Source: Prosthecobacter gellanilyticus (GTDB lineage: Bacteria; Verrucomicrobiota; Verrucomicrobiia; Verrucomicrobiales; Verrucomicrobiaceae). Taken from it: a DNA stretch of 64,000 nucleotides. The DNA lies in assembly GCF_007992435.1 (NCBI RefSeq), contig NZ_BKAG01000013.1, positions 62,001 to 126,000 of the forward strand, in the 5' to 3' direction. Under the pieces are notes generated by a model. It worked only from the letters and a program-made list of their open reading frames with translations. It searched no databases and was not told where the DNA came from. This document shows, in pieces, positions 1 through 64,000 of the stretch (the first letter of the stretch is position 1; every line of letters starts with the position of its first letter). A program made the translations under genes and the position numbers.

Positions 1-1479
1 GCCACCCTTCCCTGGCTGGCGCTGGGCGGATATCAGCCGCTGTTCCCCGATCTGCTGAGCACGGACAAGACGAAGGAAGCGGTGCAAAAGGGTGTGAACC
101 GTCTGCTGACCATGGTCACGGATGAAGGTGGTCTTGCCTACTGGCCGGGTGGTCAGGAGTCGAGCTTCTGGGGCAGTGCTTATGGCGGCTTCATGCTGCT
201 GCGCGCACGTGATGCGGGCGCCAATGTGCCGAACGAGGTGATCGACAAGCTCACAGCCTATCTCTCCAAGAAGCTGCGCGGCCTGGAAGACGAGAAAGAC
301 CTGTACATCACCACAGACTCCGCGCTGGCTCTCTACACGCTGGCCAAGGCGAAGAAGCCTGAACCGGCCTACCAAAATTTGCTTCATGCCAAGCGCGACC
401 GTCTGCCTGAGGCTGCCCGTCTCTACACGGCCCTGGCCATGTGCCTGAGCAACACGCCGGATGCGCAGATCAAGGAGATGCTCGGCTGGAAGCCGCCGGC
501 TCCTCCGCCTGCAGCTGACAAGAAGACGGCCAGTAACAAGGCCAAGAAGAGTCCGAGCAAACCTGCCGCGAAGCCTTCCACACCTCCTGCGCCCGCTTGG
601 TCGCACTGGGCTGGCAATGGTGCGAACCGCGCGCTGCGTCTGATCGTTTACACGCACCTCGGCCTGACCAGTGATGCGGAAGAACTGGCGAAGACGATCC
701 TTCAATCGCGCAACGGTCGCGGTGAATGGGGCAACACGTATTCAAATGCGTGGACGCTCACGGCACTTGCCGCCTATGAGCGCAGTCTGAAGAAGACCTC
801 CGAGCCTGTGCTGGCCAAGGTGCTGTGGGACACGCAGCAGCCTGAGCTGAACATCCCGGCGCATCCGGGCAGTGCGAAGGTCAGCTTCCCGATTGATCCG
901 AAGCTCACGGCCACACCGATGAAGATCGAGCTGCCTGCCGGTCGCGAGCTGTTCTCGCGCATCGATGCGCGCAGTCATCCGCAGGATCGTGAGTTCAAGG
1001 GCGAGAACAAAGGTTACGCCATCGAGCGCACCTATGAAAAGGTGCTTCCCGATGGCAGCGTGGCTGAGGCCGAGGATCTGCGCGTGGGTGACATGGTCGT
1101 GGTTTCTCTCACGATCGACATCGGTGGTGGTGATCGCTATCTCGCGATCAATGATCCCCTGCCCAGCGTGCTGGAGGCCATCAATCCAGAGTTTGAAACG
1201 CAGAACAGCCGTGGTGAAGACCAGCTCCCCGAAGGCATCGAAGCCTGGTTCTGCGATCATCGTGAGATCCACGCGGACCGCGCGCTCTTCTTCACCGACT
1301 ACGCGCCGCAAAAGGGCAAGTTCCAGCTCCGCTACCTCGCCCGAGTCATCGCCGAAGGCGACACCATCGCCCCGCCCGCGAAGATCGAAGCCATGTACCA
1401 GCCCGACAAATACGGCCTCAGCCCGACCCAGCATCTCCGCACGCTGCCAAGCGGTGGCGGGCAGGTGGCCGGGAAGTGA
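1..1479 (+). CDS. Alpha-2-macroglobulin family protein, C-terminal part (5' end cut by window)
   Basis: The reading frame is open from the first base, so only the last 492 residues are seen and the start is outside. Bacterial alpha-2-macroglobulins are large envelope protease traps. The visible part begins in the alpha/alpha-barrel thioester region: repeated helical pairs carry the family-like motifs AYWPGG and FWGSAYGGFML, and EWGNTYSNAWTLTAL follows a Lys/Pro/Ala-rich linker around residues 170-200. The last 170 residues are beta-rich (DLRVGDMVVVSL, DHREIHADRALFFTDYAP), matching the C-terminal receptor-binding-like (MG10) domain. The CxEQ thioester, if present, lies upstream and cannot be checked. 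A strong stem-loop follows the stop. Family assignment is by motif recognition only. Confidence 0.85.
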   Translation, partial: ATLPWLALGGYQPLFPDLLSTDKTKEAVQKGVNRLLTMVTDEGGLAYWPGGQESSFWGSAYGGFMLLRARDAGANVPNEVIDKLTAYLSKKLRGLEDEKDLYITTDSALALYTLAKAKKPEPAYQNLLHAKRDRLPEAARLYTALAMCLSNTPDAQIKEMLGWKPPAPPPAADKKTASNKAKKSPSKPAAKPSTPPAPAWSHWAGNGANRALRLIVYTHLGLTSDAEELAKTILQSRNGRGEWGNTYSNAWTLTALAAYERSLKKTSEPVLAKVLWDTQQPELNIPAHPGSAKVSFPIDPKLTATPMKIELPAGRELFSRIDARSHPQDREFKGENKGYAIERTYEKVLPDGSVAEAEDLRVGDMVVVSLTIDIGGGDRYLAINDPLPSVLEAINPEFETQNSRGEDQLPEGIEAWFCDHREIHADRALFFTDYAPQKGKFQLRYLARVIAEGDTIAPPAKIEAMYQPDKYGLSPTQHLRTLPSGGGQVAGK

Positions 1480-1480
1480 T

Positions 1481-1526
1481 TTTCAGTGAGTGCAGCGGGA
1501 GTTTCAGCTCCCGCTGCGGTCTGAAA
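1481..1526 (+). terminator. Stem-loop after alpha-2-macroglobulin gene
   Basis: A perfect 10-bp stem (GCAGCGGGAG at 1492-1501 with CTCCCGCTGC at 1508-1517, 6-nt loop) is nested in an outer TTTCAG/CTGAAA pairing (1481-1486 with 1521-1526). No T-run follows, so it may be a Rho-assisted terminator or 3' stability element rather than a classical intrinsic terminator. Confidence 0.5.
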
Positions 1527-1567
1527 CGGGGCGTTGCAAAATGGCGATGTTCCTTCATACTTTGGTT

Positions 1568-1768
1568 ATGGCAAAGGCCTCGAACAAACCCGCTGAAAAA
1601 GCAGCTACACGAGTGGCTCGGACTCCAGTGTCCAAGTTCAACGACCTTTCTTTACAAGCACGTCGGAAGAAGCTCAGGGCATTTTTTGACGCCGCTGAGG
1701 CCAGTTGGGCCGGGAAGCCCGACATCGATGCGACATCTGTCCTGGCGAAAATGCGTCGTGGCTCATGA
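1568..1768 (+). CDS. Putative antitoxin of a PIN-toxin pair
   Basis: A 66-residue, Lys/Arg/Ala-rich protein whose stop overlaps the start of the PIN-domain gene in an ATGA junction, the usual layout of VapBC-type modules. Antitoxins of this type bind their own promoter and neutralise the toxin. The N-terminal third (AKASNKPAEKAATRV) looks disordered and basic; the rest (LSLQARRKKLRAFFDAAEASW) is predicted helical. I do not recognise a named DNA-binding fold. The start is uncertain: an in-frame ATG at 1541 would add nine residues. Function is inferred from position, size and the neighbour, not from homology. Confidence 0.6.
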   Translation: MAKASNKPAEKAATRVARTPVSKFNDLSLQARRKKLRAFFDAAEASWAGKPDIDATSVLAKMRRGS

Positions 1769-2199
1769 AGCATTTTGCGGATGCCAGTTTCTTGATCTCC
1801 TTCTGCGTGCGGGACAAGCATCGGCGCAAGGCACGTGAGTGCTGGGAAAAGCTGGGAACGACCATGTATACGAACCGGCTTGCCTATTTTGAAGCGGAGA
1901 ATGCCATCCGCGTGCTCCGTGTTGGACGCAGCATTACACCCGAGGAAGAGCTCGAGGGACTGGAAAAACTCAAACGAGCCGTGCTCGAAGGATTCGTTGA
2001 GATCCGAGACGTTTCCATCAAGCGCATTCATGCCGAAGCTCGTCGCATCAGCCTTCATAACACCAACCAAAGAGGTTTCGGTGCCATGGACATTCTGCAT
2101 ATCGCCAGCGCCAAGGATATGGATTGCGATGCGTTGTTATCTTTTGACGATGCTCAACGGCAACTGGCCAAAGCTGAAGGGCTCAAGGTGCTACCCTAA
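1765..2199 (+). CDS. PIN-domain ribonuclease toxin (VapC-like)
   Basis: 144 residues, the normal length of a single PIN domain. PIN toxins are Mg-dependent RNases that cut tRNA, rRNA or mRNA when released from their antitoxin. Conserved acidic positions are visible: D6 in FADASFL, E43 in YFEAENA, D109 in GAMDILHIASA and the DD pair in LLSFDDAQ near residue 128; the C-terminal GLKVLP ending is family-typical. The ATG overlaps the stop of the upstream small gene by 4 nt (ATGA), indicating translational coupling, and this is why it is chosen over an upstream in-frame start. Likely autoregulated with its partner. Confidence 0.85.
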   Translation: MKHFADASFLISFCVRDKHRRKARECWEKLGTTMYTNRLAYFEAENAIRVLRVGRSITPEEELEGLEKLKRAVLEGFVEIRDVSIKRIHAEARRISLHNTNQRGFGAMDILHIASAKDMDCDALLSFDDAQRQLAKAEGLKVLP

Positions 2200-2250
2200 A
2201 GGATATCGGACGACTGGCGAGCAATCAAGAGCCCTTCCCTTTTCCCCAGC

Positions 2251-2646
2251 ATGAACCACCAATCCTTTGAGCTGCTCCGACTGCCCCGAGTGCATTGGGA
2301 TCGGCGAGTGGTGATCTGGCTGGGTATCTGGTTTGCTCTTACTGACAGGATGTGGGTGCTGGGATTGGTCGTCCTTGGCATCTGGCTGGCCTGGGCGATT
2401 TACCGGCTGCGTCGTTCGGCTCATCACCTGCGGCTGACGGAGACTCAACTGAGCCTTTCCAACACAGGCCTCAATCTCCAGAGACACGAGGTGGAAGAAA
2501 TCTATCCAGCACCCAAAGGCCTGACCATTGCATGGAGGAGGAAAGGGGTGGCCCGCTACTCGGATATCCTGGAGAATCACTTCGCGGAGAGCGTGTGGGC
2601 ACAAGCGCGCGCGGCTTTGCTGCAATGGGGAAATGCGAGGGTGTGA
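2251..2646 (+). CDS. Small membrane protein, unknown function
   Basis: 131 residues. Two closely spaced hydrophobic stretches (about residues 20-32 and 35-52, VVIWLGIWFAL and VLGLVVLGIWLAWAI) form a membrane hairpin, followed by a roughly 75-residue soluble tail with a beta-rich pattern (LRLTETQLSLSNTGLNL) resembling PH-like membrane-associated domains. It begins 51 bp after the PIN gene and ends 77 bp before the DUF1080 gene on the same strand. No function can be assigned. Confidence 0.6.
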   Translation: MNHQSFELLRLPRVHWDRRVVIWLGIWFALTDRMWVLGLVVLGIWLAWAIYRLRRSAHHLRLTETQLSLSNTGLNLQRHEVEEIYPAPKGLTIAWRRKGVARYSDILENHFAESVWAQARAALLQWGNARV

Positions 2647-2723
2647 GCCGCTGATTGCGAAATCCGACACAGGTTTTGCTGGCAGATTGGGAAAGGTGGG
2701 CGCGTTGATGTGCGCGACCAACT

Positions 2724-5700
2724 ATGAAACGTCTCGTTCTTCTCTCCTTTCTTGCCTTTGCCGGCCTCGCTCCTGCCCAGGATGGCTTCAAACCGATCTT
2801 CAATGGCAAGGACCTCTCGGGATGGGATGGGAATCCGGAACTTTGGAAGGTGGAGAATGGTGAGATCGTGGGCACCACCACGGGACCGGAACAACTGGCC
2901 TACAACCAGTTCCTGATCTGGCGCGGCGGGAAGGTGAAGAATTTTGAGCTCAAGGCGAAGATCCGCCAGAAGGGCAACAACACGGGCATCCAATACCGCA
3001 GCAGCGAGAATGCCGACAAGAAGTGGTCCATCCGGGGCTACCAGTGTGACATCCACCCGAACGCGCCTTATCGCGCGATGATGTATGAGGAGGGTGGTCG
3101 CGGCATCGTCTCGCAGAATGGCCAGAGCGTGGTCATCGACCCCGCAGGTGTGAAATGGCTCGCGGGTGAGCATGATCCCGTCGAGGTCGACATTGCCGAA
3201 TGGCATGAGTACACGGTCACCGCGAAGGGTAACCACCTCGTGCATCAGATCGATGGCAAGACGACAATGGAGCTCACCGATTTCGAGGAGGCCAAGCGTG
3301 CGTTCGAAGGTTTGATTGCCTTCCAGATTCATCGCGGCCCGGCCATGGAGGTCCACATCAAGGATGTCGTCCTCAAAGAGCTTCCCGAGGGTGGCGTGAC
3401 ATCCTTTGAAAAATCGGCGATCCCGAGTGATGCGCAGATCATCGAGGCCAAGGCGCCTGCGAAGGGCAAAGGCAAGGCGAAGGCTGATGCCAAGAAAGCG
3501 GCGGCACCTGCTCCAGCTCCGTCCCCTGCCCCTGATCCAGCGAAGGACAAGGCTGCGGAACGGGCCAAGAAGAAGGCTGCACGTCCGCAAGCGGTGGGGC
3601 CTGCCATTGGCGCGAATGTGGCGACGCCGGTGAGCAACATCAAGACGCTCAAGGATTTCAAAGTGGAGCTGATCTACAGCGTGCCGGGTGGTGAGCAGGG
3701 TTCCTGGGTGAACCTGACCACGGATGATCAGGGCCGCATCTATGCGAGCGACCAGTATGGCATGCTGTATCGCTTCAAGGCTCCTGCGGCCGGCCAGACG
3801 CTGAGCGCGGCAGACATTGAGAAGGTGCCCGCGGAAATCCGTGGTGTGAACGGCATGCTCTTTGCCTTCGGCGCGCTGTATGTCGGCGTGAACGACTATG
3901 AGAAGAAGATCCCGAGCGGGGTGTATCGCATCAGCGACAGCAATGGCGACGACATGCCAGACAAGGTGGAGATGCTGCGTGAGTTCGACGCGGGCAGCGA
4001 CCACGGCGTGCATGCCATTTTGAAGACTCCGGATGGCAAGGGGCTTTACCTCATCAGCGGCAACAATGCGGTACTGAAGGAAGGCCCGAAGGTGGGAACG
4101 CTGGACAGCTCCCCGGTCGCGAAGCTGTGGGGTGATGATCATCTGCTGCCGCGCATGCCGGACGGTCGCGGTCACAACCGCCATGTGATGGCGCCTGGCG
4201 GCATCGTGTATCGCTTCTCGCCGGATGGAAAGCAGTTCGAGATCTTTGCCTCGGGCTTCCGTAACATCTTCGACGGTGGTGTGAACCGCGATGGTGAGCT
4301 GTTTGTTTACGACGCGGACATGGAGTATGATTTCAACACTTCATGGTATCGCCCGACCCGCATCAACCATGTCGTCAGCGGTGGTGAGTACGGCTGGCGC
4401 AATGGTGCGGGCAAGTACCCGGAATTCTACTTCGACAACCTGCCTGCGACGCTGAACATCGGCCCTGGCTCACCGACTGGCACCACTTTTGGTTATGGCG
4501 CGAAGTTCCCGGCGAAGTATCAGGACGCCTTCTATGTGCTCGACTGGAGCTGGGGCAAAATCTATGCGGTGCATCTGAAGCCCGAAGGCAGCACCTACAC
4601 GGCCACGAAGGAAGAGTTCGTCACGGGTGGTCCGTTGCCAGTCAGTGATGCGATCATCGGCAAGGATGGCGCGATGTATTTCACCATTGGTGGACGTCGT
4701 GTGCAGAGCGGACTGTATCGGGTGACTTATGTGGGGAAAGAGAGTACCTCTCCGATTTCTTTGGAACCAAGCAGTTCGACGAGAACAGAACTGCGAGATG
4801 TGCGTGCAAGCCTGGAAGCTTTCCATGGCAAACAGGATCCGAAGGCGGTCGCCACGGCCTGGCCGTCTCTTAGCAGCAAGGACCGTTATATTCGTGCTGC
4901 GGCACGCACGGCGCTGGAGCATCAGCCGCTGGCTGAGTGGCAGGACAAGGCGCTGAATGAAACGAATGTCACGGCTCAGCTTGAGGCGCTGCTGGCACTG
5001 ACTCGACGGACCGCTGTGTGCCCGACCCATAGGCCGGATGGGACTTACAGGACGGATGAAAAGATGCGTGATTCTATCTGGGCAGCGCTGCTGAAGCATG
5101 ACTTTGCGAAGCTGACTCCTGAGCAGAAGCTGGCTTATGTGCGGCTGACGGAGATCGTGCTGCATCGCTTTGAGAATCCGGATGAGGCGACGGTGGGCAA
5201 GATCATCGCGAAGCTCGATCCGGCGTATCCGGCGGATAACTTTGAGTTGAACTGGCTGCTGACGGAGACGCTGGCGTATCTGCAGGCTCCGAATGCGGCG
5301 GAGAAAGGCATGGCGCTGATCGCCGCCGCTGAGAGTCAGGAACCGCAGATCGAGTATGCGCGCAGCCTGCGCTTCCTGAAGACGGGTTGGACACCGGAGC
5401 TTCGCAAGCAACAGCTCGAGTTCTTCCTGAAGGCCGCGAACTACAAGGGTGGCAGCAGCTTCGCCATCTTCATCGATTTCATCCGCAAGGACTCGCTCTC
5501 TACCTTCACGCCGGAAGAAAATGCGCAGTTCGCCGAACTCATCGCCAAGAAGCCTGAGGTGAAATCTGCGATTGAGAACGTGGGCGCGATGTTTGTGGGA
5601 CGCACGCCGACGATGTGGACGCTGGATGAGCTCAGCAAAGCTGCGGAGACAGGCCTGAAGGGACGGAGCTTTGAGAACGGTCGCAAGATGTTCAGTGCCT

Positions 5701-6110
5701 CCGCCTGCTATACTTGCCATCGCTTTGGCAATGCGGGTGGCATGACGGGGCCTGATCTTACGGGCGCGGGTGGTCGATACAGTCCGCATGATCTGCTGGA
5801 TCAGATCATCAACCCGAGCGCAGTCATCAATGAGCAGTTTGCTCCGATTGTGGTCACGAAGAACGATGGCACGATCATGACGGGTGTGGTGGTGAACCTC
5901 AGTGGTGATGGCGTGACGCTGAACACGGATCTCACGGATCCGAACCAGCGTGTGAACGTGGATCGCAAAGAGGTGAAGAGCATCGAGCTCAGCACGGTCT
6001 CCCCCATGCCGCCAATGCTGCTGGCCATGCTGAAGAAGGAAGAGATCCTGGATCTGCTGGCTTATGTGCTCAGCGGCGGGAACAAGGAGAATGCGATGTT
6101 TGGGAAGTGA
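2724..6110 (+). CDS. Secreted DUF1080 / sugar-dehydrogenase-like propeller / heme c fusion protein
   Basis: 1128 residues with a signal peptide (about residues 1-18, cut after APAQ). Domains in order: DUF1080 (3-keto-disaccharide hydrolase-like lectin fold, about 20-215, FKPIFNGKDLSGWDG); a Lys/Ala/Pro linker (about 240-300); a six-bladed PQQ-type glucose/sorbosone dehydrogenase-like propeller (about 305-670); an alpha-helical repeat region; and a C-terminal single-heme domain with CYTCH at 995-999 (the Pirellula/Verrucomicrobium-type heme-binding domain). Likely role: extracytoplasmic oxidation or processing of polysaccharide-derived sugars, with electrons passed to the respiratory chain. 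A similar but not identical architecture is encoded convergently just downstream. Domain calls rest on motif recognition; substrate is unknown. Confidence 0.85.
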   Translation: MKRLVLLSFLAFAGLAPAQDGFKPIFNGKDLSGWDGNPELWKVENGEIVGTTTGPEQLAYNQFLIWRGGKVKNFELKAKIRQKGNNTGIQYRSSENADKKWSIRGYQCDIHPNAPYRAMMYEEGGRGIVSQNGQSVVIDPAGVKWLAGEHDPVEVDIAEWHEYTVTAKGNHLVHQIDGKTTMELTDFEEAKRAFEGLIAFQIHRGPAMEVHIKDVVLKELPEGGVTSFEKSAIPSDAQIIEAKAPAKGKGKAKADAKKAAAPAPAPSPAPDPAKDKAAERAKKKAARPQAVGPAIGANVATPVSNIKTLKDFKVELIYSVPGGEQGSWVNLTTDDQGRIYASDQYGMLYRFKAPAAGQTLSAADIEKVPAEIRGVNGMLFAFGALYVGVNDYEKKIPSGVYRISDSNGDDMPDKVEMLREFDAGSDHGVHAILKTPDGKGLYLISGNNAVLKEGPKVGTLDSSPVAKLWGDDHLLPRMPDGRGHNRHVMAPGGIVYRFSPDGKQFEIFASGFRNIFDGGVNRDGELFVYDADMEYDFNTSWYRPTRINHVVSGGEYGWRNGAGKYPEFYFDNLPATLNIGPGSPTGTTFGYGAKFPAKYQDAFYVLDWSWGKIYAVHLKPEGSTYTATKEEFVTGGPLPVSDAIIGKDGAMYFTIGGRRVQSGLYRVTYVGKESTSPISLEPSSSTRTELRDVRASLEAFHGKQDPKAVATAWPSLSSKDRYIRAAARTALEHQPLAEWQDKALNETNVTAQLEALLALTRRTAVCPTHRPDGTYRTDEKMRDSIWAALLKHDFAKLTPEQKLAYVRLTEIVLHRFENPDEATVGKIIAKLDPAYPADNFELNWLLTETLAYLQAPNAAEKGMALIAAAESQEPQIEYARSLRFLKTGWTPELRKQQLEFFLKAANYKGGSSFAIFIDFIRKDSLSTFTPEENAQFAELIAKKPEVKSAIENVGAMFVGRTPTMWTLDELSKAAETGLKGRSFENGRKMFSASACYTCHRFGNAGGMTGPDLTGAGGRYSPHDLLDQIINPSAVINEQFAPIVVTKNDGTIMTGVVVNLSGDGVTLNTDLTDPNQRVNVDRKEVKSIELSTVSPMPPMLLAMLKKEEILDLLAYVLSGGNKENAMFGK

Positions 6111-6140
6111 AGACTTTGACGTGCCTTCTCAGACATTTTT

Positions 6141-6227
6141 AACCGCTAATTAGACGCTGATAGGACGCTAATATCAGAAGGTTTCGGACTTCTTTATGAG
6201 CGTCTGGTTAGCGTCATATTAGCGGTT
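6141..6227. repeat. Inverted pair of three-unit, 11-bp-phased arrays
   Basis: The left arm has CGCT at 6144, 6155 and 6166; the right arm has the complement AGCG at 6199, 6210 and 6221. Both spacings are exactly 11 bp, and the outer ends pair as AACCGCTAAT with ATTAGCGGTT. The whole can fold as a long imperfect hairpin between two convergent genes and may also act as a transcription stop. Confidence 0.7.
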
Positions 6228-6291
6228 AAGAAGCTTCCGTCGCAGGTCAGAAAGTGCGCAGGAAGTTAGCGGTAAATTGAAGACGTCGACT

Positions 6292-6364
6292 GCGAACGAT
6301 AGCGGTGTCGACGATGCACGGTGGCCCGTGCATCTCTGCCACCGCACTCCAGGACGCTTCGCGA
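6292..6364. repeat. Dispersed repeat family A, copy 1
   Basis: 73 bp nearly identical to 22672-22744: positions 6301-6350 match base for base, with single mismatches at 6300 and 6351. The core contains a GC-rich near-palindrome (GATGCACGGTGGCCCGTGCATC, split by one mismatch around the centre). Both copies lie at gene ends. Confidence 0.85.
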
Positions 6365-6375
6365 TTTCGGGGGCG

Positions 6376-9300
6376 CTATTTCAATTCTGGCTCGGTCCAG
6401 AAGGTGGTTCGCTGAGTCGCGTCGCGGATGGTTTTGACTTGAGCGGGGGTGACGGCGGGGGATTTGTTGCCGAACTCGCTGCGGACGTAGGTGAGGACGT
6501 CGGCCATCTGCTGGTCATCGAGGCCCATGGGGGGCATGGGGATGGGGGCGAGCTGGGTGAAGGCGGTGCCATTCACCTGGATGGGGCCGGTGAGGCCGTG
6601 GAGCACGACTTTGATGAGCCGGGCAGGATCGCCATTCACCCAGTCACTCTCGGCGATGCTGGGGTAGACGCCGGGAAGGCCCTTCCCTTCCGGCTGGTGG
6701 CAGTTCAGGCAGAGGGCATCATAAACAACCTTGCCAGGATGAGCGACGACAGGCGCGGCGCTGGCGATCTTCTTGACGTATTCGGCCTGAGCGGGGTTCT
6801 TGAAGGTGAGTTTGCCTAACTGAGATTGCCACTGCGGCTGGAGGGCACGCACGGCCTGCTTCAAGGCGTAGTCAATAAACTTGTCCGTCGGCTGCTGGAG
6901 CACCTGGGTGGTGATGGTGACGGTCTCAGGCTTCTGGATGCGGGCGCTGGCGACGACGGCCTCGAGGCGCACGCGAGGGTGGGTGTCGTTGGCGGCTTCG
7001 GTGAGAAGGATGGAGGTGTTGGGGAGTTGGTTGGCCCAAGCGCCGATGACACGGGCTGCATAGGCGCGGACGCGGCCGTCCTTGGCCTGATGGAGACGAG
7101 CGAGGAGAGCTGCGTTGGGTGACTGATGGGCTTCGTAGATGCCGCAGACATCCATGAGCACGCGCTCATCGTTTTCCTTGGCGATGAAGGCATCACAGGC
7201 GGCGAGGGCTTCCTTGGCTGGGAGATCGAAGAGGAGACGCTTGGCTTGATAGCGGGTCCAGCGCTCGGGGGACTTGATCTGCTCCAGGAGCTCGGCGGGC
7301 TTCATGGTGGCGAGAGCTGGCTGCTTCACACTGGGGCGGCCTTTGGCAGTGATGCGCCAGATGCGGCCGTGGCTGCGATCCCGACGAGGATCGGCATAGC
7401 TGGCCTGGTAATGGCCGATGACGGGATTGAACCAGTCACAGAGATACATAGCACCATCTGGACCGACGCTGACATCGACAGGACGGAAGGAGGTGTCACT
7501 GCTCTTCACAAGCTTCGGAAGCTGGGTGGTCTTGAAGCCGGAGCCTTCATCCGCAAAGCGATGCAACTCGACCACGCTGCCAAAGTAACCGCCAATGAGC
7601 GCGCAGCCCTGGATGTCGTCTGGAAGAGCCTTCGTACCGATGATGTCGAGCGAGTTGGTCTTCGGGCTGCTGTCAAAGAGCATGCCGGTGGGGTGGTACT
7701 CATCCGGGTCCTTGATAGCGATGAGGCCAGGGGTGCTAAAGTAGCCTGCAGGGCGGTCGCCACTTTTGTGGAAGACTTGGTTATAATCGTCAAAGGCCAC
7801 GCCCCAGCAGTTGTGGCCTGCCTTGCCGCCATTGAAGAAGCCCTCCATCTTTTCCGTGCGCGGGTTGTAGCGCCAGACACCGGCTTTTTCCAGGATGGCG
7901 AGACCGTGCGAGGTCTCGACACGGGAGAAGGCATGCAGGCCCTGGGTGAACCAGAGGGAGCCATCGGGGCCGTGGCAGATGGAATTCACCAGCTGGTGCG
8001 TGTCGCCAATCCCGAAGCCGGAGAAGAGAACCTTCTTCACGTCGGCTTTGCCATCGCCATCGGTATCTTTGAGATGCAGGAGCTGGTCGAAGTCACAGAC
8101 GTACACGCCGCCATCGCCAAGCTCGACGCCCTGGACCATGGTGAGGCCTTCGGCGAAGCGAGTGTGCTTGTCAGCGACGCCATCGTGATCTGTGTCTTCA
8201 AGAACGAGGATGTAGTCACTCGGCTTCACGCCGGGGAGCGCCTGCGGATAGGTGGGGGAGCAGGTGACCCAGAGGCGGCCTTTTTCATCCCAGGAGAACT
8301 GTGTGGGCTTGGCCACGCCTTGAGTCTCGGATGCGAAGAGATTGATCTCATAACCTTCCGCGACGGTGAAGGCAGCCATCTGCTGTTCGGCAGTGAGCAC
8401 GGCTTCGGTCACAGGCTTGGGCGCAGGCTCGAGAGGTGGCACCTGCTCGCCACGAGCGAGGGAGTGAATGCGCTGATCCATCTTGGCGATAAGCGGCTTG
8501 TGGCTCTCAAAGGCTTCACGCAGTGATGGGGCATCCGCAGCAGGCTTGCCGAACATCTGGGTCACGCGATCTCCATAGACGAAGGACCAGTTGGCGGGGC
8601 GCCAGCAGTCAAACCAGAGGCGGTTCTTCTCGACGATGGCCTCACGGATCTTGGAGAGGTCATCGGAGTCACTGGTGGAGACACCGAGCTGGGAGGCGAT
8701 GAGCTGACCGACCGTGCGCAGACCTAACTCATTGAGGTGAAGGCCGTTGTCCGTGATGCGGGCTTTGGCGGCAGGGATGGAGAGGGTGGTGAAGAGATCC
8801 ACGAAGATGGCACCACGCTGCTTGGCAATCTCGCGCACGGCCTCGGCGTAGGCTTTCACGTCTTCATTACGCTTCGTGAGGTCCGGGGCATGCGGCGAGC
8901 CGGTGGCCTCGAAGGGCATGGGCGAGATCAGGACGAGGCGCGGGGTACGCGAGCGGAACTGGTCTAACAAGCGATGATACGCGGAAGTGAACTCGGCGAG
9001 GCGGGCCTTGCCATCAAAGGACTCGACCTGGCCGAACTGGCAGATGACGATGCCCGCACCGACGGCGTCGAGCTGGCCTTTCCAGTCGCCAAAGTTCAGG
9101 TCGCGCCACTGCTCATACACCGTATCACCCTCCCAGGCCATGCTGCGGAAGCGGGGCTGCTTGTCCGCGAGGCCATGAGAGAGGATGGCTTCGAGTTCGC
9201 CGGCCTTTTGTTCGCGGACGAGATTGGTCTGGCCGGTGAGGACGACGACTTCGTTGTTGGTGACTTCGAAGCGGTTGTCTTTGAAAGGGACGAGGGCGGT

Positions 9301-9993
9301 GGTGGCGCCGTCAGCATCGCCGAAGCGATTGAGGATGTCTTTCGGGCCAGGGACGATGGCGTCGGGGAGCTCTTCGATCTGGATGTTGCGGAAGGCGATG
9401 ACGGCCTTGCACTTGCCGTGGATCTGCAGGGCGATGTGGCCCTTCATTTCGATGCCGGGCTCGCGCTCGGTGTAGTCGACGGTGCGCACGCCATTGACGA
9501 AGATCTGGATGCGCTGGTCCTCGACCTTGATCTCGTGCTTGTTCCATTCGCCCGGCTTTTCGGCGCTCTTGATCAATTCTTCCGCAGGTTTGGAGAGCAT
9601 GGTCTTGCGGCGTGACTCATCATAGAGGCAGCCGCTGTAACCGGCACCGATGTCCGCCTGGTAGCCGATCATTTCGTTCGGCGGCTCTTTGATGCGCAGG
9701 CTGCGGAACTGCACGCCGCCATTCACGAAGCCTTCGGTACCTTCGAGCTTGTACTCGAGGCTGATGCGGAAGTTCCGGTACTGCTTCTTGGTGGCAAGGA
9801 ACTCGTTCTGCGGGTTGCCTTCCCCGTCCTGAGTGCCGCCGTAGATCACGCCATCCTGGATGCGCCAGACCTTGGTGGTCTCGCCTTCCCAACCGTTGAA
9901 GGTCTTGCCATCAAAGAGCGGGACGGTATCCGCCGCTGAGGCAGTGCTGAGGATCAGAAGCGGGGACAGGAGAAGGAGGGCGGACCTGAGCAT
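6376..9993 (-). CDS. Secreted DUF1080 / SGNH-like / membrane-bound dehydrogenase / heme c fusion protein
   Basis: 1205 residues with a signal peptide (about 1-20, STASA cleavage region). Order: DUF1080 domain (about 25-215); an SGNH/GDSL-hydrolase-like domain (about 235-450, ending in the family-typical DNGLHLNELG); a propeller of the PVC membrane-bound dehydrogenase type (about 530-930, GRLWVTCSPTYP, GDGSLWFTQG-like strands, AGHNCWGVAFD); HEAT-like helices; and a cytochrome c domain with CLNCH near residue 1095 and Met-rich PMPPMG as possible axial ligand. Expected periplasmic or surface enzyme coupled to electron transfer. The SGNH block reads LTGQT where GDS is expected, so hydrolase activity is doubtful. 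It faces the related fusion gene ending at 6110. Confidence 0.85.
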   Translation of the reverse strand: MLRSALLLLSPLLILSTASAADTVPLFDGKTFNGWEGETTKVWRIQDGVIYGGTQDGEGNPQNEFLATKKQYRNFRISLEYKLEGTEGFVNGGVQFRSLRIKEPPNEMIGYQADIGAGYSGCLYDESRRKTMLSKPAEELIKSAEKPGEWNKHEIKVEDQRIQIFVNGVRTVDYTEREPGIEMKGHIALQIHGKCKAVIAFRNIQIEELPDAIVPGPKDILNRFGDADGATTALVPFKDNRFEVTNNEVVVLTGQTNLVREQKAGELEAILSHGLADKQPRFRSMAWEGDTVYEQWRDLNFGDWKGQLDAVGAGIVICQFGQVESFDGKARLAEFTSAYHRLLDQFRSRTPRLVLISPMPFEATGSPHAPDLTKRNEDVKAYAEAVREIAKQRGAIFVDLFTTLSIPAAKARITDNGLHLNELGLRTVGQLIASQLGVSTSDSDDLSKIREAIVEKNRLWFDCWRPANWSFVYGDRVTQMFGKPAADAPSLREAFESHKPLIAKMDQRIHSLARGEQVPPLEPAPKPVTEAVLTAEQQMAAFTVAEGYEINLFASETQGVAKPTQFSWDEKGRLWVTCSPTYPQALPGVKPSDYILVLEDTDHDGVADKHTRFAEGLTMVQGVELGDGGVYVCDFDQLLHLKDTDGDGKADVKKVLFSGFGIGDTHQLVNSICHGPDGSLWFTQGLHAFSRVETSHGLAILEKAGVWRYNPRTEKMEGFFNGGKAGHNCWGVAFDDYNQVFHKSGDRPAGYFSTPGLIAIKDPDEYHPTGMLFDSSPKTNSLDIIGTKALPDDIQGCALIGGYFGSVVELHRFADEGSGFKTTQLPKLVKSSDTSFRPVDVSVGPDGAMYLCDWFNPVIGHYQASYADPRRDRSHGRIWRITAKGRPSVKQPALATMKPAELLEQIKSPERWTRYQAKRLLFDLPAKEALAACDAFIAKENDERVLMDVCGIYEAHQSPNAALLARLHQAKDGRVRAYAARVIGAWANQLPNTSILLTEAANDTHPRVRLEAVVASARIQKPETVTITTQVLQQPTDKFIDYALKQAVRALQPQWQSQLGKLTFKNPAQAEYVKKIASAAPVVAHPGKVVYDALCLNCHQPEGKGLPGVYPSIAESDWVNGDPARLIKVVLHGLTGPIQVNGTAFTQLAPIPMPPMGLDDQQMADVLTYVRSEFGNKSPAVTPAQVKTIRDATQRTTFWTEPELK

Positions 9994-10072
9994 GAAGGCA
10001 GCGGGAAGTGGAGTTTCGAGGAGGCGAGCTATCCTGTACGCGATGGGTGCGTGGCAACTTCATTCTCTTTAA

Positions 10073-10107
10073 GTGCGGAGTTCGGAAGGCGGAGGTCGGA
10101 GTTAGGA
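10073..10107. repeat. Five tandem 7-bp units
   Basis: Units GTGCGGA, GTTCGGA, AGGCGGA, GGTCGGA and GTTAGGA follow each other without gaps; the consensus is GNNCGGA. The array lies at the 5' side of the large DUF1080 gene spacer. Confidence 0.75.
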
Positions 10108-10194
10108 AGAGGCGGCCTTGTGGGGGCGAAACGGGGATGACTGAAAATGGGGGACGGTGGAGTGGCGGAGCGGAGGATAGGGTGGTGGCAGGAT

Positions 10195-10218
10195 GCCACC
10201 CCATTGGAATGGGGTGGC
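10195..10218. repeat. Perfect GC-rich palindrome
   Basis: An 11-bp arm GCCACCCCATT is followed after only two bases by its exact complement AATGGGGTGGC. It could form a cruciform or RNA hairpin. No T-run follows on either strand. Confidence 0.65.
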
Positions 10219-10280
10219 ACGGTTGGAGGTCAGATTGCCCTCGGCACCCCCGCCGACTGAAGGTCAAGACAACTTAAAAA

Positions 10281-10346
10281 TTCAGTAATTATGGTTTTTA
10301 GATTGATATTTTCTAAATTTGAGTTATTAATTCCATAATTACTGAA
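10281..10346. repeat. AT-rich segment with 14-bp perfect inverted repeat
   Basis: TTCAGTAATTATGG at 10281-10294 is matched exactly by CCATAATTACTGAA at 10333-10346; the 38-bp centre is nearly all A/T. It ends 8 bp before the start codon of the 3D-domain lipoprotein gene, so it is either an operator or 5'-UTR structure for that gene or a remnant mobile sequence. Confidence 0.7.
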
Positions 10347-10354
10347 ATAAAGCC

Positions 10355-11062
10355 ATGAACGCCTCTCGCCAACTGACCGGACTGCTGGGGACCATTGCCC
10401 TCCTTGCTTCGCTGTCTTCCTGCGCACTGCCGGAAGGTGGATTCAGCGCTCAAGAGGCTGAAAATGTGAGCGGCGTGCCGCTTCAGCCAGGCGTGAAATA
10501 TGAGGTCAGAAAGGCTCTCGCCGCAGGCGTGGCCTTCAAACCGACAGAGATGAAGCGTTACTATTTTGTGCTGGAGGCTCCGCGGCCTCCGCTCATGTCG
10601 GCGGCTAGCATTCCGGGACAGCACATGAAGGTGCGCACCACGGCCTACTGCCATGATGAGTCCGATCACATCGTTTACGGGGCCAAGAACGCCTTGGGAA
10701 CGCCACTCAAATTTGGGAACATTCGCAGCGCTGCAGCAGATTGGTCAATGTATCCGGTGGGCACAAAATTCCGAATCGCCGGTCAGCCGGGGGTCACTTA
10801 TGTGGTGGATGATTACGGCAGCGCCCTCGTCGGCACCGGCACGATCGACATCTACAAGCCGACCCGCGGTTTGATGGATGCGTGGGGTGTGCGGCATGTG
10901 GACATCGAAGTACTGCAGTGGGGCTCGTATGAGCAGAGCATGAACATCATGCGCGACCGCATGAAGTGGCCGCATGTGCGCGAGATGATGCGCGGCATCC
11001 AGGAGCGCATGTTCAGCACACGGACCGGTGGATATCAGGGCCCGATCACAGCGGCGCTGTGA
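10355..11062 (+). CDS. 3D-domain lipoprotein (peptidoglycan-active double-psi barrel)
   Basis: 235 residues with a lipoprotein signal: hydrophobic stretch then lipobox LSSC at about residue 23. The central part (about 95-180) is a 3D domain, the double-psi beta-barrel shared with MltA-type lytic transglycosylases: VRTTAYCHDES at its start, YPVGTKFRI in the middle and the Asp-containing strand VVDDYGSALVGTGTIDIY. Such proteins cleave or remodel peptidoglycan at the envelope. The last 50 residues are helical and unassigned. It is followed in the same direction by an esterase and an N-acetylmuramoyl-L-alanine amidase gene, consistent with a cell-wall role. An AT-rich inverted repeat sits directly in front of the start. 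Confidence 0.75.
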   Translation: MNASRQLTGLLGTIALLASLSSCALPEGGFSAQEAENVSGVPLQPGVKYEVRKALAAGVAFKPTEMKRYYFVLEAPRPPLMSAASIPGQHMKVRTTAYCHDESDHIVYGAKNALGTPLKFGNIRSAAADWSMYPVGTKFRIAGQPGVTYVVDDYGSALVGTGTIDIYKPTRGLMDAWGVRHVDIEVLQWGSYEQSMNIMRDRMKWPHVREMMRGIQERMFSTRTGGYQGPITAAL

Positions 11063-11109
11063 TTCGTTGGAAAAGATGGCTCACATGCATCGTTTGAGGG
11101 CGCATAATC

Positions 11110-12324
11110 ATGCGTCCTCTTTTTTTGTTCTTGTGGCTGGTGGCTTCAGGCAGTGTGTGTGCCCAGACAACTGCGCCGATGGCGATCACGCCGGTGGCTT
11201 TGGAAAGGGCCCTGACCTCTGCCCCTGATCACACAGCGGCGAAGGATCTGCATCAGCAGGTGATGCGGCTCTTTGGAAAACAGAATCTGCTCAAAGGCAA
11301 GGCGAGCGCGCGCATCGAAGGTACGACGGTGGCCTGGGCTGTGATGGATCCGCATCCTGCGCAGGTGGTGCGTGCTGATGGGACGGTGGTCGGCCATATG
11401 ACCTCTCTCGGTGATGACGGTCTGCAGGTGCTGGTGAAGACGGTGCCGAACTTCAGCGAGTTTCAATACCAGATCGTGGCGGGTGGTGCGACGCGTGTGG
11501 GTGGCATGGTGCACGTGGAGAACTATGAGTACACGGCGGACAGCAAGAGGAAGAAAGATGTACCGCAAGGCCGGCTGGAGAAGTTCACCTGGAAGGACAG
11601 CCGCATCTTCCCGGACACGGTGCGTGATGTGACAGTGTACATCCCGCAGCAGTATCAGCCCGACAGCGAGGCCTGCCTGATGGTGTGGCAGGATGGCAGC
11701 CGGCATGTGGACCCAAACGGCTCGATGAGGGTGAGCGTCGTCTTTGACAATCTCATCCATCAAAAGGAGATGCCGGTGACGATCGGCGTGTTTGTGGATC
11801 CTGGCCGCCAACCTAACCAAAAGGCTGGCGAGAAAGCGAAGAACCGGAGCTTTGAGTATGACGGGCTGGGTGATGCGTATGCGCGCTTCCTTCTGGAGGA
11901 GATCCTGCCGGAGGTGCAGAAGCGGCAGAAGGTGAAGTTCCGCCAGCAGCCCGAGGCGTGGGCCATCGCTGGAGGTTCCTCAGGTGGCATCTGCGCCTTC
12001 ACGGCGGCATGGGAGCGGCCGCAGAAGTTTCACAAGGTGCTGAGCTGGGTGGGCACGTTTGTGGACATCCGCGGCGGCAATGCTTATCCCTATCTGGTGA
12101 GGATCACGGAGAAGAAGCCGATCCGCGTGTACCTGCTGGATGGCACGAACGATCTGGACAACAAGTTTGGCAACTGGCCGATCGCCAACCGGATGATGGA
12201 AGCGAGCCTGAAGTACATGAAGTATGATTACCGCATGGACTGGACGGAGTGCTTTCACGGCAGCAAAGGCATGGCTCCTGCTCTGCCTGATGCTTTACGC
12301 TGGCTCTGGCGTGACGTGAAGTGA
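11110..12324 (+). CDS. Secreted esterase of the enterochelin-esterase/esterase D-like family
   Basis: 404 residues with a signal peptide (about 1-19, GSVCAQ). An N-terminal immunoglobulin-like/early-set region (about 60-165) precedes an alpha/beta-hydrolase domain (about 180-400). Visible are RDVTVYIPQQY at its start, the nucleophile elbow GGSSGG near residue 297, an acidic candidate in LLDGTNDLDNK and a C-terminal catalytic His in ECFHGSKGM. The family hydrolyses ester bonds in siderophores or in esterified polysaccharides; which one is not decidable here. It starts 47 bp after the 3D lipoprotein gene on the same strand and may share its transcript. Confidence 0.8.
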   Translation: MRPLFLFLWLVASGSVCAQTTAPMAITPVALERALTSAPDHTAAKDLHQQVMRLFGKQNLLKGKASARIEGTTVAWAVMDPHPAQVVRADGTVVGHMTSLGDDGLQVLVKTVPNFSEFQYQIVAGGATRVGGMVHVENYEYTADSKRKKDVPQGRLEKFTWKDSRIFPDTVRDVTVYIPQQYQPDSEACLMVWQDGSRHVDPNGSMRVSVVFDNLIHQKEMPVTIGVFVDPGRQPNQKAGEKAKNRSFEYDGLGDAYARFLLEEILPEVQKRQKVKFRQQPEAWAIAGGSSGGICAFTAAWERPQKFHKVLSWVGTFVDIRGGNAYPYLVRITEKKPIRVYLLDGTNDLDNKFGNWPIANRMMEASLKYMKYDYRMDWTECFHGSKGMAPALPDALRWLWRDVK

Positions 12325-12382
12325 GGGAAAGACCTCACTCCTTTGTCTTGGCAGGGCTGGGTTCTTACTCCACGATCTCTGC

Positions 12383-13105
12383 ATGACCTTCCTCCGCCTT
12401 GCTACTGCTGTCGTTGGTGTGCTGTTCCTGGCCTCGTGCCAGGCGCCGAGTCTGCCCGGCATGGGCCGAGGCGGGAGCACGTATGGTGATCGCGCGGGAC
12501 CTCAGGGTTTCAGGACGGTGGTGATCGATGCTGGACATGGCGGCAAGGACTCGGGCGCACGTGCCCGGGGGCTGACAGAGAAGACGTATGCGCTGGACAT
12601 CGCGAAGCGGGTGCGCGCTGAGCTTTCGGGCTATCGGGTGATCATGGTGCGCAGTGATGACCGCTTCATTGAACTGGATGACCGGGTGCGGATCGCCAGC
12701 CGGAGCGGTGATGCGGTGCTGGTGAGCATCCACCTGAACTATGGGCGGAGTTATCGCGCAGGGCCGGAGACCTACTGGTGGCGGGTGGACAGCTATGGGC
12801 TGGCGCGGAGGCTGCACCAGAACATGAATGCGGTGTGTCCGCATGAATCCGGCAATGCGGGCTTTGTGCGCCGGAGGCTGAGGCTGACCCGCAATCCGAC
12901 GATCCCCTGCGTGCTGGTGGAGTGCGGGTATCTGACGAATTCACGGGATGCGAGCTCGCTGGCGTCCTCGGCTTATCGCGAGCGCATGGCGGAGGCCATC
13001 GCGAGGGCGATCAAGACGCAGTCGGCGTCTGGTGACTCGGGCATGGGACCGCTGCCGAGGCCGATCTATGCGCCGCCGAGCAAGGCCAGTGATGCGCGGG
13101 GGTAG
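12383..13105 (+). CDS. N-acetylmuramoyl-L-alanine amidase (Amidase_3), lipoprotein
   Basis: 240 residues. The N-terminus is a lipoprotein signal (VLFLASC lipobox at about residue 19). The zinc amidase fold spans about 45-215: VVIDAGHGGKDSGA carries the first zinc His, the Glu in LTEKTYALDIA the second ligand, VSIHLNYG the third, and VLVECGYLTN the catalytic Glu with the usual invariant glycine. The enzyme cleaves the bond between muramic acid and L-Ala in peptidoglycan. A Ser/Pro-rich tail follows. It is 58 bp downstream of the esterase. The protein is short and lacks AMIN or SPOR domains. Confidence 0.88.
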   Translation: MTFLRLATAVVGVLFLASCQAPSLPGMGRGGSTYGDRAGPQGFRTVVIDAGHGGKDSGARARGLTEKTYALDIAKRVRAELSGYRVIMVRSDDRFIELDDRVRIASRSGDAVLVSIHLNYGRSYRAGPETYWWRVDSYGLARRLHQNMNAVCPHESGNAGFVRRRLRLTRNPTIPCVLVECGYLTNSRDASSLASSAYRERMAEAIARAIKTQSASGDSGMGPLPRPIYAPPSKASDARG

Positions 13106-13201
13106 ACAGGCCCGGTCCAGCCCAGGTTTGGTTTCGGAATTGTCTCCGACTTCTGTTTGATCTCGATCTTCCAGCAGTCAATCTCTCGCCTAACCAAATC
13201 C

Positions 13202-13840
13202 ATGAAAGCAGCTCTCCGCCATCTCCTCATCACCCTGACCGGCCTCACGGCCAACGCCCATGCCGACACCTGGGGGCTGGCGGACGGCATGAGTTTTGAA
13301 GCTCAGATCAAGGGGGTGATGCCGGGCATGACGATCTTCACCCTGGCCAGCGGGCTGGAACAGCGCATCGAGACGAGCAAGCTGTCTGATGACAGTCGCA
13401 AGAAACTGGCCGAGTCGCTGGGGCTGGTGGTGGCCGCGCCTGCTACCACGGCATCTGCGGCACCCACGCCCGCGATGCCTCAAGCGGCTCCTGGAACGGC
13501 GAGCACGACGGCAGGGGTGATGCCCACGGTGGCCCGTGATCCGGGGGCCATGGATGCCACGGATGTGAACATGATCGATTCCCAGTTCGGCAAGCGCGGG
13601 ACGGTGATCGGCAAGGTGAAGACGGTGATCACGCTGGGCAGCAGCGGTCACAAGAAGCTGACGTTTGAGGGGACAGATTTCAACGTCTTCATCAGCAAGC
13701 GGTCCCTGGATCAGAACAGTGACTGGCACCTGGATGATCTCGCGGGGAAGACGGTGCAGGTGACGGGCGAAGTCGCGAAGTTTCAGGAGCAGTTGCAGAT
13801 CTCGCCACGGGAGCCTTCGCAGGTGGGGGTGGTGGAGTGA
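13202..13840 (+). CDS. Secreted protein with SHD1-like and OB-fold-like domains
   Basis: 212 residues; the ATG at 13202 is chosen because it gives a clean signal peptide (about 1-21, ANAHA). Residues about 22-70 (MSFEAQIKGVMPGMTIFTL, RIETSKLSDDSRKKL) resemble the SHD1-type beta-domain common in secreted planctomycete and verrucomicrobial proteins. An Ala/Pro/Thr linker follows (about 75-118). The C-terminal 95 residues (GTVIGKVKTVI, KKLTFEGTDFNVFI, DLAGKTVQVTGEV) look like an OB-fold. Role unknown; the location after envelope genes suggests an extracytoplasmic job. Confidence 0.65.
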   Translation: MKAALRHLLITLTGLTANAHADTWGLADGMSFEAQIKGVMPGMTIFTLASGLEQRIETSKLSDDSRKKLAESLGLVVAAPATTASAAPTPAMPQAAPGTASTTAGVMPTVARDPGAMDATDVNMIDSQFGKRGTVIGKVKTVITLGSSGHKKLTFEGTDFNVFISKRSLDQNSDWHLDDLAGKTVQVTGEVAKFQEQLQISPREPSQVGVVE

Positions 13841-13885
13841 GGTCGTGATGCGCTCGGACATGCGAGATCGTGGGAGGTAGCTGGC

Positions 13886-14004
13886 CTTCTCGCGCCCTTC
13901 CAGGGCGCGATAACGTGAGAGATTTACTGCCCCTCAAACCGGTGGTTCTCGCAAGCTGCGCTTGCTTCACCACCGGCTAATTTCTCTCGAGCCTCCGGCT
14001 CGCC
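13886..14004. repeat. Dispersed repeat family B, copy 1
   Basis: About 120 bp matching 20383-20502: both begin CTTCTCGCGCCCTTCCAGGG, share ACGTGAG, then GGTTCTCGC..CTTCACC..CCGGCTAAT and end TCTCGAGCCTCCGGCTCGCC or its one-base variant. It contains three potential hairpins, including GGTGGT/ACCACC. It sits between two convergent genes and could act as a bidirectional stop. Confidence 0.8.
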
Positions 14005-14013
14005 GAACCAAGA

Positions 14014-15309
14014 TTACACCAAGCCCTTCTGGCGCTTGGCGTGGAGGGCGGCGGCGTATTCGCTGCTGTTGAAGTCCACGTAGGCCTCGGAGAGGTCGGT
14101 GGTGTAGACGGTGTGGTTGGCGCTGCCGCTGTTCAGGTCGATGGTGACGGTGAAACGGGGCTCCTTGACGACCTTTTCGAGATCGGAGACGGCGGTCTTG
14201 GAGGTGAGGCCGCCTTTGCAGGCGATGAGGCCGTTGAAGTAGATGTCGATCAACTCCTCCTTGATGCGGGCGCCGGAATAACCAACAGCGTGAATGATGC
14301 GACCCCAGTTAGGATCACTGCCATTGAAAGAGCATTTCACGAGGAGGCTCTTGGCGACTGTCTCTGCGGCCTTGCGGGCATCTGCCTGGGTGCGGGCATG
14401 GACCACGCGGATCTCGACGAACTTGGTGACGCGCTCGCCATCGCTGACGATCATCTTGGCGAGCTCCATCATGACCTTTTGAAGGGCGCAGCGGAAGATC
14501 TCGGCCTCGGGGCTGCCTTTCTTGATGGCGGGAGCCTCGGCCTGGCCGTTGCTCATGACGATGACGGTGTCATTCGTGCTGGTATCACCATCAATGGTGA
14601 TGCGGTTGAAGGACTGGTCGACTGCGAAGCGCATGGCGCGCTTGAGCTCATCCCTGGAGACTTTGGCGTCCGTGGTGATGAAGCTGAGCATGGTGGCCAT
14701 GTTCGGGCAGATCATGCCGGCACCTTTGGCGATGCCGCCGACACGGAAGCTGGCGCCTTTGCCCAGCGGCACTTCGATGGCGTAGATTTTTGGCTTCGTA
14801 TCGCTCGTCATGATGGCGCGAGCGGCGTCTTCATTGCCTGTGGGGCTGAGCTTGGCGGCGACTTCGCTCACACGCGGAGTAATGCGCTGGATGGGCATGT
14901 TCATGCCGATGATGCCGGTGGAGCAAACGAGCACCTCACGCATCTTCAAACCAAGGGCTTCAGCCGTGGCCTTGCACATGGCCTTGGCGTCCTGAATGCC
15001 TTGCGGGCCGGTGCAGGCGTTGGCATTGCCGCTGTTGGCGATGATGGCACGGGCATCCCCCAGCTTCACATGCTGCTGGGAGACACGCACGCAGGCGGCA
15101 CGCACCTTGTTCGTGGTGAAGACGGCATCCGTGATGGCGGGTGTGTCTGACGTGATGAGCGCGAGGTCGAGACGCAGCACTTCAGGGTTCTTGATGCCGC
15201 AAGCCACGGCCGCAGCGCGGAAACCACGCGGAGCGGTGACACCGCCGTCGATGGATTTGAAGGGCACGCTCTTCTTGGAGCAAGGGTCGAGGTCAACAGC
15301 AGCGTTCAT
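14014..15309 (-). CDS. argJ: Bifunctional ornithine acetyltransferase / N-acetylglutamate synthase
   Basis: 431 residues from the ATG at 15309 (an in-frame TTG at 15336 would add nine residues and almost touch argC). ArgJ moves the acetyl group from N-acetylornithine to glutamate in the cyclic arginine pathway and in many bacteria also makes N-acetylglutamate. Visible family signatures: GGVTAPRGFRAAAV at the start, FTTNKVRAA, NSGNANACTG, and the self-cleavage site in GMICPNMATMLSF, where the Thr after Ala becomes the nucleophile of the beta chain; also DGDTSTNDT. It follows argC immediately in one operon, and together they cover two steps of arginine synthesis in the cytoplasm. Confidence 0.95.
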   Translation of the reverse strand: MNAAVDLDPCSKKSVPFKSIDGGVTAPRGFRAAAVACGIKNPEVLRLDLALITSDTPAITDAVFTTNKVRAACVRVSQQHVKLGDARAIIANSGNANACTGPQGIQDAKAMCKATAEALGLKMREVLVCSTGIIGMNMPIQRITPRVSEVAAKLSPTGNEDAARAIMTSDTKPKIYAIEVPLGKGASFRVGGIAKGAGMICPNMATMLSFITTDAKVSRDELKRAMRFAVDQSFNRITIDGDTSTNDTVIVMSNGQAEAPAIKKGSPEAEIFRCALQKVMMELAKMIVSDGERVTKFVEIRVVHARTQADARKAAETVAKSLLVKCSFNGSDPNWGRIIHAVGYSGARIKEELIDIYFNGLIACKGGLTSKTAVSDLEKVVKEPRFTVTIDLNSGSANHTVYTTDLSEAYVDFNSSEYAAALHAKRQKGLV

Positions 15310-15337
15310 CGGGAGTGAAGGCGTTTTCGTTTTCAAA

Positions 15338-16387
15338 TCAAATGTTCATGAGGCCTGCGGTCGGCTCGAAACCGCAGACGAGGTTGAAGTTCTGAACGGC
15401 CTGGCCGGACGCTCCTTTGCCAATGTTGTCCTCAACGCTCATCAAAATGAGCTGGCCGGCGCGGGCATCATAGGCCCAGCCGACATCGACGAAGTTTGTG
15501 CCGACGACGTTCTTGGTGTCGGGGCTCTTATTGGCGCCGAGCAGACGCACGAAGGGCTGGCCTGCATAGAAGGTCTGGAGGGCCTCGCCGACTTGGTCGA
15601 GCGTGACACCGGGCTTCACGCTGGCGAAGATGGTGGTGCAGATGCCGGAGTGCGTGGGCACCAGGTGCGGCACGAAGGTGAGCTTCACCGGATGGCCTGC
15701 GGCGATCTCGAGCTCCTGGCCGATCTCGCTGAGGTGGCGGTGCTTGGGCACACTGTAGGTGCGCACGCTGTTCTGCACTTCACAGAAGAGGAGCGGCACG
15801 CTTTCCTTGCGGCCTGCGCCGCTGGCTCCGCTCATGCTGGAGACAGAGAGAGGTGCATCGCCCAACAGCCCGGCTTTAAGCAAGGGGATGAGCGGCACGA
15901 GAATGCTCGTGGGATAGCAGCCTGGGCAGGCGATGAGGCGCGCTTTCTTGATATCATCCGCACGCACTTCAGGAAGCGCATACACGGCTTCGGAGAGAAG
16001 GTCGGGCGCGGGATGCTCGTGATCGTAAAACTCTTTATACAGCTCTGCGCTGCGCAGACGGAAGTCCGCACTGAGGTCAATGACCTTGATGCCGGCATCC
16101 AGCAGGCCTTTGGCATACTCCACAGAGACGCCATGAGGCAAGGCGAGGAAAGCGATCTCAGCGCCGGTGGCTTTGAGAGTCTCAGTGTCTGGATTGGTGA
16201 ACTTCAATGAGTCCGCGACGCCGACGCCACGGAAGCGCGGGAACTCGGCAGAAAGTGCCTTCCCCGCGAGTGTGCGCGAGGTGACAGCGACGAGCTCGGC
16301 ATTGGGATGCCGCAACAGCAGACGCAGGAGTTCGATGCCGGAGTAACCACTGGCACCGAGAACAGCAACTTTGACAGAGTCAGACAT
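15338..16387 (-). CDS. argC: N-acetyl-gamma-glutamyl-phosphate reductase
   Basis: 349 residues. It reduces N-acetylglutamyl phosphate to the semialdehyde with NADPH, step three of arginine synthesis. The Rossmann motif VAVLGASGYSGIELLRLL opens the protein, the catalytic cysteine lies in IACPGCYPTS, and SGASGAGRK and the substrate-binding His in FVPHLVPTHSG are present; length is normal for the family. First gene of the argC-argJ operon, divergent from lspA across a 235-bp spacer; no convincing ArgR operator was recognised in that spacer. Confidence 0.95.
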   Translation of the reverse strand: MSDSVKVAVLGASGYSGIELLRLLLRHPNAELVAVTSRTLAGKALSAEFPRFRGVGVADSLKFTNPDTETLKATGAEIAFLALPHGVSVEYAKGLLDAGIKVIDLSADFRLRSAELYKEFYDHEHPAPDLLSEAVYALPEVRADDIKKARLIACPGCYPTSILVPLIPLLKAGLLGDAPLSVSSMSGASGAGRKESVPLLFCEVQNSVRTYSVPKHRHLSEIGQELEIAAGHPVKLTFVPHLVPTHSGICTTIFASVKPGVTLDQVGEALQTFYAGQPFVRLLGANKSPDTKNVVGTNFVDVGWAYDARAGQLILMSVEDNIGKGASGQAVQNFNLVCGFEPTAGLMNI

Positions 16388-16518
16388 GAGAGGGGGAGCG
16401 AGTATGGGGTTTCCGGCCCTTCGTGCAATCGCGATTTACAACCGATGCGTGGTCCTTTGTGAGCATCTGAAAGAATGTGAACAAAGGTCCAGGGAAGCCC
16501 AGGTGTATCTACCGGTTT

Positions 16519-16556
16519 CAGGGTGAAGCGTTGCAGGAAAAAATTTCGTCACCCTG
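16519..16556. repeat. Short inverted repeat in argC-lspA spacer
   Basis: CAGGGTGA (16519-16526) and TCACCCTG (16549-16556) are exact complements with a 22-bp spacer. It lies between two divergent genes and could be an operator or the stem of an lspA leader. The remaining spacer shows nothing else recognisable. Confidence 0.4.
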
Positions 16557-16622
16557 GGAATACGTGCCAGCGTTGGATTGGATTTGCCGGAATGGGGGAT
16601 CAGTGCTGAGTGGGGGCCGCTC

Positions 16623-17156
16623 ATGCTGAAGCTCATCCTCTGCCTTTCCCTGCCCCTCTACATTCTCGACCAGTGGTCGAAGAACTGGATCGTGGCGCAC
16701 TTTGATCTGCATGGGCGCGAGCAGGAGGTGATCCAAGGCACATTCTGGCTGCACCACATCGCCAACCGGGGTGTGGCCTTTGGTATGTTCAACGGCACGC
16801 AGTATGCGAACTATGTGTTCACCGTGGTGTCACTCAGTGCGCTAGCTTTTCTGATCTGGGGCAGCCGGACAAATCTGTTTCCGGGCAAGCTGAGCCGGCT
16901 GGCGGTGGCGCTGCTGGTTTCGGGGATTTTTGGGAATCTGACCGACCGGTTGTTTCGTCGTGAGGATGACGGAGTACTGTTTGGCGGCGGGTTCCTGAAA
17001 GGGTATGTCGTGGACTTTTTGCGGTTTGATTTTGGGTTTCCGCCGTTCAATCCGTGGCCTTCGTTCAATGTGGCGGACTCGTGCGTGGTGGTGGCGGCGG
17101 TGATGCTGGCGATTGCTTCGTTTGTGGAAGCGCCGCCGGTGAAGAAGAAGGCGTGA
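16623..17156 (+). CDS. lspA: Lipoprotein signal peptidase II
   Basis: 177 residues from the ATG at 16623, which places the first transmembrane segment at the N-terminus. LspA is the aspartic membrane protease that removes lipoprotein signal peptides after lipidation. Four hydrophobic segments are visible, and the two catalytic Asp motifs are GNLTDR and FNVADS, with DQWSK and ANRGVAFGMF as further conserved blocks. A modest insertion (about residues 108-130, REDDGVLFGGG) separates the Asp motifs. It suits this neighbourhood, which encodes several lipoproteins. Confidence 0.93.
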   Translation: MLKLILCLSLPLYILDQWSKNWIVAHFDLHGREQEVIQGTFWLHHIANRGVAFGMFNGTQYANYVFTVVSLSALAFLIWGSRTNLFPGKLSRLAVALLVSGIFGNLTDRLFRREDDGVLFGGGFLKGYVVDFLRFDFGFPPFNPWPSFNVADSCVVVAAVMLAIASFVEAPPVKKKA

Positions 17157-17281
17157 AGCCATGAAATGCTCCGCACCAGGACGTCGGACGCCTTGAAGGA
17201 TGCCTGTCCTTTGGGCGCGTGCCTACGGAGCAGAGCAGGTCTGCCGCCATACGTCATATAGACGGGCATTCTGGAGCACTC

Positions 17282-18058
17282 ATGGCCGTGCGCATCCTCC
17301 TCATTGTCGTGTTCGTCCTGACCTCGTGCGACCGTGGAGCCGATCCACAAGCACGCGAAAAAGAGCTAGCCTACCTGCGTGTTGTGATGCCTGAAGACTT
17401 GCTGCCCTATGCCCATGTGGAGGTGCCCGCAGTCGAAAACATCGCCATCCTCGGTGAGGGTGCGGACAGGCATCTCGGACTACACACCATCCCCGGCCAG
17501 AAACGGCGCAGCGGCGGTGTGCGTGCTGAGGTCAGTGTGGATCGGCCTTTTGAAGAGGGGGACACCCTGCGCTACGAATGGCAGTTCCGCGTGCCCGAGG
17601 ATTTCAAGTCCGACGCGCCCCGGAACCGTTGGTGCATCATCGGCCAGTGGCATGACCAGCCGGACATTCGTCAGGGCGAGACGTGGGAGGGCTTTCCGTC
17701 TCGCAGTCCGCCTGTGCTTGTTGGCCTTGGCGAGTGGCAGGGGCGGCTTGCCCTTGGGATCGAATATGGGCCAACCCAGGCACAGAAGCACGGCCCCATT
17801 TTCATCCAACGTGGGAAGTGGCATCGCATTGCGATGGTGATCCGTTGGTCCAGGAAGGCCGATGGCAGGGCCAGCGTCTATTTTGATGACATGACAACAG
17901 CGGTGAAGACCTTTGACGGCCCGAACATGCACAACGGCTACCAGCACTACTTTAAGTTCGGCATGTATCGCCACCCGGACATCGCCACCGAAAACTGGAT
18001 TCACCTGAGGGAGTTCAAGACGAGCAAAGTGGCGCCGCAGCCCTCTCCCGGCCAATGA
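17282..18058 (+). CDS. Polysaccharide lyase-like lipoprotein (heparin lyase I-type fold)
   Basis: 258 residues. The ATG at 17282 gives a lipoprotein signal with LTSC lipobox at about residue 17. The mature part is a concanavalin-like beta-jelly roll as in the heparin lyase I / alginate lyase superfamily: GGVRAEVSVDRPFEEGDTL, WQFRVPEDF, IIGQWHDQP, GKWHRIAMVIRWS, ASVYFDDM and a final YFKFGMYRHP. Such enzymes cleave uronate-containing glycans by beta-elimination, usually outside the cell. The tyrosine and histidine needed for catalysis cannot be assigned from sequence alone, so it might instead be a glycan-binding protein. Confidence 0.7.
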   Translation: MAVRILLIVVFVLTSCDRGADPQAREKELAYLRVVMPEDLLPYAHVEVPAVENIAILGEGADRHLGLHTIPGQKRRSGGVRAEVSVDRPFEEGDTLRYEWQFRVPEDFKSDAPRNRWCIIGQWHDQPDIRQGETWEGFPSRSPPVLVGLGEWQGRLALGIEYGPTQAQKHGPIFIQRGKWHRIAMVIRWSRKADGRASVYFDDMTTAVKTFDGPNMHNGYQHYFKFGMYRHPDIATENWIHLREFKTSKVAPQPSPGQ

Positions 18059-18183
18059 CCCGATGCTGACGGAAATCGGAGGGGGCTTCTGCTGGCCGAT
18101 GGTGTTTTACGAAAGATGTTTTGAGATTCCCTGCGAGCCGCTGTCATACATACGCCCGTCCCGTGGCACTCACCGGGAAATGA

Positions 18184-18717
18184 ATGGAGCGCGAAACCGC
18201 CGACCAACTCGAAGCCCTGCATCCCGACGCCTTTGGCTGGGCGCTGCATTGCTGCGGGGGCGATCACTCACGCGCCGAGGATGTGCTGCAGAATGCCTAT
18301 CTGAAGGCGGCCTCGGATCGCGTGGTTCACTCGGGGGCTTCCAGCTTCAAGACGTGGTGGTTCGGGGTGATCCGGCTGACGGCGCACGAGGAGTTCCGGC
18401 GGCTGCGGTATCGCGAATCTCTGCTCGGCAAGCTGCTGGCGCAGTTCACGGGCGATGCGCACGATCCACGCCCTTCAGCGGCGCAGAAGATCGATCTGGA
18501 CGAACAAACATTGCGCATGCGCGAGGCTCTGGCGCAACTGCCCGCTCGACAGGCCGAGGTGATGCACCTGGTGTTTTATCAGGACCTTTCCATCAGCGAG
18601 GCGGCCACCCTCATGAAGATCAGCCTCGGGTCCGCCCGCCAGCACTACGAACGCGGCAAGGCGCGACTGCGCACGCTGCTGCAAACCTCATCCCCTGTAT
18701 TTGCCCATGAATCCTGA
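18184..18717 (+). CDS. ECF-type RNA polymerase sigma factor
   Basis: 177 residues. Region 2 is seen at about 15-80 (SRAEDVLQNAYLKAASD, SSFKTWWFGVIRLTAHEEFR) and region 4 at about 115-165 (LAQLPARQAEVMHLVFYQDL followed by a helix-turn-helix SISEAATLMKISLGSARQHY). No region 3, as expected for the ECF group. Its stop lies inside the next gene, a one-TM protein likely to be the anti-sigma factor, which in turn overlaps a CpxP-like periplasmic gene, so the three form a coupled envelope-stress unit. The target promoter is unknown. Confidence 0.88.
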   Translation: MERETADQLEALHPDAFGWALHCCGGDHSRAEDVLQNAYLKAASDRVVHSGASSFKTWWFGVIRLTAHEEFRRLRYRESLLGKLLAQFTGDAHDPRPSAAQKIDLDEQTLRMREALAQLPARQAEVMHLVFYQDLSISEAATLMKISLGSARQHYERGKARLRTLLQTSSPVFAHES

Positions 18718-19075
18718 CCACCACCCTGATCACGATCGCGATCTACGTGATGCGTTTGCGCAGCAGCGTCGCTCCGACCACGAGCAGGCTCCGGCATGGA
18801 ATCCTGATGTGCTGCGTGCGCCATCGAAGAAGGAGACAAGACGTCTGCCGATGTGGCTGCCGATCACGGCGGCTGTGGCTGCCTGCGCGCTGCTGAGCCT
18901 CGTATGGCTGCGGGATGAAGTGAAGACCTCCCCTACCCCGGATCTTGCGGCGCTGCCGGAGTTCTTCGCGCCTCAAGGCGAGCCTTTGTTTGCCAGCCTC
19001 GATTCGGGTTCTGGATCGAGCGCCATGCCCAGTGATTCGCTTCTGCCTGTTTACCTCACCATCCAACTGCCATGA
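18707..19075 (+). CDS. Probable anti-sigma factor, single-pass membrane protein
   Basis: 122 residues: a charged His/Asp/Arg-rich cytoplasmic N-terminus (about 1-48), one transmembrane helix (about 49-67, MWLPITAAVAACALLSLVWL) and a short periplasmic tail. The gene overlaps the sigma factor gene by 11 nt and the next gene by 4 nt (ATGA). No zinc-binding HxxxCxxC motif is present, so this is not a ZAS-type anti-sigma. The role is inferred from topology and operon position. Confidence 0.6.
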   Translation: MNPDHHPDHDRDLRDAFAQQRRSDHEQAPAWNPDVLRAPSKKETRRLPMWLPITAAVAACALLSLVWLRDEVKTSPTPDLAALPEFFAPQGEPLFASLDSGSGSSAMPSDSLLPVYLTIQLP

Positions 19076-19914
19076 AAACTCTCTTCCTTACTCTGCTTAG
19101 CGTTGTCGTTGCCAGCCTTGCTCATGCGGGTGCTGAAGCCTGGTTGCAGTCCGGTGCCATTACGCCTGAGAAGATCACGGCGCTGAAGGGCGAGATCGGT
19201 CTTTCCAGCGAGCAGGAGGAGCGCATGCAGGCGATCGTGACGGCCACGCGTGCTGAAGGCGAGGCATTGGAGAAAACGGTACGCGAAGGTCAGAAGGGGC
19301 TGAACGAGGTGCTGCGCAACAAGGCCAGCACGGCTGATGAAGCGGGTGCGGCTTTGACGAAGCTGCTGGAGGCCGAGGCCCCGGTGAAGCAACTGCAGTT
19401 ACGGACGCTCATTCAACTCCGTGATGTGCTGACGCCGGAGCAGTTGAAGAAAGTGGCCCAGCTTTCGCCGGGCCGTGTGGCGAAGTCCGAAGATATCGAG
19501 GCCAAGGTGAGGCAGAAGGCAGAGAAGCTGCGCGCGGCGCTGGACTCCCTGGGCATCAAGCCGACCACGGCGATCAGCGAGCGTGGCGCGGAGATCGAGG
19601 GCCTCATGAAATCCGGTGACTGGAAGGGCGCGGACACCGCGCTGGCCAAGCTGGAGAAGGACAGCCATGCGAACGAGCTGGAAAGCGCGCAGGAGGTGGA
19701 CTTTTCCAAGTATGAGCCAGGGAACACGGATGTGGAGGAGCTGCGCCAGCGCTATGCCGTGGTGCTGGAGAAGGGGCAGCAGGTGGTCTCGCTGCCGCTG
19801 ATCTGGCAGTTTCTGAGAGCGAAGGAAGCTTTTGAAGAGGCCAAGGCGAACCAGGATGTGGAGAAGGTGGGACGGATTCTGACGTGGGTGGAGGGGGAGC
19901 TGGCGAAGCTGTGA
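19072..19914 (+). CDS. CpxP/Spy-like periplasmic helical protein
   Basis: 280 residues with a signal peptide (about 1-19, ASLAHAG). The mature protein is almost entirely alpha-helical and carries LTXXQ-like elements (LSSEQEERMQAIV, LTPEQLKKVAQLSP) that mark the Spy/CpxP/periplasmic heavy-metal sensor family. Such proteins act as periplasmic chaperones or stress sensors. Third gene of the ECF operon, with its ATG overlapping the anti-sigma stop, which supports a sensor role feeding the anti-sigma. It is longer than Spy or CpxP (about 160 residues); the C-terminal 110 residues are extra helices without assignment. Confidence 0.65.
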   Translation: MKTLFLTLLSVVVASLAHAGAEAWLQSGAITPEKITALKGEIGLSSEQEERMQAIVTATRAEGEALEKTVREGQKGLNEVLRNKASTADEAGAALTKLLEAEAPVKQLQLRTLIQLRDVLTPEQLKKVAQLSPGRVAKSEDIEAKVRQKAEKLRAALDSLGIKPTTAISERGAEIEGLMKSGDWKGADTALAKLEKDSHANELESAQEVDFSKYEPGNTDVEELRQRYAVVLEKGQQVVSLPLIWQFLRAKEAFEEAKANQDVEKVGRILTWVEGELAKL

Positions 19915-19917
19915 ATT

Positions 19918-19948
19918 TTAACCGCAGATAACACAGATGGGCGCAGAT
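19918..19948. repeat. Three-unit CAGAT array phased at 9-10 bp
   Basis: CAGAT occurs at 19925, 19934 and 19944 right after the CpxP-like stop codon, in a context of ACCGCAGATA, ACACAGATGG and GCGCAGATGA. The rest of the 184-bp spacer to 20098 shows no gene. Confidence 0.6.
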
Positions 19949-20098
19949 GACCTGAAGGAGAACCGTGCCCTTCGATGCCTTTGAATTTGCCCAGAACCTT
20001 GAGCAGATGAATGGGGTCTCTTGTTTGTTCTGCCAGATCTGGTAGAGCCGCTGCAAAAGTGAGTGACGATGGGTGGGAATGCGTTTTAGCATCCGGTC

Positions 20099-20362
20099 AT
20101 GGAAGACTATGTTGGCTATCTACCTTATGTGCCGCCGGTGCTCACAATCTTGTGGGCGCTGATCTGTCTGCGCATTTACACGATGATCTCGAAGGACAAT
20201 CCGGGGCAGCGGAGGCTGATTGCCATCGGTGGAGCAGTGGGAGCAGCGCTGATTTATGTTTTGGCCTCGAATCTGACGGCTCTGCTGCAAGCGCCGTCGA
20301 GTGAGCCTGCGGAAGCCAAGACCGAGGAGGGGCGGGTGAAGGTGCAGATGAAGGCGGAGTGA
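20099..20362 (+). CDS. Small two-helix membrane protein, unknown function
   Basis: 87 residues with two hydrophobic stretches (about 8-26, PPVLTILWALICLRIY, and 41-60, LIAIGGAVGAALIYVLASNL) and a charged tail (AEAKTEEGRVKVQMKAE). It is preceded and followed by repeats, starts with ATG and keeps third-position GC bias. No family recognised. Confidence 0.5.
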   Translation: MEDYVGYLPYVPPVLTILWALICLRIYTMISKDNPGQRRLIAIGGAVGAALIYVLASNLTALLQAPSSEPAEAKTEEGRVKVQMKAE

Positions 20363-20382
20363 GGGTTGTGGGCGATGGCAGA

Positions 20383-20502
20383 GCTTCTCGCGCCCTTCCA
20401 GGGCGCGGGTCACGTGAGGCGGGATTGGGTGGGTGTTTCCGGCGGTTCTCGCTCGTTCCTCGCTTCACCGCCGGCTAATCTCTCGCGAGCCTCCGGCTCG
20501 CC
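20383..20502. repeat. Dispersed repeat family B, copy 2
   Basis: Second copy of the element at 13886-14004, in the same orientation, here between two co-directional genes and ending about 90 bp before thrS. The hairpin arms co-vary between copies: GGTGG/CCACC in copy 1 corresponds to GGCGG/CCGCC in copy 2, keeping the stem intact. Confidence 0.8.
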
Positions 20503-20589
20503 AAGCGGAGCACCTTAGCAGCATTGAGACCAGCCCGGGCCTTGCGCTCGGGACTTCCCGCGCCAGTATGCGCGCCCTTTTCCCTTTCC

Positions 20590-22548
20590 ATGTCCACCGA
20601 ACGCAAGACCCTCGAACAACGCGCCCAGATGACTGACATCGAGCGCCTGCGCCACTCCTGTGCCCATATCATGGCCACCGCCATCCTGCGCATCTGGCCG
20701 GACGCCCAGTTTGCCTACGGGCCGCCGATCGAGAACGGCTTTTACTATGACTTCCAGATGAAGCACCGGGTCACGCCGGATGACTTTGAGAAGATCGAGG
20801 CGGAGATGAAGAAGATCTCCAAGGAGAACCAGAAGTTCGAATGGAAGGGCATTTCCCGCGAAGACGCCAAGGCGATGGCCGAGAGCGGTCGTCTGGGCGG
20901 CCTCTCTGAGCGCCCGGGCAACCCGAGCGTGTTCAAGCTGGATCTGATCGACAAAATCCCTGAGGGCGAGCAGATCTCCTGCTTCCAGAACGGTGACTTC
21001 ATCGACCTCTGCGCCGGCCCGCACGTGGGCTACAGCGGCAAGTGCAAAAACGTGAAGCTGACCTCGGTATCGTCCTCCTTCTACATGGGCGATGAGACGA
21101 AGCCGCAGCTTCAGCGCCTTTATGGCACGGCCTTTGAATCCAAGGAAGAGCTGGAAGCTTATTTTGTTCGTCTGGAAGAAGCGAAGAAGCGCGACCACCG
21201 TCGTCTCGGCAAAGAATTGAAGCTTTTTCACATCGATGAGGATGTGGGCCAGGGCCTGATTCTCTGGACGCCGAATGGTGCGACCCTGCGCCAGGAGCTG
21301 CAGGACTTCATCAGCCAGGAACTGCGCAAGCAGGGCTACTCCCAGGTCTTCACGCCACACATCGGCAAGCTGGCGCTGTACAAAACCAGCGGTCATTTCC
21401 CCTATTACAAAGATGCGCAGTTCCCGGCGATCATGGAGCCGAACCAGCTGGAGCAGATCGCCACGGAAGGCTGCGGCTGCGCTGAGATGACGGCGCGTAT
21501 CGATGCGTGCTCGGCTCAGTTTGCCGCGCAGATGAACGAGCGCACGGGACGTCAGATGATTGGGCCGGACCGCATCATGGATGCTGAGAAGCTGCTGGAC
21601 GGCTTCCTGCTGAAGCCGATGAACTGCCCGCATCACATCAAGATTTTTGGCAGCCAGCCGCGCAGCTATCGCGACCTGCCGGTGCGCCTGGCCGAGTTCG
21701 GCACGGTGTATCGCTGGGAGCAGAGCGGTGAGCTGAATGGCCTCACTCGCGTGCGTGGTTTCACGCAGGATGATGCGCACCTTTTCTGCACGGAAGATCA
21801 GGTTGCCGCGGAAGTGCTGGGCTGTCTCTCCCTGGTGAAGATTGTGCTCAACACCCTGGGCATGAGCGACTATCGCGTGCGTGTGGGTCTGCGTGATCCA
21901 GACAGCGGCAAGTACACCGGCAGCCCCGAGCAGTGGGACCGCGCCGAAGCTGCGTGCCGCGAGGCCGCTGCGACTCTGGGTGTGCCCTTCAGTGAGGAGC
22001 CAGGTGAAGCCGCCTTCTACGGACCGAAGATCGACTTCGTCATCAAGGACGTCATCGGCCGCGAATGGCAGCTGGGCACCGTGCAGGTGGACTACCAGCT
22101 CCCGATCCGCTTTGACCTGAGCTACACCGGTGCGGACAACAAGCAGCATCGCCCCGTGATGATCCACCGCGCGCCCTTCGGCAGCATGGAGCGCTTCACG
22201 GGTGTGCTGATCGAGCACTTCGCCGGTCATTTCCCGACCTGGCTGGCCCCTGAGCAGATCCGCATCCTCACGATCAGTGAGAAGGCGGATGAATTTGCCA
22301 ACGACGTCTTTGGCCAGCTCAAGGCTGCCGGGCTGCGCGTGACGCTGAACAACGACGCGGACAAGATCGGCGCGAAGATCCGTCTGGCGCAGCTCGACAA
22401 GGTTCCTTACATGCTCGTCATCGGTGAGAAAGAAGCCGCTGCCGGTGCTGTGGCCGTGCGCCATAGCAAGAAGGGTGACCTAGGCGTGCAGCCTGTGGCT
22501 GAGTTCATCACGGCAGTGACGGACGAGGTGAAGGAGCGGAGGTTGTAA
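20590..22548 (+). CDS. thrS: Threonyl-tRNA synthetase without TGS domain
   Basis: 652 residues from the ATG at 20590. Cytoplasmic class II synthetase charging tRNA-Thr. The editing domain starts almost at the N-terminus: HSCAHIM gives the first two metal-site His residues and DLCAGPHV the Cys/His pair. The catalytic core carries motif 2 around YRWEQSGELNGLTRVRGF, the zinc ligand Cys in KPMNCPHH, motif 3 near HRAPFGSMERF, and the anticodon-binding domain follows. The usual N-terminal TGS domain (about 60 residues in E. coli) is absent. About 50 extra residues with a GCGCAEMTARIDAC motif are inserted before the KPMNCPHH block. An upstream in-frame non-ATG start would not add a TGS domain. Confidence 0.93.
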   Translation: MSTERKTLEQRAQMTDIERLRHSCAHIMATAILRIWPDAQFAYGPPIENGFYYDFQMKHRVTPDDFEKIEAEMKKISKENQKFEWKGISREDAKAMAESGRLGGLSERPGNPSVFKLDLIDKIPEGEQISCFQNGDFIDLCAGPHVGYSGKCKNVKLTSVSSSFYMGDETKPQLQRLYGTAFESKEELEAYFVRLEEAKKRDHRRLGKELKLFHIDEDVGQGLILWTPNGATLRQELQDFISQELRKQGYSQVFTPHIGKLALYKTSGHFPYYKDAQFPAIMEPNQLEQIATEGCGCAEMTARIDACSAQFAAQMNERTGRQMIGPDRIMDAEKLLDGFLLKPMNCPHHIKIFGSQPRSYRDLPVRLAEFGTVYRWEQSGELNGLTRVRGFTQDDAHLFCTEDQVAAEVLGCLSLVKIVLNTLGMSDYRVRVGLRDPDSGKYTGSPEQWDRAEAACREAAATLGVPFSEEPGEAAFYGPKIDFVIKDVIGREWQLGTVQVDYQLPIRFDLSYTGADNKQHRPVMIHRAPFGSMERFTGVLIEHFAGHFPTWLAPEQIRILTISEKADEFANDVFGQLKAAGLRVTLNNDADKIGAKIRLAQLDKVPYMLVIGEKEAAAGAVAVRHSKKGDLGVQPVAEFITAVTDEVKERRL

Positions 22549-22574
22549 GAGACTCCGACATTGAGATGTTTTTG

Positions 22575-22605
22575 CGGCGGTGACGGGCTCGGCTTGTCAC
22601 CGCCG
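22575..22605. terminator. Stem-loop after thrS
   Basis: CGGCGGTGAC (22575-22584) pairs perfectly with GTCACCGCCG (22596-22605) across an 11-nt loop. It starts 27 bp after the thrS stop. There is no T-run on the + strand, so termination is probable but not certain. Confidence 0.55.
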
Positions 22606-22671
22606 AATTGTGTGTGGATGACACGGATGGAGATCGATTGGGGTGGGTGGGTTTTGTGGAGGGCTTTGGGC

Positions 22672-22744
22672 GCGAACGAAAGCGGTGTCGACGATGCACG
22701 GTGGCCCGTGCATCTCTGCCACCGCACTCCGGGACGCTTCGCGA
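22672..22744. repeat. Dispersed repeat family A, copy 2
   Basis: Matches 6292-6364 in the same orientation with a 50-bp block identical base for base. Located between thrS and the convergent small gene. The flanks of the two copies are unrelated, so the boundaries of the element are close to those given. Confidence 0.85.
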
Positions 22745-22846
22745 CTGCCTAACCAGGTGTATTTTCAATCATAAGTCTACCGCCACGCTCCGCTTCGCTT
22801 CAATGCTTTGCATAAGCATCCTGCAGCATGGGCCGCAATGGGCGAA

Positions 22847-23002
22847 CTAGCGCGCGTATTTCCTGCTCTGCTGGATCTCCTGAATGGCTTGTGCCGTGAT
22901 CGGCCCCTGAGTCTGTAGTTGCTGCTGCCGTGCTTCGCGAAAGATCCGGCGAACCTCTGCATAGGGCAGAGGCTTCTTCACGGTCGGTGGATTCGTAGAC
23001 AT
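22847..23002 (-). CDS. Small orphan protein (51 aa), tentative
   Basis: A 51-residue frame starting at ATG 23002 with a Gln/Arg-rich, strongly helical sequence (YAEVRRIFREARQQQLQTQG, then AQAIQEIQQSRKYAR). Third codon positions are mostly G or C, as in neighbouring genes, which favours coding. No Shine-Dalgarno is visible, but many genes of this genome also lack one. It lies 74 bp from the start of the VOC gene in the same direction. Function unknown; the size and helix pattern would suit an antitoxin or small regulator, but no toxin is adjacent. Confidence 0.4.
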   Translation of the reverse strand: MSTNPPTVKKPLPYAEVRRIFREARQQQLQTQGPITAQAIQEIQQSRKYAR

Positions 23003-23076
23003 TGTGAAAGAGTAATAAGCCAAGATGATACCTCAGCTGTTGCCACACACAAAATTCGTCAGGCAAGGTGTGTCCA

Positions 23077-23511
23077 CTATTTGCTCGATGGCGGCTTCTC
23101 TTGATTCCACTGGATGCCGGCGTGCTGGACTTCGCGGTAGGGGAGGAGCCAGATGAGGGACTCGTCGTAGAGGTCGACGACTTGGATGCGGTTGCCCCAG
23201 GGGTCGCGGAAGTCGCAGCGGAACCCTTGGATGAGTTTGAGGCCGTATTTACTGGTGAGCTTGTCGCGGACTTCGGCGAGCTGGGACTCGTCGCGCACCA
23301 TGATGCCAAAGTGGCGGTCGGAGGTGTCGGGCTGCATGCCTTCGCGCTCGAACATGGCGAGGAACTGGTGCTCGCCGAGCTTGAAGAAGGCATCGCCTTC
23401 GCCCTCATCGAGCTTCTTGAGGCCGAAGACGTCTTCGTAGAAGGACACGGCCTTTTCGATATCGCCGACCTCAATGGCGACGTGGTTGCAACCGTAGACT
23501 TGGATGCTCAT
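23077..23511 (-). CDS. VOC family protein (glyoxalase/dioxygenase fold)
   Basis: 144 residues with the paired beta-alpha-beta-beta-beta modules of the vicinal oxygen chelate family: GCNHVAIEVGDIEKAVSFYE at the start (metal ligand His), FLAMFE, then RHFGIMVRDESQLAEVRDKL and RDPWGNRIQVVDLYDE at the end with the typical DPxGN turn. The family includes glyoxalase I, dioxygenases and antibiotic-binding proteins; the substrate cannot be predicted. Monocistronic or led by this gene, diverging from the TPR gene across a long repeat-rich spacer. Confidence 0.8.
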   Translation of the reverse strand: MSIQVYGCNHVAIEVGDIEKAVSFYEDVFGLKKLDEGEGDAFFKLGEHQFLAMFEREGMQPDTSDRHFGIMVRDESQLAEVRDKLTSKYGLKLIQGFRCDFRDPWGNRIQVVDLYDESLIWLLPYREVQHAGIQWNQEKPPSSK

Positions 23512-23727
23512 GGCTGGAGGGGAATCGCGGCTGCGATGGCCTGTGGTTGGCTGGGTTTGCGGTGTCCAAAGGGTCCACTTGGGTCACTTGAGGGTGGGGA
23601 TGGGTGTGGTGGAGATTGAGGGGCTATGAGTGCGCTTTTTTACAGGAGAATTGGACAGACCTTCGCTGAGGCTACGGACTGCATAGTGGGGGAGTATTGG
23701 CCTGCGGAAGGCGGGACGGCGGGAGCC

Positions 23728-23777
23728 GTTTACGGTCGTTTACAGTGGTTGACGGTTGTTTACGATGGTTTCAGAAG
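23728..23777. repeat. Five tandem 10-bp units (GTTTACnnTn)
   Basis: Units GTTTACGGTC, GTTTACAGTG, GTTGACGGTT, GTTTACGATG and GTTTCAGAAG are contiguous and start every 10 bp from 23728. The last unit is degenerate. Confidence 0.8.
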
Positions 23778-23785
23778 AAGGGGCG

Positions 23786-24037
23786 ATCCGAGTCAATCCG
23801 ACTGGATCCGACCTGCTTGGGATGGGAGAGGTGGATGGAGGTGGCGTGGGCGTGGGGCTCATCACACGGAGTGTGATGGCTACTTTGCTGACGTGCTTCG
23901 CGGCGGGGGCTGGGGGCGAATCCGAGTTAATCCGACCAGATCCGACATTTGGCTGGAGCTGGAGGGCGAGAGGTGGGGCCAGCTTGCGGAGAAAGTTGCC
24001 ACTTGGAGGCGATCCAGCCTAATCCGACCAGATCCAG
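23786..24037. repeat. Three clusters of 10-bp-phased ATCCGA units
   Basis: ATCCGA starts at 23786, 23796, 23806 in cluster 1; at 23920, 23930, 23940 in cluster 2; and as ATCCAG/ATCCGA/ATCCAG at 24012, 24022, 24032 in cluster 3. All nine units have the same orientation; the clusters are 134 and 92 bp apart. The gene downstream starts about 205 bp after the last unit. Confidence 0.8.
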
Positions 24038-24245
24038 GTCAAAAAGGGCGAGGGGAACTTGAGCGAATCTGGAGGTGGGTGGTCGGAGTGTGGCCCCGGC
24101 GATTTGACGGGCTGGCAGGGGCTGGGTGCGGCCTCGGGACTGGCTTGGAGCGGGGCCTTGACGGCATCTTTTGTTCGCGAGGGACCTGAGATTTATGACA
24201 GCACTATTTACAAAAACTAAGCTTCCCGTTAAATTCCGCCTCCCC

Positions 24246-26465
24246 ATGAAGTTTTGCCCCCCCCTGTTTCTGGCTCTCGCTTTGCTGGTGCCCGCGAATG
24301 ATTCGCGTGCACAATTCTCCGGCACGGACGAGGCGGCGGACCTGTTTTTCCAAGGCTATGTGCTGAAGAATGACGCTGAAAAGATGGAGCAGGAGGGCAA
24401 TCTCCAGGGTGCGCTGTCACTGTATCAGCAGATGAAGCAGAGCTTTGATGATCTGGCTGTGACGCACCCGCAGTGGCAGCCTGGGATGATGGGTAATCGC
24501 CGTGCGCTGACGGAGCAGGCTATTTCCCGGGTGAAGGCTCGGCTGGCGCAGCCGCAGGCGGCTCCGGCACCGAATGCGGCACCCGCAGGCGCGGCTCCAG
24601 CGGCCGCGGCTCCGACGACTCTTTTTGGCATGCCGAGCGGTGGTGCCCCGGTAGCGGCTCCAGCAGTCCCCTCCCCTGCCCCGGCGCCAGCTTTGGGCGG
24701 TGGTGTAGCGATGGCTCCGGCAGCGAATGGTTCCATGCCGAGCTTGGCCGAGGTGCTGTCCCAATGGGAGGCAGCGTATCGCCAGCGCATGACGGCTTTG
24801 GAAAGCCAGAACAGCACGCAGCAGGTGGACCTGCAGAAGTGGCAGCAGTGGTATCAGTGGGCGTCCGGTGAGATCACGACCTCCCGCGACAAGCAGCAAA
24901 AGCTGGAAGGCCAGATGACGTCCAAGGATGAGGCGATCGCGGTGATGAAGATGGAAGTGGCCGCGGGTCGCGCCTCCGAGCAGCAGCTCGACGCTTTGAC
25001 GAAGGAGAAGATCGCCATCGAAGTGGAATACAAAAAGGCGGCGCAGCGCCTCTCTGCCGCTGAAAGTGCTGCGAAGGAAGCCTCGCAGAAGCTGGCGGAG
25101 GCCTCCCAGCGCATCGTCGCGGTGGAAGAAGAGAGGAACAAGATCCTGGCGGAACGTGATGCAGCCGTGAAAGAGCGCGACGCGAAGTCCATGGCGCTGG
25201 TCGAGGCTGAAAAGAAGGCTGACAGCGCCACCAAGGAGCGCGATGCGCTGAGCGCGCAGGTGCTGGGCTACAAGACGGAGGTGGAAGACCTGCGGAAGAA
25301 GAAGACGGCGATCCTGCCAAACGATGTGAAGAAGATCGTGGCGGATTATGAGCACCTGAAGAAGGACTTTGATGAGGCGCAGAAGCAGATCGTGACGCTG
25401 AAGGCGGACTCGATGCGCAAGGATGAGGAAGTGGTGAAGCTGCGCGGCCAGCTGACCACGCTGCAGAGCGAGATGGCAACGCTGCGCCAGCAGAGCGCGG
25501 GCTATCAAACCCAGGTGGCAGACCTGACGCTGCAACTGAAGAAGATCCAGGACAGCGATCCCACGGGCATGACGCCGGAACTGGCGAAGGAAAACACACT
25601 ACTGCGTGAGATCATCATGCGCCAACTGCGCAGCCAGTACCGCCAGCAACAGGCGAAGGACTTGGTGATCTCCGATCTGAAAAAGATGGAAGGCGTGTCT
25701 AACAAGATGCTGAACCAGGTGGAGGATCTGACGCAGAACCGCCTGACACTGACACCGGATGAAGAAAAGCTTTTCACCGACCCGGCCGTGCGTGAACTGC
25801 TGGGCAGCGGTGGCATCCAGGGCACGATGATCGCCCGCGTGTCCAAGCCCGGCGATGCGAATGAGAATCCTGAAGCGACGAAGAACCCTGCGCAGGCGCT
25901 GCTGGACAAGGCCAATGAGGCCTTCTCCGCGAAGCGTTTCCCGGACGCTGCGGCGCTGTATGAAGATGCGCTGCGCGCAGATCCGAAGAACACGACGGCG
26001 CTGGTGGGCCTGGGTTATGCCCGTGAGCGCGAGCAGAAGTATGCGGAAGCTGAGACGGCGCTGAAGAAGTGCCTGGTCTATGAGCCTGAGAATGAGACGG
26101 CGGCCTTTCACCTGGGCGTGACCTACTTTAAACAGGACCGCTGGAATGATGCGATGGGCTCCTTTGAGAAGAGCCTGACGATCAACCCGAAGAATGCGCG
26201 CGGCCGCCACTACCTGGGCATCATTTCCACAAAGCTGAACTTCATCGAGCGCGCGGAGCGTGAGTTCAAGACGGCGCTGGCGATCGACCCGAGCTATGGT
26301 GAGGCGCACTTTAACCTGGCGGTGCTGTATGCCACCTGGGACCCGCCGCAGTGGGACAAGGCCCGCGCTGAGTATGACGAGGCTCTGAAGAAGGGGGTGA
26401 CCCCGGACGAGAACCTGGAAAAGCTGCTGAAGGGCAGCGCGGAGAAGTCCGTCTCGGCACGCTAA
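24246..26465 (+). CDS. Secreted coiled-coil protein with C-terminal TPR repeats
   Basis: 739 residues from the ATG at 24246, chosen because it directly starts a signal peptide (about 1-23, ANDSRAQF). After a helical segment (ALSLYQQMKQSFDDL) comes an Ala/Pro-rich linker (about 110-160), a long coiled coil (about 180-470) of heptad-like Lys/Glu/Ala repeats, and a TPR domain (about 560-720) with four units such as ANEAFSAKRFPDAAALYEDA and YVEPENETAAFHLGVTYFK-like spacing. Probably a periplasmic scaffold. It stands alone behind a repeat-rich 5' region; no catalytic motif seen. Confidence 0.7.
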   Translation: MKFCPPLFLALALLVPANDSRAQFSGTDEAADLFFQGYVLKNDAEKMEQEGNLQGALSLYQQMKQSFDDLAVTHPQWQPGMMGNRRALTEQAISRVKARLAQPQAAPAPNAAPAGAAPAAAAPTTLFGMPSGGAPVAAPAVPSPAPAPALGGGVAMAPAANGSMPSLAEVLSQWEAAYRQRMTALESQNSTQQVDLQKWQQWYQWASGEITTSRDKQQKLEGQMTSKDEAIAVMKMEVAAGRASEQQLDALTKEKIAIEVEYKKAAQRLSAAESAAKEASQKLAEASQRIVAVEEERNKILAERDAAVKERDAKSMALVEAEKKADSATKERDALSAQVLGYKTEVEDLRKKKTAILPNDVKKIVADYEHLKKDFDEAQKQIVTLKADSMRKDEEVVKLRGQLTTLQSEMATLRQQSAGYQTQVADLTLQLKKIQDSDPTGMTPELAKENTLLREIIMRQLRSQYRQQQAKDLVISDLKKMEGVSNKMLNQVEDLTQNRLTLTPDEEKLFTDPAVRELLGSGGIQGTMIARVSKPGDANENPEATKNPAQALLDKANEAFSAKRFPDAAALYEDALRADPKNTTALVGLGYAREREQKYAEAETALKKCLVYEPENETAAFHLGVTYFKQDRWNDAMGSFEKSLTINPKNARGRHYLGIISTKLNFIERAEREFKTALAIDPSYGEAHFNLAVLYATWDPPQWDKARAEYDEALKKGVTPDENLEKLLKGSAEKSVSAR

Positions 26466-26503
26466 GATCGGAACCCGGAAGCCCCTCAGTTAACGTGTGT
26501 CAA

Positions 26504-26587
26504 GTGCCTCCTGGGCCCAGGGGGGCACATGTGTGCAAACTTCCCGTTGCAGGAAAGGGCACGCGTGCCACTTTCGCGGCCCTTTCC
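26504..26587 (+). promoter_or_regulatory. Two consecutive hairpins in the lysC leader
   Basis: Hairpin 1 is built on CCTGGG/CCCAGG with outer GTGCC/GGCAC pairing (26504-26528). Hairpin 2 pairs GGAAAGGGC (26552-26560) with GCCCTTTCC (26579-26587) and ends 11 bp before the lysC ATG. They may be a terminator for the upstream gene plus a leader structure for lysC. No lysine riboswitch consensus was recognised. Confidence 0.35.
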
Positions 26588-26598
26588 CCCCAACCAGC

Positions 26599-27825
26599 AT
26601 GGCTCTCATCGTCCAGAAATATGGCGGCACGTCCGTCGGCAATCCCGAGCGCATCCGCAATTGCGCCCGCCGCATCCTGGAAACCCAGCGTGCCGGAAAT
26701 CAGGTCGTGGCCGTGGTTTCCGCTATGTCGGGTGTGACCGACAGCCTGATCAAGCTGGCGAAGGAAGTGTCCCTGGAGCGCGACCCCATCGAGCGTGAGA
26801 TGGATGTGCTCCTCTCCACGGGCGAGCAGACGACGATCGCCCTCACGGCGATGGCTATCAATGCCCTGGGTGGCAAGGCTGTCTCCCTGACTGGAGCGCA
26901 GGCGGGCATCTCCACGGACCGTGTGCATACGAAGGCGCGGATCGTGAACATCACCCCGGATGCCGTGCACAAGATGCTGGACGAGGGGAACATTGTGATG
27001 CTGGCCGGATTCCAGGGCGAGACCGCCAGTGGCGAGATCACCACGCTGGGCCGTGGTGGCAGTGACCTGACCGCCATCGCCATGGCCGCGGCCATCAAGG
27101 CTGACCTTTGCCAGATCTACACGGACGTGGACGGCGTGTACACCTGCGATCCACGCGTGGTGAAGTGCGCCACGAAGATCGAGGACCTGAGCTACGATGA
27201 GATGCTGGAGATGGCATCCAGCGGCAGCAAGGTGATGCAGAGCCGGAGCGTCGAATTCGCGAAGAAATTCGGCGTCCGCTTTGAAGTCCGCAACAGCATG
27301 AACAACAACCCCGGCACCATTGTGAAAGAAGAAACCCCAGGTATGGAATCTGTCGTCGTCCGCGGCGTCAGCCTTGAGCGCAACCAGGCTAAAGTCACGA
27401 TCGATGACGTGCCTGACCGTCCCGGCATCTCCTCGGCCATCTTTGGTGCCATCGCCGGCGCGAACATCATGGTGGACATGATCGTCCAGAACGTGAGCTT
27501 TGATGGCGAAACGGACATCTCCTTTACTCTCGGCGGTGCCGATTTGCCGAAGGCTGAAGCTGCTCTAAATGCCATCCTCCCTTCCCTGGGTGACAAAGTG
27601 ACGCTCCGCACTGAGAGCGGCATCGCCAAGCTCAGCGTGGTGGGCATTGGCATGCGCAGCCACAGCGGTGTGGCGGCGAAGATGTTCAAGGCCCTGGCGG
27701 ACGTCAGCGTGAATATCCTCATGATCTCCACCAGCGAGATCAAGACGGCGGTCATCGTGAACGAAGGTGACATCGAGAAAGCCGCACGCGCCGTGCACAC
27801 GGCCTTTGGTCTGGATGCGGCTTGA
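26599..27825 (+). CDS. lysC: Aspartate kinase
   Basis: 408 residues from the ATG at 26599, the start that places VQKYGGTSV at the N-terminus as in all aspartokinases. It phosphorylates aspartate, the first step to lysine, threonine, methionine and diaminopimelate. Seen: kinase domain with [28 protein letters not shown] and [12 protein letters not shown]; two C-terminal ACT domains ([21 protein letters not shown] and [20 protein letters not shown]) that normally confer feedback inhibition by lysine and threonine. The length and double ACT domain match the monofunctional class. Preceded by two potential leader hairpins. Confidence 0.95.
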
Positions 27826-27950
27826 TCGGGCGTTTGGGGCGGGATGCGTGTCACGCTTTCCGCAGCTAGAAGCACTCGTTTTCATGTATCGGGAGTGAGC
27901 CTGACGGCTAGGTCGGGCCATTTTCGGCTCAGGGTCAGGGACTAAGTCTT

Positions 27951-27972
27951 TGTAGCGGCGGCAACCGCTACA
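27951..27972. repeat. Short hairpin after lysC
   Basis: TGTAGCGG (27951-27958) pairs with CCGCTACA (27965-27972) over a 6-nt loop. Without T-run; it may be a 3' hairpin of the lysC transcript or a small dispersed repeat. Confidence 0.4.
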
Positions 27973-27989
27973 GATGGGGGCGAAGTTTT

Positions 27990-28020
27990 TTGAACGATCG
28001 GCTCCGGATTGGTGTATTAT
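27990..28020 (+). promoter_or_regulatory. Candidate sigma-70-type promoter for the ClpP-fold gene
   Basis: TTGAAC at 27990-27995 and TATTAT at 28015-28020 with a 19-bp spacer, 44 bp before the start codon at 28064. The -10 matches 5 of 6 consensus bases; the -35 matches 4 of 6 and the spacer is long, so the call is tentative. Confidence 0.35.
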
Positions 28021-28063
28021 ATGCTGTCAGTGGGTCATCTCCCGGGTCCCCTCCATTACACAC

Positions 28064-29389
28064 ATGCGCCGAACCCTAGCCCTATCCACAGTCCTGCTGT
28101 GCCGCCTCGCTCTCGCTGCCGGTGAAACGACTACTTCCCCGGCCGACAGCCCTCCTGAAGCCCCCAAAGCTGCTGAACAACAGCAGCAGAAAGAACAACC
28201 GCCGGCCAAACCGGACCCGCTTGAGGCCATCAAGACCGAGACGGCCAAACTGAACGCCGAGCGAGAGAAGATCGCCGCCCAGCTTGCCCTCGAACAGACG
28301 AAGCAGGACGAGCAACTGGCGCCTCGCCGCCGTGCTTTGGCGGAGCAACAGATCAAGATGGAGGAGATCAAGTCGAAGCTTGATCTCGCGGAGACGGAAC
28401 GTCGCGCCAAGGATGATCCTGCGCTGATGGAGCTGCGTCGTCAGAATGAGAAGCTGATGATCGACTACTCCATCGCGAAGAACGAGACGGACATCGACGG
28501 CTTCAAGTCACGCATGGAAGAGAACGGGGTGCGTCGCAAGACCTCCGCGCTCAGCCTGCAGATGGAGCTTCAGCAGAAGGAAGCCGAGTCCCGCAGCTAC
28601 GCGGTGGGCAAGGCTCCGAGCTACCCTCTGGATCCCCTCCAGGGCAAGAAGCTGGTGCTTTCTGACCGCACGATCGGACTCAATGGAGTGATCACCTCTA
28701 AGACCGCAGATAGCATTGCGGACCGCATCGCCTACTTCAACAACCGTGATGACCAAGCGCCTATCTTCATCGTGATCGATGACAGCCCCGGCGGCAGTGT
28801 GATGGCTGGCTACAAGATCCTGAAGGCTATGCATGGCTCCAGGGCTCCCGTCTACACCGTGGTGAAGTCCTTCGCCGCCAGCATGGCGGCGTGCATCACC
28901 ACGCTGTCGAAGAAGTCCTTTGCCTATCCGAATGCGATCATCCTGCATCATCAGCTCAGCGTGGGTGTGATGGGCAATCTCACGCAGCATCGTGAGAACG
29001 TGAAGGAGCTCGAAGAGTGGTGGAAGCGTCTCGCTGACCCTGTGGCTGCGAAGATGGGCATCACGCGTGATGAGTTCATCGCCCGCATGTACAAGGAAGC
29101 CTCCACCGGTGACTGGAACGAGTTTGCAGATGACGCGCAGAAGCTCGGCTGGGTGGACGTGATCGTGGAAGACATCGAGGAGACTGCTCTTCTACGTCAT
29201 CCTGACACTCAGCAGGCCCAGCAGCAGAACGGCCAGCAGCGCCTTGCCTCGGATGGCGATGCCAATGCCGTCTCCGGCGTGGTGCCGGATCATGATGAAC
29301 GCGGCAAGCCCATGGCCCTGCTTCCCCGCCTGAATCCGCTGGATGCCTACTGGATGTACAATCCCGACGGGTACTATCGGATGCAGTAA
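28064..29389 (+). CDS. Secreted ClpP/SppA-fold serine protease with coiled coil
   Basis: 441 residues from the ATG at 28064, which gives a signal peptide (about 1-19, LALAAG). Then a Pro/Gln-rich linker, a charged coiled coil (about 55-170) and a ClpP-fold protease domain (about 195-380). The catalytic Ser lies in KSFAASMAACI and the His in AIILHHQLS, with the oxyanion strand IDDSPGGSVMAGY as in ClpP/SppA; the Asp is not obvious. Exported members of this family degrade membrane or periplasmic peptides. The coiled coil in front of the protease is not typical of ClpP. A strong intrinsic terminator follows. Confidence 0.78.
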   Translation: MRRTLALSTVLLCRLALAAGETTTSPADSPPEAPKAAEQQQQKEQPPAKPDPLEAIKTETAKLNAEREKIAAQLALEQTKQDEQLAPRRRALAEQQIKMEEIKSKLDLAETERRAKDDPALMELRRQNEKLMIDYSIAKNETDIDGFKSRMEENGVRRKTSALSLQMELQQKEAESRSYAVGKAPSYPLDPLQGKKLVLSDRTIGLNGVITSKTADSIADRIAYFNNRDDQAPIFIVIDDSPGGSVMAGYKILKAMHGSRAPVYTVVKSFAASMAACITTLSKKSFAYPNAIILHHQLSVGVMGNLTQHRENVKELEEWWKRLADPVAAKMGITRDEFIARMYKEASTGDWNEFADDAQKLGWVDVIVEDIEETALLRHPDTQQAQQQNGQQRLASDGDANAVSGVVPDHDERGKPMALLPRLNPLDAYWMYNPDGYYRMQ

Positions 29390-29414
29390 TTAGTTAGGCC
29401 GACTGGTTCTTTTC

Positions 29415-29447
29415 AGAGGGGCGATGCAAGAGCATCGCCTCTTTTTT
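29415..29447 (+). terminator. Intrinsic terminator of the ClpP-fold gene
   Basis: GCGATGC (29421-29427) pairs with GCATCGC (29432-29438), extended by GAGG/CCTC, and is followed by six T residues. Classical Rho-independent structure, 26 bp after the stop codon. Confidence 0.9.
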
Positions 29448-29498
29448 GCATCATTAACTATTCTAAAACCGGGTCTTCAAAATTCGAGAACGCGCCGT

Positions 29499-29948
29499 CT
29501 AAAAAACAGCGTGCCTAACGTACAAGATGGTCTGGCCGCCCTCTTCTCTCACGACAAGCCTAAGGTAGCTTCCGTCGGACTGATTGTGCTGGCGATCCAC
29601 CAGGGTTGGGGTTCCAGGTGGAGGCCACCACTTTACTTTCTCTACCAGACCTCCGGAAATATTGATCGCCTCATTCGGCATGGCCTCAATCTGCGTGATA
29701 AAAGCCGCGCTTTCACTTCTGGGGATTTCAATCCTCGCGATGAATGATGGATCAATTGGCGGACTGTATCGAAAGTTCAGACCCCGCGCGCCAGCCGGTA
29801 TAGAAAGCTTTGCCTGATCCTGAACCATCTGCATCGCTTCCGAATCAAAGCTCTTTTCATTCAGCTCAAACTCCCTGAGCCATCGCGATTCACGACAACC
29901 TGCGAGAGCTAGAATCAACGGGATCAAGCATTTGAGGAGGGTCTTCAT
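29499..29948 (-). CDS. Lipoprotein of unknown function
   Basis: 149 residues. Lipoprotein signal MKTLLKCLIPLILALAGC with the lipobox LAGC at residue 18. The mature part alternates short beta strands (GLNFRYSPPIDPSFIARIEI, YLRLVVREEGGQTILYV) with no recognised family. It follows hrpB by 45 bp on the same strand and faces the ClpP-fold gene. GC content is somewhat lower than in the neighbours. Confidence 0.6.
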   Translation of the reverse strand: MKTLLKCLIPLILALAGCRESRWLREFELNEKSFDSEAMQMVQDQAKLSIPAGARGLNFRYSPPIDPSFIARIEIPRSESAAFITQIEAMPNEAINISGGLVEKVKWWPPPGTPTLVDRQHNQSDGSYLRLVVREEGGQTILYVRHAVF

Positions 29949-29993
29949 TTGATCGTAGATGTTGATGCTGACTCAGCAACAACCTTGAAACCG

Positions 29994-32546
29994 TTACCTC
30001 CACTCATGCCTCGGATACCGTCCACGAAGCTGCGCCTTCACCGCAGGATAGCTTTCCTTCCAGAAGCGACCGAGATCACCCGTGGTCTGAATCGGACGCT
30101 GCGCTGGTGAAAGCAGGTGTACGACCACGGTGATGCGGCCTGCGGCCACCTTGGGGTTCTCGTTCACATCATAGAGCTGCTGCAGCACCACGCTCACGCT
30201 CGGGGCCTGCTTCTCGTCATACTCGATGCGCGCGGTCTTGCCATTCTTCAGCGGCAGACGCTCAGGAGCATAACGATCAAGCAGTTCACGCTGTGAGTGA
30301 CTAAGCCATTGATGCAGCGCCGGGAAGACATCCTTGTCCTTGAGCTGGCGATAGGTCACGCTGCCTTCGCAAACTTGCTCGATGATCAATCGGCGATCAT
30401 CCTCGGTGATCGGTGGGATTTCCATCTCGGGCATCCATTTGGACAGGCAGTTCACGCGCGTGATCCACTGCTCCACGCGCTCGTTCCAAAGCGGCAGCAG
30501 CAGACGGCCGGCGCTCACTTCTTCAGCCAGCAGAGAGGCCGCGGTGGATGAATCAGGCTCGCCGCGTTCCTTGCTGCTGAGCACGAGGCTGCGGAAGCGG
30601 ATCTCCTCCAGATTCACGACACGGCGGTTGATGCTGTCATACTGCGCGCGCTTGCCGCTGGTAAAGTCTTCAGGAAACATCTCGCGCAGCCATTCCTCTT
30701 CCACCTTGGTCACAAGGTTGAGCTGCACGGTCAGTGCTTTGCCCTGCACCTCCATGATCTCAGAGGCGACAAGCAAGCGCGGTGGTTTGATGTGCGCATC
30801 CTTGCCAATGTGCCCGCTGTAACCGCCTGGCAGACGATAAATGCGGCTGCCACTGCTGGTCTCGACACCGAGATGATCACTGAAAGCGGCTAACAAAGTT
30901 TTCGCCAAAGACTCGGGCGATGCCACTTCATCATTGATCGGAAGCCCTGCACGCTGGGCGATGCGCAGGAACTGGTCGTAACTGCGTCCTGCCTCACGGG
31001 CACTCACGGCATGCACATTCAGCGGGATGCAGGCCTGCGGATCGAAGTTCAGCGCCGAAGCACGAATGAAGGCACGCAGCAGTGCCTGGAACTCACTGAC
31101 GTCATTGGGCTCCCAGAAGTCCTCGTTCTTGAAGTGGGAGTTGTTCTTGCCCACCATCAGGATCTCGCGTCCCTGCGCCAAGGCCGCGCACATCGCGGCC
31201 TCACGCACACAGCCATAGTCAGCGGCGGCGAGCAGCATGCGCGCAAAACGCGGATGCGTGGGGAAGGCAGACATCTTCATGCCTGTCTGAGTCAGACGGT
31301 GGTCATGAATGGCACCCAGATCATGCAACAGCGTCTCCGCTTTGGTGAGCGCAGCTTCCGCGGGTTTCTCGAACCACTCGATCTTCAGCTTGGCCTTGTC
31401 CTGCGCGACATGCAGCGCCAGCAGGGCCTCGCCGAGTTCAAGACGCTGAATCTCCGGAAGCTCGCTCTCCGCACGGTGCAGATGCTCGCGCTCGCCCCAC
31501 AACCGAATGGCGATACCTGGCCCAAGACGGCCCGCACGACCTGCCCGCTGCTCGGCACTGGCGCGGCTGATCTTCTGCACGATCAGCGTGTTCAGACCAC
31601 GGCGCGGGTCATAGCTAGCCACACGTGCGAGACCACCATCTACCACCGCGCGAATGCCTTCGATGGTGAGCGAGGTCTCCGCCACATTCGTGCTGACGAT
31701 GATCTTCGGCTGCTCGCCAGGAGTCACGGCCGAGTCCTGATCCTGCGGCGTCATCTCGCCATGCAGGGACACGATGCGCCGGCCCTTGGCAAAGCTTCGG
31801 CCTTGCAGCGCTGTCATCGTCTTGCGGATCTCATAAGCGCCGGGCATGAAGACGAGGATGTCTCCACTGCTGCCAAGTTCAGTGGCGAGGGATTCACAAG
31901 CTCTCGCGGCTTGATCCCACACGGCCTCGGTTTGGTTCAAACGCAAATCTCTGTTAGGCGCCTGATAGCGCACCTGCACGGGGAAGGTCCGGCCTTCGCT
32001 CTCCAGCAGCTTCACCGGCTGCATGAACTCCGTCAGCGGTCCCGGCACCAGAGTCGCGGACATCACGATGATGCGCAGATCGGGCCGCCGCTCGCGCTGC
32101 AAAGCTAGAGCCCAGGCCAGCACAAGATCACCATCGAGATGACGTTCATGAAATTCATCAATGACCACGCAGCCCACGCGCGAGAGGTCTGGGTCCTCCA
32201 TGAGCTGGCGCAGCATCACGCCCTCGGTCACATAGGCCAGCCGTGTGTCACGTGAGGTCACATTGTCAAAGCGCACTTGATAGCCCACCTCGCCACCCAC
32301 ACGGCCATCGCGCTCCTTCGCCACACGCTGCGCCAGCATGCGCGCAGCGATGCGCCGGGGCTGCAGCACGATGCAGCGCTGGCCTTCCTTTAAGATGCCG
32401 GAGTCCAGCACGAACTGCGGCACCTGCGTGGACTTGCCGGAGCCCGTCGGCGCCTTGAGCAGCAGGTTCGGCGTGGCTGGGTCACGAAGCTGCGCCAGGA
32501 CGGCGTCACGGATCTCAAAGATGGGCAGGCTGGCAGGGGCAGGCAT
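29994..32546 (-). CDS. hrpB: ATP-dependent RNA helicase HrpB
   Basis: 850 residues, normal for HrpB (E. coli about 810). DEAH-type helicase: Walker A KAPTGSGKSTQVP, motif II DEFHERH (the family variant of DEAH), motif III MSATL, motif V STNVAETSLTI, motif VI QRAGRAGRLGPG. The C-terminal HrpB-specific region includes AAFPTHPRFARM-like SAFPTHPRFARML and the final HLLSPAQRPIQTTGDL, RYPRHEW. Its cellular role is poorly known in general; it is a cytoplasmic RNA helicase. Distal to an EamA transporter gene on the same strand, separated by 57 bp. Confidence 0.93.
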   Translation of the reverse strand: MPAPASLPIFEIRDAVLAQLRDPATPNLLLKAPTGSGKSTQVPQFVLDSGILKEGQRCIVLQPRRIAARMLAQRVAKERDGRVGGEVGYQVRFDNVTSRDTRLAYVTEGVMLRQLMEDPDLSRVGCVVIDEFHERHLDGDLVLAWALALQRERRPDLRIIVMSATLVPGPLTEFMQPVKLLESEGRTFPVQVRYQAPNRDLRLNQTEAVWDQAARACESLATELGSSGDILVFMPGAYEIRKTMTALQGRSFAKGRRIVSLHGEMTPQDQDSAVTPGEQPKIIVSTNVAETSLTIEGIRAVVDGGLARVASYDPRRGLNTLIVQKISRASAEQRAGRAGRLGPGIAIRLWGEREHLHRAESELPEIQRLELGEALLALHVAQDKAKLKIEWFEKPAEAALTKAETLLHDLGAIHDHRLTQTGMKMSAFPTHPRFARMLLAAADYGCVREAAMCAALAQGREILMVGKNNSHFKNEDFWEPNDVSEFQALLRAFIRASALNFDPQACIPLNVHAVSAREAGRSYDQFLRIAQRAGLPINDEVASPESLAKTLLAAFSDHLGVETSSGSRIYRLPGGYSGHIGKDAHIKPPRLLVASEIMEVQGKALTVQLNLVTKVEEEWLREMFPEDFTSGKRAQYDSINRRVVNLEEIRFRSLVLSSKERGEPDSSTAASLLAEEVSAGRLLLPLWNERVEQWITRVNCLSKWMPEMEIPPITEDDRRLIIEQVCEGSVTYRQLKDKDVFPALHQWLSHSQRELLDRYAPERLPLKNGKTARIEYDEKQAPSVSVVLQQLYDVNENPKVAAGRITVVVHLLSPAQRPIQTTGDLGRFWKESYPAVKAQLRGRYPRHEWR

Positions 32547-32603
32547 GGTTGAACTTCATCTCTGTGCGCTCTGCGAGCCCAGGGGTCAAGGTGCAGAGTG
32601 CCC

Positions 32604-33476
32604 TCACCTGCCCCGCGCCAGCCACACACCGAGCACCGCCACCACCATGCCCACAAGGGCCAGGCCGGTCAGCGTCTCACCGAAGATACCCCAGGCCATG
32701 ATCGCAGTGACCGCGGGCACGGTGTAGAAAAGGCTGGCCACATTCACCGCCGTGCCGCTTTTGATCAGGTAGTTTAGAAGAGTGATGGCACCGATGGACA
32801 GCACCAGCGCCACCCATAGCAGCGCAAAGACAAACTGCCCGCTCCACTGCACCTGCATGGTCTCCGTGGTCACGGCCAGAATGGCAGTGATGATGAGGCT
32901 CGCCGCATACTGCACCACCGTGCTCGTGCGCAGATCAAAGGCCGGGCAATGCCGCTTCTGCCACATCGTGCCCGCTGTGATGCCCACCAGCGCTGCAATG
33001 GCTGGAACAGTCATGATGAAAGTCACACCACTGCCCATCTTATGCGCCACCACCATGATGGTGCCGATGAAGCCGAGCGCCAAACCCATCCATTGCCGGG
33101 GCAGCACTCTTTCACCAAGTGCCACGCCCGCAAAAGCCGCCGTGAAGAGAGGCTGCATGGACACGATCAGGCTCACGACACCCGCGGGAAGACCAAGCTT
33201 CAGCGCCCACACGCAGCCGCTCAGATACAGGGCGTGAATGAGCAGGCCTGCAAAGGCCACGTGCATCATCTGCCCCTTCCCTGCGGGCCACGGAGCGCGT
33301 GAGATCAGCGAGATCGGCACCAGGATCGCAAGCACGATGCAGTAGCGCATCGTCAGGAAGGTGAAGGGCTCCGCATACGGCACGCCCAGCTTGGACCCGA
33401 TGAAGCCACTGCTCCACAGCAGCACGAACAACCACGGAATCGCGGCCATCCATCGAGACTGATGCGGTGAGTTCAT
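32604..33476 (-). CDS. EamA/DMT-family transporter
   Basis: 290 residues from the ATG at 33476. Ten hydrophobic helices in two EamA repeats: WLFVLLWSSGFIGSKLGVPY opens repeat 1, and repeat 2 starts near IAALVGITAGTMWQKRHC. Drug/metabolite exporters of the inner membrane; the substrate is unknown. The start was set where the first membrane helix begins within 15 residues; an upstream in-frame start would add a charged 33-residue extension without support. It lies between the thioesterase and hrpB genes on the same strand. Confidence 0.85.
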   Translation of the reverse strand: MNSPHQSRWMAAIPWLFVLLWSSGFIGSKLGVPYAEPFTFLTMRYCIVLAILVPISLISRAPWPAGKGQMMHVAFAGLLIHALYLSGCVWALKLGLPAGVVSLIVSMQPLFTAAFAGVALGERVLPRQWMGLALGFIGTIMVVAHKMGSGVTFIMTVPAIAALVGITAGTMWQKRHCPAFDLRTSTVVQYAASLIITAILAVTTETMQVQWSGQFVFALLWVALVLSIGAITLLNYLIKSGTAVNVASLFYTVPAVTAIMAWGIFGETLTGLALVGMVVAVLGVWLARGR

Positions 33477-33510
33477 TCGCAAGGTTGGTAAAACAGTTTC
33501 ATCGGTCGGA

Positions 33511-33975
33511 TCATCCTTCGCGCATCGCGACAAAGCTGCCTTCAAACTCCACGCAGACCTTTCCAGCCTCTTCAATCACCGCCTTGAGTGTCAGGCTCGC
33601 ACGCCCCGTCTCCGTGAACTTGAGCTGAAACGCCTCCATGTCTTGATCCGCAGGCCGATGCCCTGTCGCCCTCAGCGCACCACGCACAGGACTGCGATAA
33701 CGAATGCTGCTCTCACGCACCACGATGTGTGCCTGACGGTCGCCCAACATCAACCATAGCAAGCAGTAGCCTGTGAGAGTGGCCAGCGCACTCAGACTGC
33801 CGCCAAAGGCCGTGCCGAGATGGTTATGGTTAGGCGCGAGCGGTGCCTGCAGCACAAGCTGCTGCCCATCCCAGCTCTCCACCATCACTCCCATCGCGAG
33901 CGTCAGCGGGATCTGCTCGTGAAGGAACGTCTCGGTCTCGCGCAGCAGTGGCTCGTTGATGGAAGCCTCACTCAT
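33511..33975 (-). CDS. Thioesterase-fold protein (YiiD C-terminal-like)
   Basis: 154 residues with a single hotdog domain: HEQIPLTLAMGVMVESWDG, APLAPNHNHLGTAFGGSLSALATLTGYCLLWL, IVVRESSIRYRSPV. The NHNHLGTAFGG helix corresponds to the central hotdog helix, as in the putative thioesterase domain found at the C-terminus of E. coli YiiD. Substrate unknown. Its ATG overlaps the end of rpiB by 8 nt, so the two are translationally coupled, though no metabolic link is evident. Confidence 0.75.
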   Translation of the reverse strand: MSEASINEPLLRETETFLHEQIPLTLAMGVMVESWDGQQLVLQAPLAPNHNHLGTAFGGSLSALATLTGYCLLWLMLGDRQAHIVVRESSIRYRSPVRGALRATGHRPADQDMEAFQLKFTETGRASLTLKAVIEEAGKVCVEFEGSFVAMREG

Positions 33976-34396
33976 CGATTTGATGGATGCGGGCCAGATG
34001 ACGGCCACCTTCAAAAGCGGTCGTCAAAAACACATCGACGATCTTCAGCGCCGTCTCTTGATCCATCATTCGTTCGCCGAGCGAGAGCACATTCGCGTCA
34101 TTGTGCAGACGGGTTAGCCGCGCCGACTCCAGATTCCAGCACAGGCCGCAGCGCACGCCTTTCACACGATTCGCCGTGATGGCCTCGCCATTGCCGGAGC
34201 CGCCTAAAACAATGCCGCGCTCATAGGTGCCTGCTGCCACGGCTTCAGCCACAGGCCGGATGAACTTCGGATAGTCCACCGCCTCATCCGAGTGCGTGCC
34301 AAAGTCTTTCACCTCATGACCACCCTCCCGCAGATGCTGGATGATGGCCTGCTTGTAGCGAAAGCCTGCGTGATCAGAGCCAATGGCGATTTTCAT
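33968..34396 (-). CDS. rpiB: Ribose 5-phosphate isomerase B
   Basis: 142 residues. Interconverts ribulose 5-phosphate and ribose 5-phosphate in the pentose phosphate pathway. IAIGSDHAGFRYK opens the protein and NVLSLGERMM is the usual C-terminal block. The active-site loop reads VLGGSGNGEAITANRVKG. The catalytic Cys of the E. coli enzyme (CGTGIG) is absent; the form with GGSGNGE is known from actinobacterial RpiB, which uses a glutamate instead. So it should be active by the glutamate-type mechanism. It overlaps the downstream thioesterase gene. Confidence 0.92.
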   Translation of the reverse strand: MKIAIGSDHAGFRYKQAIIQHLREGGHEVKDFGTHSDEAVDYPKFIRPVAEAVAAGTYERGIVLGGSGNGEAITANRVKGVRCGLCWNLESARLTRLHNDANVLSLGERMMDQETALKIVDVFLTTAFEGGRHLARIHQIDE

Positions 34397-34425
34397 GGTC
34401 GTTGGGAGCGCTTCACATCATCTTC

Positions 34426-35028
34426 TCAAAAGCGATTCTGGATCACCACTTCCTCATAGGCCAGCTGACCACCTTTCGGCCAGGCAGGCTGGGTGCCCTT
34501 GCCGACAGAGATCATGAACGAGATCACATGATCTTCCGGCAGGTTGATGACCTTGGCCACGGCATCAAAATCAAAACCATCCATCGGGCAGGAATCATAG
34601 CCCATGGCCTTCGCAGCCAGCATGATGGTCATGCCCGCCATGCCGCAGGAGCGCATGGCCTCATCTCGCTGCACCTGCTCGCGGCCCGCATAGTATTGAC
34701 CGATGGCAGGCACCAGGAAGTCCTGCACAGGCTGCGGCGCATTCTTCCAATAGCGGCCAGCATCTTTGCTCCATGACTTCGTGTCCGCACACAGCACGAT
34801 CAGCAGCGAGGCCTCGGTGACCTGCGCCTGATCCCAGGCCACGGCACGGATCTCTTTGCGCACCTCCGGATCCGTCACGGCTACAAAGCGCCAGTTCTGA
34901 ATGTTAAAGGCCGTGGGCGCCAGCATGGCTGTTTCGAGGAGCTGGCGGATCTCCGCTTCGCTCATGCGATGAGCGGGATCATAGTGCTTGATGGCGCGGC
35001 GGGATTGGATGGCATCGAGAGTGTTCAT
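34426..35028 (-). CDS. Nitroreductase family flavoprotein
   Basis: 200 residues from the ATG at 35028, beginning with MNTLDAIQSRRAIKHYDP, the typical FMN-binding start (Arg pair binding phosphate). Further family blocks: LLETAMLAPTAFNIQNWRF, GMAGMTIMLAAKAMGYDSCPM and the C-terminal ISVGKGTQPAWPKGGQL. NAD(P)H-dependent reduction of nitro compounds or quinones in the cytoplasm; the natural substrate is unknown. It ends 29 bp before rpiB in the same direction. Confidence 0.9.
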   Translation of the reverse strand: MNTLDAIQSRRAIKHYDPAHRMSEAEIRQLLETAMLAPTAFNIQNWRFVAVTDPEVRKEIRAVAWDQAQVTEASLLIVLCADTKSWSKDAGRYWKNAPQPVQDFLVPAIGQYYAGREQVQRDEAMRSCGMAGMTIMLAAKAMGYDSCPMDGFDFDAVAKVINLPEDHVISFMISVGKGTQPAWPKGGQLAYEEVVIQNRF

Positions 35029-35205
35029 GAGAGTAGGGGGAGCGGGTGATAGAGGCCCGGTGAATAGAGAGCGCGGACGGTCAAAAGGCAAAACAATCGC
35101 GCTCCGACATGACGCTCCTACGATTTCGAGGTCACCTGCGATGCGCGTGAATGAGATTGATTGCACCATTCTGCTAAGACAGACTGGCAAGCGCAGACTC
35201 ATCCT

Positions 35206-35664
35206 ATGAACCCGCCCCCTGCCGAATCTGCCCCCTACTGGCTGCCGTTCGCCATCGTGGGCGGCTTTCTCATCGTCTTCCCCACCATCTGGTGCTTCGT
35301 CGTGTGGCTGCTCAGCCACATGGGCGGATGGCAGGCTCTGACACCACGCTACGCCAGTGGCAGCCGTCCCGTCGCCGGCACACGCCACAGCGGTCTGACC
35401 GGCATGGTCGGAGGCGTGAGCTACCGTAGCACTTTGACTGCACACCTTGATACTGATGGCTTCTTCATCGAGGTCATGCCGCTCTTCAAAATCGGCCATC
35501 CTCGCCTGTTCATCCCATGGCCGGACATCAGCGACCGCAAGCAGCGTCAAGTTCTCTGGTGGAAGGCCGAGGTCCTCAGCATCGGTCAGCCCGTGATCAC
35601 CACGATCGCCCTGCCATCGGCTTTGCTGGAAGCCCAAGATCTCTCGGCAGGGCGAGCAGCCTAA
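35206..35664 (+). CDS. Membrane-anchored protein of unknown function
   Basis: 152 residues from the ATG at 35206. One or two hydrophobic stretches near the N-terminus (about 12-37, WLPFAIVGGFLIVFPTIWCF and VVWLLSHM) precede a soluble beta-rich domain (YRSTLTAHLDTDGFFIEVMP, HPRLFIPWPDISDRKQR, VLWWKAEVLSIGQPVI) that resembles bacterial PH-like domains in pattern. No firm family. Divergent from the nitroreductase gene and 41 bp upstream of tag. Confidence 0.6.
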   Translation: MNPPPAESAPYWLPFAIVGGFLIVFPTIWCFVVWLLSHMGGWQALTPRYASGSRPVAGTRHSGLTGMVGGVSYRSTLTAHLDTDGFFIEVMPLFKIGHPRLFIPWPDISDRKQRQVLWWKAEVLSIGQPVITTIALPSALLEAQDLSAGRAA

Positions 35665-35705
35665 CCAAAGGTGATCGAGCAACTCTCATCCTCTTCCCGA
35701 TCCTC

Positions 35706-36311
35706 ATGAGCAAGACCTACATCGCCGATGACGGCAAAGAGCGTTGCCACTGGTGCAGTTCCGCCCCGGAGTTCCCTGCCTATCATGACAAGGAGTGGGG
35801 TTTCCCTGTCGCAGACGATCATCGGCTGTTTGAAAAACTCAGTTTGGAAGGCTTTCAGTCCGGGCTGAGCTGGCGCACCATCCTGACCAAGCGCGAAAAT
35901 TTCCGCACTGCTTTTCACCTCTTCGACTTTGACCGCGTGGCCAGCTTCACAGAAAAGGATGTCGCACGCCTGTTGCAGGATGCGGGCATCATCCGTCATC
36001 GGGGCAAGATTGAAGCTGTCATCAACAATGCTCGCCGCGCCCAGGAGCTCGTAAAGCAGGAAGGCTCACTCGCTGCCTACATCTGGAGCCACGAGCCTGA
36101 TGACAAGAAACAAGCGGAGCCGCAATCAGCCTCCACCTCGGCCGAATCAATCGCTCTCTCCAAAGATCTGAAGAAGCGCGGATGGAAGTTCGTCGGCCCA
36201 ACCACCGTGTATGCCTTCATGCAGGCCATGGGCCTCATCAACGACCATGCCGAGGGCTGCATCATCCGAGCCAAGGCAGAGAAGGCGCGCAAAGCATTCA
36301 AGCGACCTTGA
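35706..36311 (+). CDS. tag: DNA-3-methyladenine glycosylase I
   Basis: 201 residues from the ATG at 35706. Removes N3-methyladenine from alkylated DNA (base excision repair). Zinc-binding Cys is in CHWCSS near the N-terminus, with the other ligands in NDHAEGCI near the C-terminus; the catalytic region is GFQSGLSWRTILTKRENFR and the WKFVGPTTVYAFMQAMG segment is diagnostic of Tag. Length is normal. Preceded by a small membrane protein and followed by rlmN, all on the + strand. Confidence 0.95.
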   Translation: MSKTYIADDGKERCHWCSSAPEFPAYHDKEWGFPVADDHRLFEKLSLEGFQSGLSWRTILTKRENFRTAFHLFDFDRVASFTEKDVARLLQDAGIIRHRGKIEAVINNARRAQELVKQEGSLAAYIWSHEPDDKKQAEPQSASTSAESIALSKDLKKRGWKFVGPTTVYAFMQAMGLINDHAEGCIIRAKAEKARKAFKRP

Positions 36312-36398
36312 TCGCGAGTTATTCGGATAGCGCCATGGTCATCACGACGGTGATTCGTCCTCGACGAGTCACCAGAGCTTGTTAGTGAATAGCTGCCG

Positions 36399-37484
36399 AT
36401 GCCTTCACCCACCACCTCGCCACGCCCCCTCGCAGACCTTTCTGCCGAGGAACTGGCGGCGTGGATGCAGGAGCATGGCTTCAATACCTATCATGCCCCA
36501 CGCCTGCTCAGGCAGGTGTATGAGGTCAGCGCCACGTCAAACAAGGACCGCATGCCGGCGGGTCTCGAAGACTTGGTGAAGTCCAAGTTCGCTCTGGATG
36601 CCGCCAGCCTCGCCATGCGCCAGGTGTCTGAAGACGGCACCACGAAGCTCCTGCTCCGCCTCAGTGACGGGCGCACGGTCGAGTCCGTGCTCATGCCAGA
36701 CTATCATCCCGAGCGTGCCGCAGGCTGCATCTCCAGCCAGGTGGGCTGCGCCATGGGTTGTGACTTCTGTGCCACCACCCAGACCGGTTTTGAACGCAAT
36801 CTTAGTTCGGGCGAAATCGTGGAGCAGTTCATCCGCCTGCGCCGCGAGGCACGCTCCGCAGGCCGCACGCTGCGCACCATCGTCTTCATGGGCATGGGCG
36901 AGCCCATGCTGAACCTTAAAAATGTCATCGCCGCCGTGAGACGCATCGCGGATCCCGCGCTCGGTGCGCTTGGCTGGAGACAGGTCACCGTATCCACAGT
37001 CGGCATCGTTCCCGGCATTGAGGAGCTTCGTAAAGCTGACCTCGGTGTGCACCTCGCCTTGTCCCTGCATGCGCCTGATGATGTCACGCGCGCGGATCTG
37101 CTGCCGATGGGCAAACGCTTTGACGTGAGAGATGTGCTGGAGGCCGTGGACCGCTATCAGGAGAGCAGTGGCCGCATCACCACCATCCAGTATTGCCTGC
37201 TCGATGGCGTGAACGATTCTCTCGCCCAGGCCCGCGACCTTTCACGCCTGCTTGAGGGCCGTCGCATGCATGTGAATCTGCTGCGCTACAATGCCACCGG
37301 CCTGAGCCTGCGCGGCCGTTCCTATGCCCCCAGCTCCATGGAGCAGACGGAAGCCTTCCTCGCCGAGCTACGTGCCCACGGCACCGTGGCCCATCTACGC
37401 CGTGCACGCGGACCGGACATCGATGCTGCCTGCGGTCAGTTGAGGAAGCGCGAAGTGGCTCAAAGGCAGTCTCTGTCAGTGTGA
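36399..37484 (+). CDS. rlmN: Radical-SAM 23S rRNA/tRNA adenine-C2 methyltransferase
   Basis: 361 residues. Methylates A2503 of 23S rRNA and A37 of some tRNAs. The radical SAM cluster motif is CAMGCDFC, preceded by SSQVGCAMG; FMGMGEPMLN is the SAM-binding GEP motif; STVGIVPGI and LHLSLHAPDD-like HLALSLHAPDD follow; the second methyl-carrying Cys is in DIDAACGQL near the C-terminus. All RlmN hallmarks are present at normal length. Ends just before a bidirectional hairpin shared with the convergent CMD gene. Confidence 0.95.
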   Translation: MPSPTTSPRPLADLSAEELAAWMQEHGFNTYHAPRLLRQVYEVSATSNKDRMPAGLEDLVKSKFALDAASLAMRQVSEDGTTKLLLRLSDGRTVESVLMPDYHPERAAGCISSQVGCAMGCDFCATTQTGFERNLSSGEIVEQFIRLRREARSAGRTLRTIVFMGMGEPMLNLKNVIAAVRRIADPALGALGWRQVTVSTVGIVPGIEELRKADLGVHLALSLHAPDDVTRADLLPMGKRFDVRDVLEAVDRYQESSGRITTIQYCLLDGVNDSLAQARDLSRLLEGRRMHVNLLRYNATGLSLRGRSYAPSSMEQTEAFLAELRAHGTVAHLRRARGPDIDAACGQLRKREVAQRQSLSV

Positions 37485-37488
37485 AGAT

Positions 37489-37526
37489 GAAAGCGGACGA
37501 GCAGGATTTCTGCATCGTCCGCTTCA
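37489..37526. terminator. Bidirectional stem-loop between rlmN and the CMD gene
   Basis: GCGGACGA (37493-37500) pairs with TCGTCCGC (37515-37522), and inside it GCAG pairs with CTGC around a 5-nt loop, giving a 12-bp stem with one bulge. It is placed exactly between two convergent genes. Confidence 0.7.
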
Positions 37527-37533
37527 GCATCGA

Positions 37534-37836
37534 TCAACCAAGAGCATGCGTGGCATGGGTGATCGCACCGCCGGCACGCAGCGCCGCCGCCACGATGGTC
37601 GCTTCCACGATCTCCGTGTCAGTCGCACCCGCCTTGCGCGCATTCGCACTGTGGATGTCGATGCAGTACGGACACTGTGTGGTCACAGCCACCGCCACGG
37701 CGATGAGCTCCTTGTATTTCACGGGGATCTCTCCCTCGGCGAGCGCCAGTTTGTCGAAAGCCCAGAAGGCCTTCATGGCCTCCGGTGCAGCCTCGTTCAT
37801 GGTCTTGATCTTGGTCAGATTTTCTTTGTTGTACAT
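37534..37836 (-). CDS. Carboxymuconolactone decarboxylase/AhpD-family protein
   Basis: 100 residues, all helical. The family redox motif is intact: TQCPYCIDIHSANARKAGA with the CxxC pair and following His. Members act as alkylhydroperoxidases (AhpD-like) or decarboxylases in the cytoplasm; the small single-domain form with CxxC usually is a peroxidase partner. It lies downstream of a methyltransferase gene (34 bp gap, same strand) and may share its transcript. Confidence 0.85.
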   Translation of the reverse strand: MYNKENLTKIKTMNEAAPEAMKAFWAFDKLALAEGEIPVKYKELIAVAVAVTTQCPYCIDIHSANARKAGATDTEIVEATIVAAALRAGGAITHATHALG

Positions 37837-37870
37837 AGGATGTGTTTTTTGAATTTGAGGTTGTTTTTAG

Positions 37871-38740
37871 TTAGGCCTTGGAGGCCGTGATGTGCAGGTA
37901 TTCAGCAGCCACTTCTGTGGTGCCGGGCTCGGTGGAGCGGTTGTACTCGGTCTGGAGCTTCACCAGGTCCTCCCGCAGCGCGGGCCTGTCTGAGGCAGGC
38001 AGAGACTCAAAAGCGCGCAGCGTGGGACCGTAGTATTGGCGGAAGAAGTCCACCGTCTCCGCAGGTGGGAACGGATAGCGCATTGCGGCCATGTGGCGCA
38101 TCACGCGCAGATCTGTGAAGCCCTGGCTGAGCAGCTCGCGCACATTCGCTTCCCTGCCCCATTCCATGGGCGATGGCACACCCGCAGGTGGCGGTGGCAG
38201 ATGCGCCTTGAAGATGGCGAACATTTTCCCCAGGAAGCCCTCCGGCGTCCAGTTGGCCAGGGCAATCAAGCCGCCCGGCTTGGTCACACGCAGGAGTTCT
38301 GCGGCGGCCACCTTCGGACGCGGCGCAAACATGACGCCAAACATGCTCACGGTGAGATCGAAGCTATTATCGGCAAAAGGCAGCGCCTCGGCATCCGCCT
38401 CCTGGTATTCGATGCTCAGACCTTCCGCAGCCGAGCGCTCACGGGCTTGGGTGATCAGGTTTGCTGCGACGTCAATGCCACTCACGGAGCATCCACGCCG
38501 TGCGGCAATCATGGCCAGATTGCCTGAGCCGCAGGCCACATCCAGCACCTTCATGCCGGGTCGCAGTGGCTGCCGCGCCATGAACTCCTCGGCGACGTTT
38601 TCAATCGTGCGAGCGATCTGCCCGAAGTCGCCGGACTCCCAGGTGATCTTTTGCCGGGCCTTGATGACTTCGATGTTGGGGATCGAAACGGTGTCTGTGC
38701 GTGTCTCTGACTTATTCGGTTGGGGGGTTAGTGTTTGCAT
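37871..38740 (-). CDS. Class I SAM-dependent methyltransferase
   Basis: 289 residues. Motif I KVLDVACGSGNLAMIAARRG, the acidic strand SVSGIDVAANLI, EYQEADAEALPFADNSFDL and the post-II SMFGVMFAPRP are as in UbiE/Methyltransf_11 proteins. The substrate is unknown; no ubiquinone gene is nearby. The first 30 residues are probably disordered. The stop codon TAA forms part of a GCCTAAC motif. Transcribed with the CMD gene. Confidence 0.85.
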   Translation of the reverse strand: MQTLTPQPNKSETRTDTVSIPNIEVIKARQKITWESGDFGQIARTIENVAEEFMARQPLRPGMKVLDVACGSGNLAMIAARRGCSVSGIDVAANLITQARERSAAEGLSIEYQEADAEALPFADNSFDLTVSMFGVMFAPRPKVAAAELLRVTKPGGLIALANWTPEGFLGKMFAIFKAHLPPPPAGVPSPMEWGREANVRELLSQGFTDLRVMRHMAAMRYPFPPAETVDFFRQYYGPTLRAFESLPASDRPALREDLVKLQTEYNRSTEPGTTEVAAEYLHITASKA

Positions 38741-38828
38741 GGGTTGTTCGGTCGTTAAACCGAGCTCACCCTAGCGAATCCTCATTCCGCCTGCTTTGCC
38801 CTGCGGCTCAATCTTTTGACTGTGCGGT

Positions 38829-39698
38829 TCAGACCGTGGCCTTTTCCTGCCGATAGGTCAGCGGCGGCACTCCGAAGCGGGTTTTGAAGACACGGCTGAA
38901 GTGCGAGACATGCTCGAATCCGCTTTCAAACGTCACCTCCGTGATGTTGAGCGGGGAGGTGCGCAGCAGCTTCGCAGCATGATCCAGCCGCCGCTGCAGC
39001 AGCCACTTTCCTGGAGGCTCCTGGTAGTGCGCCTGAAACTCGCGCTTGAAGGTGGACAGGCTGCGGTGGCAGAGCTTCGCATACTCTTCTAACGAAAGAT
39101 TAAACCGGAAATTCGCCTCCATGATCTCCGCGATGGACGGCGCATCACGGGTGCCCGTGGTGCAGAAGTAGGCTGCCAGCTCGGTGTTGGTCCTGCTGGT
39201 CAGCACACTGATGACCAGTTCCTTCAGCTTGTGCCTCATCAGCGGCTCCGGCGGCGTCTCATCTCCAGCGAGATAAGTCCGCATGGACTGGAAGAGCGCC
39301 GCCAGCGTCACATCGTTCTCCACACGCAGCGCCGTCTTGACCGGTGTGCGACTGGCGGCATGGAGCCCGAGTGCCTCGACCACTTCACGCACCGTGCTCC
39401 GCATGAGCGCATCTGGAATGAAGAGCATCAGGAGGCACACATCCTCCTCAAAGTGCTGCTCCGTGATGGTGGCGCCTTTCTTGAAAAACAAGGTGTCTCC
39501 TGGACTCGCCTTCCAGATGCCATCTGAAGTGTACCAGGTCTTCTTTCCCGTGACGACATGCACCAGATAGTCTGCCTCCGTCCAGTTCTCCAGCATCTTC
39601 TGGTCCGTGCCGCAGGTGAACTCCGCGAACAAGAAGTCGCCGATCACGAGCTTGCTGTAGCTCGGATTGTCGCGCACGGCTTGGTAAAGATTCAGCAT
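38829..39698 (-). CDS. AraC-family transcriptional regulator
   Basis: 289 residues from the ATG at 39698 (a TTG at 39752 could add 18). N-terminal cupin-like sensing domain (about 30-110, DYLVHVVTGKKTWYTSDGIW, PGDTLFFKKGA) and a C-terminal double helix-turn-helix (about 200-285) with SLEEYAKLCHRSLSTFKREFQ and NITEVTFESGFEHVSHFSRVFKTRFGVPP split over two HTH units. It faces a cupin gene across about 120 bp, a common regulator-target layout, so it probably controls that gene. The ligand is unknown. Confidence 0.9.
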   Translation of the reverse strand: MLNLYQAVRDNPSYSKLVIGDFLFAEFTCGTDQKMLENWTEADYLVHVVTGKKTWYTSDGIWKASPGDTLFFKKGATITEQHFEEDVCLLMLFIPDALMRSTVREVVEALGLHAASRTPVKTALRVENDVTLAALFQSMRTYLAGDETPPEPLMRHKLKELVISVLTSRTNTELAAYFCTTGTRDAPSIAEIMEANFRFNLSLEEYAKLCHRSLSTFKREFQAHYQEPPGKWLLQRRLDHAAKLLRTSPLNITEVTFESGFEHVSHFSRVFKTRFGVPPLTYRQEKATV

Positions 39699-39820
39699 GT
39701 CGAATCCCGGGTGAAGGCCGCCATCATAGCGCTGCCATGAAAATGTCGACAAATGGTTGAGTGACCTTTCCTGTCCGAACCTTGCACCGCGCCAACCCGG
39801 TGGCAGTTTGGCCTCCGATC

Positions 39821-40285
39821 ATGAATCCCATCCAAGGCTACCACCTCATCACGCCGCAGGACCTTTTCTGGCGGAAGTCGAACCTCATGAAGATCCCGAA
39901 TGCGGACTATCTGGAGCGCACGGGCAGTGAGAACCTCAGTGCCCGCCTCTGGCGAATGCCGCCGAAGAGCGCCAGCACCCTGCACAAGCATATCCGTCAG
40001 GAGGAGTTTTATTTCGTGCTCGAAGGCACCGGCCGGATCCGCGTGGGCGAGGACACACTCACTGTCCCGAAATACGGCGCCGTGATGGTCGGCCCAGATC
40101 AGATCCGCCAGACATTCAATGACACGGAAGAAGAAGTGCTCTGGCTCATCGTCGGCGCGCCGGAGGAACTGGAACTGCTGCCCACGGCTCCGGTCAAACC
40201 CGACCTGTCCGTGATCTATCCCGTGGAACCTACCCAATTGCCGAAAGAGCTCGCAGGCGTGGAATGGCCACCGAAGGATGCCTGA
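39821..40285 (+). CDS. Cupin-domain protein
   Basis: 154 residues from the ATG at 39821. A single cupin barrel: STLHKHIRQEEFYFVLEGTGRI carries the HxH..E metal motif, and YGAVMVGPDQIRQTFND the second motif (here with Gln where His is common). Could be a sugar isomerase-like or ligand-binding cupin. Divergent from an AraC regulator whose N-terminus is itself cupin-like. Confidence 0.8.
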   Translation: MNPIQGYHLITPQDLFWRKSNLMKIPNADYLERTGSENLSARLWRMPPKSASTLHKHIRQEEFYFVLEGTGRIRVGEDTLTVPKYGAVMVGPDQIRQTFNDTEEEVLWLIVGAPEELELLPTAPVKPDLSVIYPVEPTQLPKELAGVEWPPKDA

Positions 40286-40291
40286 CGCGCA

Positions 40292-41155
40292 TCAGCTATC
40301 CTTCGCCGTCAGCGCCCAGAACTTCTTCTCACTCGCCTTCTGCCGGCCTTTTGCCTCACGCAGAAAGGGCGCGAGGGCGCTGAGGTTCATAAGCCAGTTG
40401 TTGATAACATTCAGCGGCCAGCGCAGAGGCCGGGCGAAGTCGACAAAGAGCACCACGCGATAGCCATCCGTGTCATTCCACACTTCATGGTTATACGTGT
40501 CATCGAAGATGAGGCACTTGCCTTCCTGCCAGGCATGAAACTGATCCGCCACACGGATGCGGCACTGATGCGCCGGCTCCGGCACCTGCAGCCCCAGATG
40601 CATGCGCAGCACACCTGCCCAAGGTCCGCGATGATGCGGGATGTGCTTGCGCGGTGAGAGGATGGAAAAGAAGGCCGTGCTGCATGCCGGAATCTTCTCC
40701 AGCACCTTCATCGTCTCCGGGCAGCGCCGTGCATTCTCCTCACAGTCCATGCCGACTCCACGCAGAAAAAAGGTCTTCCACTGATCATCCTGTTGGATCG
40801 TCGCCACTTCCTTGATGATGTCCTGAAAGCTCGGCATCGCATCACGATACTTCATCACGCTGTCCAGCTCCGCGCGCACCTTGTGCCAGTCTGCTTCCAC
40901 TCCACTGACCCAGGGAAAATTCTTCGCCTCAAACACCGGCATGTCTCCCACGGCGGAGAACTTCACCAAGATGCCCTCCAGGATGTTCTGAATCCCATTC
41001 ATCAGCTTCTGCGAGAGCGTGTTGCTGAAGGTATGATGCGTGCGGTCGTAGTCCGACTGGGATTTTACCTCGTAGCCGCGCGGCGGACTGGCAGGAACAG
41101 AAACAGCGGACGGCGAATACGGGATCGAGGTCATCACGGAGGTGGACGTATGCAT
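40292..41155 (-). CDS. Aspartyl/asparaginyl beta-hydroxylase-like dioxygenase
   Basis: 287 residues. The Fe/2-oxoglutarate domain occupies the C-terminal half: SPRKHIPHHRGPWAGVLRMH holds the first iron His and substrate loop, and FDDTYNHEVWNDTDGYRVVL the second His and the Arg that binds 2-oxoglutarate. Related to the catalytic domain of human aspartyl hydroxylase and to LpxO, which hydroxylates lipid A; without a membrane anchor a soluble role is more likely. Convergent with the cupin gene, only 6 bp apart. Confidence 0.85.
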   Translation of the reverse strand: MHTSTSVMTSIPYSPSAVSVPASPPRGYEVKSQSDYDRTHHTFSNTLSQKLMNGIQNILEGILVKFSAVGDMPVFEAKNFPWVSGVEADWHKVRAELDSVMKYRDAMPSFQDIIKEVATIQQDDQWKTFFLRGVGMDCEENARRCPETMKVLEKIPACSTAFFSILSPRKHIPHHRGPWAGVLRMHLGLQVPEPAHQCRIRVADQFHAWQEGKCLIFDDTYNHEVWNDTDGYRVVLFVDFARPLRWPLNVINNWLMNLSALAPFLREAKGRQKASEKKFWALTAKDS

Positions 41156-41217
41156 GACGGTGTCAACCTATTCGTCCCGCCTGCCCGCTTTGGCCTTATG
41201 TCCTGCCTCACAGGCAG

Positions 41218-41679
41218 TCAGATCCCCTCCCAGGCACGATCCGCCACCGGATCACGTCCTTCATCATATTCGATGTGATCGATCAGCGTCTCAATGGGTT
41301 TGCCCGTGAGACCGCTGTCCAAAATACGCTGCGGCAGCACAGCGGAGCGTTCATCACGCCAGCCGAGCTTCGCAATGAACCGGTTCCACACATGGCACTC
41401 CTCATCCGTGCGCTCTTTACCACCCGTATGCACCCAGGCCAGGATCTCCTCATCACTGCCGCCTTGCAGAGTGCGCTCCCGGACCTGCGCATACGGCACG
41501 CCGAGGAAACGGCAGCAGCGGCCATCCAGCGTGTAGAACTGCGCATCGCCAAGCTGGGCATGGTAATCCTCAGGAAGCTGGCCGACAGCATGCAGGCGGA
41601 TCTTGTCCAGCATACGCCCAAAGTAGATGAGGCGGCCAGTTTTGGCGTAGACACTGCGGAGACCTGGGACGTGGGGCAT
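41218..41679 (-). CDS. DUF5069 family protein
   Basis: 153 residues from the ATG at 41679. Family features: GLRSVYAKTGRLIYFGRMLDKIR at the start, then YTLDGRCCRFLG, GGSDEEILAWV and KLGWRDE. DUF5069 is frequent in Verrucomicrobia and has no known function; the sequence looks soluble. The longer upstream frame overlapping the next gene has no coding support. Confidence 0.8.
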   Translation of the reverse strand: MPHVPGLRSVYAKTGRLIYFGRMLDKIRLHAVGQLPEDYHAQLGDAQFYTLDGRCCRFLGVPYAQVRERTLQGGSDEEILAWVHTGGKERTDEECHVWNRFIAKLGWRDERSAVLPQRILDSGLTGKPIETLIDHIEYDEGRDPVADRAWEGI

Positions 41680-41757
41680 GCGCCCAGCCTGCGCGTTTGC
41701 CACGACTAGACAACAACACTTGCGAGAAAAAGACGGCGCAGTAAATCGCACCTCGTC

Positions 41758-42231
41758 ATGAATCCCCCGCCCTTTCTTCTCCCCTCCATCACGACTCCAG
41801 GTTCGGGCAAGGTCCTCAGCGCGCTCGGCGACGAGGTCACCGTGCTGCTGAGTGGCGAGCAGACCGGCGGCGCCTTTACCATGGTGCAGGTGGTCACACC
41901 ACCCGGCGGCGGACCACCTCCGCACTGGCACACGAAGGAAGACGAATGGTTCCTCATTCAAGAAGGCCGCGCGGAGTTCTGGATGGATGGCGTCTGGAAG
42001 GAAGTGCCCGCAGGCACCGCCGCCTTCCTGCCTCGCGGCTCCAGGCACACCTACCGCAATTGTGGCGACACACCGCTGCGCATGATCGTCCACGCCGCAC
42101 CTGCCGGCTTCGAGGTGTTCTTTGAGCGCATCGCTGAAGCCTTCCATCAGCCCGGCGGCCCTCACATGCCGCGCATTCTCGAGATCAGCACCGAGCACGG
42201 CATCTTCTACGTGCCGCCGGAGACTGAGTGA
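41758..42231 (+). CDS. Cupin-domain protein
   Basis: 157 residues. Motif 1 is GGGPPPHWHTKEDEWFLIQEG (HxH and Glu), split here by a Gly/Pro-rich turn; motif 2 is FLPRGSRHTYRN with a His. This HWHxxEDEWF type is common among quercetinase-like or gentisate-like cupins of unknown substrate. Divergent from the DUF5069 gene (78-bp spacer) and convergent with the SDR gene. Confidence 0.85.
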   Translation: MNPPPFLLPSITTPGSGKVLSALGDEVTVLLSGEQTGGAFTMVQVVTPPGGGPPPHWHTKEDEWFLIQEGRAEFWMDGVWKEVPAGTAAFLPRGSRHTYRNCGDTPLRMIVHAAPAGFEVFFERIAEAFHQPGGPHMPRILEISTEHGIFYVPPETE

Positions 42232-42235
42232 AAGC

Positions 42236-42300
42236 GATGATGGATGGCCCACGATCTGCCAGCGGTTTTGAACCGGTTGCAAGATCGCCAGCCACCCATC
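42236..42300. terminator. Long imperfect hairpin between convergent cupin and SDR genes
   Basis: The segment GATGGATGGC..GATCTGCC..CGGTT can pair with AACCGG..AAGATCGCCAGCCACCCATC over about 60 bp with mismatches. No T-run, but its location between gene ends suggests a transcription stop. Confidence 0.45.
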
Positions 42301-42328
42301 ACCATTCAGAACAACTCAGCCTTGTTGG

Positions 42329-43084
42329 TTAGGCAGAAAAACCACCGTCGATCATCAGGCTGGCACCCGTGACGAAAGCCGCCTCGGGACCGGCAATGTA
42401 GGAAACCATGGCGGCGACCTCGTCAGCATGGCCGTAGCGTGGCAGGGCCATGAGAGCCTTCAGGCTTTCGGCAAAGGGGCCGCTTTCAGGATTCATGTCG
42501 GTATCGATCGGGCCGGGCTGCACGTTGTTCACCGTGATGCCACGGGGGCCGAGGTCACGGGAAAGGCCTTTGGTGAGACCGACGATGGCCGCCTTGGTCA
42601 TGGCATAGACCCCGCCACCAACAAACGGCATGCGCTCCGCATTCGTGCTGCCGATGGTGATGATACGACCACCTTCCGTCATGTGCTTCGCGGCTTCTTG
42701 TGAAGCCACAAACACGCCACGCACATTGATGGCCACCGAGCGGTCGAAGTCCTCGAGCTTGAACTCATTCAAAGGAGCCACGGCGAGGTAGGCGGCGTTG
42801 TTCACCAGGATGTCGATGCTGCCAAAGGCCTTGATTGTCTCGGCAACGGCCTGCACGACCTCGGAAGCCTCAGCCGCATCAGATTTGATGGCTAGAGCAC
42901 GACCTCCGGCTGCCTCGATGGCCTTGACCACTTCATCCGCCTTGCTGGCAGATGAGGCATAGGTGAAGGCCACAGCGGCACCTTCTGCCGCAAGGCGCTT
43001 GGCGATGGCCGCGCCAATGCCACGGGATCCGCCGGTGATGAGAGCTGTCTTGCCTTTGAATTTTTCGGTGTTGAGCGTTTTCAT
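42329..43084 (-). CDS. Short-chain dehydrogenase/reductase (3-oxoacyl-ACP reductase-like)
   Basis: 251 residues. Cofactor motif TALITGGSRGIGAAIAKRLA, structural NNAA (ILVNNAAYLAV), catalytic Ser in TIGSTNAERM, YAMTK for the Tyr-x-x-x-Lys, and PGPIDTDMNPESGPF, with a final TGASLMIDGGFSA. The classical SDR fold is complete; the physiological substrate is unknown. A LysR-type regulator is divergently transcribed 130 bp away and likely controls it. The stop codon is part of a TGGTTAGGC nonamer. Confidence 0.9.
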   Translation of the reverse strand: MKTLNTEKFKGKTALITGGSRGIGAAIAKRLAAEGAAVAFTYASSASKADEVVKAIEAAGGRALAIKSDAAEASEVVQAVAETIKAFGSIDILVNNAAYLAVAPLNEFKLEDFDRSVAINVRGVFVASQEAAKHMTEGGRIITIGSTNAERMPFVGGGVYAMTKAAIVGLTKGLSRDLGPRGITVNNVQPGPIDTDMNPESGPFAESLKALMALPRYGHADEVAAMVSYIAGPEAAFVTGASLMIDGGFSA

Positions 43085-43184
43085 GATGTTCTGGGAGTTC
43101 GTTGTTGGGGTGGACCTGTTGTCCGTCTGGGGATGCAGTAGTCTGTGTCGCAGTTTCTGCCCAATACCTCCTTCCTTGCGCAGC

Positions 43185-43201
43185 CATGCTTTTAAAGCAT
43201 G
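43185..43201. promoter_or_regulatory. Palindromic LysR-type operator candidate
   Basis: CATGCTTT and AAAGCATG flank a single T: a perfect 8-bp-arm palindrome. It contains the T-N11-A signature of LysR boxes (T at 43187, A at 43199) and lies directly before the proposed LysR start at 43214, in the SDR-LysR divergent spacer. Confidence 0.55.
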
Positions 43202-43213
43202 ATGAACTCAGAC

Positions 43214-44140
43214 ATGGAACTCCGGCATCTTCGATACTTCACCGCCGTGGCGGAGGCACTGAACTTCACCAAGGCCGCCGCGCGTTTGAAGATCGCCCAG
43301 CCCGCGCTCAGCCGGCAGGTGCAGGATCTGGAGGACGAGATCGGTGTGGACCTTCTCAAGCGCAGCCCGCGAGGTGTCACGCTGACTGCCGAGGGCAAAC
43401 TCTTCCTGGAGGAAGCCCGGGACACGCTCAAGCGCGTCGAGGATGCCGTCCTGAAGGTTCGCGCCCTGGCCCGTGGTGAATATGGCGAACTACAAATTGG
43501 TTACGCACCTTCACCGAGTCTGGAACTCCTCCCACCTGCGCTCTCCGCCTTCCGCGCCGCCGCCCCCTCGGTGAAAGTGGTGCTGCATGATCTGGCGGGA
43601 GATGAGCTCACCTCAGGATTGCATGATGGCTCGCTGGAGCTCGCGGTGATGATCCAGCCCAGCCTGGAATCTGGTGCGGGGCTGGAGTTTGAAGAGCTGC
43701 GGCGCTATCCTTTTTATGTCGCCATGCCCGCTGGGCATCCGCTTTCTAAACTGAAAACAGTCACGGTAGAAAGGCTGGCCGAGGAAGCTCTGGTGGCATT
43801 TCGACGCCTCGACTACTCGGAATACTACCGCATCCTCGACAGCATCTACCCGCCGCCAGGACCTCGCCCACGCATCGCCGTCGAGTGTGATGGCGTGAGT
43901 TCCTTGATCACGGAGATCGAGATTGGCAAAGGTGTCGGACTCGTCAGCGAGATCTTTCAGCGCGCCGCCGGCAAGCGGCTGGTCTACCGCCGACTCTCCA
44001 ACTGCCAGGAGTTCCATCGTGTCGGCATCGCCCGTTCCATCAAAGGTGACGTCACGCCTGCCGGGGAGAGGTTTTGTGAGATCCTGCGGAAGGTCAGCAA
44101 ATCTGGCACCAGCAAGTCCGCCAGACCTGGAAGCGTTTGA
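43214..44140 (+). CDS. LysR-family transcriptional regulator
   Basis: 308 residues from the ATG at 43214, giving the standard LysR beginning MELRHLRYFTAVAEALNFT; an ATG at 43199 would overlap the palindromic operator. Winged helix-turn-helix at 1-60 (KAAARLKIAQPALSRQVQDL), linker helix, then the periplasmic-binding-protein-like effector domain (about 90-295) with LQIGYAPSPSLELLPPALSAF. The effector is unknown. Divergent from an SDR gene, its probable target. Confidence 0.92.
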   Translation: MELRHLRYFTAVAEALNFTKAAARLKIAQPALSRQVQDLEDEIGVDLLKRSPRGVTLTAEGKLFLEEARDTLKRVEDAVLKVRALARGEYGELQIGYAPSPSLELLPPALSAFRAAAPSVKVVLHDLAGDELTSGLHDGSLELAVMIQPSLESGAGLEFEELRRYPFYVAMPAGHPLSKLKTVTVERLAEEALVAFRRLDYSEYYRILDSIYPPPGPRPRIAVECDGVSSLITEIEIGKGVGLVSEIFQRAAGKRLVYRRLSNCQEFHRVGIARSIKGDVTPAGERFCEILRKVSKSGTSKSARPGSV

Positions 44141-44190
44141 CTCCCGACGGAGGGTCGGCCTATCCTGGAGCACAACTCAAGCTCATCCCC

Positions 44191-44529
44191 ATGAAACTCC
44201 CGTTTCGATTCGTGCTGCTCGTAGTCCTCACCTGTCTCCAGGCTCTCTCATCTCTTTATGGGATCAATCCGGACGACCAGCCGCGCATGCGGAAAGCGAT
44301 CGAGCATCTGGAGGCTGCCAAGACCGCCGAAAAGCCTCTCGCCAGCCTTCAAGCCGCCCGCAAGACCCTGGCCAATGCCAGGCCCAACAAGGAAGGCGAG
44401 CGCATCGATGCCCTGGGCGAGGTCAAAGAGGCCATCGCTTATGCCACCACCGGGGACAAACCGAAGATGATTGAGAAGATCGACAAGGCCCTTGGCAAGA
44501 TCAGGTCTGGCATCGCCCGGTCCCGCTGA
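44191..44529 (+). CDS. Small secreted helical protein, unknown function
   Basis: 112 residues from the ATG at 44191, which opens a signal peptide (about 1-23, RFVLLVVLTCLQALSSLYG). The mature part is a Lys/Ala/Glu-rich helical bundle (MRKAIEHLEAAKTAEKPLAS, ALGEVKEAIAYATTGDK). No family recognised. 50 bp after the LysR stop. Confidence 0.55.
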   Translation: MKLPFRFVLLVVLTCLQALSSLYGINPDDQPRMRKAIEHLEAAKTAEKPLASLQAARKTLANARPNKEGERIDALGEVKEAIAYATTGDKPKMIEKIDKALGKIRSGIARSR

Positions 44530-44541
44530 GGCGGCCTGGCT

Positions 44542-45051
44542 TCAGAAAAGCGGAGGCAGGCTCCCCCGGCCCGGAGCCTCTGGCAGCAGCCCGGCCGTGA
44601 GGCTGAGCAGGGCGTCCAGTTTAGGCGGGTAGGAGAGGATCCCACGCAGGCGGACATCCCGCTGATGGGCCGCAAGGGCATTACCATCCTCCGGACGGGC
44701 CAAAAAGATCACCGGAGGAGCCGTGTGACTGCCGCGGTGGGTCAGCGGGTAGGCCTTGGAGATAAGACGGTCCAGCATCATCCCGCTCATATCCGGCAGG
44801 GGGATGGCCAGGATGAACAGGTGGTAGGGTCGGGACAAAGCCAGCTCAAAGGCCCGCTCCGCCGTAGGCGAATCATCCACCTCGCAGTGCCGGAAGGAGG
44901 TCAGGGCCTCCCGGATCACCCGACGATAGGGCAGGCTCTCCTCGGCGAGGAGAACCCGGGTGGGCGGAGTGCTGGAGGCAGGAAGGCTCAAAATATTATC
45001 ATCCAGATGGATGAAGGCTGGACTTGTGGCGTTTTTTGGAATTCTTATCAA
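44542..45051 (-). CDS. Degenerate response-regulator receiver-like protein
   Basis: A receiver-type alternating pattern is clear: VLLAEESLPYRRVIREALTS, then SPTAERAFELALSRPYHLFILAIPLPDMSGMMLDRLI split over two strands, PPVIFLARPEDGNALA and GILSYPPKLDALLSL. The phospho-acceptor Asp that should precede the xxPxMxG loop is Ala here (FILAIPLPDMSG) and the conserved Lys of the K-P motif is displaced. No ATG precedes the domain; TTG at 45051 or TTG at 44991 are the possible starts, so the N-terminus is uncertain. Divergent from the ExbB gene. Function unknown; a phosphorylation-independent protein-interaction module is likely. Confidence 0.55.
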   Translation of the reverse strand: MIRIPKNATSPAFIHLDDNILSLPASSTPPTRVLLAEESLPYRRVIREALTSFRHCEVDDSPTAERAFELALSRPYHLFILAIPLPDMSGMMLDRLISKAYPLTHRGSHTAPPVIFLARPEDGNALAAHQRDVRLRGILSYPPKLDALLSLTAGLLPEAPGRGSLPPLF

Positions 45052-45147
45052 GAGGCATCCATCTTGCTCATGGTGAAGACGTCGCGCTGGCCCGGCCAGG
45101 ACTCCTTCAGCATTTTCTGACCCCTTTCCCCTGTTTCTTACCCGACC

Positions 45148-45837
45148 ATGACCGAACTGATTTCCAAAGGCGGACCCCTCGTGTGGCTGCTGATGGCTTG
45201 CCTGGGCTTTGCCACGGCCATCTTTTTGGAGCGCCTGGCCTACTTCCACCGCGCCAGCATGAACGTAGGCGAGTTCCTCGCCGGTCTCGCTGCCCTGATC
45301 CGCCGTAAAAACTACGCTGAGGCCCTCCAGGAGTGCGTGGCCACCCGCGTGCCTGCCGGCCGGGTCATCCACGCCGCCCTCCTCCGCCACCACTCCCCCC
45401 GCGAGCAGCTGAAGGAGATCGTCCAGGAAGCCGGTCAGCTCGAGGTTCCCCGCCTGGAGCGTTACCTCGCCATCTTGAATGCCATCGCCCATGCCGGTCC
45501 CCTCATCGGCCTCCTGGGGACCGTCATCGGCCTGCTGGACAGCTTTACAAACCTCTCCAGCGCCAACGGCATCACCACCCACGCCGAAGTGGCCCGTGGG
45601 GTGTATCAGAGCCTCGTCACCTCCGCTCTCGGTCTGGTGGTGGCCATCCCTGCCTATCTCTTCTTCGCCTTCCTGAGCGCCCGGTCCCGCTCCATCATGC
45701 ATGACCTGGAGCGCGCTGGCGTGGAAATCGTGAACCTGATCGAGGACGCGAAGTCTGCGGACAACATCGTCGAGTTCCGCCAGCCTGCCGCTGACGAGGC
45801 CACCGGGCGTGTTCGCCCGCGCAAGGCGCAGTCTTGA
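45148..45837 (+). CDS. exbB: MotA/TolQ/ExbB proton channel family protein
   Basis: 229 residues. Three transmembrane segments in the ExbB layout: one near the N-terminus (GPLVWLLMACLGFATAIFLE), two in the C-terminal half (AHAGPLIGLLGTVIGLLDSF with the conserved Pro/Gly-rich core, and SLVTSALGLVVAIPAYLFFAF). Together with ExbD it converts the proton gradient into mechanical work on a TonB- or TolA-like protein. First gene of a four-gene operon (exbB, exbD, TonB-like, zinc ribbon). The symbol reflects the family; TolQ is an equal possibility. Confidence 0.88.
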   Translation: MTELISKGGPLVWLLMACLGFATAIFLERLAYFHRASMNVGEFLAGLAALIRRKNYAEALQECVATRVPAGRVIHAALLRHHSPREQLKEIVQEAGQLEVPRLERYLAILNAIAHAGPLIGLLGTVIGLLDSFTNLSSANGITTHAEVARGVYQSLVTSALGLVVAIPAYLFFAFLSARSRSIMHDLERAGVEIVNLIEDAKSADNIVEFRQPAADEATGRVRPRKAQS

Positions 45838-45859
45838 AGCCCCGCACCTTTGCCGCGCC

Positions 45860-46279
45860 ATGAAGCTTGAGAGCCACCTGCCCAAGCAGAGCCCCTGGCT
45901 CTACATCACGCCGTTGCTGAACGCCATTCTTCTGCTGCTGGTGTATTTCCTCTTTAGCAGCGGCTTTGTGGTCCAGTCCGGCATCACCGTGGAGATGCCC
46001 CGTTCCAGCAGCCGCCTGACCGGCTTTGACCGCGCCCACATTGTGACCATCGCGGGAGGTGAGAGCGCCGCCATGTACTTCGATGGCAAGCTGGTGACCT
46101 GGGACGAGCTCCGCGCTACGCTGGAAAAGCTTCGCAGCGGCGAGCGTCGAATCCTCCTGCATGCCGACCGCTTTGCCCCCACCGGCAAGTTCACAGAGGT
46201 CAGCAGCCTCGCCATGGAAATGGGGTATGAGGTGGCCCTCTCCACCACCCCCACCCAGCCCGCCACCGCGCAGCGATGA
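45860..46279 (+). CDS. exbD: ExbD/TolR-family biopolymer transport protein
   Basis: 139 residues from the ATG at 45860. A single N-terminal transmembrane helix (about 15-37, LYITPLLNAILLLLVYFLF) is followed by a periplasmic domain (ITVEMPRSSSRL, VTIAGGESAAMYFDGKLV, RRILLHADRFAPTGKF). The essential Asp usually found in the membrane helix (PLIDVV..) is replaced by Asn here (TPLLNAIL), which questions proton coupling. 22 bp after exbB and overlapping the next gene by 4 nt (ATGA). Confidence 0.8.
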   Translation: MKLESHLPKQSPWLYITPLLNAILLLLVYFLFSSGFVVQSGITVEMPRSSSRLTGFDRAHIVTIAGGESAAMYFDGKLVTWDELRATLEKLRSGERRILLHADRFAPTGKFTEVSSLAMEMGYEVALSTTPTQPATAQR

Positions 46280-47031
46280 AAAAGGCGCGTTCACCCGAAT
46301 CCGCCCTGGTTTTTGACTGGCATCGCCGGGAGGCGCGCGGCCCCTGGCTCCTGGCCTTCTTCCTCCTCACGGCTGGAGGCATCGGCTCCCTCTTCATCAT
46401 TTTTCGCATCATCACGCCGGAGACGCCGAAGATCACCTCCCGCCCGCAGCAGATGATCGTGCTGAATCCGGACGTCCCTGCGGAGCGCGCCCTCATCCAT
46501 CGCGCGCAGGATCGCAGCTTCACCCTGGTGCCCTCAGACTCCCCCGTGAGCCAGAGCCTGCCTCCCGCAGCCAAGCTTCCAGAATTCCAGCCCGCCATCC
46601 GCTCCTTCGAGATGAAGCTCAAATCCGCCGGCAGCCAGATCGCCACGAACGATCACAACAGCCTCATGGAGCAGGACTTCCTGGATGCCCTGCCTCCGCT
46701 GCCCGCTCTCGCGCCCAAAGTCCCGCGGAAGACCTCTCCGCCCAGCGTACTCAAAGCCCTGGTGGAGGAGCAGGGCGCGCGCGCGCTGCTTTCCGGCGCA
46801 GATCTGAAGGACATCCCGCTCATGGATCCCACCAAGCCGCGTTTCCGGGTCGCCATCGGCTCCCTGGGAGAGGTCGTGATGGCCCTGCCCGTGTCCTCCT
46901 CTGAAGACCCCGCTATCATGGTGAAGCTGCACTCCGCCATGACCCAGCTCCGCTTCCAGCCTGCGCCGGAGAAAAAGGATGTCGAATGGGCGGAAGTCAG
47001 CTTCGCCTGGAAGAAGGAGGCCGCGCCATGA
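46276..47031 (+). CDS. TonB-like energy-transducing protein
   Basis: 251 residues with one N-terminal transmembrane helix (about 24-45, WLLAFFLLTAGGIGSLFIIF), a Pro/Ser-rich periplasmic stretch (about 80-175) and a C-terminal compact domain (about 185-248, FRVAIGSLGEVVMALPVSSS, LHSAMTQLRFQPAPEKKDVE) that follows the pattern of TonB C-terminal domains. The proline-rich spacer is poor in the Lys-Pro/Glu-Pro repeats of classical TonB. Third gene of the exb operon with ATGA overlaps on both sides, so it is probably the force-transmitting partner of ExbBD. Confidence 0.6.
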   Translation: MKKARSPESALVFDWHRREARGPWLLAFFLLTAGGIGSLFIIFRIITPETPKITSRPQQMIVLNPDVPAERALIHRAQDRSFTLVPSDSPVSQSLPPAAKLPEFQPAIRSFEMKLKSAGSQIATNDHNSLMEQDFLDALPPLPALAPKVPRKTSPPSVLKALVEEQGARALLSGADLKDIPLMDPTKPRFRVAIGSLGEVVMALPVSSSEDPAIMVKLHSAMTQLRFQPAPEKKDVEWAEVSFAWKKEAAP

Positions 47032-47270
47032 TCCGCGTCGGCCTCAGCGAATTGATCGTCATCGTCATGCTCATCGGCGTCTGCCTTGTGGTGACACTGT
47101 GGATATGGACCCTTTGGCGTGATCGCCGCCGCGAGGTGCATCGCCGCCGCATCGCCATCCAGTGCCGCATCTGCAACTGCACCTATGCGCTGCCGAAAAA
47201 ATCCCCGCTGGTCTCCAACTGCCCCTCATGTGGCAGCAAAAACCAGCGCGGCGCCCTGGAACCGATCTAA
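47028..47270 (+). CDS. Membrane-anchored zinc-ribbon protein
   Basis: 80 residues from the ATG at 47028, overlapping the TonB-like gene. An N-terminal membrane helix (about 7-27, ELIVIVMLIGVCLVVTLWIW) is followed by a basic stretch (RDRRREVHRRR) and a four-Cys zinc ribbon, CRICNC then CPSCGSK near the C-terminus. The cytoplasmic ribbon on an inner membrane anchor is an unusual last gene for an exb operon. Function unknown. Confidence 0.65.
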   Translation: MIRVGLSELIVIVMLIGVCLVVTLWIWTLWRDRRREVHRRRIAIQCRICNCTYALPKKSPLVSNCPSCGSKNQRGALEPI

Positions 47271-47280
47271 AAGCTTTTGG

Positions 47281-47418
47281 TTAGGCCGTGATGTAGTCCA
47301 CAAACGCACCGATGATCACGGTGACGGACATCCCGCCCGCGTCTGGGAAACCAAGACAGCCTTCACCCAGCGTCTTAGCACGACCGAACTTGGCGATCAT
47401 GCTCTTGCTGGCTTCCAG
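47281..47418 (-). pseudogene. Detached 3' end of a second dhaL copy
   Basis: The last 46 codons (including the stop) of a dhaL gene without any 5' part. Aligned by eye without gaps to 49800-49937, 123 of 138 bases agree; of 45 sense codons only two encode different residues (Met for Leu, Ala for Val), and the other changes are synonymous, so both copies evolved under protein-level selection before this one was cut off. The homology ends sharply at 47418/47419, where the ParA-cassette side begins. Confidence 0.9.
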
Positions 47419-47457
47419 ACTGATCTTGGTGGTTTGGGAGCACTATATAATTCCCAA

Positions 47458-48450
47458 TCACATCAGATCGAACCAATCAAGGCGCTTGAGGATACCATCT
47501 GCCAAGACACGGAAGTCTCCGTATGCTGATTGAACTGAATAGCTATGGGCACCGATAGCACCATCCGCAGCTTTGAGCTCAAAAATCGGTTTACGGGCTT
47601 CCATCGCCATAGGAACTAAAGAACGATAGTGCTTCAGCATAGCGATCTGATGATCTTCCACGCTATCCCAAGACTGGGACAATCCTTTCTTCCCCAGAAT
47701 AAACTCTTCGTAAATGGCGGGAATCTTTTGCGCCCACCGATCATAGGCTTTTACCAAACCCGAATCACGCAGACCAAACTGGAGGATAACATAACCAAGA
47801 GCACGCAGATCTCCCGCAGGTAAGGGTAAATCATCTGCAGGGTTGACTTTCAGTCGCGTTTTCCATTCTGAGCGCCACCGCTTCAATGTTGGCCCAAGAT
47901 TTTTGAGGCCTTGAAGAGAAAAGAGATCTGGCGCTAACGGCAGAACAATCGCATCAGCACAGATGAGAGCCGACCGGTTGATGGCACCGAGATTCGGTCC
48001 TACATCGATGAGAATCAGGTCCGCTTTCGCATCATGGCCGGCAGCTTGAATTATACGGTAGAATGCACTGGTAGTTCGGAACGCCGGCTCTCTCTCCTCC
48101 AGACACTTGCCCCATGCTTCTGAAAGCTCTGCTTCAAACAAGGCAAGGCCGAGATCGCCGGGGATGAGACGTAAAGAATCGCGGATCCTTTGGACCGGTG
48201 CTGGAGCAATGTCGCCAGTGCCTCGAATGATCGGTGACAAGGCAAGCAAAATGCTTTTACCTGGCCCCGAGTCACTCCAGATGTCTTCCAGCTTATCCTC
48301 AGGCAAAAACATGGAAGTCAGGTTGGCCTGGGGGTCAAGGTCGGCCACGACAACACGCTTGCCCATCCGTGAAAACATCCAGGCTAGGTGATAAACGAGC
48401 GTGGTCTTACCAACGCCGCCCTTGTTGTTGAAGAAGGCAATGGTTTTCAT
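47458..48450 (-). CDS. ParA-family ATPase
   Basis: 330 residues. Deviant Walker A NNKGGVGKTTLV at residues 8-19, Walker A' VVVADLDPQANLTSMF, and Walker B LILIDVGPNLGAINRSAL; all ATPase residues are present. The C-terminal third (HYRSLVPMAMEARKPIFELK, AIGAHSYSVQSAYGDF) is longer than in plasmid ParA or MinD and matches a chromosomal ParA-like subgroup. No ParB gene or centromere-like repeat is nearby, so plasmid partition is unlikely. Its ATG overlaps the stop of the AlbA_2 gene (ATGA), so the two are coupled. Likely works with that protein, possibly as a nucleotide-driven switch on DNA. Confidence 0.85.
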   Translation of the reverse strand: MKTIAFFNNKGGVGKTTLVYHLAWMFSRMGKRVVVADLDPQANLTSMFLPEDKLEDIWSDSGPGKSILLALSPIIRGTGDIAPAPVQRIRDSLRLIPGDLGLALFEAELSEAWGKCLEEREPAFRTTSAFYRIIQAAGHDAKADLILIDVGPNLGAINRSALICADAIVLPLAPDLFSLQGLKNLGPTLKRWRSEWKTRLKVNPADDLPLPAGDLRALGYVILQFGLRDSGLVKAYDRWAQKIPAIYEEFILGKKGLSQSWDSVEDHQIAMLKHYRSLVPMAMEARKPIFELKAADGAIGAHSYSVQSAYGDFRVLADGILKRLDWFDLM

Positions 48451-49643
48451 CGGAGGGGATGCTTGCGAAGAAGTGCGAGGAAATGCTGTTGGGCAGGCGT
48501 GAACTCAATAGGAGGGCTCCCATTATCCTCCATGCTGCGCTTTGCCATGCGGATGCCATAACCGTAGCGATTCACATACCCCAGAGGCTTCATTGCCTCG
48601 GCAATTATCGGATTCCGATAGTCGTTGAGACTTGGAAACTGACTTTGAGCTAGGCCATACAGGCCGCCAGCATTCTGCACCTCGATCCGATCGTTAAAGA
48701 AGTAGATAGTAATGGGACGATTGAACTGATAGTCGCGGTGAACCACCGCATTCATCACGATTTCGCGCACAGCTGTCTCTGGATAGTCCCAGATCAAGCG
48801 TTCACGCAGTGTCGTGTCCTTGATTGGTCGTTGAGTGAAGCGAGACTTCATGAACATGTCCAATTCCCTCAACACAACCATCAAGGGACCTGTAAACTGC
48901 TTCTCTTCAACCGGAGGTCCGTCCTCAAGGTTCTGCCCTTCAAAACGGGCAAACTGAACATATGCCCCCGAAAAAAAGTTAAGTGGATCTTTCCCAAACA
49001 TCAGCACACCAGCATTGGTCGGGCATTTTTTGATCGGGTTATAAAAGCGAAGCGCTGCAAGTTGCTCTTCAATACCGCGCCCATTCTCACGAATAACCTC
49101 AGCATCCACAGCCTCTCGTCGATAGGTGTTTTGAAAAGCATCCAGATCTAGGTCTTCCAAAGTGGCTCCTAGAGACGGCGCGGCGTCAAAAGTGCGGAAG
49201 TAAACACTTCTGCGTTCACTCAATCGACGTTCTTCCGTCTCAGATGCTGTTGCCCGGCGCGGTCCCACCCGAATATGCACACGCCCATCGTAGAAAACCG
49301 GCGGGATCTCTGACGGCTGGACTTCCACAACCAAAAACTCCCCGCCACCAGGATGAGGCTGCTTGAAGACCGATATCATGGGCTGGGGAAGGATGTGTCC
49401 ATCATCTCGATAGGCGGCAAACTGCTTCTGCAGGTCGTCAGTGATCGGAACATTGGCCGAGAGAGAGCCATCGTCCTCAACCCCTATAAGAAGGTATCCG
49501 GGTTTTCCATGTCCCGGCATATCATTGGAAAAGGCACAAATTGCCTCCCGAAACTTTGTTGTATTAGTAGTCGAGCGTGTCCGCTCGATCCGGTCGGCTT
49601 CGGTCGAGGTCAGGACTTCTTGAACTTGTTCAGGGGTCAGCAT
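48447..49643 (-). CDS. AlbA_2 (Schlafen-type) protein with C-terminal HATPase domain
   Basis: 398 residues from the ATG at 49643. The N-terminal AlbA_2 domain (about 12-130) shows the family blocks FREAICAFSNDMPGHGKPGY, LLIGVEDDGSL and VFYDGRVHIRVGPRRATA. The C-terminal half carries a GHKL/HATPase_c_4-like fold: YPETAVREIVMNAVVHRDY (N-box), FNDRIEVQNAGGL (G1-like box) and the end RYGYGIRMAKRSMEDN. Such proteins are often labelled putative transcriptional regulators or RecG-like, but many lie in defence islands. First gene of the cassette, coupled to the ParA gene. Biochemical activity unknown. Confidence 0.8.
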   Translation of the reverse strand: MLTPEQVQEVLTSTEADRIERTRSTTNTTKFREAICAFSNDMPGHGKPGYLLIGVEDDGSLSANVPITDDLQKQFAAYRDDGHILPQPMISVFKQPHPGGGEFLVVEVQPSEIPPVFYDGRVHIRVGPRRATASETEERRLSERRSVYFRTFDAAPSLGATLEDLDLDAFQNTYRREAVDAEVIRENGRGIEEQLAALRFYNPIKKCPTNAGVLMFGKDPLNFFSGAYVQFARFEGQNLEDGPPVEEKQFTGPLMVVLRELDMFMKSRFTQRPIKDTTLRERLIWDYPETAVREIVMNAVVHRDYQFNRPITIYFFNDRIEVQNAGGLYGLAQSQFPSLNDYRNPIIAEAMKPLGYVNRYGYGIRMAKRSMEDNGSPPIEFTPAQQHFLALLRKHPLR

Positions 49644-49799
49644 GGCAGAGGACAGTCTAAGGGGCAGGATTCTGGGACGCAATCCCTGCGTGCTCTCCAA
49701 GAACTGCAATGACTTCGCCTCCGTATGAGGCCGAGATTGAGCCGCGACGCGAGAACTATCTCGTCACTGCGGATCCACCCCCTGATCTTAATCCAGGCC

Positions 49800-50435
49800 T
49801 CAAACCGTGATGTAATCCACAAACGCACCGATGATCACGGTGACGGACAGGCCGCCTGCATCTGGGAAGCCGAGGCAGCCCTCCCCGAGCGTCTTAGCAC
49901 GACCGAACTTGGCGATCATGCTCTTGCTGGCCTCCAGGCCATCGAGCGAAGCCGTGTTCACCGCCATGATGGCTTCCGGAAGCGAAAGCGCGGTCACCGT
50001 CGCAGCTTTCTCCGCCGCAGGCTGCATCACATCCACGACCGTCTTGTCACCCACAGCCGCACCACCGCGCTGCTTCACGCCTTCCACACCGGCCTGCAGA
50101 AAGGTCGCGAGCGCTGCTGCATCAAAACTCTCCGTGCCAGCCAGGGCCTTGCCGCCATTGCGGAAAAAGGTGCCGAAGATCGCACCACTCGCACCGCCCA
50201 TGCTGCTCATCATGGCCGTGCCCACGGAGACAAAAGCTTTCTCCACGGACTCCACCTCACCGGCCTCGAGCTTCTCTTTCGCAGCCGTCATGCCGCGCTG
50301 CATGCCCAGGCCGTGATCCCCGTCACCGAGATTGCGGTCGGCTTCGGAGAGCTGCGGCTCGGCGGCGATCACACGATCACAGGCGAGGAGGAGCATGGCT
50401 TTGACGTCGTCTTTGGAGAGGCTGGTTTTCGGCAT
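49800..50435 (-). CDS. dhaL: Dihydroxyacetone kinase subunit L-type protein
   Basis: 211 residues from the ATG at 50435. DhaL binds ADP/ATP and phosphorylates dihydroxyacetone bound to DhaK. The two metal-binding loops are visible: NLGDGDHGLGMQRGMTAA and GDKTVVDVMQPA; GGASGAIFGTFFRNGG and KTLGEGCLGFPDAGGLSV complete the family pattern. No dhaK or PTS subunit DhaM is in the window. The last 46 codons are duplicated at 47281-47418, so this 3' end was probably supplied by the inserted cassette. It follows the AGE-family gene by 70 bp. Confidence 0.9.
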   Translation of the reverse strand: MPKTSLSKDDVKAMLLLACDRVIAAEPQLSEADRNLGDGDHGLGMQRGMTAAKEKLEAGEVESVEKAFVSVGTAMMSSMGGASGAIFGTFFRNGGKALAGTESFDAAALATFLQAGVEGVKQRGGAAVGDKTVVDVMQPAAEKAATVTALSLPEAIMAVNTASLDGLEASKSMIAKFGRAKTLGEGCLGFPDAGGLSVTVIIGAFVDYITV

Positions 50436-50505
50436 GGCGGCGATGGTGACTGGATGTGGGCAGGCGTCAAACACTGATTCTGCATTCCTGAATCACGAAC
50501 TTCGA

Positions 50506-51708
50506 TCACGCCTTCTCGAGCTTCAGCAACTCGCTGACATACCACAGCGCTCTCGGCAGGTGGAACGGCCCTTTGAAAAGACTGCCTTTCGCAGGCTGCG
50601 AGACCCGGCCATCCCGATGCAGCCAGCCATACCACTCTCCGTATTTCGGATCCGCGAAGTGCTGGAAGCTCCAGTCATGCACGGCAGCATGCCAGGCGGC
50701 GTATTTGGGATCTTGCGTGAGCTCATAGGCCAGCGCGGTGGCGATGATACCCTCGCAGTGCGGCCACCAGAATTTCATGTCCTGCCAGTACTCGAGCACG
50801 GGCTTGTCATGCAGATCACGGTAGTAGAGCAGACCGCCGTTCATCTGGTCCCAGCCCCGCTCCCACATGGCATCCAGGATCTTCAGGCCTAACTGAATGT
50901 AACTTTTTTCACCGCGCAGCTTCCCCTCATGCAGGATGAACCATGCGCACTCGATGGCATGTCCCGGATTTAAGAGACGTCCTTCCGCATGCTCGATGAT
51001 GCTGCCATCAGGAGCCACGGTCTCCATCAGCACATTCAAATCTGGCTTCCAGAACAGGCGCTGCACTTCAAAGATGAAGCGGTCGATCCACTCCGTGGCC
51101 GTGCGGCCGGCGTGCTCGAAATGACCGAGATTCGCCCGCAGTTCCTGCGCTGTGACAATGCCGATCATCAGCGGCCCGAGTCCGATCATCGGACGGGTTT
51201 CCTGGTTCACCTTGGGCGTCATCACCCCGGGCTCAAAGGAGTGCTTCATGTAAAAGGCAAAATCCTTCAAAGCCAGCTCACGGTAGTGCTCATCGCCCGT
51301 CGCCTTGGCATAAGCCGCATGGGCGATGGAGGCAAAAGCCTCGCTGAAGACATAACGCCGCATGCGCAGCGGCTTCCCTTCACGCGTCACAGTGAAGAAG
51401 AGCTTCCCGTCCGTGGCATAACCATGTTTGTCGAGAAAATCGACACACGAGCCCGCCGCGTCAAAGTAGTCACGCTTCTTTTCCACCGTGTTGAAAAGCG
51501 TGGCAAACATCCACCCGGCGCGCCCTTGGAACCACAGGCTCTTGTCGCAATCGAGCAGGCTGCCATCACGATCCACACAGGTGAAGATGCCATCGTGCTC
51601 AGGGTCCATGCCGTGCTTCAGCCAGAAGGGCATCACATCATCCACCAGGGCGGCGCGATAAAAACTGTGCAACTCAGCCCGGCGGGCAGGATCAGTGAGG
51701 TAGGACAT
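50506..51708 (-). CDS. N-acylglucosamine 2-epimerase (AGE) family protein
   Basis: 400 residues forming an (alpha/alpha)6 barrel: WFQGRAGWMFATLFN, RRYVFSEAFASIAHAAYAKAT, LNPGHAIECAWFILHEG and FWWPHCEGIIATALAYELT carry the conserved His/Glu/Trp residues of AGE and mannose/cellobiose epimerases. Epimerises N-acetylglucosamine to N-acetylmannosamine or acts on free sugars. Family certain, substrate not. Upstream neighbour of dhaL on the same strand, suggesting a small sugar-metabolism operon. Confidence 0.9.
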   Translation of the reverse strand: MSYLTDPARRAELHSFYRAALVDDVMPFWLKHGMDPEHDGIFTCVDRDGSLLDCDKSLWFQGRAGWMFATLFNTVEKKRDYFDAAGSCVDFLDKHGYATDGKLFFTVTREGKPLRMRRYVFSEAFASIAHAAYAKATGDEHYRELALKDFAFYMKHSFEPGVMTPKVNQETRPMIGLGPLMIGIVTAQELRANLGHFEHAGRTATEWIDRFIFEVQRLFWKPDLNVLMETVAPDGSIIEHAEGRLLNPGHAIECAWFILHEGKLRGEKSYIQLGLKILDAMWERGWDQMNGGLLYYRDLHDKPVLEYWQDMKFWWPHCEGIIATALAYELTQDPKYAAWHAAVHDWSFQHFADPKYGEWYGWLHRDGRVSQPAKGSLFKGPFHLPRALWYVSELLKLEKA

Positions 51709-51828
51709 GCAGGTGTGGATGACTCTGGAAAGATGGAAACGGAACTTCCACCGTGAGTTTCGGGTTTCCGGCGGGATTCAGAGAATTCATCGTTGCCCAT
51801 CCCTTCCCGAACGTGCCATGACTGGGCC

Positions 51829-52731
51829 GTGGCCTCCCCGTTTTTCACTTTCGACCAGCTTCACGACTTCCCTGCCCTGACTCCTCCCGCGCGGCTGGCA
51901 GTCATTGGTGATCCTATCTCCCACTCCAAATCCCCGCAGATGCATAACCCCGCTCTGCAAGCCTGCGGCATCGAGGCCCAGTATGTGCGTGTGCAGGTGC
52001 CCGTGGGCCAGGTGAAGCAAGCCTTCGGCCTCTTGGTGAAGCAGGGCTTTCTCGGCGTGAATATCACCATCCCGCACAAGTTTGAGGCCCTGGATGCCGT
52101 GGACGTCGTGGACCCGCTCGCCCGTCAACTCGGTGCGGTGAACACACTGGCGATTCGTGATGGCAAGATGTTCGGCTACAACACCGATGGCCCGGGCTTT
52201 CTACGCAGCGTGAAGGAAGCCTTTGGCCGCGAGGTGAAGGACCTGCGTGTGCTCATCATCGGTGCCGGTGGTGGCGCCGGTCGTGCCGTGGCCGTGCAGA
52301 GCGTGCTCGTAGGCTGCAAGCGTCTCGTGTTGGCAAATCGCACCGAGTCGAAACTGGCACCGTTGGTAGCAGAACTCAGCGCCATCTCATCTGCGGTCTC
52401 TTTCCAAACCTGCACGCTCGATCACACCGATATCGCACAGCATCTGCCTGAGATTGATCTCATCGTGAATGCCACCTCGGTGGGCATGAAAGTAGAAGAC
52501 ACGCCACTGCTCGCCACAGGTGGCCTGCAGTCTCGACACCTCGTCTATGATATGGTCTACCGTGCCAGTGGTCCCACAGATCTCATCCAGCAGGCTGAGC
52601 AAGCCGGAGCCAGGCATGCAGATGGCATGTGCTTGTTGCTGCATCAGGGTGCCATCTCCTTCGAGCATTGGTTTGACATCCCAGCTCCGCTGGAGGCCAT
52701 GCGTGAAGGTTTGAAGACTGCCGTTTCCTGA
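51829..52731 (+). CDS. aroE: Shikimate dehydrogenase
   Basis: 300 residues from GTG at 51829 (a TTG at 51793 would add 12 residues). Reduces 3-dehydroshikimate to shikimate with NADPH. Substrate site GDPISHSKSPQMHN and NITIPHKF with the catalytic Lys, the Asp of NTDGPGF, and the NADP motif IIGAGGGAGRAVAVQSV followed by ANRTESK are all present. Length is slightly above the usual 270-280. Followed after 52 bp by lpxI on the same strand. Confidence 0.94.
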   Translation: MASPFFTFDQLHDFPALTPPARLAVIGDPISHSKSPQMHNPALQACGIEAQYVRVQVPVGQVKQAFGLLVKQGFLGVNITIPHKFEALDAVDVVDPLARQLGAVNTLAIRDGKMFGYNTDGPGFLRSVKEAFGREVKDLRVLIIGAGGGAGRAVAVQSVLVGCKRLVLANRTESKLAPLVAELSAISSAVSFQTCTLDHTDIAQHLPEIDLIVNATSVGMKVEDTPLLATGGLQSRHLVYDMVYRASGPTDLIQQAEQAGARHADGMCLLLHQGAISFEHWFDIPAPLEAMREGLKTAVS

Positions 52732-52783
52732 GGCATTGACTACCCTTCCACGCTGTTTCAACTGGCACATTCATAATTGCTCC

Positions 52784-53599
52784 ATGGCCGTCGACCTCAC
52801 CTCCATCGCCCTCATCGCCGGAAACGGGATTTATCCCGAGACTTTCGTGGCGGCAGCACGCCGTGCAGGTGTGCAGCGTCTGGTCGCTGCAGCTTTTGAA
52901 AACGAGACCAAGCCCGAACTCGCATCACAAGTCGATGCCATCGCTTGGTTCCGCGTGGGCCAGCTCAGCAAGATGATCACCTTCTTCAAAAAAGAAGGCA
53001 TCAAGCAAACCGTGATGGTCGGCCAGATCGCGCCGAAGAACCTTTTCGATCTGCGTCCAGATCTGCGCACGCTGCTCATGATTGCGCGATTGAAACAGCG
53101 CAATGCAGAAACTTTGTTCGGCGGAATTGGTGATGAACTTGCCAAGGATGGCATCACGCTTCTGCCTGCCACCACCTTCCTCGAAAGCCTCATGCCGCCT
53201 GCTGGTCACGTGGCCGGGCCGCAGATCAAAAAACGCCGCTGGGAGGATGCTGAGTACGGCTTCAAAATCGCCAAGGAAAGCAGCCGCCTGGACATCGGAC
53301 AGACCGTGGTCGTGAAGAACGGCACCGTGCTCGCCGTGGAGGCCTTTGAAGGCACGAATGAGGCCGTAAAGCGCGGGGGTTCCCTGGGCCGTGGTGGTGC
53401 CACGATGGTTAAGGTTTCCAAACCTAACCAAGATATGCGTTTTGACGTGCCCGTGATCGGGCCTGACACCATCCGCAATGCGGCTGCTGCCGGGGTGGAT
53501 CTCATTGCCATCGAGGCCCTAAAGACCCTGGTCCTCGGCAATGACGAGCTTCAGAAGGAATGTGCCGCCAAAAAAGTAAGTGTGATCGCCCTCGCATAA
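52784..53599 (+). CDS. lpxI: UDP-2,3-diacylglucosamine pyrophosphatase, LpxI type
   Basis: 271 residues from the ATG at 52784. LpxI replaces LpxH in many Gram-negative phyla and cleaves UDP-2,3-diacylglucosamine to lipid X in lipid A synthesis. IALIAGNGIYPETFVAAARR at the N-terminus, MVGQIAPKNLF in the middle and EAFEGTNEAVKRGGSLGRGG with VKVSKPNQDMRFDVPVIG in the C-terminal domain are the DUF1009/LpxI hallmarks. The conserved Asp in the last domain is kept. It implies a lipopolysaccharide outer membrane. Confidence 0.93.
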   Translation: MAVDLTSIALIAGNGIYPETFVAAARRAGVQRLVAAAFENETKPELASQVDAIAWFRVGQLSKMITFFKKEGIKQTVMVGQIAPKNLFDLRPDLRTLLMIARLKQRNAETLFGGIGDELAKDGITLLPATTFLESLMPPAGHVAGPQIKKRRWEDAEYGFKIAKESSRLDIGQTVVVKNGTVLAVEAFEGTNEAVKRGGSLGRGGATMVKVSKPNQDMRFDVPVIGPDTIRNAAAAGVDLIAIEALKTLVLGNDELQKECAAKKVSVIALA

Positions 53600-53620
53600 C
53601 CGATAGGTTGTCTGTGGCGT

Positions 53621-53675
53621 TTTTTTCTGAAAAGTGAGGTTAAGCCTTGATTTGGCAGAACAATTTCAGAAAAAA
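53621..53675. repeat. 12-bp inverted repeat upstream of the Sel1 gene
   Basis: TTTTTTCTGAAA (53621-53632) is perfectly complementary to TTTCAGAAAAAA (53664-53675), with 31 bp between. The right arm runs into the A of the ATG at 53675, so an RNA stem would cover the start codon, or the site could be an operator. Confidence 0.65.
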
Positions 53676-55420
53676 TGAGCGCTTCCCGTCACGGCGGGTC
53701 TTACCGTGTCCAATACCTCCAACCCCATATGCTACTGACCGCACTTAAAGTAAAACTCGCCGCCCTCGTTGCCGTTGCCGGCGTCGACACCGCCGAGCTC
53801 CAGAACCCAAGCGCCGACCTCGTCTCCGCGCTGCAAAAGCTGGCGGATGACCAGGCTGCTGCTCAAAAGGCCGTCCAGGACAAAACTACGGGGCCGGACG
53901 TGAACAAGTCTTTCAACGACGCTCTCGGCAAGGTGAACGATCTGGCCGCCAAGGGTGACAAGGACGCCCAGTATGTCCTGGCTCATTGGGGAGTGCTGAC
54001 CAACAGCAACATCAACAGCATCATTGATCTCTATCGCAAGGCCGCCGCCCAGGGGCATATCCTCGCCAAGGTCGAGCTCGCCCAGGTGCTGCTCCAGGCT
54101 TTCCCGCAGGATCTCGACCGCGCCAAGGAAGCCGTCCAGCTCATCAAGGACGGCGAAGCCGCTGACAACAAGCTGGCCCGCCGCCTCCTCGCCAACCTTC
54201 ACCTCTCCGGTGCCGCCAATGTCGGCGTCGAGCAGAGCGTGGACAAGGCCAAGGCCCTCCTGGAAAAAGGCAGCGCTGCCGGTGACGGTGAAGCCACCCT
54301 CGGCCTGAGCCAGCTTTACGCCGCAGGCGTTCCCGGCGTGGCCCAGGACAACCAGAAATCCCTCGACTACCTCATCAAGGCTGCCGAGCAGAAGAACGCT
54401 GTGGCTCTCAGCACCTATGCGGCCCGCCTCTTTGACGGCGACCCAACCACTGGTGACGCCAAGCCCCTCGTGACCAAGGATCCGGCCAAGGCCATGAAGC
54501 TCTTCGAAGACGCTGCCAACAGCGGTTTCGCTGCTGCCAATCGTCTCCTCGGCGCCATCTATGAAAACGGCCTCGGTGGCAACACCCGCGACCTCAAGAA
54601 GGCCGTGGAATACTACACCAAGGCTGGTAACGGCAACGACGGTCAGGCCCTCTTCCGCCTCGGCAACTACTTCGAAGCCGGTCTGAAGAACGGCACCGAC
54701 GAGAAAGCCGAGCCGCTGGTCCAGCAGAACGCCAAGAGCGCGCTCGACCTCTATCGCCTCGCCGCTCAAAACGGTTCCGCTGAAGCCTTCTACAACGTGG
54801 GCGTCTACTACGAAACCGGCACTGTCGTCGACAAGGACCCAACCAAGGCTTTCGCCTTCCTCCTGAAGGCTTCCACCTCCGGCGTCGCCCAGGCTCAGTT
54901 CCGCCTCGCCAACCTGTATCAGCAGGGCACCGGCACCACTCAGGACCCGATCGCCGCTCTCGCTTGGTTCCAGCGCTCCGCTGCTGCGAACTTCGCACCT
55001 GCCCAGATCGCTCTTGGCCAGCTGCTTGAAAGCGGCGCCGGCATCGGCAACCCGAACTTCGAAGCTGCTGCCATGCAGTATGAATCCGCTGCCGAGCAGG
55101 GCGTGCCTCTCGCCATGCTTCGTCTGGCCAGCCTTAACGAGCGCGGCCTGACTAACATCAAGGATAACAAAGCCAACCCGAACCTTCCTCGCGCGCTTGC
55201 TTACGCTGACCTCGCTGTCGAAGCCTCCAACAACGCTGAGATCGCCGTGCAGTATCGCGACGAGCTCAAGAAGAAGATGAAGGCTGACGAGATCGCCGAA
55301 GCCAAGAAAATCTACGACAGCAAGAAGAAGCCAGCCGCTGGTGCCGCAGCCACTCCTGCAGCCCCCGCACCTACCGCTCCCTCCACGAAAAGCGGCAGCA
55401 AAAAGTCCGGCTCCAAATAA
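53675..55420 (+). CDS. Sel1-repeat protein
   Basis: 581 residues. Eight to ten Sel1-like repeats (a TPR-related solenoid) cover about residues 90-520, for example ALLEKGSAAGDGEATLGLSQ, AVEYYTKAGNGNDGQALFRL, ALAWFQRSAAANFAPAQIAL; the C-terminus is Lys-rich then Ala/Pro-rich. Sel1 proteins are adaptor scaffolds in signalling or secretion. The N-terminal residues 19-40 (LLTALKVKLAALVAVAGV) look like a weak signal or anchor. ATG 53675 or ATG 53729 may be the start. It is followed by a very strong terminator and differs in codon use (many C-ending codons), as expected of a highly expressed gene. Confidence 0.8.
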   Translation: MSASRHGGSYRVQYLQPHMLLTALKVKLAALVAVAGVDTAELQNPSADLVSALQKLADDQAAAQKAVQDKTTGPDVNKSFNDALGKVNDLAAKGDKDAQYVLAHWGVLTNSNINSIIDLYRKAAAQGHILAKVELAQVLLQAFPQDLDRAKEAVQLIKDGEAADNKLARRLLANLHLSGAANVGVEQSVDKAKALLEKGSAAGDGEATLGLSQLYAAGVPGVAQDNQKSLDYLIKAAEQKNAVALSTYAARLFDGDPTTGDAKPLVTKDPAKAMKLFEDAANSGFAAANRLLGAIYENGLGGNTRDLKKAVEYYTKAGNGNDGQALFRLGNYFEAGLKNGTDEKAEPLVQQNAKSALDLYRLAAQNGSAEAFYNVGVYYETGTVVDKDPTKAFAFLLKASTSGVAQAQFRLANLYQQGTGTTQDPIAALAWFQRSAAANFAPAQIALGQLLESGAGIGNPNFEAAAMQYESAAEQGVPLAMLRLASLNERGLTNIKDNKANPNLPRALAYADLAVEASNNAEIAVQYRDELKKKMKADEIAEAKKIYDSKKKPAAGAAATPAAPAPTAPSTKSGSKKSGSK

Positions 55421-55471
55421 TCGCTGAAATGATGTAAAAACGGCTTGTCAAAACTGCCAACGCCGCTAGTC

Positions 55472-55510
55472 TCCGGCTCCCCTCAACCAGGGGAGCCGGT
55501 TTTTTATTTT
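55472..55510 (+). terminator. Intrinsic terminator of the Sel1 gene
   Basis: CCGGCTCCCCT (55472-55482) pairs with AGGGGAGCCGG (55489-55499) over a 6-nt loop and is followed by TTTTTTATTTT. A textbook Rho-independent terminator just upstream of the tRNA. Confidence 0.95.
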
Positions 55511-55512
55511 CC

Positions 55513-55588
55513 GGGGCATTAGCTCAGTTGGTAGAGCGCCTGCATGGCATGCAGGAGGTCAGCGGTTCGAACCCGCTATGCTCCACCA
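55513..55588 (+). tRNA. tRNA-Ala (anticodon GGC)
   Basis: 76 nt with encoded CCA. Acceptor GGGGCAT pairs with ATGCTCC including the G3-U70 pair that identifies alanine tRNAs; D-arm GCTC/GAGC; anticodon stem CCTGC/GCAGG around loop ATGGCAT with GGC; T-arm AGCGG/CCGCT with TTCGAAC. All stems are intact. Confidence 0.97.
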
Positions 55589-55837
55589 AACGACACTCCA
55601 ACAAGTCGTTTCGGTGGTTCGCTTGAGAGACACTTCTCATCAGCGGTTTTAGTCTTCAAAAGACTTCTCTCTGAAGCATCATGTCGTCACATTCACAGAC
55701 CTCATCTTCAGTTCACCATGCGATAACGATGCGCATTGATGAGGTGATGAAGCAGCCAAGCGTGAATGCTTGAACCTATGCGGCAAACTCACCAACAGAT
55801 CTTCCTTCATCAGCCGCGAACATCGAACGACGATGTC
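55589..55837. other. Spacer after tRNA-Ala
   Basis: 249 bp with no supported gene. AAACGAC (55588-55594) and GTCGTTT (55606-55612) could form a processing or terminator hairpin directly after the tRNA. No attachment-site duplication of the tRNA 3' end was found downstream. Confidence 0.5.
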
Positions 55838-56443
55838 TCATCGGAACATCAACTGCGCCTCTGGCGGACGCTCCTCATCAAAGATCGCAGGCAGACGAAT
55901 CGCACGGTCCAGCAGGTCCAGATAATCACGACACGGAATCTCATGCCCTCCAAACATCGCCAGATGCGGTGTGGTCCACTGAGTGTCATGAAGAATGAAG
56001 CCACGCTGCTTCAACCTCTCCTGCAACGAAGCCAATGCCACCTTCGAAGCCTGCGTCTCGCGGCTGAACATGCTTTCGCCAAAAAACGCTCCGCCAATGG
56101 CCACGCCATAGACTCCGCCGACTAGTTTTCCTGCACGCCAGACTTCCGCGCTATGCGCGAAACCAATCTCATGCAGCGCCTGGTAACTATCCAGAATGGA
56201 GTCATTGATCCAGGTGTCTTCCCGGTCCGCGCAACCGCGCATTACATCACCAAAGGCCGTGTTCCAGCGCACCTCAAAGGGATGCTGCCTCAGATACTGC
56301 GCAAACCGCCGCGGCACATGAAACTCCTGCACCGGCAGGATGCCACGATGCGGCGGGCGAAACCATGACAATGATCCATCCTCATGCCCCATCGGGAAGG
56401 CACCTTCACAGTAGGCGCTGAGGAGCTGGAGGGGATCAAGCAT
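55838..56443 (-). CDS. aat: Leucyl/phenylalanyl-tRNA-protein transferase
   Basis: 201 residues. Transfers Leu or Phe from tRNA to N-terminal Arg/Lys of proteins, marking them for ClpS/ClpAP (N-degron pathway). Family blocks: SAYCEGAFPMGHEDGSLSWFRPPHRGILP, split around the GxFPM motif; EDTWINDSILDSYQALHEIGFAHSAEVW; GGVYGVAIGGAFFGESMFSR; DTQWTTPHLAMFGG. Length is a little under the E. coli enzyme (234). Last gene of the long minus-strand operon, 29 bp after the squalene synthase gene. Confidence 0.93.
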   Translation of the reverse strand: MLDPLQLLSAYCEGAFPMGHEDGSLSWFRPPHRGILPVQEFHVPRRFAQYLRQHPFEVRWNTAFGDVMRGCADREDTWINDSILDSYQALHEIGFAHSAEVWRAGKLVGGVYGVAIGGAFFGESMFSRETQASKVALASLQERLKQRGFILHDTQWTTPHLAMFGGHEIPCRDYLDLLDRAIRLPAIFDEERPPEAQLMFR

Positions 56444-56472
56444 TGCTGAAAAACAGATTCCCAGACAGAGGA

Positions 56473-57363
56473 TTACAGAGGCATGCCTGCCGCCTTGGCA
56501 CGACGCTGTGCGCGCCAGCCCTGGAGGAGATACTTGCCCAGAATAAACAGCTTTCGGAAGGAGTGCAGGCGCACACGCTTTTCAAACACCGGATAGCGCT
56601 GGGCATGCAGCTTCTCCAGAATCTCAAAGTAGATCTGCCCCATCATCTGAGAGGCCACGAGACTATCCTTGTCTTCCTTCGGCAGCAGCTTCTCCGCCTC
56701 ACGGTAGTAGCTGATGGCGCGGTTGTATTGAAAGTCCATGAGCTGGATGAAGCGCTGATTGTGCCGCTCCAGCATGATCTCCTGCTCCGTTACTCCGAAG
56801 CGCTTCAAATCCTCCAGAGGCAGATAAATACGCCCATAGCTGCGGGCATCCTCGCCCACATCGCGGATGATGTTGGTCAGTTGCAGCGCATAGCCCAGCG
56901 CGATGGCATACTCACGCGCCTGCGGCTGCGTGTGCCCGAAAATGTGCACGCTGCAAAGTCCCACCACTGAAGCCACCTTGTAGCAATAACCGCGCAGTTC
57001 TTCAAAAGTCTCATAGCGCAGCTTCGTGATGTCCGAGGCCACGCCATCCAGGATCTCAGCGAGCCATGCGCGCGGAAAGCCATACTTGCCGGGCAGCTCG
57101 ATCACTTCGTCCAAAACGGAATGGCCTGGAGCCTCGGCGCTGAGCACGCATTTCTTCCAGCGGGCCAGTTCCTGCTCCTTCTCCTCCTCGCTCATCGAGG
57201 CGGACTCAGCGATGTCATCCGCCACGCGGCAGAAGGCATAAAAGCTGATCATGTCGCGCTTCCGCTCCGGGGGCAGACATGCGAGAGCGAGCGCCAGATT
57301 TGACTTCGCCTGCTTGGCGATCTGCGCTGTGGAAGAGGTGCTGCCGGGGGAGGGATCAGACAT
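56473..57363 (-). CDS. Squalene/phytoene synthase family protein
   Basis: 296 residues from the ATG at 57363. Head-to-head prenyl synthase: the first Asp motif is FCRVADDIAES, the second NIIRDVGEDARS, with QLTNIIRD typical of presqualene- or phytoene-forming enzymes. Could be HpnD/HpnC of bacterial squalene synthesis or CrtB of carotenoids; with no hpn or crt partners here the product is undecided. It sits between a membrane protein gene (14 bp upstream) and aat in one operon, an unexpected context. Confidence 0.85.
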   Translation of the reverse strand: MSDPSPGSTSSTAQIAKQAKSNLALALACLPPERKRDMISFYAFCRVADDIAESASMSEEEKEQELARWKKCVLSAEAPGHSVLDEVIELPGKYGFPRAWLAEILDGVASDITKLRYETFEELRGYCYKVASVVGLCSVHIFGHTQPQAREYAIALGYALQLTNIIRDVGEDARSYGRIYLPLEDLKRFGVTEQEIMLERHNQRFIQLMDFQYNRAISYYREAEKLLPKEDKDSLVASQMMGQIYFEILEKLHAQRYPVFEKRVRLHSFRKLFILGKYLLQGWRAQRRAKAAGMPL

Positions 57364-57377
57364 GCCAGGAGCGCAGG

Positions 57378-58475
57378 TCAGGAGACAGCCCGTCCTCGTC
57401 GGGAGGAAGGGATCAAACCATGATGGAGAAGGGTGAGCACGAGGGCTAGAAACACCCAGTTCCGCACCGTGGCAAGCACCAAACCATGCACCGGCAGAAG
57501 CAGCAATGTCCGCCACGTTCCCTCCCCCGTGACCTCCAGCATGGTCACGCTGGCATAACGCACGATGGCCAGGATAAAAACCCCGCTTAAAAGCACGCCG
57601 AGAATGCTCGCCCAGGCACGCTTCCAGGCCAGTAGGGCGGCCATTCCCTGCCCAAGCCAGGTGCCTGGCACACGGGCCACCGCCACCGGAAACAACAGGA
57701 AGAGCACCATCACTTCCATGAGCACCCAGAACAGCAGCCCCCGCCCTGAAGTGACCGTGCCTTGCAGCAGCAAAATCAGCAGATCCAGCACCGCCAGCCC
57801 GGCCACACCGCGCCAGCGCGCAAACGTGTGCTCAATCGCCAGACCGAGATCCTTTTGATCATCCGGCTGCTCAGGCTCCATCCAGGCGATCACCAGCCTC
57901 GCCAGCACCACCTGGGTAAAAGCCATGGTCACAGCCTGAAAAATGACCCGCATGGCCACTCGCAGGCCTTCCAGCCATTCAGGCATGACCTTGTGCCCCA
58001 GCGTCAGCATCTCCAAAACCAGCCAAGCCCAGGAAATGACCATGCCACCGGCCAGCAGCCACTTCTCAGCAGGCCGCTGCTGCCTCGGCCCGTAGCGATA
58101 CGGATATCGGATCACCCGCCAGCTCAGCAGTGCCAGCACCACCGGTAAAAACAGGGCCCAAGGCCACGCTGGCAGCAAAGAGTGCTGGAGCGACACATTC
58201 TCCATCAACGAGCCCAGGAACAAAGGCCCCGCGATGTCCAGCCACGTTCCCAGATCAAACGCCTGCATGCTCCCCGTGATCCAGGGCGCTCCCATCAACT
58301 GTCCCGCGACCAGCAGCATCCCGTGCAGCACGGTCAGCCAAGGCAGCCCCGTCACCAGATCCCAGCTCTCCGAAAACTCCTGCCGCCGTGGATGCCAGCG
58401 CAGATGCAGCCACAATGCTCCCGCCGCGACCGCGATCGCCGCTGTAGTATGGAGCCAGAGAGTGGTGGAGTTCAC
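57378..58475 (-). CDS. Polytopic membrane protein, unknown function
   Basis: 365 residues with about eight hydrophobic segments, the first at the N-terminus (TTAAIAVAAGALWLHL) and the last near the C-terminus (WVFLALVLTLLHHGL). It begins with GTG inside a GTGA overlap with the stop of the caspase-fold gene, so it is translationally coupled. No known family; the context (vWA, caspase-fold, DUF4175) suggests a membrane component of the same complex. Confidence 0.7.
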   Translation of the reverse strand: MNSTTLWLHTTAAIAVAAGALWLHLRWHPRRQEFSESWDLVTGLPWLTVLHGMLLVAGQLMGAPWITGSMQAFDLGTWLDIAGPLFLGSLMENVSLQHSLLPAWPWALFLPVVLALLSWRVIRYPYRYGPRQQRPAEKWLLAGGMVISWAWLVLEMLTLGHKVMPEWLEGLRVAMRVIFQAVTMAFTQVVLARLVIAWMEPEQPDDQKDLGLAIEHTFARWRGVAGLAVLDLLILLLQGTVTSGRGLLFWVLMEVMVLFLLFPVAVARVPGTWLGQGMAALLAWKRAWASILGVLLSGVFILAIVRYASVTMLEVTGEGTWRTLLLLPVHGLVLATVRNWVFLALVLTLLHHGLIPSSRRGRAVS

Positions 58476-59455
58476 GGTGCCTGATAAACACCAGCCAGCT
58501 CGCGCAGCAAGCTTTCCACCTCGGTATAGTAGCGCGGCTCTTCCATCTCCGAGCGCTTGGCCTTCAGCGCCTCCAGCTTGCGTTCCAGCTCATCACGCTT
58601 GGACCGCTGGGCATCCGTGAGCATCTGCTCCTCAGGACTGAGCACAAGCGCCACCTGAGCCGCGCGCGCACCATCCTTCTTCCCCTTCACGTCCGCATTC
58701 GCGATGATCTCAGCGCGTGTGCCCACCCCGTCGCCATTATCTTCGATCAGCGCATGCTCGGTGGAGATACGCTCTTCTTTCTCATAAAACTCCGTCGCGA
58801 GTCGGCTCGCATGGCGGAAGGCCTCCAGCACAGACACCTGCTTGTCCTGGTCCAGATCCGCCGTCAGATCTCCGGCGATGGCAGGCGCGAAGAACTCACC
58901 AAAGCGCGTGTAGTAGATCTCATCCGCACTCTTGGTGCCGGTGACGATGACTCTCCCCTTCCCTGCCAAGGGCTGAAGAAATCCTGCGCTGGATGAACCA
59001 CCATCAATCACCACCAGCTCCCGTTGAATCGGCTGGCACCAGGCCGCGAGCTGCTTGGCCGTCACATCGGGCCCGCGCAGATTAAACTTCACCTCACGAT
59101 TGTCGAAGGTGCCATGCCCGATCATCACCAGCCACATCTGGCCCGCTGTCTTCGTCGCCGCCTGCTTCAAAGCCGCCTCCAGAGCCTCGGCATCATGATC
59201 ATCCTTGCCGATCACCGTCACCGGAATCCCAGCCTTGTCACAAGCCTCTTTCCAGGTCGTCACCTGCTTCTCAAACCGCTTCCCATACTCCTCATCACCC
59301 GGCGCTCCGGTGACAATGAGCACATCCACATCACGCTTTGGAGCCTCTGCAAAGCTAACAGACGCCATGAGAATGACCAAGGAGCACCTCAACACCCAAC
59401 TAATGATTGGATTAAACCATTCGTCATTCGGATTTCGGATTTCGTCATTCATCAT
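58472..59455 (-). CDS. Secreted caspase/legumain-fold (C13-like) protein, catalytic Cys apparently missing
   Basis: 327 residues from the ATG at 59455, which overlaps the stop of the upstream gene (ATGA). A signal sequence appears only after about 20 residues (VLRCSLVILMASVSFAEA), so GTG at 59395 may be the true start. The caspase fold is visible: DVDVLIVTGAPGDEEYGKRF, LVMIGHGTFDN with the catalytic His, ELVVIDGGSSSAGFL where the nucleophilic Cys would be expected but Gly/Ser occur, VIVTGTKSADEIYYTRFGEF, then DLDQDKQVSVLEAF and a C-terminal coiled coil. Probably a non-proteolytic or differently active member. Confidence 0.7.
   Translation of the reverse strand: MMNDEIRNPNDEWFNPIISWVLRCSLVILMASVSFAEAPKRDVDVLIVTGAPGDEEYGKRFEKQVTTWKEACDKAGIPVTVIGKDDHDAEALEAALKQAATKTAGQMWLVMIGHGTFDNREVKFNLRGPDVTAKQLAAWCQPIQRELVVIDGGSSSAGFLQPLAGKGRVIVTGTKSADEIYYTRFGEFFAPAIAGDLTADLDQDKQVSVLEAFRHASRLATEFYEKEERISTEHALIEDNGDGVGTRAEIIANADVKGKKDGARAAQVALVLSPEEQMLTDAQRSKRDELERKLEALKAKRSEMEEPRYYTEVESLLRELAGVYQAP
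59418..59452. repeat. Five tandem 7-bp units at the vWA/caspase gene junction
   Basis: Contiguous units CATTCGT, CATTCGG, ATTTCGG, ATTTCGT and CATTCAT on the + strand. On the coding (-) strand they encode the first residues MNDEIRNPNDE of the caspase-fold gene and include its start codon. Confidence 0.8.
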
Positions 59456-61839
59456 GCCATCCCTCCTCTCCTTCTCAAGAACCACTCCGTACCCAGCAGC
59501 GCCAGCACCACGGCAAACACCCACGGCGCATGCCAGAAAGGTGTGGTGATCGTCTCTTCCACGGGCACGCGAATGTCCTTCAAGATCTCCGGCAACCTCG
59601 GCAGATCATCCAGGCTCAACACACGTCCGCCTGACTCCTTGGCCACACGCTCGGCCCATTCATGCCCAGGCTTCAGCGAGGCAAACTCAGCCGCCGTGGG
59701 ATCATGAACCCATCCCGTGGCCTGCGTGAGAGGCATCGCCTCCTCGCCATTGCCAGCTGGCTTCGTCACAGAGGCCACGGCGCGATACGCTCCCGTCTCA
59801 CGGGGATAGTATTCAGCTTCAAACAGCCCCGCTTCCTGCAGGCTCGGCTCGGCAAAGAGCTCTGACTTCTTCCCGCCTGGCCCCGTGACCTCAATCTTCA
59901 CGATGGCATCATCCTGCGCGCGAAAAGCACCATCGCGCACGCGCACTTCCAGCTTCATGCGCTCAGCATCGGGAGCCGCGGCAAACTGAATGCGGTCCGG
60001 CACGTCCACGACGAGCCAGCGCATGATCTGCCGCCAGGCCTTCTCCAGATCCTTCCGCGCTTCTTCATCCCGCATACCCCAGCGCCAGAGATCGCCGATC
60101 ATCACAGAGGCTACACGACCTTCACCGAAGCGTTGTGCGGCGAGGGCTGGATACGAACCCGCCTCTTCACCACCTGCCTTGATCATCGCCAGCACACTGG
60201 CACCCGGCTTGATGGAAAAGGTCTGGTTCACCGCAAAGAAGCCCGGCATCTCCGCCAGACGCTTCTCATCCTCTTCACGACCCGCACGCACGCGTGTCCA
60301 GGGCTCCAGCCAGCCTTCACGAGTGAGATCAAAGCGGCCATTCTCAATCGCTGGCGCGGACGACACGCGATCCAGATACACCGGCAGCATCCGGCCCACT
60401 GGCGTGTGATCATAGCCGCCTAACTGAAAGCTCTCCTGCCCACCCAGCATGAGCAAGGCACCGCCGCGCTCGCTGACAAAACGCTCCATGAGGTTCATCT
60501 GCTCCTGCGTGAAGAAACTCGCTTCGATGTCATCTAGAATGATGGCGCGATACTCGCCCAGCAGGTCCTCGGCAGTCTTGGGGAAACCTGCGCTTAGTTC
60601 CTTCGCATCCTTCGTGCCCAGACGAGTCAGCACTGGCTGGTCATAGCGCTGAGCCACCCCTTGATCACCAAAGCCACGGAAGAGCGGGTTGCTCGTTTCA
60701 CCGGTGCGACCACGCCATTCAAACTTCGGTTCGCGCTTCGCGATGCGGATCAAGGACGGAATTTGCACCTCCGTGTCTCCGGCGAGTGCACGGCGCATGA
60801 ATTTATACTCCCAGTTAGGCCTGCCCGACACATACAGCACGCGATAAGGCCCCGCGCCACGATCCACGGCAATATGCCGCTCATTGTTCGCCAGCGTCGC
60901 TTCTTTCGCCGCCGTCTTCCAGGCATCCTTCTCGATCTGCTTCTCCAGTTCAGAATCCATCACCGTCAAGCGGTAGAAAGACAGCCCCGGCTTCACTGCA
61001 GGCACCTTCAACCTCACGGTCTGGCCTTCACCATCCTTGGACAGCTTCAGCTTCTCGATCGCGATGGCCTTGCCAGCCTCATCCAGCACCACAGCCGAGA
61101 CTTGCTTGCCCACAAATCCGTGCCCCGCGATGCGCGCCGTGATGGTCACCGGCGTGTCTTCAAAAGAAGTCTGCGTGACAGAGTGCTCCACGATGCGCAG
61201 ATCTGGCGCAGGCTCATCCTTGCCCACAATCACTGGAAACACGGGTGCCAGCGTGACACCTTCACTCTGCTTGGCTGGATCGTTGGAGGCATTCGTAGCT
61301 AGGTCAGTCCCAGCCCCATCTGTCACCAGCACCACCGCTGCCGTGCGGCTGCCCGCTCCACCAGCACGCAGCGTCTTCAAGGCCCGTCCGAGCTCAGACT
61401 TCGTGCCGCTGAAATCGAGCTTGGAGAAATCCGTCACGCTTTGCAGGCGCTCGTCCACGGTCTGCGTCTTCACCCGAAACATGCGACCGAGTTCATCCAT
61501 CCATGAAGGCGGAGCTTTCCCATCCTTGCCGAGAGCAGCATGCATGGACTCCGCTCTCGTCGTGCCACCCGGAGCTTCAGGCACCTTCAGAGAAGCGCTG
61601 TTATCAGCTACGATGACGACTTCATTCTCGCCGGTCTTCGGCTGCTTGCGCGACCACACTGGGTCTGTCACACACATCGCCAGCAGGCTCCACGCCGCGA
61701 GCTTGCAAAACATGGCCGCGAGCTTCGTGCCACCGCGCAGAGGCGACTTCCTGTAACTCCACAGCAACACCCCCAAGACCACCGCGATCAAAATCGCCGC
61801 GATCCACAAGCGCTCAGGATGCTGAAGAGTGAGGGTCAT
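59452..61839 (-). CDS. Membrane protein with vWA-like and glutamine-amidotransferase-like domains
   Basis: 795 residues. N-terminal transmembrane helices (about 10-27 and 42-60, WIAAILIAVVLGVLLW and FCKLAAWSLLAMCVT), then a von Willebrand A-like region (about 70-230) with NEVVIVADNSASL where DxSxS is expected (DNSAS fits) and VVLVTDGAGTD; a class I amidotransferase-like domain (about 360-600) with YRAIILDDIEASFFTQEQMN, GGALLMLGGQESFQLGGY; and a C-terminal membrane helix. This architecture is common in Planctomycetes/Verrucomicrobia next to MoxR, DUF58 and BatA-like genes. Likely part of an envelope-associated complex; biochemical role unknown. Confidence 0.8.
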   Translation of the reverse strand: MTLTLQHPERLWIAAILIAVVLGVLLWSYRKSPLRGGTKLAAMFCKLAAWSLLAMCVTDPVWSRKQPKTGENEVVIVADNSASLKVPEAPGGTTRAESMHAALGKDGKAPPSWMDELGRMFRVKTQTVDERLQSVTDFSKLDFSGTKSELGRALKTLRAGGAGSRTAAVVLVTDGAGTDLATNASNDPAKQSEGVTLAPVFPVIVGKDEPAPDLRIVEHSVTQTSFEDTPVTITARIAGHGFVGKQVSAVVLDEAGKAIAIEKLKLSKDGEGQTVRLKVPAVKPGLSFYRLTVMDSELEKQIEKDAWKTAAKEATLANNERHIAVDRGAGPYRVLYVSGRPNWEYKFMRRALAGDTEVQIPSLIRIAKREPKFEWRGRTGETSNPLFRGFGDQGVAQRYDQPVLTRLGTKDAKELSAGFPKTAEDLLGEYRAIILDDIEASFFTQEQMNLMERFVSERGGALLMLGGQESFQLGGYDHTPVGRMLPVYLDRVSSAPAIENGRFDLTREGWLEPWTRVRAGREEDEKRLAEMPGFFAVNQTFSIKPGASVLAMIKAGGEEAGSYPALAAQRFGEGRVASVMIGDLWRWGMRDEEARKDLEKAWRQIMRWLVVDVPDRIQFAAAPDAERMKLEVRVRDGAFRAQDDAIVKIEVTGPGGKKSELFAEPSLQEAGLFEAEYYPRETGAYRAVASVTKPAGNGEEAMPLTQATGWVHDPTAAEFASLKPGHEWAERVAKESGGRVLSLDDLPRLPEILKDIRVPVEETITTPFWHAPWVFAVVLALLGTEWFLRRRGGMA

Positions 61840-61875
61840 GCGAAGATGATCCGCACAGTCCTCTGTGCTAATTGA

Positions 61876-64000
61876 TTAATTCCCATTCCCAAGCTCCTGA
61901 TAATAGCGTTTCACCAGCTCGCGGAAGGCGGGCGGCACGGGGTCACGATCGACAGGCACCATGGGGTTCTTCGCATCGCGCTTGGCCAGTTCCTCGGCCA
62001 CACGGTCACGCAGTTCCACGAGAGGATTCACAATGCGCATCTGCAGATGATCCACCTGCGGAGCCGCATCATTGCGCTCATGGTCGATCCGCATCTCGCG
62101 GGCATTGTCGAGCACCTTCGCAGCTTCATTGCGCAGTTCAGGCTGCTCCAAAAGTTCCTCCACATTGCGCAGGCGATTCGACCAGCGATCATAACCATCG
62201 CCGGTGAAAGGACGATCATTCACCGCCTCGGCCCCTTGGTCGAAGAAAAACGCGCCACCATCACCACCGCCTCCGCTGGCGCCACCGGCTGAGTTCTCCC
62301 TACCACCACCATTTTGGTTAGGCGAACGATTGGCCGCCGTCTGCTGACCACGCTGCTGAGACTCCGAAGGAGAGCCCTGTGACTGTCCTGAAGACTGCCC
62401 CCCCTGACCGGGTGACTGCCCAGCCTGCTGCCCCTGTCCCTGACCTTGCGCCATCTGACCGGGCTGACTTCCGGGCTGTTGTCCCTGACCTTGCTGACCA
62501 CCTTGCCCTTGCTGTCCTGGTTGCTGACCTTGGCCTTCCTTGGGGCTGCCGCCAGCCTGAGCCTGTTGTTGGCCCTGACCGGGTTGCTCACCGGGCTTCT
62601 GTCCCTGCCCTTGCGCGTTCGCTTGCTGCTGGCCGGGCTGGTCGCCGGGTTGCTTGCCTTCATCAGGAGTCTGGCCGGGTTGTTCGCCCTTCTGTTGTCC
62701 GGGTTGCTGGACCTGGCCTTGAGCCATCTGTCCAGGCTGCTGCCCGTCTTGACCTTTTTGGCCGGGCTGCTGACCTTCTCCAGGCTGCTTTCCTGCCTGC
62801 TGACCATCCTTGGCTTCCTCACCGGGCTTACGACCCGCGACTTCAGACTGTCCAGGCTTCTTGCCTTCTTCGCCCGCTTTCTCGCCAGCCTGCGCCGTTG
62901 CCTTATCGCCCTTGGTTTCACCAGCTTGACCCTTCTGACCTTCCTGGCTGGCTTCTTGAATCAGCTTGTCGAGTTCCGTGCGTGCCATGCGCAGGGCTTC
63001 AGTCTCGCTGCCGAGCACACTTTCCGCAGCCTTCTCCACGCCTTGCTGGAGTTGATCCACCAGAGTGTTGGCTTTGCGCTCGGCATCTTGAGCTTCAGCA
63101 CGCTGGCCATAGCGAGACTGCGTGCGAGCCTCATCCAGATGTTCTTCAAGCCCGCCGGTCTTGGCCTCGCGCACGGCTTCATAGAGACGACGATGCAGCA
63201 GCGGGTTGTTGCCCTCAGCCTGCTCACTCACGCGCTTCATGTCCTCGAGCAAGTTCGCTACTTTCTCCTGCTGATCCTGGATCTGGCGTGAGACATCACC
63301 GCCTTGCAGCATCTTCTCCAAAGAAGCGCTGGTGTCCTTCTGGCCGCCTTCAGGTGTCTTTTGATTCTCGAGAGCTTCGGCAATCTGCTTCTGTTTTTCC
63401 ACGGCCTCGCGAGCTTGCTGGCGCATCTGCCTCACTTCATCCGTGAAACGCTTCGCGGTCTTCTCTTTGAAGTCCTCCTGCATCTTCTCGAGTTCGCGCT
63501 GGGCACGCGTGGCGGCATTGGCAGCATCGGCGATCTTCTGCTCCTTCAGTTTCTCTGCCGCTTCATTCACCTGCTCGCGAGTTTGCTCGAGCTGCTGTTT
63601 CGCTTCGGCCATGTTCGCGCTGTTCTCCGGCTTCTCCATGCGCTCCTGGAGATCATCCACGTCACGAAGAAGCTGCTCCTGCTCTTGCTCCAGGCGCTTG
63701 AGCTGGTTTTGCAGTTCCTGCCTCTCCTGCTCGGTCTTCGCCTTGTCGAGCTGCTTCTGCAGTTCCTTCATCTTCTCGGCCAGAGCTTCCTGACGGCGGG
63801 CAAGCTCCTTCAGGCGGTTCAGCACCTGCAGGTTCTCCTGCTGCTCAGCGGTCTGCTCTTCCGTGGCCTGCTTCTCCTCTTCATAGCGCTGCTCTTCCTG
63901 CTTCAGCTCCAGGTTCATGAGCTGGTTCTGCATCTGCTTCTGCTTGCCGCTGCTTTTGCTCTTGGACTTTGACCGCGTGATCATGTGCTCACGACTCTGC
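61876..64000 (-). CDS. DUF4175-like coiled-coil protein, N-terminus beyond the window
   Basis: The frame is open to the right edge of the window; the first internal ATG is at 63984, but the protein probably begins further upstream with membrane helices. Seen are about 450 residues of Glu/Gln/Lys-rich coiled coil, a region of about 190 residues made mainly of Gly, Gln and Pro (units such as GQQPGQ, GQKPGEQ), a Gly/Ser stretch with FFFDQGAEAVND, and a conserved globular C-terminus (RFRELVKRYYQELGNGN-like ending FRELVKRYYQEL). Such proteins precede the vWA/amidotransferase gene in related genomes. First visible gene of the operon. Confidence 0.7.
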   Translation of the reverse strand, partial: QSREHMITRSKSKSKSSGKQKQMQNQLMNLELKQEEQRYEEEKQATEEQTAEQQENLQVLNRLKELARRQEALAEKMKELQKQLDKAKTEQERQELQNQLKRLEQEQEQLLRDVDDLQERMEKPENSANMAEAKQQLEQTREQVNEAAEKLKEQKIADAANAATRAQRELEKMQEDFKEKTAKRFTDEVRQMRQQAREAVEKQKQIAEALENQKTPEGGQKDTSASLEKMLQGGDVSRQIQDQQEKVANLLEDMKRVSEQAEGNNPLLHRRLYEAVREAKTGGLEEHLDEARTQSRYGQRAEAQDAERKANTLVDQLQQGVEKAAESVLGSETEALRMARTELDKLIQEASQEGQKGQAGETKGDKATAQAGEKAGEEGKKPGQSEVAGRKPGEEAKDGQQAGKQPGEGQQPGQKGQDGQQPGQMAQGQVQQPGQQKGEQPGQTPDEGKQPGDQPGQQQANAQGQGQKPGEQPGQGQQQAQAGGSPKEGQGQQPGQQGQGGQQGQGQQPGSQPGQMAQGQGQGQQAGQSPGQGGQSSGQSQGSPSESQQRGQQTAANRSPNQNGGGRENSAGGASGGGGDGGAFFFDQGAEAVNDRPFTGDGYDRWSNRLRNVEELLEQPELRNEAAKVLDNAREMRIDHERNDAAPQVDHLQMRIVNPLVELRDRVAEELAKRDAKNPMVPVDRDPVPPAFRELVKRYYQELGNGN

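Follow-up and report, generated by a model that had tools for sequence, protein, structure and literature searches.

Cyanobacterial STRR heptamer arrays are short tandem arrays with a period of 7 that occupy intergenic DNA and use lineage-specific words. MITEs such as RUP, BOX, ERIC and NEMIS are non-coding, dispersed elements with inverted ends that lie near gene ends. REP, BIME and RAYT-associated GTAG repeats are short, multi-copy, intergenic, palindromic and clustered, and GTAG REPs have been reported in the PVC superphylum (PMC3733652). Among DNA-binding proteins, BldC assembles head to tail into filaments in which each protomer accounts for one turn of DNA, and the RdfS/Xis proteins are similar to it (PMC11963761); most regulators of the OmpR/PhoB type recognise direct repeats (PMC3960148). 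The box arrays of these proteins consist of direct repeats about one turn apart, one word being contacted per turn, and the known cases are a few promoters or att sites.

The locus described here lies in a 64,000-nucleotide stretch of the Prosthecobacter gellanilyticus genome (hereafter the window) and resembles each of these systems in part. Like the STRR arrays, its repeats are intergenic, short and tandem with lineage-specific words; however, the STRR period of 7 is not helical, and STRR arrays do not form inverted arms. The general features of REP and BIME repeats are shared as well, and REP-like hairpins lie between the arrays, but the arms here are built of 10-bp phased words, the palindromes span ~50-120 bp and no RAYT adjoins them. 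The GTAG tag is absent from the array element, and a likeness to GTAG REPs is confined to the separate hairpins found between arrays. In common with MITEs, the elements are dispersed and non-coding, lie near gene ends and have inverted termini, with inverted arrays detected in 33 of 48 congeners. They differ in having arms of modular 10-bp units, whose words are conserved while the spacers drift. No clear target duplication was recognizable by eye, and no parent transposase was found among the Y1_Tnp genes. The arrays also consist of head-to-tail words one turn apart, as do BldC-type and OmpR/PhoB operators, but here they belong to a dispersed repeat family with a putative reader. No earlier description of 10-bp arrays in Verrucomicrobia was found in the literature searched, in which subscription journals were thinly covered.

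A composite repeat that is dispersed through intergenic DNA is present in the window as one copy; its key modules are 10-bp-phased arrays of 6-bp words, GTTKRC-N4 and ATCCGA-N4 (Table 1). The initial annotation had counted fourteen units, five of a GTTTACnnTn type and three sets of three ATCCGA words. Positions and array numbers were correct, as were the exact 10-bp period of every array, the common orientation of the ATCCGA units and the distances of 134 and 92 bp between the starts of the ATCCGA clusters; all units of both types lie on the plus strand. The words themselves are exact in only 10 of the 14 units: the five-unit array keeps its period but includes GTTGAC as unit 3 and GTTTCA as unit 5, and the third ATCCGA cluster, also of period 10, is degenerate, with one exact word in three. 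In its words, this third array stands midway between the ATCCGA array and a related one of ATCCAG/ATCAAG words that other clusters carry. The head module of the window has diverged from the strict core seen elsewhere. The reverse strand of the CATCACACGGAGTGTGATGGCTAC hairpin starts with GTAGCC, which corresponds to the GTAG tag of REPs. Rfam covariance models gave no match to positions 23500-24300 up to an E-value of 1, and a search for phage similarity gave no match.

Table 1. Features of the composite repeat and its surroundings, in window coordinates
Feature	Position	Strand	Remarks
Glyoxalase-superfamily gene	23077..23511	-	divergent neighbour
Head module of composite repeat (GTGTCCAAAGGGTCCRCTTGGGTCAC...GGGGCTATGAGTGCGCTTTTTTACAGGAGA)	23560..23658	+	also found 5' of the GTTTAC array in many further clusters
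GTTKAC-N4 array, five units, period 10	23728..23777	+	single arm of a genus-wide palindromic element; unit starts 23728 (GTTTAC), 23738 (GTTTAC), 23748 (GTTGAC), 23758 (GTTTAC), 23768 (GTTTCA)
ATCCGA-N4 array, first, three exact units, period 10	23786..23815	+	starts 23786/23796/23806
REP-like hairpin CATCACACGGAGTGTGATGGCTAC	23860..23883	+	10 copies in 57 stretches of the same genome, all intergenic
ATCCGA-N4 array, second, three exact units	23920..23949	+	starts 23920/23930/23940
Degenerate copy of AACTTTCGGAGAAAGTTGGCCACTT hairpin	23979..24004	+	from comparison with copies in other clusters
Third array, ATCCAG/ATCCGA/ATCCAG	24012..24041	+	starts 24012/24022/24032
Proximal leader of the TPR gene (CTATTTACAAA...TTCCGCCTCCCCATG)	24203..24248	+	present in congeners without arrays; outside the repeat
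TPR/coiled-coil protein gene, 739 aa	24246..26465	+	downstream neighbour

Across the genome (7.65 Mb in 137 contigs), the search for ATCCGA-N4-ATCCGA-N4-ATCCGA returned 40 exact triples against none for the reversed control, far above chance, and GTTKRC triples numbered 133 against a control of 0. Among the first 100 ATCCGA pairs listed at distances of up to 36 bp, 73 were separated by 10 bp and two by 20 bp, with the remainder thinly spread; the distances of GTTTAC pairs followed the same pattern. A word-blind scan of 440 kb around the arrays at lags 4-25 gave 38 segments at lag 20 and 27 at lag 10, followed by 18 at lag 7; since this DNA was picked for containing arrays, the scan shows the period and not the density. 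The phase preference put forward for the window is a genome-wide property, period 10 and its multiple 20 being the most enriched lags.

The intergenic position of array pairs, heads and hairpin cores was scored in 57 stretches fetched from the same genome. None of 225 array pairs fell in a predicted gene, while ~77% of that DNA is coding; genes were called with a simple codon-usage model, so that small genes may be missed. On both counts, phase and intergenic position, the checks set out in the initial annotation came out in its favour. In many of the 57 stretches, read side by side, the modules follow one order: head, GTTTAC array, ATCCGA array, REP-like hairpin and ATCCAG/ATCAAG array. The head reads GTGTCCAAAGGGTCCGCTTGGG ... 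TTTTTTCACAGGAGATTTGGAG in these mosaics and is followed by GGGAGCC and a GTTTAC array ending in GGTTTC; its two cores occur in 23 and 12 copies in the 57 stretches, all of them intergenic. The ATCCGA array ends in CCTG, after which come one of several REP-like hairpins and the third 10-bp array of ATCCAG/ATCAAG words. Several composites (e.g., L029, L030 and L035) also enclose a short repeat, GCCTACGGAACACACGGAAGACGCGGAAAGGG, with an internal periodicity of 9 bp. At one locus (L071, G000:C51:15400-27600), two composite clusters ~3.3 kb apart occur in opposite orientation, with their GTTTAC sides inward and pointing away from each other. Within the ATCCGA arrays, the information content is 1.3-2.0 bits at word positions, a figure inflated by selection of the set on those words, compared with 0.5-1.65 in spacers and mostly below 0.5 in flanks. 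The consensus of the units is position-specific; the spacers vary from one unit to the next, whereas the words are retained.

Within the composite, conservation is higher for the GTTKRC array than for the remainder. This array represents a repeat family of a Verrucomicrobiaceae-like bacterial family and takes one of two forms, a palindrome made up of two inverted arrays or a single arm. The strict inverted GTTKRC pattern detected palindromes in 33 of the 48 congeners, with controls of 0; the window copy corresponds to one arm, and the absence of strict palindromes from 15 congeners marks the system as dispensable. Among 388 genomes of the phylum, GTTKRC triples were restricted to this bacterial family: P. 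gellanilyticus has 133, a genome from another genus has 65 and two congeners have 4 and 6, with none elsewhere. In one genome of family f20 (G130), the reversed control of the GTTKRC pattern gave 17 matches and the pattern itself 0, possibly reflecting another 10-bp array family.

When one palindrome per locus was considered, 28 of 30 lay between codirectional genes and two between divergent genes, most of them within ~20 bp of both flanking genes and mostly filling the gap. Relative to the codirectional share of gaps longer than 100 bp in the 57 stretches (86/167), this has a binomial probability of ~1e-6, but a codirectional arrangement is commoner among short gaps than among long ones, and the sites open to insertion may account for some of the excess. 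Single GTTKRC arms, in this and other genomes, occupy both divergent and codirectional gaps. An inverted GTTKAC pair at another locus (L023, ~4017-4110) lies between codirectional genes right before a prepilin-like N-terminus, and the in-frame reading through the pair looks open. The junction of dapB and folK, whose products DapB and HPPK (FolK) were confirmed by Pfam in P. gellanilyticus, carries a palindrome or partial array in several congeners; in others, only some 7-20 bp of bare gap separate the two genes. The element has been gained or lost at this fixed gene junction. Clearly orthologous copies are common to several of the carriers, which indicates that some copies are old and vertically inherited. 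In one congener (L266 in G023), the element in the dapB-folK gap includes a pure 10-bp run, in which some eight ACTGCAAACC units follow one another in tandem with hardly any change.

The contrast between words and spacers was examined in orthologous and in inverted copies. Four orthologous copies differ at 10 of 180 word sites and 17 of 96 spacer sites compared; this comparison is free of word-selection bias, and within so small a set the words appear to change more slowly than the spacers. In 46 palindromes, the word subtype at position 5 (A or G, giving GTTKAC or GTTKGC) agreed between arms at 0.705, compared with 0.507 when shuffled (permutation p < 0.001). Each palindrome keeps one subtype, and units on one arm share it too. 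At spacer positions 7, 8 and 10 of the same palindromes, cis agreement between arms was no better than shuffled. Compensatory spacer changes between arms showed no cis excess in a second set of 26 (p 0.24); both permutation tests treat elements as independent though some are orthologous, and obvious duplicates were dropped only in the 26-element set. The sharing of a subtype along one arm goes beyond the needs of base pairing, and gene conversion would homogenise the spacers along with the words. Sequence-specific recognition of the words would be the simplest account of the contrast.

Sequence-specific, helically phased recognition by an oligomerising protein would fit these data better than would slippage, curvature or a hairpin formed in RNA. 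A composite repeat whose words are read by a putative phased, oligomerising DNA-binding protein is our leading interpretation, and we regard its probability as evenly balanced. A sequence-specific protein would dock along a single DNA face, at each helical turn, and would oligomerise head to tail, like BldC, RdfS, Xis or the winged-helix proteins of the OmpR/PhoB type. The elements may have spread as small non-autonomous repeats along with REP hairpins, and the palindrome at operon junctions could keep cistrons apart as a spacer made of nucleoprotein or RNA. With respect to the cooperative binding on one helix face suggested by the initial annotation, the same-face phasing is borne out and the binding itself would follow from this interpretation.

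The position of the palindromes between the stop and start codons of codirectional genes makes RNA hairpins of the REP type a serious rival for this part of the family, although on balance we consider them a rather unlikely explanation. According to this alternative, the palindromes are REP/BIME-like RNA transcribed between cistrons, the long hairpin protects the upstream message or insulates translation, and the 10-bp regularity is a relic of arm building. Single-strand folds of -44 to -56 kcal/mol were obtained for five of six examples folded from the P. gellanilyticus genome. Duplex energies in the 26 palindromes revealed a weak cis excess, the outer 30-nt arms pairing slightly better in cis (-28.65 versus -26.15 in trans, p 0.027), but the inner arms did not (p 0.16). 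The lack of spacer covariation between arms speaks against this alternative. Furthermore, single-arm GTTKRC and ATCCGA arrays, as in the window, have no partner arm and are left unexplained by such hairpins, and the 11-bp A-form helix provides no reason for exact 10-bp units.

Less probable still, and unlikely in our estimation, is that a small non-autonomous transposon has the arms as its terminal inverted repeats, with the phased words serving as transposase sites for mobility only. Inverted arms, multi-copy dispersal, gain or loss at dapB-folK and the restriction of GTTKRC to one bacterial family would all be expected of such an element, and long terminal inverted repeats associated with tyrosine transposases are known (PMC3733652). 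On the other hand, no recurrent transposase was found beside the arrays of the P. gellanilyticus genome, as judged from the starts of flanking proteins, and no clear target-site duplication was seen by eye at the examined palindromes. The words also appear conserved in orthologous copies, a small sample, unlike those of a dead MITE. Linkage to RAYTs was rejected for Y1_Tnp, the one transposase family tested, as none of its 19 genes in this genome has arrays within 1.5 kb. These 19 matches to Y1_Tnp, the REP-associated tyrosine transposase (L242-L260), are a possible source of the REP-like hairpins between arrays.

Plain tandem-repeat slippage combined with intrinsic curvature, and no reader protein, is very improbable. 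Pure 10-bp tandem runs do exist in relatives (ACTGCAAACC in one congener, GTCCGACCCC and GTCAAAACCT in other families), but in the arrays studied here spacers differ between units while words stay fixed, and one period is common to two unrelated words whose units have a position-specific consensus. The earlier argument that the arrays are more than simple slippage is upheld by these observations. The curvature proposed alongside it is possible for the GTTTAC array, in which AA/TT steps are helically phased (p 0.001), but is not supported for the ATCCGA arrays, where these steps are unphased.

The framing of the initial annotation, in which the array would be an operator dedicated to the TPR gene, can hardly be maintained: although most ATCCGA-bearing clusters are oriented towards a 3' gene that is codirectional with them (31 of 40, with 9 otherwise, in one of several tests tabulated together), the window copy is one of at least 57 clusters, the same composite precedes dozens of unrelated and often housekeeping genes (functions judged from protein starts), its distance to the gene varies widely (mostly ~100 to 600 bp) and no arrays occur in up to 1 kb of DNA upstream of the TPR-gene orthologues of 24 congeners. 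The CTATTTACAAA leader is kept in two array-free congeners read by eye (L221 and L223).

Outside P. gellanilyticus, the ATCCGA module has a patchy distribution. ATCCRA triples in the 388-genome sample comprised 52 in this genome and one other true match, the remaining matches being ATCCA microsatellites. Among the matches listed, several ATCCGA arrays belong to verrucomicrobial MAGs (AM-2014_bin-0333, LacPavin MAG_67_8 and MAG_BO64), in which they continue, without loss of phase, as ATCCAA or ATCAAG units or sit downstream of a GTCAAA array; most of the non-verrucomicrobial matches among those listed look like chance. A four-unit RTCMRR pattern, too strict for the P. gellanilyticus genome, brought to light arrays of GTCCGA and GTCAGA words in a different family of the phylum. 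Two genomes of family f36 (G241 and G259; L189, L197, L210, L190, L207 and L211) are rich in 10-bp arrays of GTCCGACCCC and GTCAGACCCT, which seem to lie clear of long reading frames; GTCAAAACCT arrays occur in one Akkermansia-like genome. Read on the other strand, the GTTKRC unit becomes GYMAAC-NANN, and all words thus share a loose RTCMRN shape. Uniting the array words under this shape is speculative.

The broadest interpretation, which we put forward tentatively and hold to be doubtful, is that Verrucomicrobiota possess phylum-wide but patchy 10-bp-phased arrays with lineage-drifting words (GYMAAC, ATCCGA, ATCCAA, ATCAAG, GTCAAA, GTCCGA and GTCAGA), read by a co-evolving putative head-to-tail protein that would form filaments at operon junctions and promoters. 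If true, this would constitute a new form of chromosome-wide organisation or insulation. The fixed words and drifting spacers make the binding hypothesis directly testable, and phased word arrays, located in dozens of related species between the stop and start codons of codirectional genes, provide a ready-made set of sites with which to look for the reader protein. Such work would show either that phased arrays are kept genome-wide as insulators or architectural sites, or that a selfish element has a new kind of end.
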